Shown here: positions 1-40,776 of the stretch, in pieces
Position numbering within the stretch: the stretch's first letter is position 1
Layout: each line of letters starts with the position of its first letter
NCBI GenBank assembly: GCA_028282805.1
Contig: JANQHD010000036.1
Coordinates: 1 to 40,776 of the forward strand
Source of the DNA: Phycisphaeraceae bacterium
GTDB lineage: Bacteria; Planctomycetota; Phycisphaerae; Phycisphaerales; Zrk34
Reading direction: 5' to 3'
Length of the DNA stretch: 40,776 nt
Notes under the pieces: generated by a model
Databases searched by the model: none
Told to the model about the DNA's origin: nothing
The model's input: the letters and a program-made list of their open reading frames with translations, nothing else
Translations under genes and position numbers: made by a program

Positions 1-18
1 GAAGCGAATCGATCAGTC

Positions 19-96
19 GGTCAACTGGTCAACTGGTCAACTGGTCAACTGGTCAACTGGTCAACTGGTCAACTGGTCAACTGGTCAACTGGTCAA
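19..96. repeat. 8-bp tandem repeat GGTCAACT, nine copies
   Basis: Nine perfect head-to-tail copies of GGTCAACT run from 19 to 90, followed by a partial unit (GGTCAA). The flanks are related to each other: bases 1-26 and 149-185 are imperfect inverted copies (GATCAGTCGGTCAACT against AGTTGACCGATTGACTGATC), so the tract sits inside a larger imperfect palindrome. It lies downstream of the minus-strand SH3-domain gene. An 8-bp unit with identical copies suggests replication slippage; no protein-coding role is seen. Confidence 0.95.
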
Positions 97-118
97 TCAA
101 ATTGTATTCGGCCAACCC

Positions 119-136
119 GGCCCGCTGAAGCGGGCC
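119..136. terminator. GC hairpin downstream of the SH3-domain gene
   Basis: GGCCCGC and GCGGGCC form a 7-bp stem around a TGAA loop, 50 bp past the stop codon of the minus-strand gene. There is no T-run on either strand, so it could be a 3'-end stabiliser or weak terminator rather than a classical intrinsic terminator. Confidence 0.4.
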
Positions 137-185
137 TCGCCGTTTGACTAGTTGACCGATTGACTGATCGACTGACTGACCTTCT

Positions 186-1625
186 TCACCGCCCGGCGGT
201 TAGCGCGTCGATCTCTTGCACGGCGATGATTTTCAGGCGCAGGCCCTGGTCGTACTGGCTGTCGCCGACGATGCCGACGACCTTGCCGAGGTGACGGGCC
301 ATCGCGCGGTCCGGGCCGGGGTCGACGTAAGCGATGGTCAGGCCGCTGAGCGGGTCGGTCAAGCGGTAAAGCAGCGGCAAACGCCCGCCGGTGTACACGG
401 TCGACGCCAGCAGCTTGCCCACGGCGGTGTACTGCTTGGCCGGCGCCGCGTCGCGCGGCGGCTCGGCCTCGCCCTTGGTTTCGGTGAGCTGGGCGATGGT
501 CCGCTTCAGCTCCGCGCGGCTGTTCAACAGCGCCACACGCGTGGCGATGACCTGCTTGTGGTCGTCAGCCAAGGCTTCGTGCTTGCCGAGCGCTTCGTAA
601 GCCGCGAGCAGGCCGGCCACGTTCTGCTCGGCGAGCGGTTTGGCCGACTCGTCGGAGAAGATCGTTTCCAACCGGGCCAACTGCTGGTCGGCGGGCGCGG
701 TGGTGTCGAGCGCGATCGGCACGACCGGTTCGGTCGCCTCGGCCGGCTGCGTGGCGGGTAGGGTTTCAGTTTCGGCCGCGACAACCTCGACTTCGACAAC
801 CTCGATTTCGGTCTCAGCTTGCACCTCGGTCATGGTTTCGGTCGGCGCGTCGCCCTCGGTGATGACGATCCCGTCGGTCTCGGTGACCACCTCGGTGTGG
901 TCGGCGGTGGCGGGCTCCTTGTCGCCGGTGGTTTCTTCGGCGTCGCCCTCAACGACAGACACGACCGCTTCCGCCGCATCCACGGTCACCTCGACCGCGC
1001 CCTCGGCCACGGCGGCGGTGGTGTCGACAACGACCTCGGCCGCGTCGCCGGTGGTTGCGACGACGGTCTCCACCACGCCCTCGTCGGTCTCGGCTTCGGC
1101 TTCCGCGGCTTCCTTCGCAGCGGCCGCGGCGATATCTTCGGCGGTCGCCTCGGTCACATACTGCGCCGAGATCACGTGGTGCACGCCCTCGGGCGGCACG
1201 ATGCGGTAGAAGTCGTCGTTGAACGAGCCGGTGACCGCGACCTTGTCGCCGTAGCTGAGTTGGGTCTGCACCGTGGCGATCTTCTGGTCCGGGTTCGGCT
1301 CGCGGACGTTGACGCGGTCGCCGGTGACGGTGCCGCTCACGCCGTCGTCGGCGAGCTTGACGAACTTCTTGGAGATCAGGCTGTCGATGCCCTTGACGGG
1401 CTTGATCAGGTACCAGCCGGGCACGGCCTTGTTGACCTCGACGAGGTCGCCGGTGTTGAGCTTGGTGAGGGTCAGGTGGTTCTTGCTGGCGCCGCTGCGA
1501 ACGTAGACGTTGTCCCCGGTGACCACGCCCGTGAACGGGGGCTCGGCGGCGACCGCGGCGGCGACGGCGCTGAGCACGAAGCCCATCGCGAGCCAACCGG
1601 TTAGAATCATGCTGGTGCGTCGCAT
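186..1625 (-). CDS. secreted protein with two bacterial SH3 domains and a low-complexity linker
   Basis: This 479-aa protein starts with a Sec signal peptide (basic Arg-Arg, hydrophobic core, Ala-rich cleavage region near residues 20-27). Two SH3b-like units follow, about residues 30-95 and 97-160, each with the V(Y/N)VR(S/E) strand typical of periplasmic SH3 domains. Residues about 160-300 are an Ala/Val/Glu/Thr repetitive linker. The C-terminal part (300-479) has a helical stretch and then a compact segment that I do not recognise. The start is supported by AAGGA eight bases upstream of the ATG. SH3b domains usually bind cell-wall peptide or protein ligands, so an extracytoplasmic binding role is inferred. 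No catalytic domain is visible. Confidence 0.85.
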   Translation of the reverse strand: MRRTSMILTGWLAMGFVLSAVAAAVAAEPPFTGVVTGDNVYVRSGASKNHLTLTKLNTGDLVEVNKAVPGWYLIKPVKGIDSLISKKFVKLADDGVSGTVTGDRVNVREPNPDQKIATVQTQLSYGDKVAVTGSFNDDFYRIVPPEGVHHVISAQYVTEATAEDIAAAAAKEAAEAEAETDEGVVETVVATTGDAAEVVVDTTAAVAEGAVEVTVDAAEAVVSVVEGDAEETTGDKEPATADHTEVVTETDGIVITEGDAPTETMTEVQAETEIEVVEVEVVAAETETLPATQPAEATEPVVPIALDTTAPADQQLARLETIFSDESAKPLAEQNVAGLLAAYEALGKHEALADDHKQVIATRVALLNSRAELKRTIAQLTETKGEAEPPRDAAPAKQYTAVGKLLASTVYTGGRLPLLYRLTDPLSGLTIAYVDPGPDRAMARHLGKVVGIVGDSQYDQGLRLKIIAVQEIDALTAGR

Positions 1626-1660
1626 GGTGGCGATCCTTATGTGATGCGGTTTCTTAGCGC

Positions 1661-1690
1661 ACAGTATCCGGCTTGCACGCGGGGCGTCAA
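1661..1690 (-). promoter_or_regulatory. sigma70-like promoter for the SH3-domain gene
   Basis: Read on the minus strand, TTGACG (1685-1690) and TACTGT (1661-1666) are separated by 18 bp and lie about 36 bp upstream of the start codon. Found by inspection only. Confidence 0.45.
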
Positions 1691-1732
1691 GAAATTGCCG
1701 GTCAAACGAATCGACGCCCGCCCCGCCGCGTC

Positions 1733-1738
1733 TACAAT
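1733..1738 (+). promoter_or_regulatory. candidate -10 element (TACAAT) for the small membrane gene
   Basis: TACAAT lies 37 bp upstream of the ATG at 1775. The -35 region (TCGACG, 16 bp upstream) is a poor match, so the call is weak. Confidence 0.3.
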
Positions 1739-1774
1739 GTGCTCGGTCGGCCCGCCGCCGGCCCGGAGAACCGC

Positions 1775-2089
1775 ATGGCGAACGTACGTTTCGGCAGTTG
1801 GAAAGAATCGAGCGGTTTCAACCGCGTGGCCGCGGAATGGACCCGCCGGCCGCGCTGGGTGTGGGCCACGGCGGCCGCGCTCGGCCTGCTGCCGTTCGCG
1901 ATCGTCATCGCCGTGCTCGCGGTTATGGCGCTGCTGGTCACCGCGCTGCTGTACATGCTGCTCAGCGCCCTGCACGAGCTGTGGCGGATGGCCACGGGCA
2001 AGCTCGGCGGTCACAACCACGCCGGCGGCCGGCGCAACGTGCGCGTCCGCCCGCCCGCGCCCGACCAAAGCGAATCACCCACGCACTAA
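1775..2089 (+). CDS. small membrane protein of unknown function
   Basis: A 104-aa product with a basic, Trp-containing N-terminus, one long or two close hydrophobic segments (about residues 29-63) and a basic Pro/Arg-rich tail. The ATG at 1775 was chosen because GGAG lies six bases upstream and a TACAAT box lies 37 bp upstream; the longer open frame starting at 1673 has neither. The stop codon overlaps the stop of the convergent nrnA gene (CTAA read on both strands). No family is recognised. Confidence 0.6.
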   Translation: MANVRFGSWKESSGFNRVAAEWTRRPRWVWATAAALGLLPFAIVIAVLAVMALLVTALLYMLLSALHELWRMATGKLGGHNHAGGRRNVRVRPPAPDQSESPTH

Positions 2090-3087
2090 AACGAATCTTC
2101 GATGCCCGCGACGACCGCCTCGACCGCTTCGTCGATCGGCCGGTCGATCTTTGCGCCCGCGGCCCGCGCATGGCCGCCCCCGCCGAACCGCCGCGCCAGC
2201 GCATTGACGTCGACCGCCCCCTCACCCGGCTTCGACCGCAGCGACACGCGCGTCGGGCCCTCGGCCTGTTCGACAAGCAGCGCCACGACCCGCACGTCGC
2301 CCACCACCTGCGGCACGTCGACGAACCGCTCGGTCTCGTCGGGCCGGGCGCCCGTTTCGGCGAAGTCTTTCAGCTTCAAACACATCACCGCCGCGCGGTC
2401 GCCGGCGACCATGCGCAACGAGTCGAGCGCCCGCACCATGAGTTGCAGCTTCTGCGGGCGTTCGCCCTGCTCGGTCGCCGCGTACAGCGCGGTGTGGTCG
2501 ACGCCCGCGCCCTGCAGCCGCGCCGCCAGTTGGTGCGTGCGCGGCGAGCAGTTCGAAAAGCGAAACCACCCCGTGTCCGACGCGATGCCCACAAACAACG
2601 CATCGCAGGTCAGCGCATCGAACGCCACGCCCATTTCATCGATCAAGTCGGCGACGATCTCGCACGCGGCGGCGGCGGTCGCGTCGATGAACTTCGTTGC
2701 GCCGACGTCGTCGCCGTGCAGGTGGTGGTCGATGACGATGGTGTGCTCGTGCTGCGTTTCGAGCCACGGGCGGATGGCGTCGAGCTGGCTCCACGCGCCG
2801 GTGTCGACGACGACAATCGCGTCGAAATCGCCAACGGGCGCGTCGGGCCCGTTGTGCGTGACGAGCTTCGTGCCGTTGAACACGCCCGCCAGCGCCGGCG
2901 GCACGGGCGGTATGACGCGCCGCTCGACGGTTTTGCCCTGTAATTCAAGGGCCCGGCCGAGCGCGATCACCGCGCCGAGCGCATCGCCGTCGGGCTTGGC
3001 GTGCGTGGTGATCAATACGCTTTGCGCCTCGTTCAAACGCGCGGCGATCTGTTTCAGCGTCGTGTTCGAGGCGTACGTGTCGTTCAT
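2086..3087 (-). CDS. nrnA: DHH-family bifunctional oligoribonuclease/PAP phosphatase (NrnA-like)
   Basis: This 333-aa protein has the DHH phosphoesterase signatures: HAKPDGDALG (29-38), VVDTG (93-97), the DHH triad (120-122), and a C-terminal DHHA1 domain with the GGGGHARAAG loop near residue 300. NrnA-type enzymes degrade short RNA (nanoRNA) and dephosphorylate pAp in the cytoplasm, using Mn2+ held by the DHH motif. The start at 3087 overlaps the ribF stop in an ATGA junction, indicating translational coupling. The same frame stays open upstream within ribF, but that extension is antisense-like sequence. Family assignment is firm; the exact substrate is inferred. Confidence 0.9.
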   Translation of the reverse strand: MNDTYASNTTLKQIAARLNEAQSVLITTHAKPDGDALGAVIALGRALELQGKTVERRVIPPVPPALAGVFNGTKLVTHNGPDAPVGDFDAIVVVDTGAWSQLDAIRPWLETQHEHTIVIDHHLHGDDVGATKFIDATAAAACEIVADLIDEMGVAFDALTCDALFVGIASDTGWFRFSNCSPRTHQLAARLQGAGVDHTALYAATEQGERPQKLQLMVRALDSLRMVAGDRAAVMCLKLKDFAETGARPDETERFVDVPQVVGDVRVVALLVEQAEGPTRVSLRSKPGEGAVDVNALARRFGGGGHARAAGAKIDRPIDEAVEAVVAGIEDSF

Positions 3088-4031
3088 GCGATCACCAGCT
3101 TCGCGCAGTCGAGCAGGCCCGCGGCGTGCAGCTGGCGCACCGTGGCCATGTCGTGGTTGAGTTGTTGCTTGAGCGCTTCGACGCCGGCGAACGCGTGCTG
3201 GTCGCGCAACCATCGGCACATCTGCACGGCCAGCGGTCGGCCGTACAGGTCGCCGTCGAAGCAGAGCAGGTGCACCTCGGCGAGGCGCCGCTGTTTGCCG
3301 AACGTGGGCTTGATGCCGACGCTGATCGCCGCGGTGTAGGTTTGGCTGTCGCGTTCGACGAGCCCGGCGTACACGCCGTCGGCGGGCAGCATCTGGTCGG
3401 CGGTGTCGAGGTTGGCCGTGGGCACGCCGATGGTGCGCCCGCGCTTCTCGCCGGTCACCACGTCGCCGACCAGCCGCCACGGTCGGCCGAGGCACACCGC
3501 CGCGTCGGCCATGCGCCCGTGACCGACCAGCCAGCGCACGAGCGTGCTGCTCAGCGGCGCCTGTGTTTTGTCGCGCAGGGTCACGGTCTGCACCTCGACG
3601 ATGCGCGTCTCGTAATCGAACTGTTTGCCACAGGCGATCAGCTGTTCGGGCCCGCCCCGCCGCTTGTGGCCGAAGCGGAAGTTGCGCCCCTCGACGAAAC
3701 CGATCGGCCGGTGCTCGGCGACCATGCGTTCGATGAATTGGCGCGGCTCGAGGCCGAGCAGTTCGGGTGTGGGCGATAGCCAACGCACGTCGTCGACACC
3801 GCAGCGTTTGAGCATCGCCTCGCGCCCCTCGGCGTGCATGAGCATCGGCGGCGTTTCGTCAGGGCGCAACACCGCGATGGGGTGTTGGTCGAACGTCACG
3901 GCGACCACGCGCCCGCCGTGCTCGTCGGCGAGCCGGCGAGCCTCGGCGAACAGCGCCTGGTGGCCCAGGTGCACGCCGTCGAAGTTACCGATCACGATGA
4001 CCGAACGCTCGTCGCCCATAGCACGCAGCAT
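3084..4031 (-). CDS. ribF: bifunctional riboflavin kinase/FAD synthetase
   Basis: A 315-aa protein of normal RibF length. The N-terminal FAD synthetase (nucleotidyltransferase) domain carries GNFDGVHLGHQ (15-25), with the HxGH-like motif, and FDQHP (47-51). The C-terminal flavokinase domain (about 186-305) has KRGRTIGVPTANLDT, the ATP/flavin loop of riboflavin kinases. The enzyme makes FMN and then FAD from riboflavin in the cytoplasm. AAGG six bases before the first ATG supports that start; ATG at residue 5 is an alternative. It follows the GH35 gene by 29 bp and overlaps nrnA by 4 bp, so the three may share a transcript. ribF next to nrnA is a sensible housekeeping pairing. Confidence 0.93.
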   Translation of the reverse strand: MLRAMGDERSVIVIGNFDGVHLGHQALFAEARRLADEHGGRVVAVTFDQHPIAVLRPDETPPMLMHAEGREAMLKRCGVDDVRWLSPTPELLGLEPRQFIERMVAEHRPIGFVEGRNFRFGHKRRGGPEQLIACGKQFDYETRIVEVQTVTLRDKTQAPLSSTLVRWLVGHGRMADAAVCLGRPWRLVGDVVTGEKRGRTIGVPTANLDTADQMLPADGVYAGLVERDSQTYTAAISVGIKPTFGKQRRLAEVHLLCFDGDLYGRPLAVQMCRWLRDQHAFAGVEALKQQLNHDMATVRQLHAAGLLDCAKLVIA

Positions 4032-4060
4032 AGGTTGCCTTGCCGGTTGAACTCAAACGC

Positions 4061-6415
4061 TCACTTGCTCTCGACCAGCCCGTCGCCGACGTACACGCGG
4101 TAGGCCTTGATCCGGCCGCCGACGGCCGGGTCGCCGCCGCCGCGGGGCACGTACTTGAAGCCCGCCACGCGCTCGGTCTGGCCGAGGCTGATCACCAGCC
4201 GGTGCGGGTGGTTCGGCGATTTGCCCTGCCACTGCGTGTGCCAGTGGTTGGCGGTCTGGCCGTCGATGGCGTTCTCGGCGGTGCCGTCTTCGCCGACGCG
4301 CTCTTCGCTGCTGACGTAGGCGATGGTCCAGTTCTTGCGGTCGATCGCGTTGCCGCTGGTGTCGATCAGGTCCAGCTCCGCCACCGCCGCGAAGGGCTTG
4401 TCGCCAAAGGCGCTGCGCGACTCGAGGCAGAAGTACTTGCCCGCCGTCGGCTTGGCGAACCTGACCGTCTGCATCGCCCCGCCGCGCTCGAACTCGCCGA
4501 CGTGCGCCGGCGCAACGCCCTCGAGCGCCAGCTTGACCTTCGCGCGGCGCGGCCCGCCGAAGTTCAGCTCCGGCCGCAGCTCGTTGAGGTTCGGCTTGGT
4601 CAACCCTTCGATCACCGGCGCGTCGGGCCCGAGCAGGTCGAACACAACGATCTCGTTATCACCCTTGTTCAGCCACGGGCCGGGCACGTACATCGTCTGC
4701 GTCGGGCCGATGTTCCAGTAACGGCCGAGGCACCGGCCGTTGATCCACACGATGCCCTTGCCCCACGGCCGCATGTTGATGAACGTGTCGCCGAGTTTGT
4801 CGACCTTGAACGTGCCGCGGTAAAACGCCGGGCCCTGCAATCCGCTCACCGCTTCGAGCGGCCGGTACTTCAGGCCGGCGAGCATCGCGGCGGTCATCGG
4901 CAGCTGGTGGTGCGCCCACTTGTCCAGCGCCACCTCTCGCACGCCGTCCGACAGGGTGACCGGCCCGATCAGCCCCTTGCGGTCGTGTATCTGCTTGCCG
5001 AAGTTGACCCGGCCCATGGTGTACACGAGCACGTCGAGCTGCGCCGGTTGGCTGCGCTCGGGCAGCTTGACCTCGAACCGCTGCGTGCGGCGATCGAACA
5101 CGCCGACCTCGCGCCCGCCGACGAACACCCAACCGAAGTCGTGAACCGCCTCAGCCTTGAGCGTCGCGGCCGGGCCGGCGGGCACCATCGTGCGGTACAC
5201 CACCACGCCGAACTGCTGGTCGAGCTTCTCGTAATTGAGCGCCTCACCGGTGCGCGTCGGCTTCGGCAAGTTGTCGAACGCCGCTGCGCGCTCGGTCAGC
5301 TCGAACCGGTCGATCGTGATGACCGGGTTGTGCGCCGGCGGGTCGGGCAGCTCTTCGCCGGGCAGCAAATACCGGCCCATCAGCTCGCGGGCCTTGAAAA
5401 ACTTCTCGGTCGTCCACCCGGCCTCGCTGATCGGCGCGTCGTAGTCATAGCTCGAGGTGTCGGGCTTGAATGGCCGATCCGCCCCGGCCCACAGGCCGAA
5501 CGACGAACCGCCGTGGGCCATGTAAATGCTGAACGACGCGTCGTTTTCGAGCATGTACTCGATCTCATTGAGGTAGCGGTTCAGGTCGCCGATGTGGTGC
5601 GGGTTGCCCCAGGTGTCGAACCAGCCGGGGTAGTACTCGCCGCTCATCAGCGGGCCGTCCTTGCGCACCTTGCGCAGCGCCTCGAACGCGCCCTTCGGGT
5701 TGCTGCCGAAGTTCACCACGGGGAACAGGTCGTCGCGGTGGCCGTTGCGCAGGTGCCACACCGGGTTGCACGCGAACAGCGGCACGTCGAACCCCGCGTC
5801 GATCATCGCCTGCCGCATCAGGCCCATGTACTCGGCGTCCTTGCCGTAGAAGCCGTACTCGTTTTCGACCTGCACCATCAAGATCGGCCCGCCGCGCGTG
5901 ACCTGCAAGTCCTTGAACTGCTTGCCGACCTCCTTAAGGTAGCGGCTCGCCGCCTCGACGAATCGCGGGTCGCGCGAGCGCAGCGCGATGTCGTCGTGCT
6001 TCAGCAGCCACCACGGCAGCCCGCCCATCTCCCACTCGCTGCACACGTACGGCCCGGGCCGAAGCAGCACCCACAACCCCTCCTGCTGCGCGATCCGGCA
6101 GAACTCCGCCAGGTCGGCTTGCCCCTCCCACGTAAACGTGCCGGGGGTGCGCTCGTGGTAGTTCCAGAACACGTACACGCTGACGGTGTTCAGGCCCATG
6201 GCCTTGCACATCTTCAGCCGGTGCCGCCAGTACTCGCGTGGCACGCGGGTCGGGTGGATCTCGCCGCAACGGATCTGTAGCTTCTTGCCGTCGAGCAGGA
6301 AGTGCTCTTTGCCGATCTCGAACATGTGCGGCGGCTCGGCGGCACTCGCGGCGGCGCAGCCGGCCAGCAGCACGGCGGTGACAAGCAACATAGGGTACAA
6401 CGCGAGTGTGGTCAT
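4061..6415 (-). CDS. GH35 beta-galactosidase, putative lipoprotein
   Basis: A 784-aa protein starting at MTTLALYP, with a lipobox LLAGC (Cys20), so it is probably exported and lipid-anchored. The GH35 TIM barrel covers about residues 32-365: GEIHPTRVPREYW, RPGPYVCSEWEMGGLP, acid/base Glu186 in VENEYG and nucleophile Glu260 in SGEYYPGWF. Jelly-roll domains follow (GKGIVWINGRCLGRYW). The last ~130 residues resemble a discoidin/F5-8 type C domain (AENAIDGQTANHWHTQW), a likely carbohydrate-binding module. It would remove terminal beta-galactose from polysaccharides or glycoproteins at the cell surface. The open frame extends 22 codons upstream, but the signal peptide fixes the start at 6415. No strong Shine-Dalgarno is seen. 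Confidence 0.93.
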   Translation of the reverse strand: MTTLALYPMLLVTAVLLAGCAAASAAEPPHMFEIGKEHFLLDGKKLQIRCGEIHPTRVPREYWRHRLKMCKAMGLNTVSVYVFWNYHERTPGTFTWEGQADLAEFCRIAQQEGLWVLLRPGPYVCSEWEMGGLPWWLLKHDDIALRSRDPRFVEAASRYLKEVGKQFKDLQVTRGGPILMVQVENEYGFYGKDAEYMGLMRQAMIDAGFDVPLFACNPVWHLRNGHRDDLFPVVNFGSNPKGAFEALRKVRKDGPLMSGEYYPGWFDTWGNPHHIGDLNRYLNEIEYMLENDASFSIYMAHGGSSFGLWAGADRPFKPDTSSYDYDAPISEAGWTTEKFFKARELMGRYLLPGEELPDPPAHNPVITIDRFELTERAAAFDNLPKPTRTGEALNYEKLDQQFGVVVYRTMVPAGPAATLKAEAVHDFGWVFVGGREVGVFDRRTQRFEVKLPERSQPAQLDVLVYTMGRVNFGKQIHDRKGLIGPVTLSDGVREVALDKWAHHQLPMTAAMLAGLKYRPLEAVSGLQGPAFYRGTFKVDKLGDTFINMRPWGKGIVWINGRCLGRYWNIGPTQTMYVPGPWLNKGDNEIVVFDLLGPDAPVIEGLTKPNLNELRPELNFGGPRRAKVKLALEGVAPAHVGEFERGGAMQTVRFAKPTAGKYFCLESRSAFGDKPFAAVAELDLIDTSGNAIDRKNWTIAYVSSEERVGEDGTAENAIDGQTANHWHTQWQGKSPNHPHRLVISLGQTERVAGFKYVPRGGGDPAVGGRIKAYRVYVGDGLVESK

Positions 6416-6490
6416 ATCGGTCACTACTTTCGTACGGGTGAGGAACAGGCAGTTTACCGTAACGCCCGCAGATCGCACCACCGCGTCATA

Positions 6491-6543
6491 GCCGGCAGCA
6501 TACCTGCTGCCGGTTCCGGACCGGCACCAGGTATGGTGCCGGC
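6491..6543. repeat. two tandem CCGGC(A)-type hairpins in a divergent promoter region
   Basis: CCGGCAGCA (6492-6500) pairs with TGCTGCCGG (6505-6513), and CCGGCACCA (6521-6529) pairs with TGGTGCCGG (6534-6542). Both are perfect 9-bp stems with 4-base loops. A related copy, including the trailing GGCTGTT, occurs at 21,073-21,098. They sit between the divergent GH35 and gatC genes. This is a dispersed palindrome family. Confidence 0.85.
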
Positions 6544-6555
6544 TGTTGTCGACCG

Positions 6556-6584
6556 TTGTTTACCGACTTCGCCCCCGCTACCCT
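6556..6584 (+). promoter_or_regulatory. promoter for gatCA, possibly giving a near-leaderless mRNA
   Basis: TTGTTT (6556-6561), a 17-bp spacer and TACCCT (6579-6584). Transcription would start about 6590-6592, just before the ATG at 6594 and past the ATG at 6585. This helps choose the gatC start and explains the missing Shine-Dalgarno. Confidence 0.4.
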
Positions 6585-6593
6585 ATGGCCGCG

Positions 6594-6902
6594 ATGAGCG
6601 AAAAACTGACCGAAAACGACGTCCGAAAGGTGGCCAAGCTCAGCCGGCTGAAGCTGACCGACGATCAGGTCGCGTTCTACACCGACCAGCTCGCCCACGT
6701 GCTGGGCTACATCGACAAGCTCAGCGAGCTCGACGTCGACAACGTCGAGCCCATGGCCCACCCCACCGACATGACCAACAAGCTCCGCCCCGACGAACCC
6801 ACGGCCGGCATGCCCGTCGACGCCGCCCTGGCCAACGCCCCGGCGAGCGACCCGCCCTTCTTTAAGGTGCCCAAGGTGCTGGGCGAAGGGAGCGGGGCAT
6901 GA
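6594..6902 (+). CDS. gatC: Asp-tRNA(Asn)/Glu-tRNA(Gln) amidotransferase subunit C
   Basis: A 102-aa protein of typical GatC size. It begins with the family pattern of a short helix then [12 protein letters not shown], contains [23 protein letters not shown], and ends near [10 protein letters not shown]. GatC wraps around GatA and stabilises the GatCAB complex, which amidates mischarged Glu-tRNA(Gln) or Asp-tRNA(Asn). ATG at 6594 (MSEKLTEND) is preferred because the likely promoter starts transcription there; ATG at 6585 is possible. It overlaps gatA by 4 bp (ATGA). No gatB is found in the window, so it must lie elsewhere. Confidence 0.93.
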
Positions 6903-8380
6903 GCATCGACCTCACGCAAGCGACGATGACCGAGCTGCGCGACGCGGTGGCCGACAAGTCCGTGTCGGCCGTCGAGCTGACGCGGGCCTACCTCGAGCGC
7001 ATCGAGGCCCACGACGGGCACGTGCGGGCCTACAACGAAACCTACGCCGACCGCGCCATCGAACGCGCCGAAGCCGTCGACCGCGGCGAGGTGACCGGCG
7101 TGCTGGCGGGCGTGCCGATCGCCTTGAAAGACAACCTGTGCACGACGTGGGGCCACACGACCTGCTCGTCGAACATCTTGAAAAACTTCCGAGCGCCGTA
7201 CAACGCGACCGTGGTCGAAAAGCTGGAAGCCGCGGGCGCGGTCGTGCTCGGCAAGACGAACCTCGACGAGTTCGCCATGGGCAGCTCGACGGAAAACAGC
7301 GGCTTCAAACCGACGAAAAACCCGTGGGACACCGGCCGCGTGCCCGGCGGGTCGTCGGGCGGCAGCGCCGCGGCCGTCGCCGCCGACCTGTGCGCCGCGG
7401 CGTTCGGCTCCGACACCGGCGGCTCGATCCGTCAGCCCGCCGCGCTGTGCGGCGTCGTGGGCCTGAAGCCGACCTACGGCCTGATCAGCCGGTTCGGCCT
7501 CGTCGCTTTCGCCTCCAGCCTCGACCAGATCGGACCCTTCACCCACACCGTCGAAGACGCCGCGGTGCTGCTCAACGTCATCGCCGGCCACGACCCGCGC
7601 GACTCGACCAGCGCCGACCCCGACACCAGCGGCCCGATCCCCGACTACACCGCCAACCTCGACCGGCCTATCGAGGGCCTGAAACTCGGCATCGCCAAGC
7701 AGTACATGGGCGAAGGCAACGACCCGGCCGTGGCGAAGATGATCGACGACGCGATCGCGATGTACAAAGACATGGGCGCCACCATCGTCGAGGTCGACCT
7801 GCCCCACACCGAGTACGGCATCCCCACCTACTACATCGTCGCCACCGCCGAGGCCTCGAGCAACCTGGCGCGCTACGACGGCGTGCACTACGGCCACCGC
7901 ACCGAAGCACCCGACGACCTGATCGACCTTTACTCGGCCAGCCGCGCCGAAGGTTTCGGCGACGAGGTCAAACGCCGCATCATGCTCGGCACCTACGCGC
8001 TGTCGAGCGGGTACTACGACGCGTATTACCTGCGTGCCCTGAAGGTGCGCCGCCTGATCAAAAACGATTTCGACGCCGCGTTCGCGCAGTGCGACGCGAT
8101 CGTGTGCCCCACCACAACCGGCCCGGCGTTCAAGTTCGGCGAGAAGACCGACGACCCCCTGTCGATGTACCTCAACGACGTGTACACCGTCAACGCGAAC
8201 CTCGCGGGCATCGCCGGCATCAGCGTGCCCGGCGGCTTTACCGAAGTCGACGGCAAAACCCTGCCCCTCGGCCTGCAACTGCTCGGGCCGACCTTCAGCG
8301 AACCCACCCTGCTGCGCGCGGCAAACATGTACGAAAAGTCCAATAACTTCGGCAACACCCGTGCGTTGGCCTCCGTCTAA
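6899..8380 (+). CDS. gatA: Asp-tRNA(Asn)/Glu-tRNA(Gln) amidotransferase subunit A
   Basis: A 493-aa amidase-signature enzyme of full length. The catalytic triad is visible: Lys77 in PIALKDN, cis-Ser152 in [11 protein letters not shown] and the nucleophile Ser176 in [12 protein letters not shown]. The [13 protein letters not shown] segment is typical of GatA. It hydrolyses glutamine and passes ammonia to GatB for tRNA-dependent amidation. Translation is coupled to gatC through the ATGA overlap. An intrinsic terminator follows 18 bp after the stop. Confidence 0.96.
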
Positions 8381-8398
8381 TTGACAGGGCGTGGTACG

Positions 8399-8416
8399 CC
8401 CGATTTCGGGTTTTTT
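8399..8416 (+). terminator. intrinsic terminator of gatCA
   Basis: CCCG-ATTT-CGGG followed by six T. A second small hairpin (GGGCG/CGCCC) sits just before it. Confidence 0.7.
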
Positions 8417-8554
8417 GTCCGTTAAGCCTTGATTTGGACGACCACGCCGCGTTTTTATGTGTGAAACCGGTTTGCCCTGCGCGGAAAAAGGGTCAAAAAT
8501 GAACTAAAAGTATTGCGGTACGTATGTTAAGTTAGTAAAAGAAATGACAGTACA

Positions 8555-8688
8555 AGTCGGTTTAGGGGATGAAAAACGCGATTGGCTACGAAAAAGTAAC
8601 CCAATCGGCCGCCCCCTGCCGATGAGCTTACCTAGATCATCTTTCTCCCCTCCGCCCCGTTAGTGCCTTGAGTGCTAGCGGGGTTTTT
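8555..8688 (+). ncRNA. candidate structured small RNA ending in a strong intrinsic terminator
   Basis: This lies in a locally AT-rich intergenic stretch after the gatA terminator. It shows nested pairing: TCGG (8557-8560) with CCGA (8619-8622); GGGG (8565-8568) with CCCC (8612-8615); and CGATTGG (8579-8585) with CCAATCG (8601-8607), with TAC/GTA extending the last stem under a GAAAAA loop. A 12-bp stem with two or three G-T pairs (8655-8666 with 8672-8683) and five T then form a plus-strand terminator. No plus-strand gene lies between the two terminators, so a separate transcript must be ending here. The 5' end is not defined; AT-rich sequence back to about 8,490 could hold the promoter. A 39-codon frame (8544-8663) overlaps the structure and looks non-coding. 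It matches no RNA family I know. Confidence 0.45.
8655..8688 (+). terminator. strong intrinsic terminator of the candidate small RNA
   Basis: A 12-bp stem (CCCCGTTAGTGC with GTGCTAGCGGGG, including wobble pairs), a 5-base loop and TTTTT. It has the polarity of the plus strand only. Confidence 0.8.
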
Positions 8689-8780
8689 CATTTTCATTTG
8701 CGGTCAGTTGCGCCGCACCGCTCGTCAAAACTGCGCGTGCGTGATGAACTCATCACCTAACTCGGCGCGAAGCGCCACGC

Positions 8781-8849
8781 CGCACCGACACCGTCATCGA
8801 CCTGCACAACCCCGAACTCCGCGGAAAGGCCCTGCTGCAAGAGGAATGA
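8781..8849 (+). pseudogene. C-terminal remnant of a gene like the one at 11,558-13,111
   Basis: The frame ending at TGA 8847-8849 reads TVIDLHNPELRGKALLQEE before the stop. This resembles the C-terminus of the minus-strand protein ending at 11,558 (IAFRLLNPALRGKVEPEED). No upstream coding sequence continues the frame. It is probably the last piece of a deleted paralogue on the plus strand, and it sits next to a REP-like palindrome. The identification rests on about 12 aligned residues. Confidence 0.4.
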
Positions 8850-8863
8850 GCCCCGCCCATCAT

Positions 8864-8897
8864 CCGGGCCTGCGCTGCGCTACGGCCCGGCTTGGAA
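8864..8897 (+). repeat. REP-like palindrome, copy 1
   Basis: CCGGGCC (8864-8870) pairs with GGCCCGG (8884-8890) around TGCGCTGCGCTAC, followed by CTTGGAA. Three other copies of the same element lie at 11,511, 13,233 and 13,931. It is 38 bp past the glyA stop codon. The compensating change (GGGCC/GGCCC instead of GGACC/GGTCC) keeps the stem intact. Confidence 0.85.
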
Positions 8898-8934
8898 GTT
8901 GGAACACGGGTGATTTCGGACTTCAGACCCGCGC

Positions 8935-10224
8935 TCAGTACGGCATCGGGAACTGGCTGCACAGGTCGACGACCTCGCCGCGCACCGCGTTGGCGGTCGC
9001 TTCGTCGCCACCGCTGCGGAGCACGCGGTCGATCAACTCGACGGTCTGCTCGATCTGCTCGGCCTTGAAGCCGCGCGTGGTCAGGGCGGGCGTGCCCAGG
9101 CGGATGCCGCTGGTCACCATCGGGCTGCGCTCGTCGCCCATCACCGTGTTCTTGTTGGTGATGATGCCGGCGTTGTCGAGCCATTGCGCCCCGTCACGCC
9201 CGGTCAGTTCCGGGTCGGTCCGCCGCAAGTCGATCAGCACCAGGTGGTTGTCGGTGCCGTTGGACGACAGCGCCCAACCCTTGTCCATCAGGCCCGCGGC
9301 CAAGGCTTGACCGTTGGCGACGACCTGCTGGGCGTAGTCCTTGAACTCGTCTTTCAGCGCTTCGCCGAAGCACACGGCCTTGCCGGCGATCGCGTGCATG
9401 AGCGGCCCGCCCTGCGTGCCGGGGAACACGGCCTTGTCGATCTTCTTGGCGATGGCCTCGTCGTTGGTCATGACCAGGCCGCCGCGCGGACCGCGCAGCG
9501 TCTTGTGCGTCGTCGTGGTGACCACGTCGCAGTGCGGGAACGGCGAGGGGTGCGCCCCGCCGGCCACCAGGCCCGCGATGTGGGCGATGTCGGCCAGCAG
9601 GATCGCGCCGCACGCATCGGCGATCTTGCGGAAGCGTTCGAAGTCGATGATGCGCGGGTACGCCGAGTAGCCGCACATGATGAGCTTGGGCTTGTGCTCG
9701 GCGCACAGGGCCTCGACCGCGTCGTAGTCGATGTGCCCGAAGTGGTCGGCTTCGACGTCGTGCACGAGCGGGTAGTGCACCGGGTTGAACCACTTGCCCG
9801 ACAGGTTGACGCGCGAGCCGTGGGTCAGGTGACCGCCCTCGGAAAGCTCGATGCTGGTAAACGTGTCGCCCGGTTCGAGCAGCGCGTAGAACGCCGCAAG
9901 GTTGGCGTTGGCGCCGGAGTGCGGCTGGACGTTGGCGAACGCGCAGCCGAACAACTGCTTGGCGCGCTCGATGGCGATGGTTTCGACCTCGTCGTAGTAC
10001 GCACAGCCGGAGTAGTATCGCTTGCCGGGGTAGCCCTCGCAGTACTTGTTGGTCAGGCACGAACCGACCGCGGCCATCACGGCGGCGGAGGTGTGGTTCT
10101 CGCTGGCGATCATCTCCAGCGTGTTTTCCTGGCGCTGCTGCTCGGTGGTGATCCACTTGTAGATTTCGGGATCGACGCCCTGCAGGACGTTGACGCCGGC
10201 GTCGGCCACGGCTTCGGTGCTCAT
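8935..10224 (-). CDS. glyA: serine hydroxymethyltransferase
   Basis: A 429-aa PLP enzyme of full length. It shows [10 protein letters not shown] (37-46), [14 protein letters not shown] (61-74), [15 protein letters not shown] and the PLP Lys241 in [14 protein letters not shown]. It interconverts serine and glycine while loading a one-carbon unit on tetrahydrofolate. The start at 10,224 (MSTEAVAD) fits the family; the open frame extends 29 codons further but runs through the likely promoter. It appears to be monocistronic. Confidence 0.96.
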
Positions 10225-10282
10225 CGGGGTTTCAAGCCTCGTGCAAATAAGGGAAAAACGACCATCTTGTTCCGGGGGCCGC

Positions 10283-10311
10283 ATCCTAGCCGCGCCGCAC
10301 GGCAGTGACAA
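10283..10311 (-). promoter_or_regulatory. sigma70-like promoter for glyA
   Basis: On the minus strand TTGTCA (10,306-10,311), a 17-bp spacer and TAGGAT (10,283-10,288). It predicts a leader of roughly 50 nt. This is one of the best promoter matches in the window. Confidence 0.55.
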
Positions 10312-10364
10312 CGCGGCCGTTGCGATCGCCGAACAAGCCGCTTCACGCCTTTAAAACAGGCTGA

Positions 10365-11231
10365 TCACTCGGCGGGTGCTGCGGGCTCGGCTTCCTTGGG
10401 CCGCTCCACCTTCGGCTTTACCGCAGCGGTCAGCGTCGGCACACGCACGCCCCCGCGCACCCATTGCCAGTGGTAACGCCCCGGCTCCGTGATCACCTCG
10501 ACCGGTTCCGAGGCGCCCGCGCCCACGTTCGTGCCCCCCTGGCTCACGCCCGTCCCGTCGGCCGGCACGTAAACCTTCTTCGCCTTCGGCTTCTCGTCCC
10601 ACACCTTCTTCGCCTGCCAGCGGTCGAAGCGGTCGACGCCGTGCGTGTGAAAATACTCGGCCAGCTCCGCCGGCGTCACCGGCCGAACCGCCCCCCGCGT
10701 GAGCATCTCCAGCAGCGGCACCGTCACCTCGTCCTGCCCGGCGTAGATCGTCGCCTCACCCACCGCCCGGCACAAAACCGTCAGCCGGTCGCCGCGCTTG
10801 GGCGCCATGCCCTCGGGCAACGCGTCGATCACCATGATCTGTGATTTGACGCTGAGGATCACGCGCCCCTCCTGCTGCGCCGCCACGCTGCCGTGCAGCA
10901 CGTTGACGCCCACGAGGTCCTCGTTTTCCTTGTCGATGTCCGCGAACCGCCGCGCCCGCTTCGCCGAGGCCGGCTCGAACAGCAGCGGCGCATCGACCGT
11001 CTGGTAAGGCTCGGCCGCCTTCGCCGACGTCATCGGCAAACGCTGGTAACGCACCAGCAGCTCCGCCGACCAGATCGCGTCGTTCACGCGCACGTAGTTG
11101 GGCGCGTGCCTCTCGAACAGCTTCTGCGTGCGAACCGGCAGCGCGTCAAAATCGAACACCACCTCCGCCGGCCGCGTCGTCGGCTCGGCCGCGCCGAGCA
11201 ACACGCATAGCATGATCGGTGCGAGCGTCAT
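10365..11231 (-). CDS. secreted protein of unknown function
   Basis: A 288-aa product starting at MTLAPIMLCVLLGAAEPTTRPAE, a short signal peptide followed by the Thr/Arg/Pro-rich stretch common after signal peptides in planctomycetes. The body has alternating strands and helices, including a VILSVKSQIMVIDALPEGMAP segment and a segment with two aromatic residues (RYHWQWVRGG). The C-terminus is Lys/Pro/Glu/Ala-rich. No domain is recognised. The open frame extends 13 codons upstream; the signal peptide favours the start at 11,231, with GAGGG directly upstream. Confidence 0.75.
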   Translation of the reverse strand: MTLAPIMLCVLLGAAEPTTRPAEVVFDFDALPVRTQKLFERHAPNYVRVNDAIWSAELLVRYQRLPMTSAKAAEPYQTVDAPLLFEPASAKRARRFADIDKENEDLVGVNVLHGSVAAQQEGRVILSVKSQIMVIDALPEGMAPKRGDRLTVLCRAVGEATIYAGQDEVTVPLLEMLTRGAVRPVTPAELAEYFHTHGVDRFDRWQAKKVWDEKPKAKKVYVPADGTGVSQGGTNVGAGASEPVEVITEPGRYHWQWVRGGVRVPTLTAAVKPKVERPKEAEPAAPAE

Positions 11232-11510
11232 GCCCTCATCATACCCGCCTCGCGCACCGATCGTTCGCATGCGCTTTCAAGCCTCGACCGACCCCCTCTG
11301 ACGCCCCGCAAACACCGGTGTGCACCGCCGGCGCAGCACGGGTGCGCAACACGACCTTTCAGCGCGCACCCCGCCGCGCACCAACGTGTCGCCACGCGCG
11401 TGGCAAACCGCGATCCCGTGCCGCAAACGTGGTTTGTCCTCCCGTGCGCACCGCACCGCGGCGCGCAGAAAACGTACGATCCGCTATTACGCGCAGCGTG
11501 TTCTGTTCCA
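11232..11510. other. gene-free spacer rich in GCGCAC/GTGCGC motifs
   Basis: No convincing coding frame is found. The stretch contains many short alternating CGCAC or GTGCG motifs on both strands (for example at 11,334-11,350, 11,360-11,380 and 11,446-11,466). An open minus-strand frame (11,228-11,518) has Cys/Arg-rich, non-protein-like composition and was not called. Confidence 0.5.
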
Positions 11511-11546
11511 ATTCCCAAGCCGGACCGTAGCGCAGCGCAGGTCCGG
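11511..11546 (-). repeat. REP-like palindrome, copy 2
   Basis: CCGGACC (11,520-11,526) and GGTCCGG (11,540-11,546) flank GTAGCGCAGCGCA. It is the reverse complement of the other three copies, including the CTTGG(G)AA flank. It lies 12 bp past the stop codon of the minus-strand gene at 11,558 and may act as its 3' hairpin. Confidence 0.9.
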
Positions 11547-11557
11547 ATCGCGCAAAG

Positions 11558-13111
11558 TCAATCTTCTTCCGGCTCCACCTTCCCCCGCAGCGCCGGGTTC
11601 AGCAGGCGGAAGGCGATGTCGTCTTTTTCATCGCGACGCTCGCCGTGGTCGTCGACGTGGTTTTGGCCGATCGCCCAGACCATGCAGCCATCGCCGGTCC
11701 GGCGGTAACGAATCGGGTCACCGCCGAACGGGTCGGTCGGCCAACCCTTCAACCCGTCGACGTTCTCCGGCCAGCCGCCGTGCTCGCGGTGGTAGAGTTC
11801 GAGATCGATCAGCGCAATCGCAAGAGAGATCGACGCCTGCATCGAACGGTAAACCCGTGTAACCCTAACGGGGTACACTTGACCTTCGTCGAGATCACCC
11901 CGCAGGAACAACGTTTTCTCGTTACCCGCTTTGATGGCCAGGTAGCAATCGAGTTCAGCCTCCAAGACCCGGGCCAGCGCAGCTTGCGCCACCCCCGGGC
12001 GATGGACCAGTTCGTTCAATCGCTGGTGATATGAATCAACTAGGGCGGGTTCTTCTTCTGATGCTTCGAGCTCCTCCAAGTCAACGCCGAACCGTTCCAA
12101 CACGCCACCGATCCACCCGTACCGCTCCCACACGGACTCTGGGCGTTTGATCGGGTTACCGTACGGACCGACGACGCGGCTGCGGATGTAAGGGAACCTG
12201 ACGTGATCCTTCGTCATCGCTTCGGAGTACCCCTGAAGGCTGGTGATCAGCCGGTGCTCGGCGTGCTTCAAATACCAACCGCCGATCGCCAGGTTGGTGA
12301 CCAACACACGATCCAGGCTGATCTTGTCGAGGTGCTCGACGAGCGATTGGCGTGTACGCACCAAATCCTCGGCAGACGGTTGCGTGTAGCCGAGGGTACG
12401 GCGCACATCTTCCGCCGCGTAGCTGTACGCGGCGAACCGCATGAACGGAGCGACGTTGTCGTGGTACCGGGCATACAGGTCGCCCACGGTAAAGTTCTTC
12501 AACGACAAGCGGAGGGCACGATCACCATCACCCTCCGCCATGGCTAACACCGCCCTCATGGAGTACCAGTTCGTCATGAAGCGGATGAAAGCCCTGGGGT
12601 CCTCGGACGCCCAAGCATCATTCGCCGTTGGATCGAAATCAGCCTGGACCACACCGATGGCCAGCGCTTGCTCGAACAGGGTGTGCATCGTGTCGAGTTC
12701 ACGGACCGCGCGACGCATGCCGTCGATGACCTCCGGCTCATAGGGCGTGCCGAACCCCTTGGATTCGTGGGCCCCCACGGCGGGCAAGTCGTCCAGCAGG
12801 CCGCTTTGCAAAACCTTGAGCCGATAGGCCGCGAGGATCAAGTCGGCCGCGCGCTTGGCCTTCTCGCTTAATACACCGTCGTCGGGCGGCGCCCATTGCT
12901 TCAGCGCCTCGTAGCCGATGGGGATGCCGGCCTGTTCGATCCGCGCGAGGACGCGGGCCTGTTCTTTGGCGCCGTGGTGGTTGATGTAGGCGTCGCGCGC
13001 CCACTGGAAGCAGCGCACGCCGCCGATGACGACCAGCGCCGCGATGAGCAACCAGCGTACACGCTGCGCAAAAGTGCGTTTGGGTCTGTGTTTTTCGGTT
13101 TTCTCGGACAT
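11558..13111 (-). CDS. membrane-anchored protein of unknown function
   Basis: A 517-aa protein with a basic N-terminus and one transmembrane helix (about residues 17-35, LLIAALVVIGGV), then a large, mostly helical extracytoplasmic region. The C-terminal part has a pattern seen in planctomycete helical proteins that end with a small pilin-like strand region: LIDLELYHREHGGWPENVDGL, then DPFGGDPIRYRRTGDGCMVWAIGQN, and LLNPALRGK at the very end. GAGGG seven bases before the ATG supports the start at 13,111. No enzymatic motif is seen. A C-terminal remnant of a paralogue lies at 8,781-8,849, and REP-like elements flank the gene on both sides. Confidence 0.8.
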   Translation of the reverse strand: MSEKTEKHRPKRTFAQRVRWLLIAALVVIGGVRCFQWARDAYINHHGAKEQARVLARIEQAGIPIGYEALKQWAPPDDGVLSEKAKRAADLILAAYRLKVLQSGLLDDLPAVGAHESKGFGTPYEPEVIDGMRRAVRELDTMHTLFEQALAIGVVQADFDPTANDAWASEDPRAFIRFMTNWYSMRAVLAMAEGDGDRALRLSLKNFTVGDLYARYHDNVAPFMRFAAYSYAAEDVRRTLGYTQPSAEDLVRTRQSLVEHLDKISLDRVLVTNLAIGGWYLKHAEHRLITSLQGYSEAMTKDHVRFPYIRSRVVGPYGNPIKRPESVWERYGWIGGVLERFGVDLEELEASEEEPALVDSYHQRLNELVHRPGVAQAALARVLEAELDCYLAIKAGNEKTLFLRGDLDEGQVYPVRVTRVYRSMQASISLAIALIDLELYHREHGGWPENVDGLKGWPTDPFGGDPIRYRRTGDGCMVWAIGQNHVDDHGERRDEKDDIAFRLLNPALRGKVEPEED

Positions 13112-13232
13112 CGTCAGCCCTCGGAGTGGGGGTGGGTGGATTGTATCGGATCCGCACGGCGCAAGGATGAGAATCGGGGGCCCGTCATCGCAGGTGTGCA
13201 GGGTGGTCGGTGTTTTACGTTCAGCCGCGCCT

Positions 13233-13266
13233 CGGACCTGCGCTGCGCTTCGGTCCGGCTTGGAAC
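13233..13266 (+). repeat. REP-like palindrome, copy 3
   Basis: CGGACC (13,233-13,238) and GGTCCG (13,252-13,257) flank TGCGCTGCGCTTC, followed by GCTTGGAACT. It lies in the divergent spacer between the 517-aa membrane protein gene and the acetyltransferase gene. Confidence 0.9.
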
Positions 13267-13281
13267 TCGCAACGATTTCAC

Positions 13282-13312
13282 TTGTGAGGGAGCGGGCGCG
13301 AGACGGTAAAAT
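13282..13312 (+). promoter_or_regulatory. candidate promoter for the acetyltransferase
   Basis: TTGTGA (13,282-13,287) and TAAAAT (13,307-13,312) with a long 19-bp spacer, ending 40 bp before the ATG. Confidence 0.35.
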
Positions 13313-13351
13313 AGACAGGCAGGCGATCGGGGGATGGCGGGAGTCGAACAG

Positions 13352-13912
13352 ATGGAGATACGCGAAGAGACGTTGGCCGACGCGAAGCCGATCCGGGTGT
13401 TGCACGACGCGGCGTTCGACTCGCCGTTGGAGTCGGTGCTGGTGGACGTTTTGCGGGCGCGGCACAAGCTGCTGGGGTCGCTCGTGGCCGAGGACGAGGG
13501 CCGGGTCGTGGGGCACATCGCGTTCTCGCAGATGGTCTGCCCGGCGGCGGACGAGGCGCGGCTGGCGTGCCTGGCGCCGCTCGGCGTGGACCCGGCGTAC
13601 CAGCGGCGCGGCGTGGGGTCGATGCTCATCCAACGCGGCGTGTCGGAGATGCGGGAACTCGGCTTCGACGCGGTGTTCGTGCTCGGCGACCCGATGTACT
13701 ACCTGAAGTTCGGCTTCAAGCCCGCCGAGCCGTTCGGCGTCACCAACCGCTTCGGCGGCGGCGAGGCGTGGATGGTCTTCGCGTGGGACGAGTCGGTGCT
13801 GGACAAGCTGAGCGGCGAGGTCGCGTACGAGCCGGAGTTCGTGATGTTCGACGGCATGGCGGCGGAAGAAGAGAAGCCGCCGCGGCCGGAGAGCCCGAAG
13901 GACCTGTTGTAA
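13352..13912 (+). CDS. GNAT-family N-acetyltransferase (YhbS-like)
   Basis: A 186-aa protein with a full GNAT fold. It starts MEIREETLADAKPIRVLHDAAF, like other YhbS-type acetyltransferases, and has the acetyl-CoA pyrophosphate loop in VDPAYQRRGVGSMLI (79-93) and YYLKFGFKP near residue 124. These enzymes acetylate an amine using acetyl-CoA; the acceptor cannot be told from sequence. ATG 13,352 is preferred over 13,334 because GGGAG lies eight bases upstream and the domain begins right there. The C-terminus is a charged Glu/Pro tail. It is convergent with the YwiC-like gene, with a REP-like hairpin between them. Confidence 0.85.
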   Translation: MEIREETLADAKPIRVLHDAAFDSPLESVLVDVLRARHKLLGSLVAEDEGRVVGHIAFSQMVCPAADEARLACLAPLGVDPAYQRRGVGSMLIQRGVSEMRELGFDAVFVLGDPMYYLKFGFKPAEPFGVTNRFGGGEAWMVFAWDESVLDKLSGEVAYEPEFVMFDGMAAEEEKPPRPESPKDLL

Positions 13913-13930
13913 GAAAGAGCTTCAAGTGAC

Positions 13931-13966
13931 CCGGACCTGCGCTGCGCTGCGGTCCGGCTTGGAACT
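13931..13966 (+). repeat. REP-like palindrome, copy 4
   Basis: CCGGACC (13,931-13,937) and GGTCCGG (13,951-13,957) flank TGCGCTGCGCTGC, then CTTGGAACT. It fills the 52-bp gap between two convergent genes and touches the stop codon of the YwiC-like gene. Confidence 0.9.
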
Positions 13967-14729
13967 ACGAATCAGGCGACAGCCCGATTAACACGGCGAA
14001 GGTCAGGCCGACAAGCAGTTCGAGGATGCCGAGGTGTTTGGGGGTGACCGGGCGGCGGACGACGGCCAGGCCGGCGCAGATGCGCACGACGACCAGGCCG
14101 ACGGCGTAGGCGGCGTGGGGGAACAACACGGACATCGCGACGAGGCCGAGCGCCATGGCGAGCCAGTCGTTGCCGCCGGCGGCGGCGCGGGCGGCGCGCA
14201 GGCGCAGGCGGATGTAGGTGATGGCGGCCAGCTGCTTGGCGGCGACGAGCAGGCCGAGCGTTAGCGCGAGGTCGGGGGCGTCGGTTTTCACCAGCACGAG
14301 CATCGGCGCCAGCGCGGCCAGGGCGAACGCGCCGCTCAGCTCGGCGGGGAGCGAACGGCCCTGTTTTTTGATGTCGAAGCGCAACTGCACGAGACCGAGC
14401 GCGGCGGCGGTGGCGATGGCGGCGAGCAACCACACCGGTTTTGGGGCGAACGGCACGGCGGCGGCGATCAGCAGCAGCGCGAACAAGGACAGGCCGATCG
14501 CTAAGCCGCGAGCGGCGGCGAAGGAGCCGTCGACCTTTGCGGCGCGGTTGAAGAAGCCGAGCAACAGCGGGCGTCGTGCAAAGAAAGCGGCGACCGCGGC
14601 GACGGCGACGAACACCACGCCGGGCAGCGAGGGCGCGGCGATCAGGCCGACGATCAGGGGCTCGACGAGCATGCCCCACGCGCCGTGTTCGCGGGGGAGC
14701 AACAGGTTTTTCAAGGGGCGGGCGCTCAC
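13965..14729 (-). CDS. YwiC-like integral membrane protein
   Basis: A 254-aa polytopic membrane protein. The N-terminal motif LLLPREHGAWGMLVEPLIVGL is the hallmark of the YwiC-like family, followed by about seven hydrophobic segments separated by short basic loops (ARRPLLLGFFNRAAK, RFDIKKQGRSLPAELSG). The family's function is unknown; its layout resembles UbiA-like membrane proteins, but the Asp-rich prenyltransferase motifs are not evident. It starts 7 bp after the stop of the SDR gene, so the two probably form an operon. Confidence 0.82.
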   Translation of the reverse strand: MSARPLKNLLLPREHGAWGMLVEPLIVGLIAAPSLPGVVFVAVAAVAAFFARRPLLLGFFNRAAKVDGSFAAARGLAIGLSLFALLLIAAAVPFAPKPVWLLAAIATAAALGLVQLRFDIKKQGRSLPAELSGAFALAALAPMLVLVKTDAPDLALTLGLLVAAKQLAAITYIRLRLRAARAAAGGNDWLAMALGLVAMSVLFPHAAYAVGLVVVRICAGLAVVRRPVTPKHLGILELLVGLTFAVLIGLSPDS

Positions 14730-14736
14730 GGAAGGA

Positions 14737-15570
14737 TCATGCCTGGTCGTGGGGTTCGGCGTCGGACACGCCGTGGATCATGAACCCGCCGTCGACGTTG
14801 ACGCACGCGCCGTTGACGAAGCGGCCGGCGTCGGAAGCGAGGTAGACGGCGGCGGCGGCGATCTCATCGGGGGAGCCGAAGCGCTGGGCGGGGGTGTTTT
14901 CGAGGATGCGCCGGCCGCGGTCGCCGGAGCGGAGGATTTCGCGGTTCTGGTCGGCGGGCACGAACCCGGGGGCGATGCCGTTGACGTGGATGCCGTAGAG
15001 GCGGGGCCACTCAACGGCGAGTTGGCGGGTCAGCGCGAGCAGCGCGCCCTTCGACGCGGCGTAGGCGGTGACCTCGCTGAGGGCGAGGAAGCTGGTGACC
15101 GAGCAGATGTTGACGATAACCCCGCCGCGCTGCGCGTCGGTGGCGGCGGTTTCGTTCTGCTTGATGACTTGCTTGCAGAACGCCTGGCAGGCGTGGAACG
15201 CGCCGAAGTAGTTGACGTTGAACACGGCGCGGTGCTCGTCGTCGGTCAGTTCGAGGCTGGGCTTTTTGAGGTTGATGCCGGCGCAGTTGACGAGGATGTC
15301 GACCCGGCCGAACGACTCGACGGCGGTGGCGATGGCGCTGTCGACGGAGGCGGGGTCGGCGACGTCGAGCTGCGCGGCGACGACGGTGTCGGGCCCGCGG
15401 CCGGCGGCGAGCTGTTGGGCGGCGGCGAGGACTTTGTCAGCGGAGCGCGAGCCGACGACGAGTTTTGCGCCGTGGTCGAGCAGGGCCTCGGCGATGGCCA
15501 GGCCGATGCCGCTGGTGCCGCCGGTGACGAGGGCGACCTTGCCGGTCAGGTCGAAGGTGAGCGAAGCCAT
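14737..15570 (-). CDS. short-chain dehydrogenase/reductase (SDR), gluconate 5-dehydrogenase-like
   Basis: A 277-aa classical SDR. The Rossmann cofactor motif TGGTSGIG (16-23), an NCAG variant of NNAG (95-98), and the catalytic Ser157, Tyr170 and Lys174 (YAASK) are all present, as are the PG motif (IAPGFVPAD) and the C-terminal VNVDGGF. Arg42 after the second strand (GSRSADK) suggests NADP(H) preference. The overall layout resembles gluconate 5-dehydrogenase/2-deoxy-gluconate dehydrogenase members, but substrate cannot be assigned. The start at 15,570 (MASLTFDLTGKVALVTGG) fits the family; the frame continues 13 codons upstream. It is followed closely by the YwiC-like gene. Confidence 0.9.
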   Translation of the reverse strand: MASLTFDLTGKVALVTGGTSGIGLAIAEALLDHGAKLVVGSRSADKVLAAAQQLAAGRGPDTVVAAQLDVADPASVDSAIATAVESFGRVDILVNCAGINLKKPSLELTDDEHRAVFNVNYFGAFHACQAFCKQVIKQNETAATDAQRGGVIVNICSVTSFLALSEVTAYAASKGALLALTRQLAVEWPRLYGIHVNGIAPGFVPADQNREILRSGDRGRRILENTPAQRFGSPDEIAAAAVYLASDAGRFVNGACVNVDGGFMIHGVSDAEPHDQA

Positions 15571-15604
15571 GGGCGTACCTCGGTCAAGGTGAGCCGATGA
15601 ATTT

Positions 15605-15691
15605 ACCACAAAGGCGCAGAGGAGCGCGGAGGCGCAGGTTGTTTTATGTAGAAAACCTCAGCGCCTTTGCGCTTCTTTGCGCCTCTGTGGT
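15605..15691. repeat. long imperfect inverted repeat (ACCACAAAGGCGCAGAGG family)
   Basis: The left arm (15,605-15,640) and right arm (15,654-15,691) are inverted copies with a few mismatches, around a 13-bp AT-rich loop. A half copy of the same motif (ACCACAGAGGCACAGAGACACGGAGG) lies at 18,697-18,722 at the 3' end of lutB. It sits just upstream of the SDR gene. Confidence 0.85.
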
Positions 15692-15763
15692 AGACAAAAC
15701 GCAATGAAAAAAAGCCGCCGCCCGGCGTGGGGCGAACGGCTTTGGAGCGTCGAGGTTGTGTGA

Positions 15764-16336
15764 TCAATCGGGCAGCGGGATGAACTTGAACTTCTGGCCG
15801 CCGATGGAGGCCTTGAGCATGGCGCCGGCCTTGGGCATGGCGAAGGCGGCGACGCCGTTCTCGTAGTCGGCCGAGGCGCCGGCGCCGGCCTTGACGATGA
15901 CGGCGGTGGCCTTGGCGGAGAACTCGAGGTTGCTGGCGGCGAAGGTGGCGTAGGCGTAGCGGTCCTTGAAGAAGACGACCTCGCGGAAGGCCTGGCCGCC
16001 GGCCTGGAGGCCGATGTCACCCTGGGTCATGATCGCCGAGCCGACGAGCTTGCCCTGCTTGTAGACCAAGCCGCGCCCGCGGCCGCCGCCGACGATGAAC
16101 GCGCCCTCGACGACGTCGGGGAACACGGCGTAGCCGTAGGCGGTGTCGAAGAAGTTGTTGATCGACGGGTCGCGGCTTTTCATGATGCCGATGGTCTCGT
16201 CGACCTCTTGCTTCATGGTCGGCTCGCTCGCGGCCGAGGCGGTGGAGGTGTCGGACGATTTCTCGCCGCAGCCGAGCGCGACGAACAACACCGCGCACAC
16301 GAGCAGCGCGGCGAACAGGTGCGTTTTGCTTGTCAT
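15764..16336 (-). CDS. lipoprotein with SYLF (YSC84-like) lipid-binding domain
   Basis: A 190-aa protein with a signal peptide ending in the lipobox VALGC, so it is likely exported and lipidated. The SYLF domain covers most of the rest: FFDTAYGYAVFPDVVEGAFIVGGGRGRGLVY, IGLQAGGQAFREVVFF, FAASNLEFSAKATAVIVKAGA and a Gly-rich end. SYLF domains bind phospholipids, notably phosphoinositides in eukaryotes; the bacterial role is poorly defined. GGGG seven bases before the ATG at 16,336 supports the start. The frame is open 41 codons further upstream but runs across the likely promoter. Confidence 0.88.
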   Translation of the reverse strand: MTSKTHLFAALLVCAVLFVALGCGEKSSDTSTASAASEPTMKQEVDETIGIMKSRDPSINNFFDTAYGYAVFPDVVEGAFIVGGGRGRGLVYKQGKLVGSAIMTQGDIGLQAGGQAFREVVFFKDRYAYATFAASNLEFSAKATAVIVKAGAGASADYENGVAAFAMPKAGAMLKASIGGQKFKFIPLPD

Positions 16337-16388
16337 GACAAGACCCCTTGATCTGTGTAAGTGATGAACCATTTCCACCCTTGCGCGT

Positions 16389-16416
16389 ATTGTAATGCGT
16401 CGCGGCCGCAACACAA
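16389..16416 (-). promoter_or_regulatory. sigma70-like promoter for the SYLF lipoprotein gene
   Basis: On the minus strand TTGTGT (16,411-16,416), a 16-bp spacer and a good TACAAT box (16,389-16,394), about 53 bp upstream of the start codon. Confidence 0.55.
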
Positions 16417-16429
16417 AACAAAAATGTGC

Positions 16430-16467
16430 TTGATGGTTGACCGGTACCAGCGTTAGCATCCGTTAGC
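16430..16467 (+). promoter_or_regulatory. lutABC promoter region with a direct repeat
   Basis: TTGATG (16,430-16,435) and TAGCAT (16,454-16,459) with an 18-bp spacer form a candidate promoter. CGTTAGC occurs twice (16,451-16,457 and 16,461-16,467), 10 bp apart, so on the same face of the helix. It overlaps the -10 region and could be a regulator site. No regulator gene adjoins. Confidence 0.35.
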
Positions 16468-16479
16468 GGAGTCACGGGG

Positions 16480-17229
16480 ATGAACGTAAGTCTGTTAATC
16501 ACATGCCTCAGCGACCAGTTCTACCCACGCGTGGGCCGGGCGGTGGTCGCGGTGTTGCAGCACCTCGGCTGCGCGGTCGATTTCCCCGCGGCGCAGACGT
16601 GCTGCGGGCAACCGATGTACAACTCGGGCTACGCCGACGACGCGGCGGCGCTGGCGCGGCACACCATCGACGTGTTCGAGCACAGCGCGCACGTCGTCAC
16701 GCCGAGCGGCTCGTGCTGCGCGATGGTGCGCCGGCACTACCCGGCGCTGCTGGCCGACGACCCGGCCTACGCGCCGCGCGCCCGGGCGATGGCGGAAAAA
16801 ACCTACGAGTTCGTCGAGTACCTGACGCGCGTGTTGGATGTCGACCTGCGTGAGCTGGGCTGCCGGTGGGACGGTCGAGTGACGTGCCACGACGCGTGCC
16901 ACCTGCGTGAACTGGGCGCGATGGGCGAGTCGGACCGGCTGCTGGCGCAGGTCGAGGGCCTCGAGCACGTGCCGCTGGGCAAGCGCGACCGGTGCTGCGG
17001 GTTCGGCGGGACGTTCGCCGTGAAATACCCGCAGATCAGCGGCGCGATGGCCGGCGACAAGGCCGGGTGCATCGCGGCGAGCGAAGCGCCGACGGTGGTG
17101 TGCAACGACGGCGGTTGCGCGATGCACATCGCCGGGGCGTGCCGCCGGCGAGGCGTGAGCGTCGAATTGAAGCACATCGCCGAGGTGATCGCCGAGGGCC
17201 TGGGCCTGATGGATGCGGGATCGGTATGA
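16480..17229 (+). CDS. lutA: L-lactate oxidation complex subunit LutA
   Basis: A 249-aa protein with two CCG-type heterodisulfide-reductase-like cysteine motifs. The first includes CCGQPMYNSG (41-50) with SCC at 78-80. The second includes CHDACHLRELG (136-146), CCGFGGTFAV (172-181) and NDGGC (209-213). These ligate a noncanonical Fe-S cluster in the LutABC (LldEFG) L-lactate oxidising system. The protein is complete. It is followed by lutB after 1 bp, so the two are translationally coupled. GGAG about nine bases upstream serves as Shine-Dalgarno. Confidence 0.93.
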   Translation: MNVSLLITCLSDQFYPRVGRAVVAVLQHLGCAVDFPAAQTCCGQPMYNSGYADDAAALARHTIDVFEHSAHVVTPSGSCCAMVRRHYPALLADDPAYAPRARAMAEKTYEFVEYLTRVLDVDLRELGCRWDGRVTCHDACHLRELGAMGESDRLLAQVEGLEHVPLGKRDRCCGFGGTFAVKYPQISGAMAGDKAGCIAASEAPTVVCNDGGCAMHIAGACRRRGVSVELKHIAEVIAEGLGLMDAGSV

Positions 17230-17230
17230 C

Positions 17231-18730
17231 ATGAACGAACAAACCGCACCAGTAACGCACGAGGGCGAGCGGGTTCTGTTCCCGCCGTTGCCTTACGACA
17301 TGCGGCGGCGCAGCGACGCGGCGGTGAAAGACGACGCGCTGCGCGCGGCGGTCGAAGCGGCGACACTCACCAAAGACACCGCGCGCAAGGCCACGTTCGC
17401 CGAGGCGTTCGGCGAACGCTACGACGCGCTGCGCGGCTTGGCCGAGCGGATCAAGCAACACACGCTCGACCACCTCGACTATTACCTCGACCAATTCATC
17501 GACCACGCCGAGGCCGCGGGCGCGACGGTGCACTACGCGGCCGACGCGGCCGAGGCCAACCGCGTCTGCCTCGGCATCGCCGAGCGCGAGGGTGTGCGCG
17601 CGTGTGTGAAAGCAAAAAGCATGGTCACCGAAGAGGTGCGGCTGCTCGAGGCGTTGCAAGCGGCGGGCGTGGAAACGCTGGAGACCGACCTCGGCGAGTT
17701 CATCTTGCAGCTCGACGGCGATGCGCCCTCGCACATCGTCACGCCGATGATTCATAAGGATCGCGCTTCGGTCGGCCGGGCGTTCGAGCGCGAGCTGGGC
17801 GCGGCGTACACCGACGAGCCCGACGCGCTGACGGCGATCGCGCGGGAGCACCTGCGCGACAAGTACCGCCGGGCGGACATGGGCGTCACCGGCGGCAACT
17901 TCCTTGTGGCGGGCAGCGGGTCGGTCGTCGTGTGCACCAACGAGGGCAACGGCACGTTCTGCGCGAGCACGCCGCGCGTGCACGTGGCGGTGGTGGGCAT
18001 CGAAAAACTGGTGCCCACCTTCGAGCACGCGGCGGTGTTGCTGAAGCTGCTGGCCAGGTCGAGCACCGCGCAACCGCTGACGGTGTACACCGACATACTC
18101 ACCGGCCCAAAGCGCCGCGACGAACACGACGGGCCCGAACAGCTACACGTGGTGCTGGTCGACAACGGGCGGACGGAACTGTTGGCCGACCCGGTCATGC
18201 GCGACACGCTGCGCTGCATACGTTGCGGGGCGTGCCTCAACGCGTGCCCGGTGTACCGCACGGTCGGCGGCCACAGCTACGGCGCGGTGTACACCGGCCC
18301 GATCGGCGCACTGGTCACGCCCATGCTCAAAGGCTTGACCAACTACCCCGACCTGCCGCAGGCCTCGTCGCTGTGCGGCGCGTGCGGCGAGGCGTGCCCG
18401 GTCAACATCGACATACCGCACTTGTTGGTGCACCTGCGGAACGAACTGAATGCGCAGCGGGTGGCCGGCCGGGCCGAGCGGCGGGCGTTCAAGCTGTACG
18501 CTTGGGTGTTGAAGAAGCCGTGGCGTTACCGGTGGGCGAGCCGGCTGGTGCGCTTCGTGCTGCGCCGGCGGGCCGATGATGACGGCTACGTGACACGAGC
18601 GCCGGGCCCGGGCAAGGGCTGGACCGAGACGCGCGACCTGCCCGCCCCGGCCAAACAGAGCTTCCGCCAGTGGTGGAAGCAGAACAAACGGGATGAACCA
18701 CAGAGGCACAGAGACACGGAGGTGAATTGA
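17231..18730 (+). CDS. lutB: L-lactate oxidation iron-sulfur protein LutB
   Basis: A 499-aa protein. The N-terminal LUD-type domain contains ACVKAKSMVTEE and GVTGGNFLVAGSGSVV. A ferredoxin-like part holds two 4Fe-4S motifs: CIRCGACLNACP (Cys329, 332, 335, 339) and CGACGEACP (Cys382, 385, 389). It passes electrons from lactate within the LutABC complex. ATG 17,231 leaves 1 bp after lutA; an upstream ATG at 17,213 would overlap. The last 12 or so residues (DEPQRHRDTEVN) are encoded by a half copy of the ACCACAGAGGC repeat, so the native C-terminus was probably altered by repeat insertion. Confidence 0.94.
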   Translation: MNEQTAPVTHEGERVLFPPLPYDMRRRSDAAVKDDALRAAVEAATLTKDTARKATFAEAFGERYDALRGLAERIKQHTLDHLDYYLDQFIDHAEAAGATVHYAADAAEANRVCLGIAEREGVRACVKAKSMVTEEVRLLEALQAAGVETLETDLGEFILQLDGDAPSHIVTPMIHKDRASVGRAFERELGAAYTDEPDALTAIAREHLRDKYRRADMGVTGGNFLVAGSGSVVVCTNEGNGTFCASTPRVHVAVVGIEKLVPTFEHAAVLLKLLARSSTAQPLTVYTDILTGPKRRDEHDGPEQLHVVLVDNGRTELLADPVMRDTLRCIRCGACLNACPVYRTVGGHSYGAVYTGPIGALVTPMLKGLTNYPDLPQASSLCGACGEACPVNIDIPHLLVHLRNELNAQRVAGRAERRAFKLYAWVLKKPWRYRWASRLVRFVLRRRADDDGYVTRAPGPGKGWTETRDLPAPAKQSFRQWWKQNKRDEPQRHRDTEVN

Positions 18731-18732
18731 TG

Positions 18733-18858
18733 TTTAGCCGCGACCCGAAGCCGAGCGAGAGGCATGAGGCAACAGGCCTGCGTCGCTTCTTGGTGGCTCG
18801 GTGGCTGGATGGCTTGGTGGCTACTCATGCACGCGCTCCGCTTCGGGTCGTGGCTAAA
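18733..18858. repeat. palindromic element between lutB and lutC
   Basis: TTTAGCCGCGACCCGAAGCC and onward (18,733-18,757) is inverted at 18,834-18,858, with 23 of 25 positions matching. The 76-bp centre has a degenerate TGGTGGCT repeat (GGTGGCTCGGTGGCTGGATGGCTTGGTGGCT). It has no coding potential. It splits the lut operon and could form a long hairpin in the mRNA. It looks like a nonautonomous mobile palindrome. Confidence 0.9.
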
Positions 18859-18875
18859 CGGCCCGCATTTAACAC

Positions 18876-19565
18876 ATGAACGACCCCCCCCCCACAACCC
18901 GCGAACAGTTCACCGGCCGCATTAGTCGGGCGCTGGGCAAGGCGTACGCGCCCGGCCACGTGCCCCACCCGCCTGCGGTCGACGACGAGCTGGCCCGGGT
19001 GTGCGGCGACGATGGCGATCTGGTTTCGCGCTTCGCCGAGCGGGCGGCGGCGGTGGGCGTCGACGTGCGCCGGTGCACCGCGGGCGAGCTGTGCGAGGCT
19101 TTGGTTGACGTGGTCGACGAGCTGGGCATCGGCTCGGCGCTGCTGAACACCGAACGCCTGCGCCAGCACCGGGTGCTGGGCGACCTGTTGCGCGGCCACG
19201 GGGTCGAACTGCACGAATGGCGCGGCGACCGGGCGATGGCGGCGGGCTTCGCGGCCGACGCGGGCATCACCGACGCCGCGGGCGCGATCGCCGAGAGCGG
19301 CTCGCTGGTGCTGGCCACCGACGGCGACCACGGCCGGGCCGGGGCGCTGGCGCCGCCGGTGCACGTGGCGATCGTGCCGGCCTCGGGCGTCGTCGCGGAC
19401 CTGCTGGACTGGGCGCGGGCGCTGGACGCCGATGGGGGGTGCGCCCCACCCGCCTGCCGGCAGCTGGTCACCGGCCCGAGCAAGACCGCCGACATCGAGG
19501 GCGTGCTCGTCACCGGCGTGCACGGGCCCGGGCGGGTCGTCGTGCTGCTGATCGAAGACCAGTAA
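18876..19565 (+). CDS. lutC: L-lactate oxidation complex subunit LutC (LUD domain)
   Basis: A 229-aa LUD-domain protein of the LutC/YkgG family. Key segments are GIGSALLNTERLRQH, GITDAAGAIAESGSLVLAT (134-152), the LVTGPSKTADIEG motif and VTGVHGPGRVVVLLIED at the C-terminus. It is the third subunit of the L-lactate oxidation complex. It lies 145 bp after lutB, separated by the palindromic element, whereas lut genes are usually tightly packed. No clear Shine-Dalgarno precedes the ATG. Confidence 0.92.
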   Translation: MNDPPPTTREQFTGRISRALGKAYAPGHVPHPPAVDDELARVCGDDGDLVSRFAERAAAVGVDVRRCTAGELCEALVDVVDELGIGSALLNTERLRQHRVLGDLLRGHGVELHEWRGDRAMAAGFAADAGITDAAGAIAESGSLVLATDGDHGRAGALAPPVHVAIVPASGVVADLLDWARALDADGGCAPPACRQLVTGPSKTADIEGVLVTGVHGPGRVVVLLIEDQ

Positions 19566-19630
19566 ACAGACGGTTAACGAAGAAATACGGCGCACCGGTA
19601 GCGCGGCGGCGCGCGTTTTCCGTTACCTTG

Positions 19631-19658
19631 TTGCACATTCGCCCTCGCTGGTGACAAT
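19631..19658 (+). promoter_or_regulatory. promoter for the GH57 gene
   Basis: TTGCAC (19,631-19,636), a 16-bp spacer and GACAAT (19,653-19,658), 30 bp before the start codon. Confidence 0.5.
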
Positions 19659-19688
19659 ACGCATCGGCCAGGTATCAAGGAAGAAGCC

Positions 19689-20864
19689 ATGGCAGCAGTT
19701 TGCTTCTACTTTCAGATGCATCAGCCGCACCGACTGCGGCGGTACTCCGTCTTCGACACCGAACCGGACTACTTCGACACCAAACGCAACCTCGACGTGC
19801 TGCGCAAGGTCGTCGAGCGGTGCTACGACCCGGCGTCGCAGCTCCTGCTCGACCAGGTCAACCAACACGACGGCGAGCTCAAGCTCACTTTCTCCATCAC
19901 CGGCACCCTGCTCGACCAGCTCGAGGCCGACGCGCCCGAGGTGCTCGACCGGTTCGTGCAGCTGGCGGAGACCGGCTGCGTCGAGTTCCTCAGCGAGACG
20001 TACCACCACTCGCTGTCGTTCCTTTACAGCCGCGACGAGTTCCGCCAGCAGGTCGAGCTGCACGCGGCCCGCATCGAAGAGCTGTTCGGCCAGAAGCCCA
20101 AGGTTTTCCGCAACACCGAGCTGATCTACAACAACGACCTGGCGCACTACCTGTCGTCGATGCACCGGTTCGCCGGCGTGCTGGCCGAGGGCGCCGACCA
20201 GGTGCTGGGCGACCGCCCGCCGACGCGCTTGTACAAGCCGCCGCACGCCAACGGCATGAAGGTCATGCTCAAGCACTACCGGCTGAGCGACGATATCGCG
20301 TTCCGCTTCTCCAACCGCGACTGGCCCGAGTGGCCGCTGACGGCGGAGAAGTACACGCGGTGGCTGACCGACGCGGGCAACAGCGAGGGCGTGGTCAACC
20401 TGTTCCTCGACTTCGAGACGTTCGGCGAACACCAGTGGGAGCAGACGGGCATCTTCGACTTCCTCGAGGCGCTGCCCGGCGCGGTGCTCGACGCGGGCCA
20501 CGAGACGCTGACCGTCAGCGAGGCGATGGGGCGCTTCGACGCGACCGACGAGTTCGACTCGCCGCACATGATCAGCTGGGCCGACACCGAGCGCGACCTG
20601 TCGGCGTGGCTGGGCAACGCGATGCAGTCGAACGCGCTGCACGAGCTGTACAAGCTCGAGCAGCCGGTCAAGGCGTCGGGCGACCCGCAGCTCTTGGAGG
20701 ACTGGCGCAGCCTGACCACGTCGGACCACTGCTACTACATGTGCACGAAGTACTTCGCCGACGGGGACGTGCACAAGTACTTCAACCCGTACGAGTCGCC
20801 TTACGACAGCTACATCAACTTCATGAACGTGCTCGACAACCTCCGCAGCCGCGCGGGGGTGTGA
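19689..20864 (+). CDS. GH57 family glycoside hydrolase (alpha-amylase-like)
   Basis: A 391-aa protein made of the GH57 (beta/alpha)7 barrel alone. Conserved regions seen: HQPH (11-14), FLSETYHHSL, FRNTELIYNN with the probable nucleophile Glu144, and FLDFETFGEHQ with the probable acid/base Asp241. GH57 enzymes act on alpha-glucans (alpha-amylase, branching or 4-alpha-glucanotransferase types). There is no signal peptide, so it is cytoplasmic and probably concerned with storage glucan. The C-terminus (YMCTKYFADGDVHKYFNPY) matches short bacterial GH57 members. AGGAAG before the ATG confirms the start. Confidence 0.93.
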   Translation: MAAVCFYFQMHQPHRLRRYSVFDTEPDYFDTKRNLDVLRKVVERCYDPASQLLLDQVNQHDGELKLTFSITGTLLDQLEADAPEVLDRFVQLAETGCVEFLSETYHHSLSFLYSRDEFRQQVELHAARIEELFGQKPKVFRNTELIYNNDLAHYLSSMHRFAGVLAEGADQVLGDRPPTRLYKPPHANGMKVMLKHYRLSDDIAFRFSNRDWPEWPLTAEKYTRWLTDAGNSEGVVNLFLDFETFGEHQWEQTGIFDFLEALPGAVLDAGHETLTVSEAMGRFDATDEFDSPHMISWADTERDLSAWLGNAMQSNALHELYKLEQPVKASGDPQLLEDWRSLTTSDHCYYMCTKYFADGDVHKYFNPYESPYDSYINFMNVLDNLRSRAGV

Positions 20865-20914
20865 GGGCGCAACCGCAACGGGCTGGGCGCCGTGGATCGG
20901 GAGCCCGGCCGGTC

Positions 20915-21085
20915 GTGAACGAGTTTGATCAAGAACACCCAGAGCGGTTTCGCGAGGAGATCGGTCGCGGTTCTATGGTTGTTGTGCACGAAGACGAGCC
21001 GTACGCGGACTTGTTGTTGAAGAGGTTCTCCTTCGCCGGCAGTTCTCGGTTGAACTGGAGTTTGGGACGAGACCGGCACCTGTAA
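20915..21085 (+). pseudogene. possible truncated response-regulator receiver fragment
   Basis: A GTG-initiated 56-codon frame with GGGAG 11 bases upstream. Residues 21-42 (GSMVVVHEDEPYADLLLKRF and on) resemble the first strand and helix of a receiver domain (VVxxEDEPxxALLLKRAF). The phosphorylated Asp strand and the rest of the domain are missing. A hairpin repeat immediately follows at 21,073. It may be the 5' remnant of a two-component gene cut off by the repeat. A real small gene is less likely. Confidence 0.35.
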
Positions 21086-21098
21086 GGCGCCGGCTGTT
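21073..21098. repeat. third copy of the CCGGCACC hairpin repeat
   Basis: CCGGCACC (21,073-21,080) and GGCGCCGG (21,086-21,093) with one mismatch, followed by CTGTT. It shares GACCGGCACC...GCCGGCTGTT with 6,519-6,547. Confidence 0.7.
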
Positions 21099-21537
21099 AT
21101 GCCACCGGGGACCGGGCCTCGGCGGGTGTATCGCCGGCTGTTGTTGCCGTGAACCATTTATAGTTTTTAGACTAAAAACTATCATCTTCACGAGCGGGGT
21201 TCGCATTGTTTTTGCGAGTGGCGGCGTGTTCGAAGGTGTGGTGCGCGAAGCCGCGAGCGGCTTGGGGTGGGGTGAGGTCTGGGCGGTTGGCGTGGAAAGT
21301 TCGGGCTTGGGTGAAATAGCACCGGCGAGTGGGTCGTTGGGTTGGTGCGGGGCGAGCGAGGCGGTCAGCCGAATGATGGTGACGGCAACACCACCGATGG
21401 ATAACGAACAAACGCAACGGACCTGAGCTGTCCAGCGGTCGGTCGAGCGGGGGACCGTTCGGCCGGCTTTTGAGTTGTGGGTCATGGTCGCCGCGGCGCA
21501 GCGATCGCGGGCCGAAGGCGCGCCGCTGATTTGGAGG
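21086..21537. other. gene-free stretch with an AT-rich palindrome
   Basis: No convincing coding frame is found. The left end carries the hairpin repeat and a second GCCGGCTGTT copy, then the palindrome at 21,160-21,182. The rest is strongly G-rich on the plus strand; short frames on both strands have unnatural compositions. Confidence 0.5.
21160..21182. promoter_or_regulatory. perfect 11-bp AT-rich palindrome
   Basis: ATAGTTTTTAG, one spacer base, CTAAAAACTAT. All 11 pairs match. It stands out in a GC-rich gene-free stretch. It could be an operator for a homodimeric regulator or a repeat end. No promoter or gene directly adjoins. Confidence 0.6.
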
Positions 21538-21867
21538 TCAGGCGCGTGGTTCGTGGGCGCGTTGGGGTTGGTTGCGTATTTCGGCCCAATACGCCTCGCG
21601 GACATCGGGGTCGATCTCGACGGGACCGCCGCCGGCCCAGTGGCGGTCTTCGCCGTTCTTTTTGCAGCCGGACACCCAGTATTCTTCGCCGGTGTCGAGG
21701 TCGAGGTAGTTTGCGCCGCCGCCGGCCCCTTTGAGGCTTTGCAGCTTGAGGTCGCGGTAGTAGAGGGTTTTGCCGGTTTTGGAGAAGGTGACGCGACCGA
21801 TGCGGGCGGGGCCGCGATCATCGATCACGTTGCTTTTCTGCTCGATGTACATGATGCGTGGTTGCAT
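21538..21867 (-). CDS. conserved small hypothetical protein
   Basis: A 109-aa protein of a widespread uncharacterised bacterial family, recognised by the run MYIEQKS, GPARIGRVTFSKTGKTLYYR, NYLDLDTGEEYWVSGCKKNG and VEIDPDVREAYWAEIR. Members are sometimes mislabelled in databases as metabolic enzymes; I know of no proven function. It is soluble, with no signal peptide. AAAGG seven bases before the ATG at 21,867 supports this start over the Met at residue 6. It is transcribed divergently from the ABC-transporter operon. Confidence 0.85.
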   Translation of the reverse strand: MQPRIMYIEQKSNVIDDRGPARIGRVTFSKTGKTLYYRDLKLQSLKGAGGGANYLDLDTGEEYWVSGCKKNGEDRHWAGGGPVEIDPDVREAYWAEIRNQPQRAHEPRA

Positions 21868-21942
21868 CGGGCTGCCTTTCGATGACGGGCGGATTGTAGC
21901 AGGCCACCGCTAGATAGCGGGGAATGCGTTATCATTCGGGCC

Positions 21943-23109
21943 ATGCAGATCGGACAAACCCACAAACGCAGGATCAACTGGCTGGGGGCGCCTGCGATCG
22001 GCGGGGTGATCGTGGTGGTGATGACGGTCGCGTGCCTGGTGAGCCTGCCGTACACGTTGGGCCGGGAGAAGCCGGACGACCCGAACTCCGTTCGTTACAA
22101 CAACCACAACACGGAGATCAAGCTCCAGCCGCCGTGGGTGTTGGACAGGCCCGACAGCGACGAGCCGTACGAGGCGCGTTCGTGGATGGGCCGGGACAAG
22201 CTCGGCCGATCGATGGCGGTGCGCTGCCTGCTGGGCGGGGCGATCTCGCTGGGCATCGGCCTGGCGGCGGCGGCGATCAGCGTGAGCATCGGCACGATGT
22301 GGGGCCTGGTCGCCGGTTACATGGGCGGGCGGGTCGACTCGACGATGATGCGGATCGTCGACGTGTTGTACGGCTTGCCTTACATCCTGCTGGTGATCCT
22401 GCTGGCGGTGGCGGCGGAAGGATTGGTCACGAAGTACAAGGCCTCGGTGCACACGGAGCTCGGGAAGGATGAGCATAAGACGGCGCGCGAGATACACGAC
22501 CGGGTGAAGCTGACGGCGGCCGAGATGTATGCCACATATGAAGCGATGGAGCCCGACGACCCGCAGCGCGCAGTAGCCAAGGGTTTGGCCGAGCGGTTGG
22601 AGCGCGAGGCGGAGCGGTTGGACCCGTACCCGTGGCTGTACCGGTTTGTGAACAAGCGGCAGTGGCTGTTCGACCTGGCGATCCTGTTTGTCGCGATCGG
22701 CGCGGTGAGTTGGCTGACGCTGGCGCGTGTGGTGCGGGGCCAAGTGCTGAGCATCAAGAGCCAGCCGTTCATCGAGGCGGCGAAGGCGGCGGGCGTACCG
22801 ACGCGTCGCGTGCTCACGCGGCACGTATTGCCGAACCTGATCGGGCCGATCATCGTGTACACGACGCTGACGGTGCCGCAGGCGATCTTGCAGGAGTCGT
22901 TTTTGAGCTTCCTGGGGATCGGGGTCAAGGACCCGCTGCCGAGTTGGGGGAACCTGGCGGCGGAGGGCTTGGTGGAGCTGAACCCGGTGAGCGGTCACTG
23001 GTGGCTGCTGGTCTGGCCGTGCGTGCTGCTAGGCGTTACCCTGTTGGCCCTCAACTTCCTGGGCGACGGCCTGCGTGATCGGTTCGACCCCCGGTCGCAG
23101 CAAGGGTAA
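21943..23109 (+). CDS. dipeptide/oligopeptide ABC transporter permease, OppC type, with a large insertion
   Basis: A 388-aa inner-membrane permease. It has an OppC-type N-terminal TM (about 17-38), the WMGRDKLGRS motif (81-90) before the BPD_transp_1 core, and the EAA loop FIEAAKAAGVPTRRVLTRHVLPN (276-298) that contacts the ATPase. Residues about 163-240 are an extra, charged, mostly helical segment between core TM helices, absent from ordinary DppC/OppC (about 300 aa). It is first in the operon, before the binding protein. A second OppC-type permease follows at 25,942. The insertion might form a periplasmic or cytoplasmic cap; this is inference. Confidence 0.9.
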   Translation: MQIGQTHKRRINWLGAPAIGGVIVVVMTVACLVSLPYTLGREKPDDPNSVRYNNHNTEIKLQPPWVLDRPDSDEPYEARSWMGRDKLGRSMAVRCLLGGAISLGIGLAAAAISVSIGTMWGLVAGYMGGRVDSTMMRIVDVLYGLPYILLVILLAVAAEGLVTKYKASVHTELGKDEHKTAREIHDRVKLTAAEMYATYEAMEPDDPQRAVAKGLAERLEREAERLDPYPWLYRFVNKRQWLFDLAILFVAIGAVSWLTLARVVRGQVLSIKSQPFIEAAKAAGVPTRRVLTRHVLPNLIGPIIVYTTLTVPQAILQESFLSFLGIGVKDPLPSWGNLAAEGLVELNPVSGHWWLLVWPCVLLGVTLLALNFLGDGLRDRFDPRSQQG

Positions 23110-23163
23110 CATGGTCCGCCCAATGACATGCCCTTCCAGACTGTAACATCGAGGTATCGATCG

Positions 23164-24960
23164 ATGGCACGCATCTCAACTATGGCCTGCATGCTCGCGT
23201 TGGCGGTTAGCCTGGCGGGCTGCGGCGAGGACTACCCCGACCGGGACACGAACACGCGTTTCGTCGCGCTGCATGCGCGCGTGCGTCACCTCGACCCGGC
23301 GATCGTCAACGACACGACCTCGGCAAGCGTGGCGGGCAACATCTTCGACCGCCTCTACCAGTACAAGTACCTCGTGCGGCCGGCCGAGCTGCAGCCGGGC
23401 ATCGCCGCGGCGATGCCGGAGGTGAGCGACGACGGCCTGGTCTACACGATCAGGCTCCGCGAGGACGTGTTCTTCCACGACGACGCGTGCTTCCCCGACG
23501 GCAAGGGGCGGCAGGTCGTGGCGCAGGACTTTGTTTATTCGTGGAAGCGGATCGCGGACGTGACCAACGCGTCACCGAACTACAGCTTCATCGAGGGCCG
23601 GATCAAGGGCTTCGACGAGTTCCGCAAGTACACGCACGAGCGATCGGACGCGGGCGAGCCGATCGACTACGCCACGCCCGTGGCGGGGCTCGAGGCGCTC
23701 GACGACCACACGCTGCAGATCACGCTGACCGCGCCCTGGCCCTCGATTTTGTACGCGATCGAGCACCTGCCGTTCACCCCCATGCCGCGTGAAGCGGTCG
23801 AGCACTACGGCAAGCGGATCATCAACGTCGCCGTCGGCACCGGGCCTTACAAGCTCGAGCGCTGGGACCAGGGCTCGCGGATCGTGCTGGTGCGTAACGA
23901 GAACTACCGGCACGACCCGTACCCCAGCGAGGGCGAACCCGGCGACAAGGAAAAGGGCCTGCTGGCCGACGCGGGCAAGCCGATGCCGTTCATCGACCGC
24001 GTCGAGTTCGAGATCATCGAAGAGGACCAGCCCTACTGGCTGACGTTCGACAAGGGCCTGATCGACTCGGCGGGCATCCCCAAGGACACGTTCAGCAACG
24101 TGGTCGGCGCCGGTCAGAAGCTCAAGCCCAAGTGGGCCAAGCGGGGGATCGAGCTGATCATTTATGACTACCCCGCCACGGAGTGGCTCGCGTTCAACAT
24201 GAAGGACCCGGTCGTGGGCAAGAACCTGGCCCTGCGGCAGGCGATCAGCCTCGCGATCGACCGGGAGGACTTCATCGAGCTGTTCCGCAACGGCCGGGGG
24301 ACGCCGGCGGTCGGGCCGACGCACCCGATGATCAGCGGCGGCAACGACTACCTCCACAGCCCCTACCACCGCTACGACGTCGAGGCGGCCAAGGCCAAGC
24401 TCAAGGAAGCCGAGGCGTTCCACGGCGGGCCCCTGCCCGAGTTGGCGTTCACCATGGGCGGCACCGACACCTCCGCCCGGCAGTACGCCGAGTGGGTCGA
24501 GCGCAGCGTGGAGAAGATCGGCCTCGACGTGAAGATCGACCTGATGGACTGGCCCACGCAGCAGGAACAGGTCGACAACGCGGCGCTCCAGTTCTGGCGC
24601 TACGGCTGGCACGCCGACTACGCCGACCCCGAGAACTACATGTTCCTCTACTACAGCCCCAACCACGCCCCGGGCCCCAACTCCACCAACTACGCCAACC
24701 CCGAGTTCGACAAGCTGTTCGAGCGGTTCGTCACCACGCCGCACGGCCCGCAGCGCACCGCGCTGCACCACCAGATGGAGCAGCTGGTCGTCGACGACAT
24801 GCCCGCGGTGTTCACGATGTACTCCATCGCTTACGTGCTCCGCCACCCCTGGTTGGAGAACTACAAGCCGCACCCCATCATGTGGGGCACGCTCAAGTAC
24901 CAGAAGGTGAACGTCGCCAAGCGATGGGAAATGCTCACCGGCAAGACGTTGGAGGAATAA
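23164..24960 (+). CDS. ABC transporter substrate-binding lipoprotein, family 5 (OppA/DppA-like)
   Basis: A 598-aa lipoprotein with the lipobox SLAGC (Cys near residue 20). The SBP_bac_5 fold is clear: LDPAIVNDTTSASVAGNIFDRLYQY, LQPGIAAAMPEVSDDGLVYTIRLREDVFFHDD, a VGTGPYKLERWDQGSRIVLVRNENY motif, and the C-terminal LRQAISLAIDRE and MDWPTQQEQ. It would capture peptides outside the membrane and deliver them to the flanking permeases. ATG 23,164 is preferred (GAGG nine bases upstream and a compact signal peptide); ATG 23,128 is possible. Confidence 0.93.
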   Translation: MARISTMACMLALAVSLAGCGEDYPDRDTNTRFVALHARVRHLDPAIVNDTTSASVAGNIFDRLYQYKYLVRPAELQPGIAAAMPEVSDDGLVYTIRLREDVFFHDDACFPDGKGRQVVAQDFVYSWKRIADVTNASPNYSFIEGRIKGFDEFRKYTHERSDAGEPIDYATPVAGLEALDDHTLQITLTAPWPSILYAIEHLPFTPMPREAVEHYGKRIINVAVGTGPYKLERWDQGSRIVLVRNENYRHDPYPSEGEPGDKEKGLLADAGKPMPFIDRVEFEIIEEDQPYWLTFDKGLIDSAGIPKDTFSNVVGAGQKLKPKWAKRGIELIIYDYPATEWLAFNMKDPVVGKNLALRQAISLAIDREDFIELFRNGRGTPAVGPTHPMISGGNDYLHSPYHRYDVEAAKAKLKEAEAFHGGPLPELAFTMGGTDTSARQYAEWVERSVEKIGLDVKIDLMDWPTQQEQVDNAALQFWRYGWHADYADPENYMFLYYSPNHAPGPNSTNYANPEFDKLFERFVTTPHGPQRTALHHQMEQLVVDDMPAVFTMYSIAYVLRHPWLENYKPHPIMWGTLKYQKVNVAKRWEMLTGKTLEE

Positions 24961-24964
24961 GACC

Positions 24965-25945
24965 GTGTGGGCCTACATCCTTCGACGGCTTCTTTACACA
25001 CCGCTGATCGTGTTCGGCGTCCTGCTGGTGACGTTCGTGCTCTTCAAGCTCGTGCCCGGCAACCCGGCGCGCATCATCGCCGGGCCCGGCGCATCGGAAT
25101 CGACCATCAAGGAGATCGAAGCCCAGATCGGGCTCGACAAGCCCCGGTGGATCAACGTCGACGGCGCACGCGAGCAGGGCTTCGGCGCCCTGTTCGATTC
25201 GCAGTTCTTCCGCCACATGTGGGACACGCCACGCTTCGAGTTCGGCGACTCGGTCTACAAGAAAAAAGCCGTCAGCGAGATCCTCTACAAGGGCGCCGGC
25301 CCGTCGCTCAAGCTGACCGTGCCGATGTTCATCGCCCTGCTGGCCACCTCCATCAGCATCTCCCTGGGCATCACCATGCTGCGCGGGACGGTCTGGGACC
25401 TGCTCATCGTGATCGCCTGCGTGATCGGCATGTCGATCCCGTTCCTCGCGGTCATCCTCTTCGGGCAGGACTGGTTCGCGGGCAAGCTCGACTGGTTCCC
25501 GATCCGAGGCTACGACACCGGTTTCGCCGGCGTGCGCTACTACGTGCTGCCCGTGATCCTGGGCGTCTTCGCGGGCCTGGGCAGCGACGTGCGCTTCTAC
25601 CGCACCGTCATGCTCGACGAGGCCAAGGCCGACTACATCCGCACCGCGTACGCCAAGGGCGTGGGCACGGGGCGGGTGCTGTTCCGGCACCTCTTGAAGA
25701 ACGCGATGATCGCGGTGATCACGCGCGTCGTGCTCGCGATCCCGTTCCTGTTCCTCGGCTCGTTGCTGCTCGAACGCTTCTTCTCCATCCCCGGCCTCGG
25801 CTTCCTCATGGTCGAGTCCATCTCCAGCCGTGACTACAACGTCATCGCGGCGTTGACGTACATCGTCGCCCTGCTGTTCATCTTCGGCCAGCTGATGACC
25901 GACATCTGCTACGCCCTGGTCGACCCGAGGATCTCGCTGAAATGA
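24965..25945 (+). CDS. dipeptide/oligopeptide ABC transporter permease, OppB type
   Basis: A 326-aa permease starting with GTG, preceded by GGAGGA. The N-terminus (MWAYILRRLLYTPLIVFGVLLVTFVLFKLVPGNPAR) is typical OppB, as are the EAA loop (DYIRTAYAKGVGTGRVLFRHLLKNA) and ERFFSIPGLG. It spans the membrane about six times and pairs with an OppC-type subunit. It lies 4 bp after the binding-protein gene and overlaps the next gene by 4 bp (ATGA). Confidence 0.94.
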   Translation: MWAYILRRLLYTPLIVFGVLLVTFVLFKLVPGNPARIIAGPGASESTIKEIEAQIGLDKPRWINVDGAREQGFGALFDSQFFRHMWDTPRFEFGDSVYKKKAVSEILYKGAGPSLKLTVPMFIALLATSISISLGITMLRGTVWDLLIVIACVIGMSIPFLAVILFGQDWFAGKLDWFPIRGYDTGFAGVRYYVLPVILGVFAGLGSDVRFYRTVMLDEAKADYIRTAYAKGVGTGRVLFRHLLKNAMIAVITRVVLAIPFLFLGSLLLERFFSIPGLGFLMVESISSRDYNVIAALTYIVALLFIFGQLMTDICYALVDPRISLK

Positions 25946-26868
25946 CGACCGTGCCCACCCAACCCGACCTGGCGGACGGACCGGCCGAGGTCGTCAAAGG
26001 CCGCAGCCTCTGGCACGACGCGTGGCGCCGCTTCCGCCGCAAAAAGATGGCGATGATCTCGCTGGCGGTCATCGTCGTTTACGTGATTGTCGCGCTGCTG
26101 GTGGCGACGGGCCTGCTCGCCGGCGACTGGAACGAAGAGGTCGGCCCGCGTTACCAGGCCCCCTCGGCCGACCACTGGTTCGGCACCGACATCTTCGGCC
26201 GCTCGACGCTGCGCATGACGCTCTACAGCGCCAAGACCTCGCTGACCGTGGCGCTGTTCGCCTCGGTGATCTCGATCTGCATCGGCGTGCCCATGGGCGC
26301 GATGGCCGGGTACTTCGGCGGCAAGGTCGACGAGTTCATCGTCTGGCTCTACTCCGTGCTCGCGTCGATCCCGGGGCTGCTGCTGATCCTCGCCTTCGCG
26401 TTCGTGCTCCGCGACGTGACCGTCTTCGGCTACTCCCTGCAGGGCATGCCCGCGATCTACCTGGCGCTGGGGCTCACCGGCTGGGTGTACCTCTGCCGGC
26501 TGATCCGGGGCGAGGTGATGAAGCACCGCTCGCGCGACTACGTGACCGCGGCGCGGTCGTACGGCTGCTCGCAGAAGCGCATCATCCTCAAGCACATCGT
26601 GCCCAACGTCACCCACCTGATCCTCATCGACTTCTCGCTCCGCTTCGTCGGCTACATCCACGCCGAGGTCATCCTCAGCTACCTCGGGCTCGGGCCGGTC
26701 AAGGACCCGTCGTGGGGCAAGATGATCGACGCGGCCAAGCTCGAGCTGCAACGCGGGCACTGGTGGGAGCTGACCGCCGCCACGCTCGCCATCTTCTTCA
26801 TCTCCGTTGCCCTGAACATCGCCAGCGACGCGCTGCGCGACGCGCTCGACCCGAAACTCAAGACGTAA
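25942..26868 (+). CDS. dipeptide/oligopeptide ABC transporter permease, OppC type (standard length)
   Basis: A 308-aa permease with the N-terminal cytoplasmic segment and TM1 (WRRFRRKKMAMISLAVIVVY), the DHWFGTDIFGRS motif, and the EAA loop DYVTAARSYGCSQKRIILKHIVPN. The gene overlaps the OppB gene by 4 bp, so it is probably the normal partner of OppB. The operon thus has two OppC-type subunits; the other, with an insertion, comes first in the operon. Confidence 0.94.
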   Translation: MTTVPTQPDLADGPAEVVKGRSLWHDAWRRFRRKKMAMISLAVIVVYVIVALLVATGLLAGDWNEEVGPRYQAPSADHWFGTDIFGRSTLRMTLYSAKTSLTVALFASVISICIGVPMGAMAGYFGGKVDEFIVWLYSVLASIPGLLLILAFAFVLRDVTVFGYSLQGMPAIYLALGLTGWVYLCRLIRGEVMKHRSRDYVTAARSYGCSQKRIILKHIVPNVTHLILIDFSLRFVGYIHAEVILSYLGLGPVKDPSWGKMIDAAKLELQRGHWWELTAATLAIFFISVALNIASDALRDALDPKLKT

Positions 26869-26874
26869 ACGCCC

Positions 26875-28002
26875 ATGCCCCACGCCGAAGAAAAACCGTT
26901 GTTGGACGTCCGCGACCTGTCGGTCGAGTTCCGCACCGCCGACGGGCGCACCGCCGCCGTGTCCAACGCCAACATGCGCATCTACCCCCGCCAGACCCTC
27001 GCCGTCGTCGGCGAGTCCGGCTGCGGCAAGTCCGTCACCGCCCTCTCCACGCTGCAGCTGATCCCCAACCCGCCCGGGCGGATCACCGGTGGCGAGATCT
27101 TCTTCGGCGGCACCGACCTGCTCGGCTACGACGCGAAACAGATGCGCAGCGTGCGCGGCAACGACATCGCGATGATCTTCCAGGAACCGATGACCAGCCT
27201 GAACCCGGTGTACACCGTGGGCTGGCAGGTCCTCGAAGCGATCCAGCTGCACCGCGCCGCCGGCCGGGCCGAGGCGATCGACATCGCCACCACCGCGCTG
27301 CGCGAGGTGGGCATCGCCGAGCCGCGCCGCCGGCTCGACGAGTACCCCCACCAGATGTCCGGCGGCATGCGGCAGCGCGTCATGATCGCCATGGCGCTGG
27401 CCTGCCAGCCGAAGCTGCTGCTGGCCGACGAGCCGACCACGGCGCTGGACGTGACGATCCAGGCGCAGATCCTCGAGCTGCTCCGCCACCTCCAGTCCGA
27501 GCACGACATGAGCATCATGCTCATCACCCACGACCTGGGCGTGGTCGCCGAGAACTCCGACGCCGTGGCGGTGATGTACGCCGGCCGGGTCGTCGAGTAC
27601 GGCGACGTGCACAACATCTACAACAACCCCATGCACCCGTACACGCGCGGGCTGCTCGAATCCGTGCCGAAGCTCGGCCAGACCCACGACCGCCTGCCCA
27701 CCGTGATGAACCAGACGCCCGACGCGAGCGTACTGCCCGGTGGGTTCACCTTCACGCCCCCGGCCGATGCGCCGCGCGACGAGGTGTCGGCGTTCCCGAT
27801 CCTTGCCACGATGGACAAGGAAGCGGACACGCCGATGGGCCGGTTCCTCACGGACACGGCCCTGCGCTCGCCGAACCTCTACGAGGTCGCCGAGCGGCAC
27901 TGGGTGGCGTGCTGGGCGGAAGACGAGGCCGCGGCCAAGCTGCGATTGACCCGGCCGGACGTGCCCTACCGGCGCGGCGTGGCGGTGGCCGAGGCGGGCT
28001 AA
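26875..28002 (+). CDS. dipeptide/oligopeptide ABC transporter ATPase, OppD type
   Basis: A 375-aa ATPase with Walker A GESGCGKS (46-53), Q-loop FQEP (102-105), signature MSGGMRQR (161-168), Walker B LLLADEP (181-187) and the switch THD. The C-terminal oligopeptide domain, which normally ends in a Cys-rich GCxFxPRCPxA motif carrying an Fe-S cluster in DppD-like proteins, reads [15 protein letters not shown], so the first cysteines are replaced. No OppF-type second ATPase follows, so this subunit may act as a homodimer, or a partner is encoded elsewhere. Confidence 0.93.
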
Positions 28003-28017
28003 AGCGGGGTTGTCCCC

Positions 28018-28974
28018 ATGAAGTTCATGCGCAAAGCGGGCGTGGGCGGTTTCGCGTCCATCGTCGTCGTGTTGGCGCTCGTGCCGGTCGGCCTGTGGCT
28101 GGCCGGCGGGCGTTACCCGTTCGAGCTGCTCACGCACTTTCGGCCGCACTACCTGGCCGCGGCGGTCGCGTGCCTGGTTGTGTTGCTGGCGTGCCGGTCG
28201 TGGCGCTGGTCGGCGGTCGCGCTGGCGGTGGCGGCGCTGCACGCGTGGGCGGTCATGCCGTGGTGGTTCGGTGGCGCGCCCGGAGCAACGAACGGCACGC
28301 CGCTGAAGCTGTTGATCGCCAACGTGAACACGCACAACACGCGTTTCGCCGACGTGATCGCGCTGGTCGACCGCGAGCAGCCCGACGTGATCGCGCTGAT
28401 GGAAACCGACGGCCGGTGGCTCGATGAGTTGGGCCCGATCGCCGAGCGTTACCCGCACAGTATCGCCCGGCCGCGCAACGACAACTTCGGCATCGCGCTG
28501 TTCAGCCGGCTGCCGTTGGTCGAGCCGGAGGTGGTGGTGCTGGGCGACCTGCGGCTGCCGTCGATCGCGACGGGCGTTTTGTGCGGGGGCGAGGTGGTGC
28601 GGCTGTTGGTCACGCACCCCGTGCCGCCGATCCGCGGCCACCACGCGCGGTCGCGCGACCAGCAGCTGGAACGGGCCGCCGAATGGGTGCGCCAACACGA
28701 CGGGCCGGTCATCCTCGCCGGCGACCTGAACGCGACGATGTGGTCGCCGGTGTACCAGCGGACGGTGGGCGACGCCGGCCTGACCAACGCGCGCCGGGGC
28801 TTCGGCGTGCTGCCGACGTGGCCGTCGCGCTTCGGGCCGATGGGCATCCCGATCGATCACTGCCTGGTGAGTGGGCGGTTCGCCGTCACGGATTGCCGCG
28901 TCGGGCCGGACGTCGGCTCGGACCACCGCCCGCTGGTCGTGGGATTGCGGCTGAAGGCGGGCGCGGCGCGGTAA
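28018..28974 (+). CDS. endonuclease/exonuclease/phosphatase (EEP) family membrane protein
   Basis: A 318-aa protein. Three N-terminal hydrophobic segments (about 10-30, 43-60 and 65-85) anchor a C-terminal EEP domain. Its metal and catalytic motifs are visible: IANVNTHNTR (start of domain), IALMETDGRW, VTHPVPP, LAGDLNATMWS and GSDHRPLVVGL. This layout (N-terminal TMs followed by EEP) is common in bacteria, and the substrate is unknown; it may be a phosphodiester or phospholipid outside the cytoplasm. It begins 15 bp after the ATPase gene and may be co-transcribed with it. Confidence 0.88.
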   Translation: MKFMRKAGVGGFASIVVVLALVPVGLWLAGGRYPFELLTHFRPHYLAAAVACLVVLLACRSWRWSAVALAVAALHAWAVMPWWFGGAPGATNGTPLKLLIANVNTHNTRFADVIALVDREQPDVIALMETDGRWLDELGPIAERYPHSIARPRNDNFGIALFSRLPLVEPEVVVLGDLRLPSIATGVLCGGEVVRLLVTHPVPPIRGHHARSRDQQLERAAEWVRQHDGPVILAGDLNATMWSPVYQRTVGDAGLTNARRGFGVLPTWPSRFGPMGIPIDHCLVSGRFAVTDCRVGPDVGSDHRPLVVGLRLKAGAAR

Positions 28975-29010
28975 TTTGGCAACCGGCGGCGGTTCGGAGA
29001 GAATATCGGC

Positions 29011-29868
29011 GTGGCCCGTTACACGGATTTAACCAATCGCGATGCCCAACCGTCCGGGGACGTCCAGGAATACGTCGAGCCGGAGTACTGCGAGTACTGC
29101 GGTGCGCCGTTGAACCCGATGTTGTACTTCTGCCCGTCGTGCGCCACGCCGTTCAAGTCGGTCGAGCGTGTGATCCCGCCGCACCGGCCGCGCAAGCTGA
29201 CGGGCGAGGAGCTGATCAACCTCAAGGCGCCGCGCGTCGCGCCGCTGGTGTGGACGTACGTGTGCGTGATCTTCTTCACGGGGGTCTTCTCGTTCGCCTT
29301 CTTCGCGGACAACCGGGAGGGCTTCCAGATCTACTTCGCGTCGGTCGTGTTCTTCGTGACCACGGCGATCATCGCGGCGATCTACTGGCGCTCGCTGGTC
29401 ACGCAGTTCAAGCGGCTGGGGTTCGTGCGCTGGGAGGCGTGGGTCGGCCTGGCGATCCTCGCGCCGGCGCTGGGCGTGAACTTAGGCTACCACTGGTTCA
29501 TCGATTTCTTGTTAAGGGGTGCGGGTTACGATGTCGACGCGTACGCCGAGGGACTGAACGAATTGGGCATCGACCGGGCGATGCTGATCCTGATGTTCTG
29601 CGTCCTGCCGGCGGTCACGGAGGAGATCGGTTTCCGCGGGCTGGTCCAGCACTGGCTGCAGGTGGCGATCAAGCCGTGGCACGCGATCTTCGTGGCGTCG
29701 GCGCTGTTCGCGGCGGTGCACTTCAGCCTGCTGAGTTTCCCGTACCTGTTCGGCGTGGGCGTGCTGCTGGGGTGGGTCAAGTACCGGACCGGGTCGCTGT
29801 ACCCGTCGATGCTGATCCATTTCGTGCACAACCTGATCGTGATTGAATACTTCTGGCAAGTCCGTTAA
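29011..29868 (+). CDS. CPBP-family intramembrane metalloprotease with N-terminal zinc ribbon
   Basis: A 285-aa protein with a GTG start and GGAGA upstream. A zinc ribbon lies at residues 27-44 (CEYC...CPSC). A multi-TM CPBP (Abi/CAAX-protease-like) domain follows, with Glu204-Glu205 and Arg209 in TEEIGFRG, His237 in FAAVHFS and HFVHN near 270-273. All CPBP motifs are intact, so the protein should be an active glutamic-type intramembrane protease or a CAAX-like peptidase. The cytosolic zinc ribbon could recruit a partner. Its substrate is unknown. Confidence 0.88.
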   Translation: MARYTDLTNRDAQPSGDVQEYVEPEYCEYCGAPLNPMLYFCPSCATPFKSVERVIPPHRPRKLTGEELINLKAPRVAPLVWTYVCVIFFTGVFSFAFFADNREGFQIYFASVVFFVTTAIIAAIYWRSLVTQFKRLGFVRWEAWVGLAILAPALGVNLGYHWFIDFLLRGAGYDVDAYAEGLNELGIDRAMLILMFCVLPAVTEEIGFRGLVQHWLQVAIKPWHAIFVASALFAAVHFSLLSFPYLFGVGVLLGWVKYRTGSLYPSMLIHFVHNLIVIEYFWQVR

Positions 29869-29907
29869 TTTCAAAGGGCCCACAAGGAGGGTCGTTCCGG
29901 CCAGATC

Positions 29908-30534
29908 GTGATGGATCAGTACATCCTTTTCGAAATCCTGATCCGCTTGCTCGTCGGTGGGATCGGCGGGGGCGTGTGTCTCGCGATCGCCCACGCCAAG
30001 GGCCGCAACAAGGTCGGCTGGTTCTTCCTGGGCTTTTTCGTGGGCTTCATCTTCCACATCTGCGGCGTGTGGATCCCGATCCTGATCGTTTCGGTGCTGC
30101 CGAACCTCAAGGAGGTGCGGGCGCGCGAGGAGCACATCGCGCGCGAGAACCGCCGGCTGCGCGAGCAGCTGCGGCAGGAGCGCATGAAGAGCGAGGCGTT
30201 CCGCCAGCACACGCAGTCGCGCCTCGACGCGCACGACGACACCCTCGGCATCGACACGCGCAGCATCCACACCGCCCTGCCCGGTGCGGCCGAGGCGCAC
30301 GGCGGGCTGCTCGAATCGCACGCCGGGGCGCCCGACGACGGCATGGCGCAGTGGTACTACGAGCTGAACGGCGAGTCGGTCGGGCCCACGAGCACGGAGC
30401 AGATCGCGCGGCTGTTGCGCGAGGGGCACCTGCACGCCGGCACGCTGGTCTGGGCCGAGCACCTGGGCGACTGGACCACCGCGGCGGAAGTGCCCGACTT
30501 TGGCGACCACCTCCGCGGCGATCAACCGTTCTAA
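29908..30534 (+). CDS. membrane protein with C-terminal GYF_2 domain
   Basis: A 208-aa protein. Two N-terminal TM helices (about 8-27 and 37-65) are followed by a charged coiled-coil-like region (68-105: RAREEHIARENRRLREQLRQ). The C-terminus (about 148-195) is a GYF_2 domain: WYYELNGESVGPTSTEQIARLL, then a TLVWAEHLGDWTTAAE block. GYF_2 domains bind proline-rich peptides and are common in planctomycete membrane proteins. A strong AAGGAGG lies 17 nt upstream of the GTG start, unusually far; the adjacent ATG at 29,911 is equally possible. It might be an adaptor for the neighbouring protease, as an inference only. Confidence 0.82.
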   Translation: MMDQYILFEILIRLLVGGIGGGVCLAIAHAKGRNKVGWFFLGFFVGFIFHICGVWIPILIVSVLPNLKEVRAREEHIARENRRLREQLRQERMKSEAFRQHTQSRLDAHDDTLGIDTRSIHTALPGAAEAHGGLLESHAGAPDDGMAQWYYELNGESVGPTSTEQIARLLREGHLHAGTLVWAEHLGDWTTAAEVPDFGDHLRGDQPF

Positions 30535-30564
30535 CCCCAACCACGCAAGGGGGCGCAGCGAGAC

Positions 30565-31473
30565 ATGAACGAGCGCATCGAAGGCACGATCTGCCTGGAC
30601 GGACTCATCGAGGGCCGGCTGCCGCCCGAGGGCGACGTGGCAGACAAGCTGCGGCAGTGGGCGAAGTTCGTCGGCGAGCTGGGCCTGAAGTTCTCCGTGG
30701 AGATCGACGGCAACGCGTTCAGCCTGCTGGCCGACACGCGGGCCGTGCCCGCCGACAAGCTCGAGCCGGACCCGGCGCAGACGATCAAGGAGGCGCTGGA
30801 CCAGCTGTTGTCGGCGTTCCCCCCGCCGCAGCGGACGAACATCTTCAGCACGCTGCGCTCGAGCGCGTACACGCCGGGCAAGGAGCTGCAGGCGGTGTAC
30901 GCGATCGGGCCCGACGGGCTGTTCGCGATCAGCGAGCGCACGGTGGACGCCCAGACGCACACCCCCGCCGCGCCGCTGTCGGTCAAGGAGCGGGTCAAGC
31001 TGGGCGTGTTCGGTTTGTGCATCGCGATCGCGGTCATCGCCGTCAGCGCGATCTTCATCGACTACGGCGAGCTGTGGGAATCGATGGGCAGCTCGAGCCA
31101 ACCGATCAGCGCCGAGACCACGGCCACCCGGCTCGGGCCGTTCGCCGATTACCTGGAGGTCACCAAGATCAAGACCGGCACGATCAACGGCACGCGCTGC
31201 CTGGTGCTGACGATCGAGCGCACCGACGCGTACCCCACCACCGACGGGGCGCTGGGCGAGGCCTACGCGGCGGCGGGCGACGACCTGCACAAGCGGCTGG
31301 CGGTCGAGGCGCTGGCGCGCGGTTACGTGACCGTCGAGCAGTACAACAAGTCGGGCGAGTTCGTGCGCCACGACCGGCTGCGCATCGCGCCGCTGCGGAC
31401 GCACGCCAAGCTCGAGGCGGCCGTGCCCTACTCGCGGCGTGCGCGCCCGGCGCAGCTTCAGCTGGTGTTCTAA
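30565..31473 (+). CDS. one-TM protein of unknown function
   Basis: A 302-aa protein. The N-terminal region (1-145) is a soluble alpha/beta domain (DKLRQWAKFVGELGLKFSVEIDGNAFSLL). One TM helix at about 149-168 (LGVFGLCIAIAVIAVSAIF) separates it from a C-terminal region that looks like an extracytoplasmic beta-rich domain (TINGTRCLVLTIERTDAYP). There is no signal peptide, so the N-terminus is cytoplasmic. GGGGGC lies about 10 bases before the ATG. It lies 30 bp after the GYF_2 gene. No family is recognised. Confidence 0.8.
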   Translation: MNERIEGTICLDGLIEGRLPPEGDVADKLRQWAKFVGELGLKFSVEIDGNAFSLLADTRAVPADKLEPDPAQTIKEALDQLLSAFPPPQRTNIFSTLRSSAYTPGKELQAVYAIGPDGLFAISERTVDAQTHTPAAPLSVKERVKLGVFGLCIAIAVIAVSAIFIDYGELWESMGSSSQPISAETTATRLGPFADYLEVTKIKTGTINGTRCLVLTIERTDAYPTTDGALGEAYAAAGDDLHKRLAVEALARGYVTVEQYNKSGEFVRHDRLRIAPLRTHAKLEAAVPYSRRARPAQLQLVF

Positions 31474-31518
31474 CCCGGCGGCGCAACCCGACCGCATGCA
31501 CGCCGGCCCGAATCCGCC

Positions 31519-31524
31519 TACAAT
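31519..31524 (+). promoter_or_regulatory. candidate -10 element before the metallophosphatase-like gene
   Basis: TACAAT lies 46 bp upstream of the GTG start; no clear -35 box was seen. Confidence 0.3.
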
Positions 31525-31569
31525 GCCGTGCGGTTTTCCACGTCTTTTTCAAGCCTGCGGAGCGATCGG

Positions 31570-32466
31570 GTGTCAACCAGTTCGACCGGACCGAAACTCG
31601 ACATGCGCGACGCCGAGGCGGTGGCCGGCGTGTTTGACCGCGCCGCCGAGGCGAACCTGAACAACCCGCAGCGCAACGGCAGCGTGATCGACCTGCCCGC
31701 CGACGGCAAGCTGCTGATCGCCGGCGACCTGCACGACCACCGCGTCAACTTTCAGAAAACGATCAAGCTCGCCAACCTCGACAGCCCCAAGGGCGTGCGG
31801 CACCTGGTCTTGCAGGAGCTGATCCACTCCGAACGGCTGGTCAACGGCATCGACCTGAGCTACCGCACGCTCGTCGAGGCCGCGTCGATGATCCTCGACT
31901 ACCCCGGGCGGGTGCACGTGCTGCTGAGCAACCACGAGCTGAGCCAGGTGATGGGCGAGGACATCTCCAAGCACGGCGTCAGCTGCTGCGGGGCGTTCGA
32001 CGACGGGCTCGACTACGTGTTCGGCGACGACGCCGAGCCCGTGCGCGAGGCGATCGCGCGGTACGTCAGGTCGCTGCCGTTGGCGGTGCGTTGCGCCAAC
32101 GGGGTGATGCTGGCGCACTCGCTGCCGTCGCCGCGGAAGCGCGGCACGTTCGACCCGACCGTGCTCGACCGGGTGCCGAACGACGAGGAGCTGGCCGGGC
32201 CCAACGGCGATGCGCACCTGGTGGTGTGGGGTCGGAAGATCACGCAGGACTGGGCCGACGAGCTGGCCGAGGCGTGGGGGGTGAAGGTGTTCCTGCTGGG
32301 CCACCAGGCGGCGGAGATGGGCTACGAGACGTGCGGGAAGACGATGATGATCCTCGAATCGGACCACGAGCACGGCATGGTCGTGATCTTCGACACCACG
32401 AAAGACTACAACCGCGACCAGATGGTGCACTGCGTGTACCCGCTTGCGGCCGTGATATTGCGTTGA
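31570..32466 (+). CDS. calcineurin-like metallophosphoesterase-like protein
   Basis: A 298-aa protein. The start was set at GTG 31,570 because GGAG lies seven or so bases upstream. Metallophosphoesterase-type motifs are present in order: GDLHDH (52-57), SNHE (120-123), an AHS motif near residue 180 and LLGHQ near residue 241. These would hold two metal ions, but the first motif (GDLHDH in place of GDxHG) and SNHE in place of GNHE are variants, so it is a divergent member. No signal peptide, so it is cytoplasmic. The substrate is unknown. Confidence 0.8.
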   Translation: MSTSSTGPKLDMRDAEAVAGVFDRAAEANLNNPQRNGSVIDLPADGKLLIAGDLHDHRVNFQKTIKLANLDSPKGVRHLVLQELIHSERLVNGIDLSYRTLVEAASMILDYPGRVHVLLSNHELSQVMGEDISKHGVSCCGAFDDGLDYVFGDDAEPVREAIARYVRSLPLAVRCANGVMLAHSLPSPRKRGTFDPTVLDRVPNDEELAGPNGDAHLVVWGRKITQDWADELAEAWGVKVFLLGHQAAEMGYETCGKTMMILESDHEHGMVVIFDTTKDYNRDQMVHCVYPLAAVILR

Positions 32467-32582
32467 CCGATAACGCGTCAGCTTACCCGCCTTACCCACC
32501 TGTCAGCACCCGGTGTGCGGTTACTACCAATCTGTGAATTCATTTCCCTTCGGGTTGTTCGTATTGAAAAGTTAGGGCGTGA

Positions 32583-32628
32583 CTGGCTGATGGGTGCGCG
32601 AGCTAACGTAGCTGTGCGGATCAGCCAG
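32583..32628 (+). promoter_or_regulatory. structured leader upstream of the secreted 493-aa protein
   Basis: CTGGCTGAT (32,583-32,591) pairs perfectly with ATCAGCCAG (32,620-32,628). An inner stem forms from AGCT...AGCT with flanking GC. It sits about 60-100 nt before the start codon of the next gene, in a 220-bp leader or promoter region without coding frames. It could be a cis-regulatory RNA or operator. I do not know a riboswitch family with this shape. Confidence 0.4.
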
Positions 32629-32686
32629 GGGCACCTCACCTCGGGGCCGGCGTCAAACCCGGACGGGGTAGTCAAGGAGCTTCAAC

Positions 32687-34168
32687 ATGAAGCTGTTCAG
32701 TTCCCTCCACCGCCGCTTACGTCGGAGCGGGTACCTGTCTATCGTCGCCGCGTCGCTGATGACGTCGGCCGCTATCGCCAACGAACCCGCCGCGGAGCTC
32801 GACGGCTACACGCTGTTCGGTATCTCCAGCACCACGGGCGAACTCGGCAGCTACAACTTCGCCAACGACGAGGCGAAGATCATCGGCGAGGTCCGCCTGT
32901 CGGAAACCGGCCAGCTGGTCACGGGCATCGAGGCCTCGGCCTACATCCCGCGCAGCGCCAACGTCATGGCGTTCTGGTCCGACCCGTCGGACGGCGAGAC
33001 CAAGCTGCTCCAGGTCAACCTGACGAGCGCCAAGGCCCGCGTGATCAGCGAGGTCGGCACGGGCGCGATCACCGGCGCGGTGGCCGTGACCCCGACCGAG
33101 ACGGCGCCGATTTCCAAGGCCCAGCGCACCCCGCTCGACCAGGTGCGGGCGCACGAGGTCTACGCCGTGCAGTCGTCCGGCCAGTTCGACTTCGACATCG
33201 TCAACAACTCCGTCGTGCCCCGCAAGTCCTACGTGGCCAAGGTCACCGTGCTCGGTGCGGCGATCCGCAGCGGCAGCTACGACATGCCCGTCAGCATCCA
33301 GGTGCACCTGGGCAACGAAGACGAGAACCCCTTCGGCAACTACACCAGCCCGCTCGGCGGCAACCTCAACGACGCCCAGGGCGTCCGCCGCGTGATCCTC
33401 GAGAAGAAGCGCGCCGCCAACACGCCGATCACCATCAGCGCCAAGAGCTGGATCAAGCGCTCCTCGTCCTACAGCGGCAGCTCCGACAGCCACTGGGAGT
33501 CCTACCTGGCGTTCAACAGTGCCGAGGGCGGCCAGCAGGTCAAGGTGCTCCGCAACGGCGACGACGTGCCCGACATCGCCGGCATGAACGGCCAGAACAA
33601 CATCGCCCACTTCGTCGGTGACTTCGTCGACACCGCCACCGGCAAGATGAAGCTCGCCGACAACCAGGTCATCTACCTCTTCGAGCTCGGCACGACCAAC
33701 ATGTCCAGCTCCGCGGCCGACTTCCAGGACCTCGTCGTGCTGGTCACCCTGGCCAAGAACGTCGAAGACCTGCAGGGCGCCGATAACGTGCCCGTGGCCG
33801 GCCACCTCGTGAAGATCGACCACCGCAACGGCGACAAGCAGCGCGTCATGCCCTTGAGCCACAGCTACGACAGCCTCGCCGGCATCGACGCCACGTCGCT
33901 GTTCGGCACCTCGGGCAACGAGCTGTACAAGATCGATACGGTCAACAAGACCGAGACCCTGGTCGCCACGCTCGGCGGCGAACTGGCCGCGATGGAATGG
34001 CCCCTCGCCACGCTGTTCGGCTTCGAGAACGCCACCGACCGCCTGCACGCCGTGATCAACCGTGACATGGCCGCGGTCAACGCCGCGATCGACGTCCAGC
34101 TGAACGACCTGGGTTCGATCATCTTCGCCCGCGACGCCGACCTGCCCCTGTTCCAGCGCTACGACTAA
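32687..34168 (+). CDS. secreted protein of unknown family
   Basis: A 493-aa protein with a Sec signal peptide (basic HRRLRRSGYLS, hydrophobic core, cleavage near AIA-NE at 30-32). The mature part is Ser/Thr/Val-rich and beta-rich. Residues about 158-330 look like a jelly-roll domain (FDFDIVNNSVVPRKSYVAKV, HWESYLAFNSAEGG), which includes a FELGTTNM strand. Residues about 360-440 repeat short strand motifs (VKIDHRNGDKQRV, YKIDTVNKTETLV) like beta-propeller blades reading out values. AGGAG eight bases before ATG is a strong Shine-Dalgarno, and codon use is highly biased, suggesting high expression. No C-terminal sorting signal is obvious. Function is unknown. Confidence 0.82.
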   Translation: MKLFSSLHRRLRRSGYLSIVAASLMTSAAIANEPAAELDGYTLFGISSTTGELGSYNFANDEAKIIGEVRLSETGQLVTGIEASAYIPRSANVMAFWSDPSDGETKLLQVNLTSAKARVISEVGTGAITGAVAVTPTETAPISKAQRTPLDQVRAHEVYAVQSSGQFDFDIVNNSVVPRKSYVAKVTVLGAAIRSGSYDMPVSIQVHLGNEDENPFGNYTSPLGGNLNDAQGVRRVILEKKRAANTPITISAKSWIKRSSSYSGSSDSHWESYLAFNSAEGGQQVKVLRNGDDVPDIAGMNGQNNIAHFVGDFVDTATGKMKLADNQVIYLFELGTTNMSSSAADFQDLVVLVTLAKNVEDLQGADNVPVAGHLVKIDHRNGDKQRVMPLSHSYDSLAGIDATSLFGTSGNELYKIDTVNKTETLVATLGGELAAMEWPLATLFGFENATDRLHAVINRDMAAVNAAIDVQLNDLGSIIFARDADLPLFQRYD

Positions 34169-34205
34169 ATCCCACGAGCGTCACAAGCGCTTCGCCACAC
34201 AATCC

Positions 34206-34239
34206 AAGGCCCCGGTCTCCGCGACCGGGGCCTTGTTTT
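34206..34239 (+). terminator. intrinsic terminator of the secreted-protein gene
   Basis: AAGGCCCCGGTC pairs perfectly with GACCGGGGCCTT (12 bp) around TCCGC, followed by GTTTTA. Confidence 0.88.
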
Positions 34240-34345
34240 ATGCAAAACAGCACCGACCACACGGCGCCGTGCAAGCGCCCCGTCAACCCGTGTCAATCAT
34301 CATGGCCCGGCGGGCGGGCGATGGCCGACCAGGCCGGTGCGGGCG

Positions 34346-35164
34346 TCAGCGCGGGTGGATGGCGTCGGACTCGGCGTCGAGGAACATCGCCATCAGCTCG
34401 ACCCGGCCGCTGACCCCGAAGTGGCGGTAGATGGTCTTGAGGTGGCTATGGATCGTGTGCGGGCTGCGGTGGACGGCCCGGGCGATCTCCTTCTCGCTCG
34501 CCCCGGTCATCGCGTGTTCGAGCACCTTGCGCTGGGGCTCGGATAAACCGCTGTGGTCGATCGGGGCGCGTTCGGTCAGGTAGGTGTCGATCAACGGCCG
34601 CATCGCGCGGAACAGCAACTCGGCGATGCGTTTCTCATACTCGCTGAACGGCCCGTCGCGCTCGGTGGTGTAGATGTCGATGAAGCGCAGCTCGTGGTCG
34701 TTGTTGAGCCAGAAGAAGTTCAACACGTCCGAGTAGCCCAGCGGGCCGACGATCTGCTGCTGCATCGGCGAGTCGCGCCACTCGTGGTCCACCGCGAGCT
34801 CGGTCATCGTCGCCATCACCACGCCCCGGTCGTTGGCGCGCAGCGAACGCACCGCCGACATGAGGTAAGGCTCGCTCAACCGCTCGGCCAACGGCGAATA
34901 CAGGTTCAACAGCGCCCGCGTGTCGTGCGCGCGCTTGGCGATGTAGAGCACCTGCTGCGCCATCGGGCGCTCGAGCTCGGGCGACAGGTCGGCGGTGAAC
35001 ACCTCGGCCATGGTCGTGCGGTTGACCAGCTGCATCGCACGCTCGAGCAGGAAACGCAAACGCTGGGCGCGCGACCCCTTGATCGCCAGCACTTCGCCGA
35101 GCGTGTCCATCACGACGCCGTTGTCTTGCAGGTAGTGCGTGTCGGTTGCGGTTGCGGTCTGCAT
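34346..35164 (-). CDS. LuxR-family transcriptional regulator
   Basis: A 272-aa protein with a C-terminal LuxR/GerE helix-turn-helix (about 205-265): LSEPQRKVLEHAMTGASEKE, AVHRSPHTIHSHLKTIYRHF. The N-terminal 200 residues form a helical/GAF-like sensory region (FIDIYTTERDGPFSEYEKRI) with no receiver domain, so the signal is not phospho-Asp and remains unknown. AGGAG in front of the ATG at 35,164 fixes the start. It is convergent with the secreted-protein gene. The upstream region holds a palindrome that could be its operator. Confidence 0.88.
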   Translation of the reverse strand: MQTATATDTHYLQDNGVVMDTLGEVLAIKGSRAQRLRFLLERAMQLVNRTTMAEVFTADLSPELERPMAQQVLYIAKRAHDTRALLNLYSPLAERLSEPYLMSAVRSLRANDRGVVMATMTELAVDHEWRDSPMQQQIVGPLGYSDVLNFFWLNNDHELRFIDIYTTERDGPFSEYEKRIAELLFRAMRPLIDTYLTERAPIDHSGLSEPQRKVLEHAMTGASEKEIARAVHRSPHTIHSHLKTIYRHFGVSGRVELMAMFLDAESDAIHPR

Positions 35165-35354
35165 CGTCGGACTCCTCGTGAGCAAACTCGAGGTTTGTAA
35201 CCACCCGCCACCGCCGCCCACGCCTTCGGCGTGACGGCACGGTCACAGGCTGCCCGACCCAGTGGAAGCAACCCCGTCCCATGGTCATCCCGAGTCGGCC
35301 CGCTTCACGGCCGACCCGGAAACCGTCCGGCAAAAAACCCGCACGGCCTTCCCA

Positions 35355-35378
35355 CACATCACCGATCTAGGTGATGTG
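35355..35378. promoter_or_regulatory. perfect 9-bp inverted repeat, candidate LuxR-type operator
   Basis: CACATCACC, GATCTA, GGTGATGTG. It lies 190 bp upstream of the LuxR-family gene. The core ACCTAGATC (minus strand) also occurs at 8,630-8,638. The size and dyad symmetry fit a homodimeric HTH regulator. Confidence 0.5.
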
Positions 35379-35397
35379 CCAGTATTGTATCGTCATT

Positions 35398-35444
35398 ACC
35401 GGATAACTTCGTTTCGCTAATCCGGTCTGGAATTGAAAAATTCC
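35398..35444. repeat. two short inverted repeats in the LuxR-RNA spacer
   Basis: ACCGGAT (35,398-35,404) with ATCCGGT (35,420-35,426), then GGAATT, loop GAAA, AATTCC (35,429-35,444). They sit between the candidate operator and the candidate RNA. Confidence 0.55.
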
Positions 35445-35549
35445 GTGCGCGTTAGGGCGTTTGCGGGTCTGGATGCCCGATTCGCCGCAAAATGACGCGA
35501 TCTCTGATTTTTAAAGCGTGTTAACAGCTCAAAAACCGGACTTAATTCG

Positions 35550-35728
35550 GTTTCACCCCGAAAGGGTATAGGAGAAGCCGCAGCCAGCGTCGATATCTAT
35601 ACGTGGGCCAGGCGAACAGGCATACTACTGAAGCAAGCCGATCGCTGGACCCGCAAAAGAAACCCCTGGTTTGGTTTTGAGAAACCCAGATCCCCCCGAC
35701 CTTCTGTGCGACCGGGGGTTTCTTTTTA
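35550..35728 (+). ncRNA. candidate structured RNA with alternative terminator and antiterminator pairing
   Basis: A plus-strand element in a gene-free gap. ACCC-CGAAA-GGGT (about 35,555-35,567) forms a small hairpin. CCAGCGTCG (35,584-35,592) pairs with CGA-T-CGCTGG (35,639-35,647) enclosing a GCC/GGC helix. CTGGTTT pairs with AAAC(C)CAG (35,666-35,689). AAAAGAAACCCC (35,655-35,666) is perfectly complementary to GGGGTTTCTTTT (35,715-35,726), competing with the terminator stem CCCCCG/CGGGGG (about 35,693-35,718). No gene on this strand lies upstream or downstream, so it would be an orphan RNA or a decayed leader. It matches no family I recognise. Confidence 0.45.
35693..35727 (+). terminator. 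intrinsic terminator of the candidate RNA
   Basis: CCCCCG and CGGGGG flank a 14-base loop, followed by TTTCTTTTT. Confidence 0.65.
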
Positions 35729-35842
35729 GACCCACCGCGGCTCGCCCACACCCACGCCGCGGGCAAACGCCGAACACCGGTAGCCGGTGACCAACCGAGG
35801 CGAAAAAAAGCACCCGACCGAAGCCGGGCGCTTATCGCGTGA

Positions 35843-35867
35843 TGGGCGGAGGAGGATTCGAACCTCT
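35843..35867 (-). tRNA. 3' end of a tRNA gene (fragment)
   Basis: On the minus strand the sequence GAGGTTCGAATCCTC followed by CTCCGCCCA is a tRNA T-arm and 3' acceptor strand with a discriminator A. The 5' acceptor half (GGGCGGA), D-arm and anticodon arm are absent from the adjoining 150 bp. This is typical of an attachment site left where an integrative element used a tRNA 3' end. CCA is not encoded. Confidence 0.7.
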
Positions 35868-35871
35868 GACC

Positions 35872-35937
35872 TGGCCCTGACCTGCAACCACTACGGAACC
35901 AATGGGTGGTCTAAACATCGGGGGCAGGTCAGGGCCA
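35872..35937. repeat. 14-bp perfect inverted repeat next to the tRNA fragment
   Basis: TGGCCCTGACCTGC (35,872-35,885) and GCAGGTCAGGGCCA (35,924-35,937) are perfect inverted copies. Inside, ACCAC (35,887-35,891) pairs with GTGGT (35,906-35,910). It directly borders the tRNA fragment. It may be a mobile-element end or recombination site. Confidence 0.8.
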
Positions 35938-36033
35938 AGCCATCAGCGGCACGTCGACACGCGACGAAGCGGTTGATTGGTCGGCGGTGATGCCCCAAGT
36001 GCGTGCGACGCTGGCGCGGCTCAAGGAGACGGA
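35938..36033 (+). pseudogene. short C-terminal coding remnant
   Basis: A plus-strand frame ends at TGA 36,034-36,036 with SGTSTRDEAVDWSAVMPQVR, then ATLARLKETE. It has a protein-like composition but is only about 38 codons from stop to stop. The source gene is not recognised. It is probably the end of a gene truncated by the inverted repeat. Confidence 0.3.
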
Positions 36034-36037
36034 GTGA

Positions 36038-36160
36038 TCAATTGAACGCCGCGCGGTCACCGTCCCCCTCGAGAATCGTCATACGGCCGTTGCCGCGGAT
36101 CAACACGTGATACGGGTACCCACTGACATTCAACCCGCAACGACTTGCCCATGCCTGCAT
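36038..36160 (-). pseudogene. truncated REP-associated tyrosine transposase (IS200-like, Y1_Tnp)
   Basis: The 40-aa frame reads MQAWASRCGLNVSGYPYHVL, then IRGNGRMTILEGDGDRAAFN. This is the N-terminus of RAYT/IS200-like transposases, which typically read GYPYHVLNRGNGRxxIFxxDGDYAAFE. The HUH motif and the catalytic Tyr region are missing because the frame stops soon after. GAGGAG lies two bases before the ATG. A RAYT remnant is noteworthy because REP-like palindromes occur four times in this window. Confidence 0.65.
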
Positions 36161-36247
36161 GACTCCTCGATCAACCGTTGTCGTTGGGATCCGGCTCTTA
36201 TAGTTTCTTTATCTCACCCAATTCTTGCACAGCGGCGCTGTGCTAAG

Positions 36248-36565
36248 TTATCCTTCGTCTTTCTCACCATTTATGTGTCCCCCATCCTGTTCGCGCATTC
36301 TATGTGCTCGCATTTGCTTTCTTTGCTCATATAATACGTCATGTAAATCAGCATCCAGAATTGGATCGCCTTCCTTAATTAACGGCTCTTCTGGATTCAT
36401 GCGCAACCACTTTTCCCACTTTTCTACGTCATAGCCATAATCGTGGCCAGAGGCTGTTCTTAGATTATCTAGAGCTTCTTCTTTGCTCATGTACTCAAAA
36501 TTTATTGGCGTATAGACGCCTCTCAAGTTATCAAGACTGAGTTCAAGCAGAGTTGATCTTGCCAT
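36248..36565 (-). CDS. putative immunity protein for the HExxH RHS toxin
   Basis: A 105-aa AT-rich gene starting at 36,565 (GAGG seven bases upstream), 19 bp after the stop of the RHS toxin gene. It is acidic and helical (LRTASGHDYGYDVEKWEKWL) with a His/Arg/Met-rich end. It has no signal peptide or TM segment, as expected for a cytoplasmic immunity protein. The role is inferred from position, size and composition; no sequence family is recognised. The frame is open upstream into the toxin gene, but the start at 36,565 fits better. Confidence 0.6.
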   Translation of the reverse strand: MARSTLLELSLDNLRGVYTPINFEYMSKEEALDNLRTASGHDYGYDVEKWEKWLRMNPEEPLIKEGDPILDADLHDVLYEQRKQMRAHRMREQDGGHINGEKDEG

Positions 36566-36584
36566 TGCAGCACCTCGCACAATA

Positions 36585-38672
36585 CTAGCCTCGCCACATT
36601 GATAGTGCTCTTTGAATATATTGATGCGATTCAATTTTCTGTTGGGCAGTCAAGCCGCCCAAATACTTGTCTACTATTCTCAGGGCTCGTGTCTCAACTA
36701 GGTATTCGATTCGCCCTTTCATTCGCTGAGCTTGTATTTTCAATGAGACGGGAGCATTTTTAGTTGTCCTGATCATACCAAGGTATTTTTCCCACGTGAA
36801 TCTCGCAGAATGTCGAGCATGGTTCAATTCATGAACACCATTAATAAGCTGTATATGTCGTGGCCCATTAAGCGTTGCCCTGTCTATTGCGATAATTCTT
36901 CTATTATTCACAACAGCAAACCAAGGATCGCTGCCGGTAGTATAGACTACATCATCAACATAGTCGTCCAACTTCCTTCCCGAAGCCTTGGCGGCCTCAT
37001 CCATAATCTCTCTAGCCCTATCTGCATTAGCCCCCTGATGATATAGCTTTTCACTACCATGTCTTGTGTATTTTCCAGAACCCTTCTTTGCCATGACAGC
37101 CGCGCCGTTGTCGAGCTTGCCCGCGGCGCCGGCGGAGCGGGCGAGGTTCCCTGACTTGCCGAGCTTGGCCAGGGCGCCGGGGCCGAACGTCGTCGCGGCG
37201 TCGAACAGGCCCGCCTTGACGGCATCTTTGTAGTGGCCACGGGAGGCGTGCATCGTCGCGCCGCCAAAGGGGATGACCTGGTAAGCGCTCTCGGCCGCAT
37301 CCGCGATGATCAATTTCGATTTGACTTCCGTGTTCAGGTGCTCGGCGTACGCTTCCCATCGGCGAAGTTGTCGGTGATTCCGTTCATTGCGATCGGGGTC
37401 CAGTTCGTCGTAATACAGTTTGAATTGTTTATCAACGAACCACGTCGGCACGTGCCTGAGCTTCCAATCATTTACAGCGTGAATACCAATTTTGGGCACG
37501 AAATGGTCTGGCTGATTCCCATTCTTAACCTTCCCCGCCACCTGCAATTGGACCACGCGTATTTTGTAGCGGCTGTTGAACTCGTAGTCTTGCCAGATAA
37601 CCCGGTAATCACCCTGGTAATCTGCGGGGTCCTTATCCCACTTGGGCTTGTTGCATTTGTTGCCGCTGAGGCCCCATGAATCCTTGCCCTGAACATCGAA
37701 ATAGGCGTGGTGCAGGTTCATGCCATCGGCGTAGCCGGACGGGTCGGGCTGCAACCAGCGCCGGTGGATCGGGTCGTATTCGCGGAAGTGGGTGTGGTAG
37801 AGCCCCGTGTAGCGGTCGCGATACATGCCCGTCCACCCGAACGGCGCCAACGTGCTCCGGCTCACGTTGTCCGCCCCCGGAATGTCGCCGTAAGTTTTGT
37901 CCGTCCATGAACCATCGCCGTCGTCGTCCTGTAGCGCGTAGGTCACGCCCGTCGTGTTGTACTTCAGACGCTCGACTAACTCATAACTCGCCCCCACGTC
38001 GGGTTGCGTGACCACCCCCATCAGCGTCCCGCGGTCGTCCGTGATCAACAGACGACGCTCGTTCGGGTCGTCGAAATCGTTATCCGGGTTGGCCCCCGTA
38101 TAGTTCAAGTTCTCCTCGACCAGGACGGGGTAGTTGATCGCCTTCTCGTAAACGTAGCGGCGCAACAGCTTCGGCGTCGTCTCGATCGTCCACTCTTCAA
38201 TGGGGGTCACGCCCGAGTACACCACAAACACGTCGGGCCAAGCGCCGCCCATCGGTGTGCCGTTCGCCTTGAAGTACTGCTTACGCACGCGGCGGCCGTA
38301 ACCGTCGTACCCGTAACGCGCGTACGACGGGCTGCCCGAGCCAGGCTCGTGCTTCAGGTCCGTCACCTGGATGATCCGGTTGTAAGCGTCGTACAAGAAC
38401 GCAAAACGCTCGGTCGCAAGTTGATTGCCACGCCCGTCGCGCGCCACCGCGTACGTCCCCGCCTCGCCGGCGTTCGTCGGTTCCGCCGCCCCGGCAAGAT
38501 GGCCGACCTCGCCATAACCCAGCTCGCGGTTGTACAGGCGCAGCTCGTCGATCACGCCGGCAAAGTAGTGGCCGACGGATTCGTCGCCGGCGCCGGTGTC
38601 GTGGAAGTAGGTGGTGTGGACGTTGGATGAGCCGACCGTCCCGCCCACGGTCACCGTGCTGGTGTGAGGCCA
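36585..38672 (-). CDS. displaced RHS tip (orphan) with C-terminal HExxH toxin domain, 5'-truncated
   Basis: The frame starts within the tail of a LamG domain (YFAGVIDELRLYNREL), so the protein has lost most of its N-terminus. Residue numbers count from the ATG at 38,654. RHS/YD-type sequence follows (RYGYDGYGRRV) with the terminal RHS core at 272-329: PFGWTGMYRDRYTGLYHTHF, REYDPIHRRWLQPDP. The variable C-terminal part has a pretoxin region (450-520) and ends with GVHELNHARH, a zincin-like HExxH motif (His608, Glu609, His612), and IEYLVETRAL, a possible third-ligand helix. Base composition changes from GC-rich to AT-rich near 37,080, so the toxin end was exchanged. The residues upstream of Met1 remain in frame to about 38,672, past which a stop interrupts. 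It probably arose by duplication of the RHS gene at the right. Confidence 0.82.
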   Translation of the reverse strand, partial: WPHTSTVTVGGTVGSSNVHTTYFHDTGAGDESVGHYFAGVIDELRLYNRELGYGEVGHLAGAAEPTNAGEAGTYAVARDGRGNQLATERFAFLYDAYNRIIQVTDLKHEPGSGSPSYARYGYDGYGRRVRKQYFKANGTPMGGAWPDVFVVYSGVTPIEEWTIETTPKLLRRYVYEKAINYPVLVEENLNYTGANPDNDFDDPNERRLLITDDRGTLMGVVTQPDVGASYELVERLKYNTTGVTYALQDDDGDGSWTDKTYGDIPGADNVSRSTLAPFGWTGMYRDRYTGLYHTHFREYDPIHRRWLQPDPSGYADGMNLHHAYFDVQGKDSWGLSGNKCNKPKWDKDPADYQGDYRVIWQDYEFNSRYKIRVVQLQVAGKVKNGNQPDHFVPKIGIHAVNDWKLRHVPTWFVDKQFKLYYDELDPDRNERNHRQLRRWEAYAEHLNTEVKSKLIIADAAESAYQVIPFGGATMHASRGHYKDAVKAGLFDAATTFGPGALAKLGKSGNLARSAGAAGKLDNGAAVMAKKGSGKYTRHGSEKLYHQGANADRAREIMDEAAKASGRKLDDYVDDVVYTTGSDPWFAVVNNRRIIAIDRATLNGPRHIQLINGVHELNHARHSARFTWEKYLGMIRTTKNAPVSLKIQAQRMKGRIEYLVETRALRIVDKYLGGLTAQQKIESHQYIQRALSMWRG

Positions 38673-38820
38673 AACCTAGCTACCCGGGGCGGATCCCTTC
38701 GAAAAGGGGAGGGGGTCAACCACGATGATCAAATCAGGCTGTCACACACCCGCACTCAACCGCCGCCGAGAGATTAAGTTTGCATAGATTCTTGCCTTAA
38801 CTCAGGTCGCCCTCAACTTC
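38673..38820. other. junction region between immunity gene and displaced RHS tip
   Basis: About 150 bp with no coding frame. The minus strand has a stop (TAG) just before the LamG sequence. CCCTT and AAGGG form a small hairpin near 38,697-38,710. It marks the recombination boundary. Confidence 0.5.
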
Positions 38821-39249
38821 CTAAGGCTCTAAAATAGGAATCGCGTTGTTCAGACCGATCAAAATGATGTTTTCACCATTCCCTAGCATTTTTACCTCGA
38901 CACAGGGAAATGGAGAATCGCCTTTGCCTAATGAGGCTTCAAAACTCACTTCATCACCTGCATTGCAATATTGCCAAGCAGTCATGTCAGTTTCTGCAAC
39001 CGCAAGAGCCAGCCCGTCTAATACAACTTTTTCGCCATTAGCAAGAAGAATTGAGCATTCAGGCAACATGACATCGACCGTCGCACACAACTCATCAAAG
39101 TCGATCTTTTCAATCTTACCGGTCCATCGAACTTTATTGCTCGAAAAATACTCGGATAGTTCAGCGTTCGATTCGCCTGCTTGAATCTTTTGCTCCAGTA
39201 TCTGGATAAATGTCAACCAATCATCTTGCCAATTAGTCTTGGTATTCAT
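38821..39249 (-). CDS. putative immunity protein for the AHH nuclease toxin
   Basis: A 142-aa acidic protein with low GC content, starting 26 bp after the stop of the AHH-type RHS gene. AAGGA lies eight bases before the ATG. It contains LLANGEKVVLDGLALAVAET and a beta-rich second half ending in LIGLNNAIPILEP. No signal peptide or TM. Position directly behind the toxin gene, small size and matching base composition support an immunity role; I do not recognise a family. Confidence 0.65.
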   Translation of the reverse strand: MNTKTNWQDDWLTFIQILEQKIQAGESNAELSEYFSSNKVRWTGKIEKIDFDELCATVDVMLPECSILLANGEKVVLDGLALAVAETDMTAWQYCNAGDEVSFEASLGKGDSPFPCVEVKMLGNGENIILIGLNNAIPILEP

Positions 39250-39275
39250 AACGGCTAATCCTTGATAATGGCGAT

Positions 39276-40776
39276 TTAATAAGCAGGTACAAATGTACCA
39301 TTCTCGATCGAAGATCGTAAAGTATCTGATGTCTCCTGCAATAGGCGAGCAACTTTTTCATCAGATAAGCCACGCGCCTGCCTTTCGATCCTGCGAAGCT
39401 GTTCGAGCACTACACGATTGTAGTAAGGATGGCCTCCAACGTGTTCCAGGTTCGTGAGCAGTATCCCATTTCCTTTCCCATTCATGTTAAATCCACCTTT
39501 TGCCGCACGCTCCATAAGTGGTTGGAACTTCTTTAATGCTTCTAGCGGGATAATGTGGTGTGCAATCTTGCCGGTACCCTCCGCAGCCAATGCTTCCCGC
39601 AACAATGCACGCTGTGCATTATGGTCTAATCCAATTTCACGAACCAACGACAATCTATCAATTTCTTGCGAGAAGTTGTTAACTGCTGCGAGTTCTGTAG
39701 GAGTCAGTCTTTGCGCAGCATTGGTTTCGTCGATTACCTCTGGAACAAATTTACCTCCCTTGTTTACAACCCTTCTCAAGGCCCAACCCCCAGTTCTTTT
39801 TACCAGCACAAATCCTTTCTGAGCCAATTTGGCAAGAGGTCCCCCCACGGGAAGTGTGACGATTGTCACTGCTCCCTCAAGCATTGCTCGCTTGGCAACC
39901 TCATCAATGAACACCACCGCTGCTTGCAGCCTAATTACCTTGTATTCCGCGTCTTGATAAGTCGAGGGGAACATGTAGACACCATCAGCCGCTTCACTTT
40001 CCCTGATGCGCCATTGCCGCAACTGCCCTGTTTCTATTTTCTCTAGAGGAAGACCGGCGATGATCTGCTGATAGTAAAGAAAGCGATCAATAGGCTCCAT
40101 CTCGCCGGTTCTTACATCACGTAGCGCTCGATAAAGACTTCCTCGATTAACTTTATAATCTGGATAGCCCCACATCGGATCAAGCTTGACGTAGCCATAA
40201 CCAATATGCGTACCCATAAACAGTTTCTGACTGCCGACATTGTCGCCAGGAATATGCCAATAATGTTTCAACTCAGGTACAGCCCAGAACTTATTGCTAC
40301 CGACTACCCAAGCGTTATTCAATTCATCTAAGCCCAACACATCTACCCCATTGACGCCCATGTACGCGCGCCAGGGGTTCATGCCGTCGGGGTAGCCCGC
40401 CGGGTCGCGTTGCAGCCACTGCTCGTGGGCCGTGTCGTACTCGCGGTAGTGCGTGTGGTGCAAACCCGTGAAGCGGTCACGCCACATCCCCGTCCAGCCG
40501 AACGGCGCCAAGGTACTGCGACTGACGTTGTCCGCACCCGGAATGTCGCCGTAAGTTTTGTCCGTCCATGAACCATCGCCGTCGTCGTCCTGGAGCGCGT
40601 AAGTCACGCCCGTCGTGTTGTACTTCAGACGTTCGACCAAACGATAAGACGACTCACCCGAAGGCTTGCTCACCACACCCATCAGCGTCCCACGGTCGTC
40701 CGTGATCAGCATGCGACGTTCGCCGTCGTTCGTGAACGCACCGTCGCCGTCCGTGTCCTCCTCGACCAGCACCGGA
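39276..40776 (-). CDS. RHS-repeat polymorphic toxin with C-terminal AHH-type nuclease domain (partial)
   Basis: The frame runs off the right edge, so the N-terminus is missing. Residue numbers count from the GTG at 40,772. The RHS core end is visible: PFGWTGMWRDRFTGLHHTHY, YDTAHEQWLQRDPAGYPDGM, LGLDELNN (about 90-152). The toxin part ends with IAHHIIPLEALKKFQ, FNMNGKGNGILLTN and VGGHPYYNRVVLEQL, which fits the AHH/HNH-type nuclease pattern (His405-His406 pair, then HPxYN near 448-452). It would degrade DNA in target cells. A 56-bp stretch is identical to the displaced tip (40,537-40,592 and 37,876-37,931). GC content falls sharply from about 40,366 toward the toxin end. Confidence 0.88.
   Translation of the reverse strand, partial: PVLVEEDTDGDGAFTNDGERRMLITDDRGTLMGVVSKPSGESSYRLVERLKYNTTGVTYALQDDDGDGSWTDKTYGDIPGADNVSRSTLAPFGWTGMWRDRFTGLHHTHYREYDTAHEQWLQRDPAGYPDGMNPWRAYMGVNGVDVLGLDELNNAWVVGSNKFWAVPELKHYWHIPGDNVGSQKLFMGTHIGYGYVKLDPMWGYPDYKVNRGSLYRALRDVRTGEMEPIDRFLYYQQIIAGLPLEKIETGQLRQWRIRESEAADGVYMFPSTYQDAEYKVIRLQAAVVFIDEVAKRAMLEGAVTIVTLPVGGPLAKLAQKGFVLVKRTGGWALRRVVNKGGKFVPEVIDETNAAQRLTPTELAAVNNFSQEIDRLSLVREIGLDHNAQRALLREALAAEGTGKIAHHIIPLEALKKFQPLMERAAKGGFNMNGKGNGILLTNLEHVGGHPYYNRVVLEQLRRIERQARGLSDEKVARLLQETSDTLRSSIENGTFVPAY

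Follow-up and report, generated by a model that had tools for sequence, protein, structure and literature searches.

A displaced RHS toxin tip in a Phycisphaeraceae bacterium with a plausible zincin-like metallopeptidase motif and a candidate immunity gene

Does the HExxH motif at the AT-rich end of a displaced RHS protein mark a metallopeptidase toxin, and does the small gene that follows it encode the antidote? We addressed these questions in a window of 40,776 nucleotides (the whole stretch of DNA analysed) from a Phycisphaeraceae bacterium, for which an earlier note, made from the sequence alone, had proposed a zincin-like tip. The minus strand of the window carries an RHS open reading frame (ORF) at 39276-40775, which is cut by the contig end and has an AHH nuclease tip (Pfam, 6e-10), followed by a small ORF at 38821-39249 that is presumed to be its immunity gene from position and AT-richness only. 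Next come the RHS ORF under study at 36585-38654, which encodes 689 aa from a GTG start and is N-terminally truncated, and an ORF of 105 aa at 36251-36565, whose ATG lies 19 nt past the stop codon of the RHS toxin and is preceded by an AGGTG. The RHS-associated core (TIGR03696) was recognised in both RHS ORFs, with 44.2 bits in the truncated ORF (37605..38654, minus strand) and 41.4 bits in the other (NCBIfam, cut-off 32.5), and the two ORFs have 348 bp of core DNA in common at 83.6% identity. The description of the protein as "displaced" is borne out, as the 36585-38654 ORF lacks the N-terminal RHS part and is placed after the first RHS ORF and its neighbour. In its layout the array resembles a main RHS gene with an orphan toxin-immunity module behind it.

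Within the truncated ORF the RHS-associated core gives way to a variable C-terminal tip, as seen from the TIGR03696 match and from an abrupt break in base composition at about 37080. GC at third codon positions (GC3) falls from 0.84 in the RHS core through 0.73 in the linker between core and tip (37080..37604, minus strand) to 0.378 in the tip itself (36588..37079, minus strand; residues 526-689), and the following small ORF has a GC3 of 0.381. Overall GC is 0.437 in the tip versus 0.63 in the core; the AT-rich distal end described from the letters is thus real, and the tip boundaries given for it were right. Because the tip and the 36251-36565 ORF share a GC3 of 0.38, unlike the core, they look like one imported toxin-immunity cassette. 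The region around the AHH tip (window 38821-40775, minus strand) has the same layout, with an AT-rich tip region (GC3 0.44) and an AT-rich neighbour (GC3 0.42).

Two short repeats lie beside the array. At window 35842-35869 (minus strand) a stretch of 28 bp matches the 3′ end of the tRNA-Tyr gene found on another contig of the genome (C29) at 96%, with no tRNA gene present at the window position; judging by sequence it is possibly the remnant of an attachment site. At window 35881-35933 (minus strand) a stretch of 53 bp is 91% identical to DNA close to the tmRNA gene of a further contig (C17), and near that gene C17 also carries an ORF of 200 aa that by eye looks like the N-terminal portion of a tyrosine recombinase and has no NCBIfam match.

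The motif itself was found as described, with HELNHARH at residues 608-615 of the 689-aa RHS ORF and IEYLVETRAL downstream at residues 649-658, both within the AT-rich end. HELNH (residues 608-612; 36819..36833, minus strand) is the sole HExxH in the ORF and would supply the zinc ligands H608 (codon at 36831-36833) and H612 (36819-36821) and the general base E609 (36828-36830). An E...E..A motif follows 36 residues past the HExxH, the environment of the HExxH is uncharged or neutral, and both motifs lie on predicted helices. IEYLVETRAL (36681..36710, minus strand) forms the predicted helix with the candidate third ligand, either E650 or E654, which lie 38 and 42 residues, respectively, from H612. 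The choice between the two is one that we infer from models: antiparallel packing of the two long predicted helices would put E654 opposite H608 and H612.

How readily such an arrangement arises by chance was gauged from 50,000 composition-preserving shuffles of the 164-aa tip. An HExxH occurred in 1.3% of them, so the motif alone is only mildly surprising; its combination with the glutamates is more so, as an HExxH followed at a plausible spacing by an E...E was seen in 0.08% of shuffles. A fuller zincin-like pattern, written post hoc with the sequence already seen, was matched by 0 of 50,000.

Single-sequence structure models of the tip were weak, with a pLDDT of 57.6 for the full tip and 67.4 when the first 11 residues were left out, and both low-confidence models give the same order of elements: a helix, three strands, the HExxH helix, the glutamate helix and a further helix (alpha-beta3-alpha3, or H-E-E-E-H-H-H). 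With these weak models Foldseek returned no match at E <= 0.001 in the PDB or among viral models (BFVD), so that the fold check proposed in the earlier note yielded a predicted order of elements and no significant structural match. The best VIA matches had Z scores of 9.6 (a helical bundle) and 7.1 (a helical stretch). Zincins were not at the top of the Foldseek or VIA lists, and none stood out among the matches listed; the non-significant Foldseek rows include metal sensors (CnrX) and an oxygenase with an HExxH domain (8s5f).

Sequence comparison assigned the tip to no family. It matched nothing in Pfam at E <= 1 or in NCBIfam, and comparison with PHROG, PADLOC and PDB sequences gave no peptidase match. 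Within Pfam there was no nuclease family match, no match to the Tox-MPTase4 profile (PF15640) at E <= 1 and none to Peptidase_M78 (PF06114). When the tip was aligned by hhalign to an M78 profile of 29 domains from 30 loci the HExxH motifs came into register, at a probability of 1.5 and with a score that was reached by 2 of 100 shuffles, which is within the range of chance.

The search for relatives was equally unproductive. Single-sequence searches confirmed none of 7 pattern stretches in viral_contigs and none of 65 stretches in genome_contigs, plasmids and phages gave no relative (at E up to 10 the only match was a polyketide synthase, E 1), and none turned up in the rest of the source genome or in 392 genomes of the phylum, 397 of the class, 400 of the order and 9 of the family, sets which overlap. 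Sub-threshold matches in the family (L003), order (L004-L008) and class (L036, together with L008 once more) were rejected as chance: by eye L004 and L008 look like tRNA methyltransferases, the aligned frame is interrupted by stops in L003, L006 and L007, and no HExxH was seen in the listed ORFs of any of these matches. On sequence grounds the tip appears to be a new sequence family of an already described kind.

We also searched with a zincin-biased DNA pattern built from the two motif halves of the tip (HELxH[A/G], 36 residues, then E...E..A). It matched 14 viral stretches, compared with 6 for a control in which H and E had changed places and 0 when the spacing was shifted by one base; a HELNHARH-like pattern had 0 matches in viral_contigs. 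A Pfam scan of 10 pattern-matched proteins (9 of the 14 viral matches and one of three genome matches to a stricter pattern) found metallopeptidase matches in three, one of them above the cut-off (Peptidase_M78, L012). Taken with the controls, these matches indicate that the pattern leans towards real zincins, on small counts. Three of 12 pattern-matched proteins aligned to the tip (L012, L013 and L016) beat all but at most one of 300 shuffles and the other 9 did not; L015, L021, L022, L024 and L025 were outside this alignment set, L021 and L022 being repeats of L011 and L010. As the pattern itself had selected the shared motif, these alignment scores are no evidence of homology, and the pattern matches were rejected as relatives of the tip, including the three stricter-pattern matches from genome_contigs, which are not close relatives.

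The ORF at 36251-36565 is likely to be the antidote gene of the tip. Its product has no apparent signal peptide or membrane helix (the highest 19-residue hydropathy is 0.34), which suggests the cytoplasm as the probable site of action of the toxin. It matched no Pfam model, so that no HEAT repeats of its own were recognised, and no relative was found on plasmids. Weak matches were present in 6 of 300 other genomes of the order, all confined to residues 17-67, and the three longer matching proteins that were scanned (L031, L033 and L035) all carry HEAT repeats, with the matching motif after the repeats. Judged by these alignments, the product has the motif with which HEAT-repeat proteins of its order are capped. 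For other toxins, the sections available to us of a survey of polymorphic toxins list immunity proteins of the HEAT type (Zhang et al. 2012, PMC3482391).

The same genome holds a second RHS array, which runs to the end of contig C54 (L074:1-11639, also L073) and consists of a long RHS gene, an ORF of 233 aa, a displaced Tox-MPTase4 tip, an ORF of 80 aa and an RHS core fragment. A Tox-MPTase4 profile search of phylum genomes had one match among 199, namely this contig of the source genome itself. The tip (L074:8869-9744; 33 bits, Pfam cut-off 25) comes after a complete RHS gene, and the 80-aa ORF and then the further RHS core fragment come next. The long RHS protein has a transglutaminase-like domain near its N-terminus, and the N-terminus itself may be a planctomycete export signal, which one NCBIfam scan did not name. 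No relatives of the Tox-MPTase4 tip were found in viral_contigs, and matches to it came from two plasmid records of E. coli. Comparison of the window tip with the Tox-MPTase4 tip gave a BLASTP E value of 0.13 and a local score reached by 736 of 2000 shuffles; given this lack of significant similarity, there seem to be two metallopeptidase-like tips in the genome that have no detectable relation to each other.

Taken together, we consider it probable, at a level that leaves appreciable room for other readings, that the tip is a toxin domain, a small metallopeptidase of gluzincin-like type, carried after an RHS gene in a displaced cassette that is silent. The zincin assignment is plausible and is partly supported by the motif, the candidate glutamate helix, the predicted order of secondary structure and the toxin-cassette context. 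The pattern search with its controls, a ligand spacing close to that of VgrG2b and the presence of a recognised Tox-MPTase4 tip elsewhere in the genome also speak for it, while the lack of detectable similarity to that Tox-MPTase4 tip and the chance-level M78 alignment speak against it. The proposal of a metallopeptidase-type tip therefore stands as the best-supported reading of this evidence, with weak fold models and the lack of any significant match against it. The main competing explanation, which we regard as rather unlikely, is that the HExxH arose by chance and that the toxin has some other or unknown activity, for instance that of a nuclease like the neighbouring AHH tip. Such an origin would fit the frequency of the bare motif among the shuffles, the absence of any family or fold match and the fact that no homologues were found that could show conservation of the motif. 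It is opposed by the rarity of the HExxH together with the glutamate helix (0.08% of shuffles or fewer), by the lack of a match to any nuclease family, and by the predicted succession of three strands and two helices in which the motif is set, which is what a zincin requires. If the HExxH were fortuitous, the tip would still be an unassigned toxin cassette of a common kind.

A metal-binding domain of the helical-bundle type, with other chemistry and no peptidase activity, seems quite improbable as the nature of the tip: the long helices of both models do match helical bundles best, and the CnrX sensors and the HExxH-domain oxygenase appear among the non-significant Foldseek rows, but these matches are at noise level and the three strands predicted ahead of the HExxH helix are foreign to such bundles. 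Still less credible, and in our estimation very improbable, is the view that the domain serves as a processing peptidase, releasing itself or some other part of the RHS protein, and is not the toxic principle. PVC-metallopeptidases are described as releasing enzymes of polymorphic toxins in the available part of the 2012 survey (PMC3482391), which gives this idea a precedent; the window tip, however, is at the extreme C-terminus, the position of RHS toxins, no domain follows it, and its foreign composition is common to the adjacent small gene.

If the tip is a gluzincin-like toxin, H608 and H612 together with E654 (or E650) would bind zinc, and E609 would be the base that activates the water. 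The tip would become deliverable once homologous recombination through the shared RHS core had fused it to a full-length RHS protein, and would then cleave at least one cytoplasmic protein of a competing cell, while in the producer cell the product of 36251-36565 would bind and block it. A bolder version, possible but doubtful, is that the tip represents a zincin toxin family not seen before, without relatives in the searched collections, which is active in the cytoplasm and whose antidote is a very small immunity protein built around a HEAT-array C-terminal cap. If true, this would provide an immunity partner for RHS-type metallopeptidase tips beyond the DUF4157/VgrG2b kind, in a planctomycete-like lineage with no detected type VI secretion system (T6SS). 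If the favoured metallopeptidase reading is right, an orphan sequence family would join the short list of RHS protease tips, and the locus would offer a compact pair of toxin and candidate antidote for finding the target of a cytoplasmic antibacterial metallopeptidase. A real toxin-antidote pair would be useful because the Tox-MPTase families are without listed immunity proteins in the part of the 2012 survey available to us.

The earlier note had held that a protease tip would be notable among RHS toxins. The list of such tips is indeed short, but the point is weaker than stated, given the zincin RHS tips listed in 2012, VgrG2b and the Tox-MPTase4 tip of this very genome. In its available sections the survey describes, for RHS proteins and their kin, metallopeptidase toxin domains with an HExxH, comprising HopH1-like, anthrax-lethal-factor-like and Tox-MPTase1-5 domains, and lists Tox-MPTase4 for planctomycetes too (Zhang et al. 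2012, PMC3482391). The Tox-MPTase1-5 and HopH1-like domains are of zincin type, and the window tip is comparable to them in its HExxH, in its size and in its place at the C-terminal end of an RHS protein, which in their case may also be a related polymorphic toxin. The tip differs from Tox-MPTase4 in that Pfam gave no match at E <= 1 and the representative in this genome is not significantly similar to it, and, whereas the survey's table, as far as available, gives no immunity protein for Tox-MPTase1-5 (PMC3482391), the window tip is adjoined by a candidate immunity gene.

A second comparison is with the T6SS pairs VgrG2b C-terminal domain/PA0261 and Tpe1/Tpi1. VgrG2b is a crystallised gluzincin, antibacterial by experiment, whose third ligand E983 lies 44 residues past the second histidine, H939 (PMC6899460, in the portion available). 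These pairs have a gluzincin HExxH, a glutamate third ligand about 40 residues further on and a small immunity gene after the toxin, according to the same portion of that paper (PMC6899460); their counterparts in the window are the HExxH, the candidate ligands E650 and E654 and the candidate immunity gene. According to that source VgrG2b and Tpe1 act in the periplasm and their immunity proteins are exported, whereas the candidate immunity protein of the window has no apparent signal peptide; moreover, VgrG2b and Tpe1 are T6SS effectors, whereas the genome of the window, 99.79% complete, shows no VipB or PAAR match. The arrangement of the locus is closest to the orphan rhs-CT/rhsI modules described in the available part of Koskiniemi et al. 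2014 (PMC3967940), where, as in the window with its candidate immunity gene, a truncated RHS core with a tip and an immunity gene stands downstream of another rhs gene with which it shares core DNA. The shared core is 522 bp at 95% in Salmonella (PMC3967940) versus 348 bp at 83.6% here, and in Salmonella LT2 recombination was shown to be able to fuse an orphan rhs module to the main gene, as is proposed for the window.
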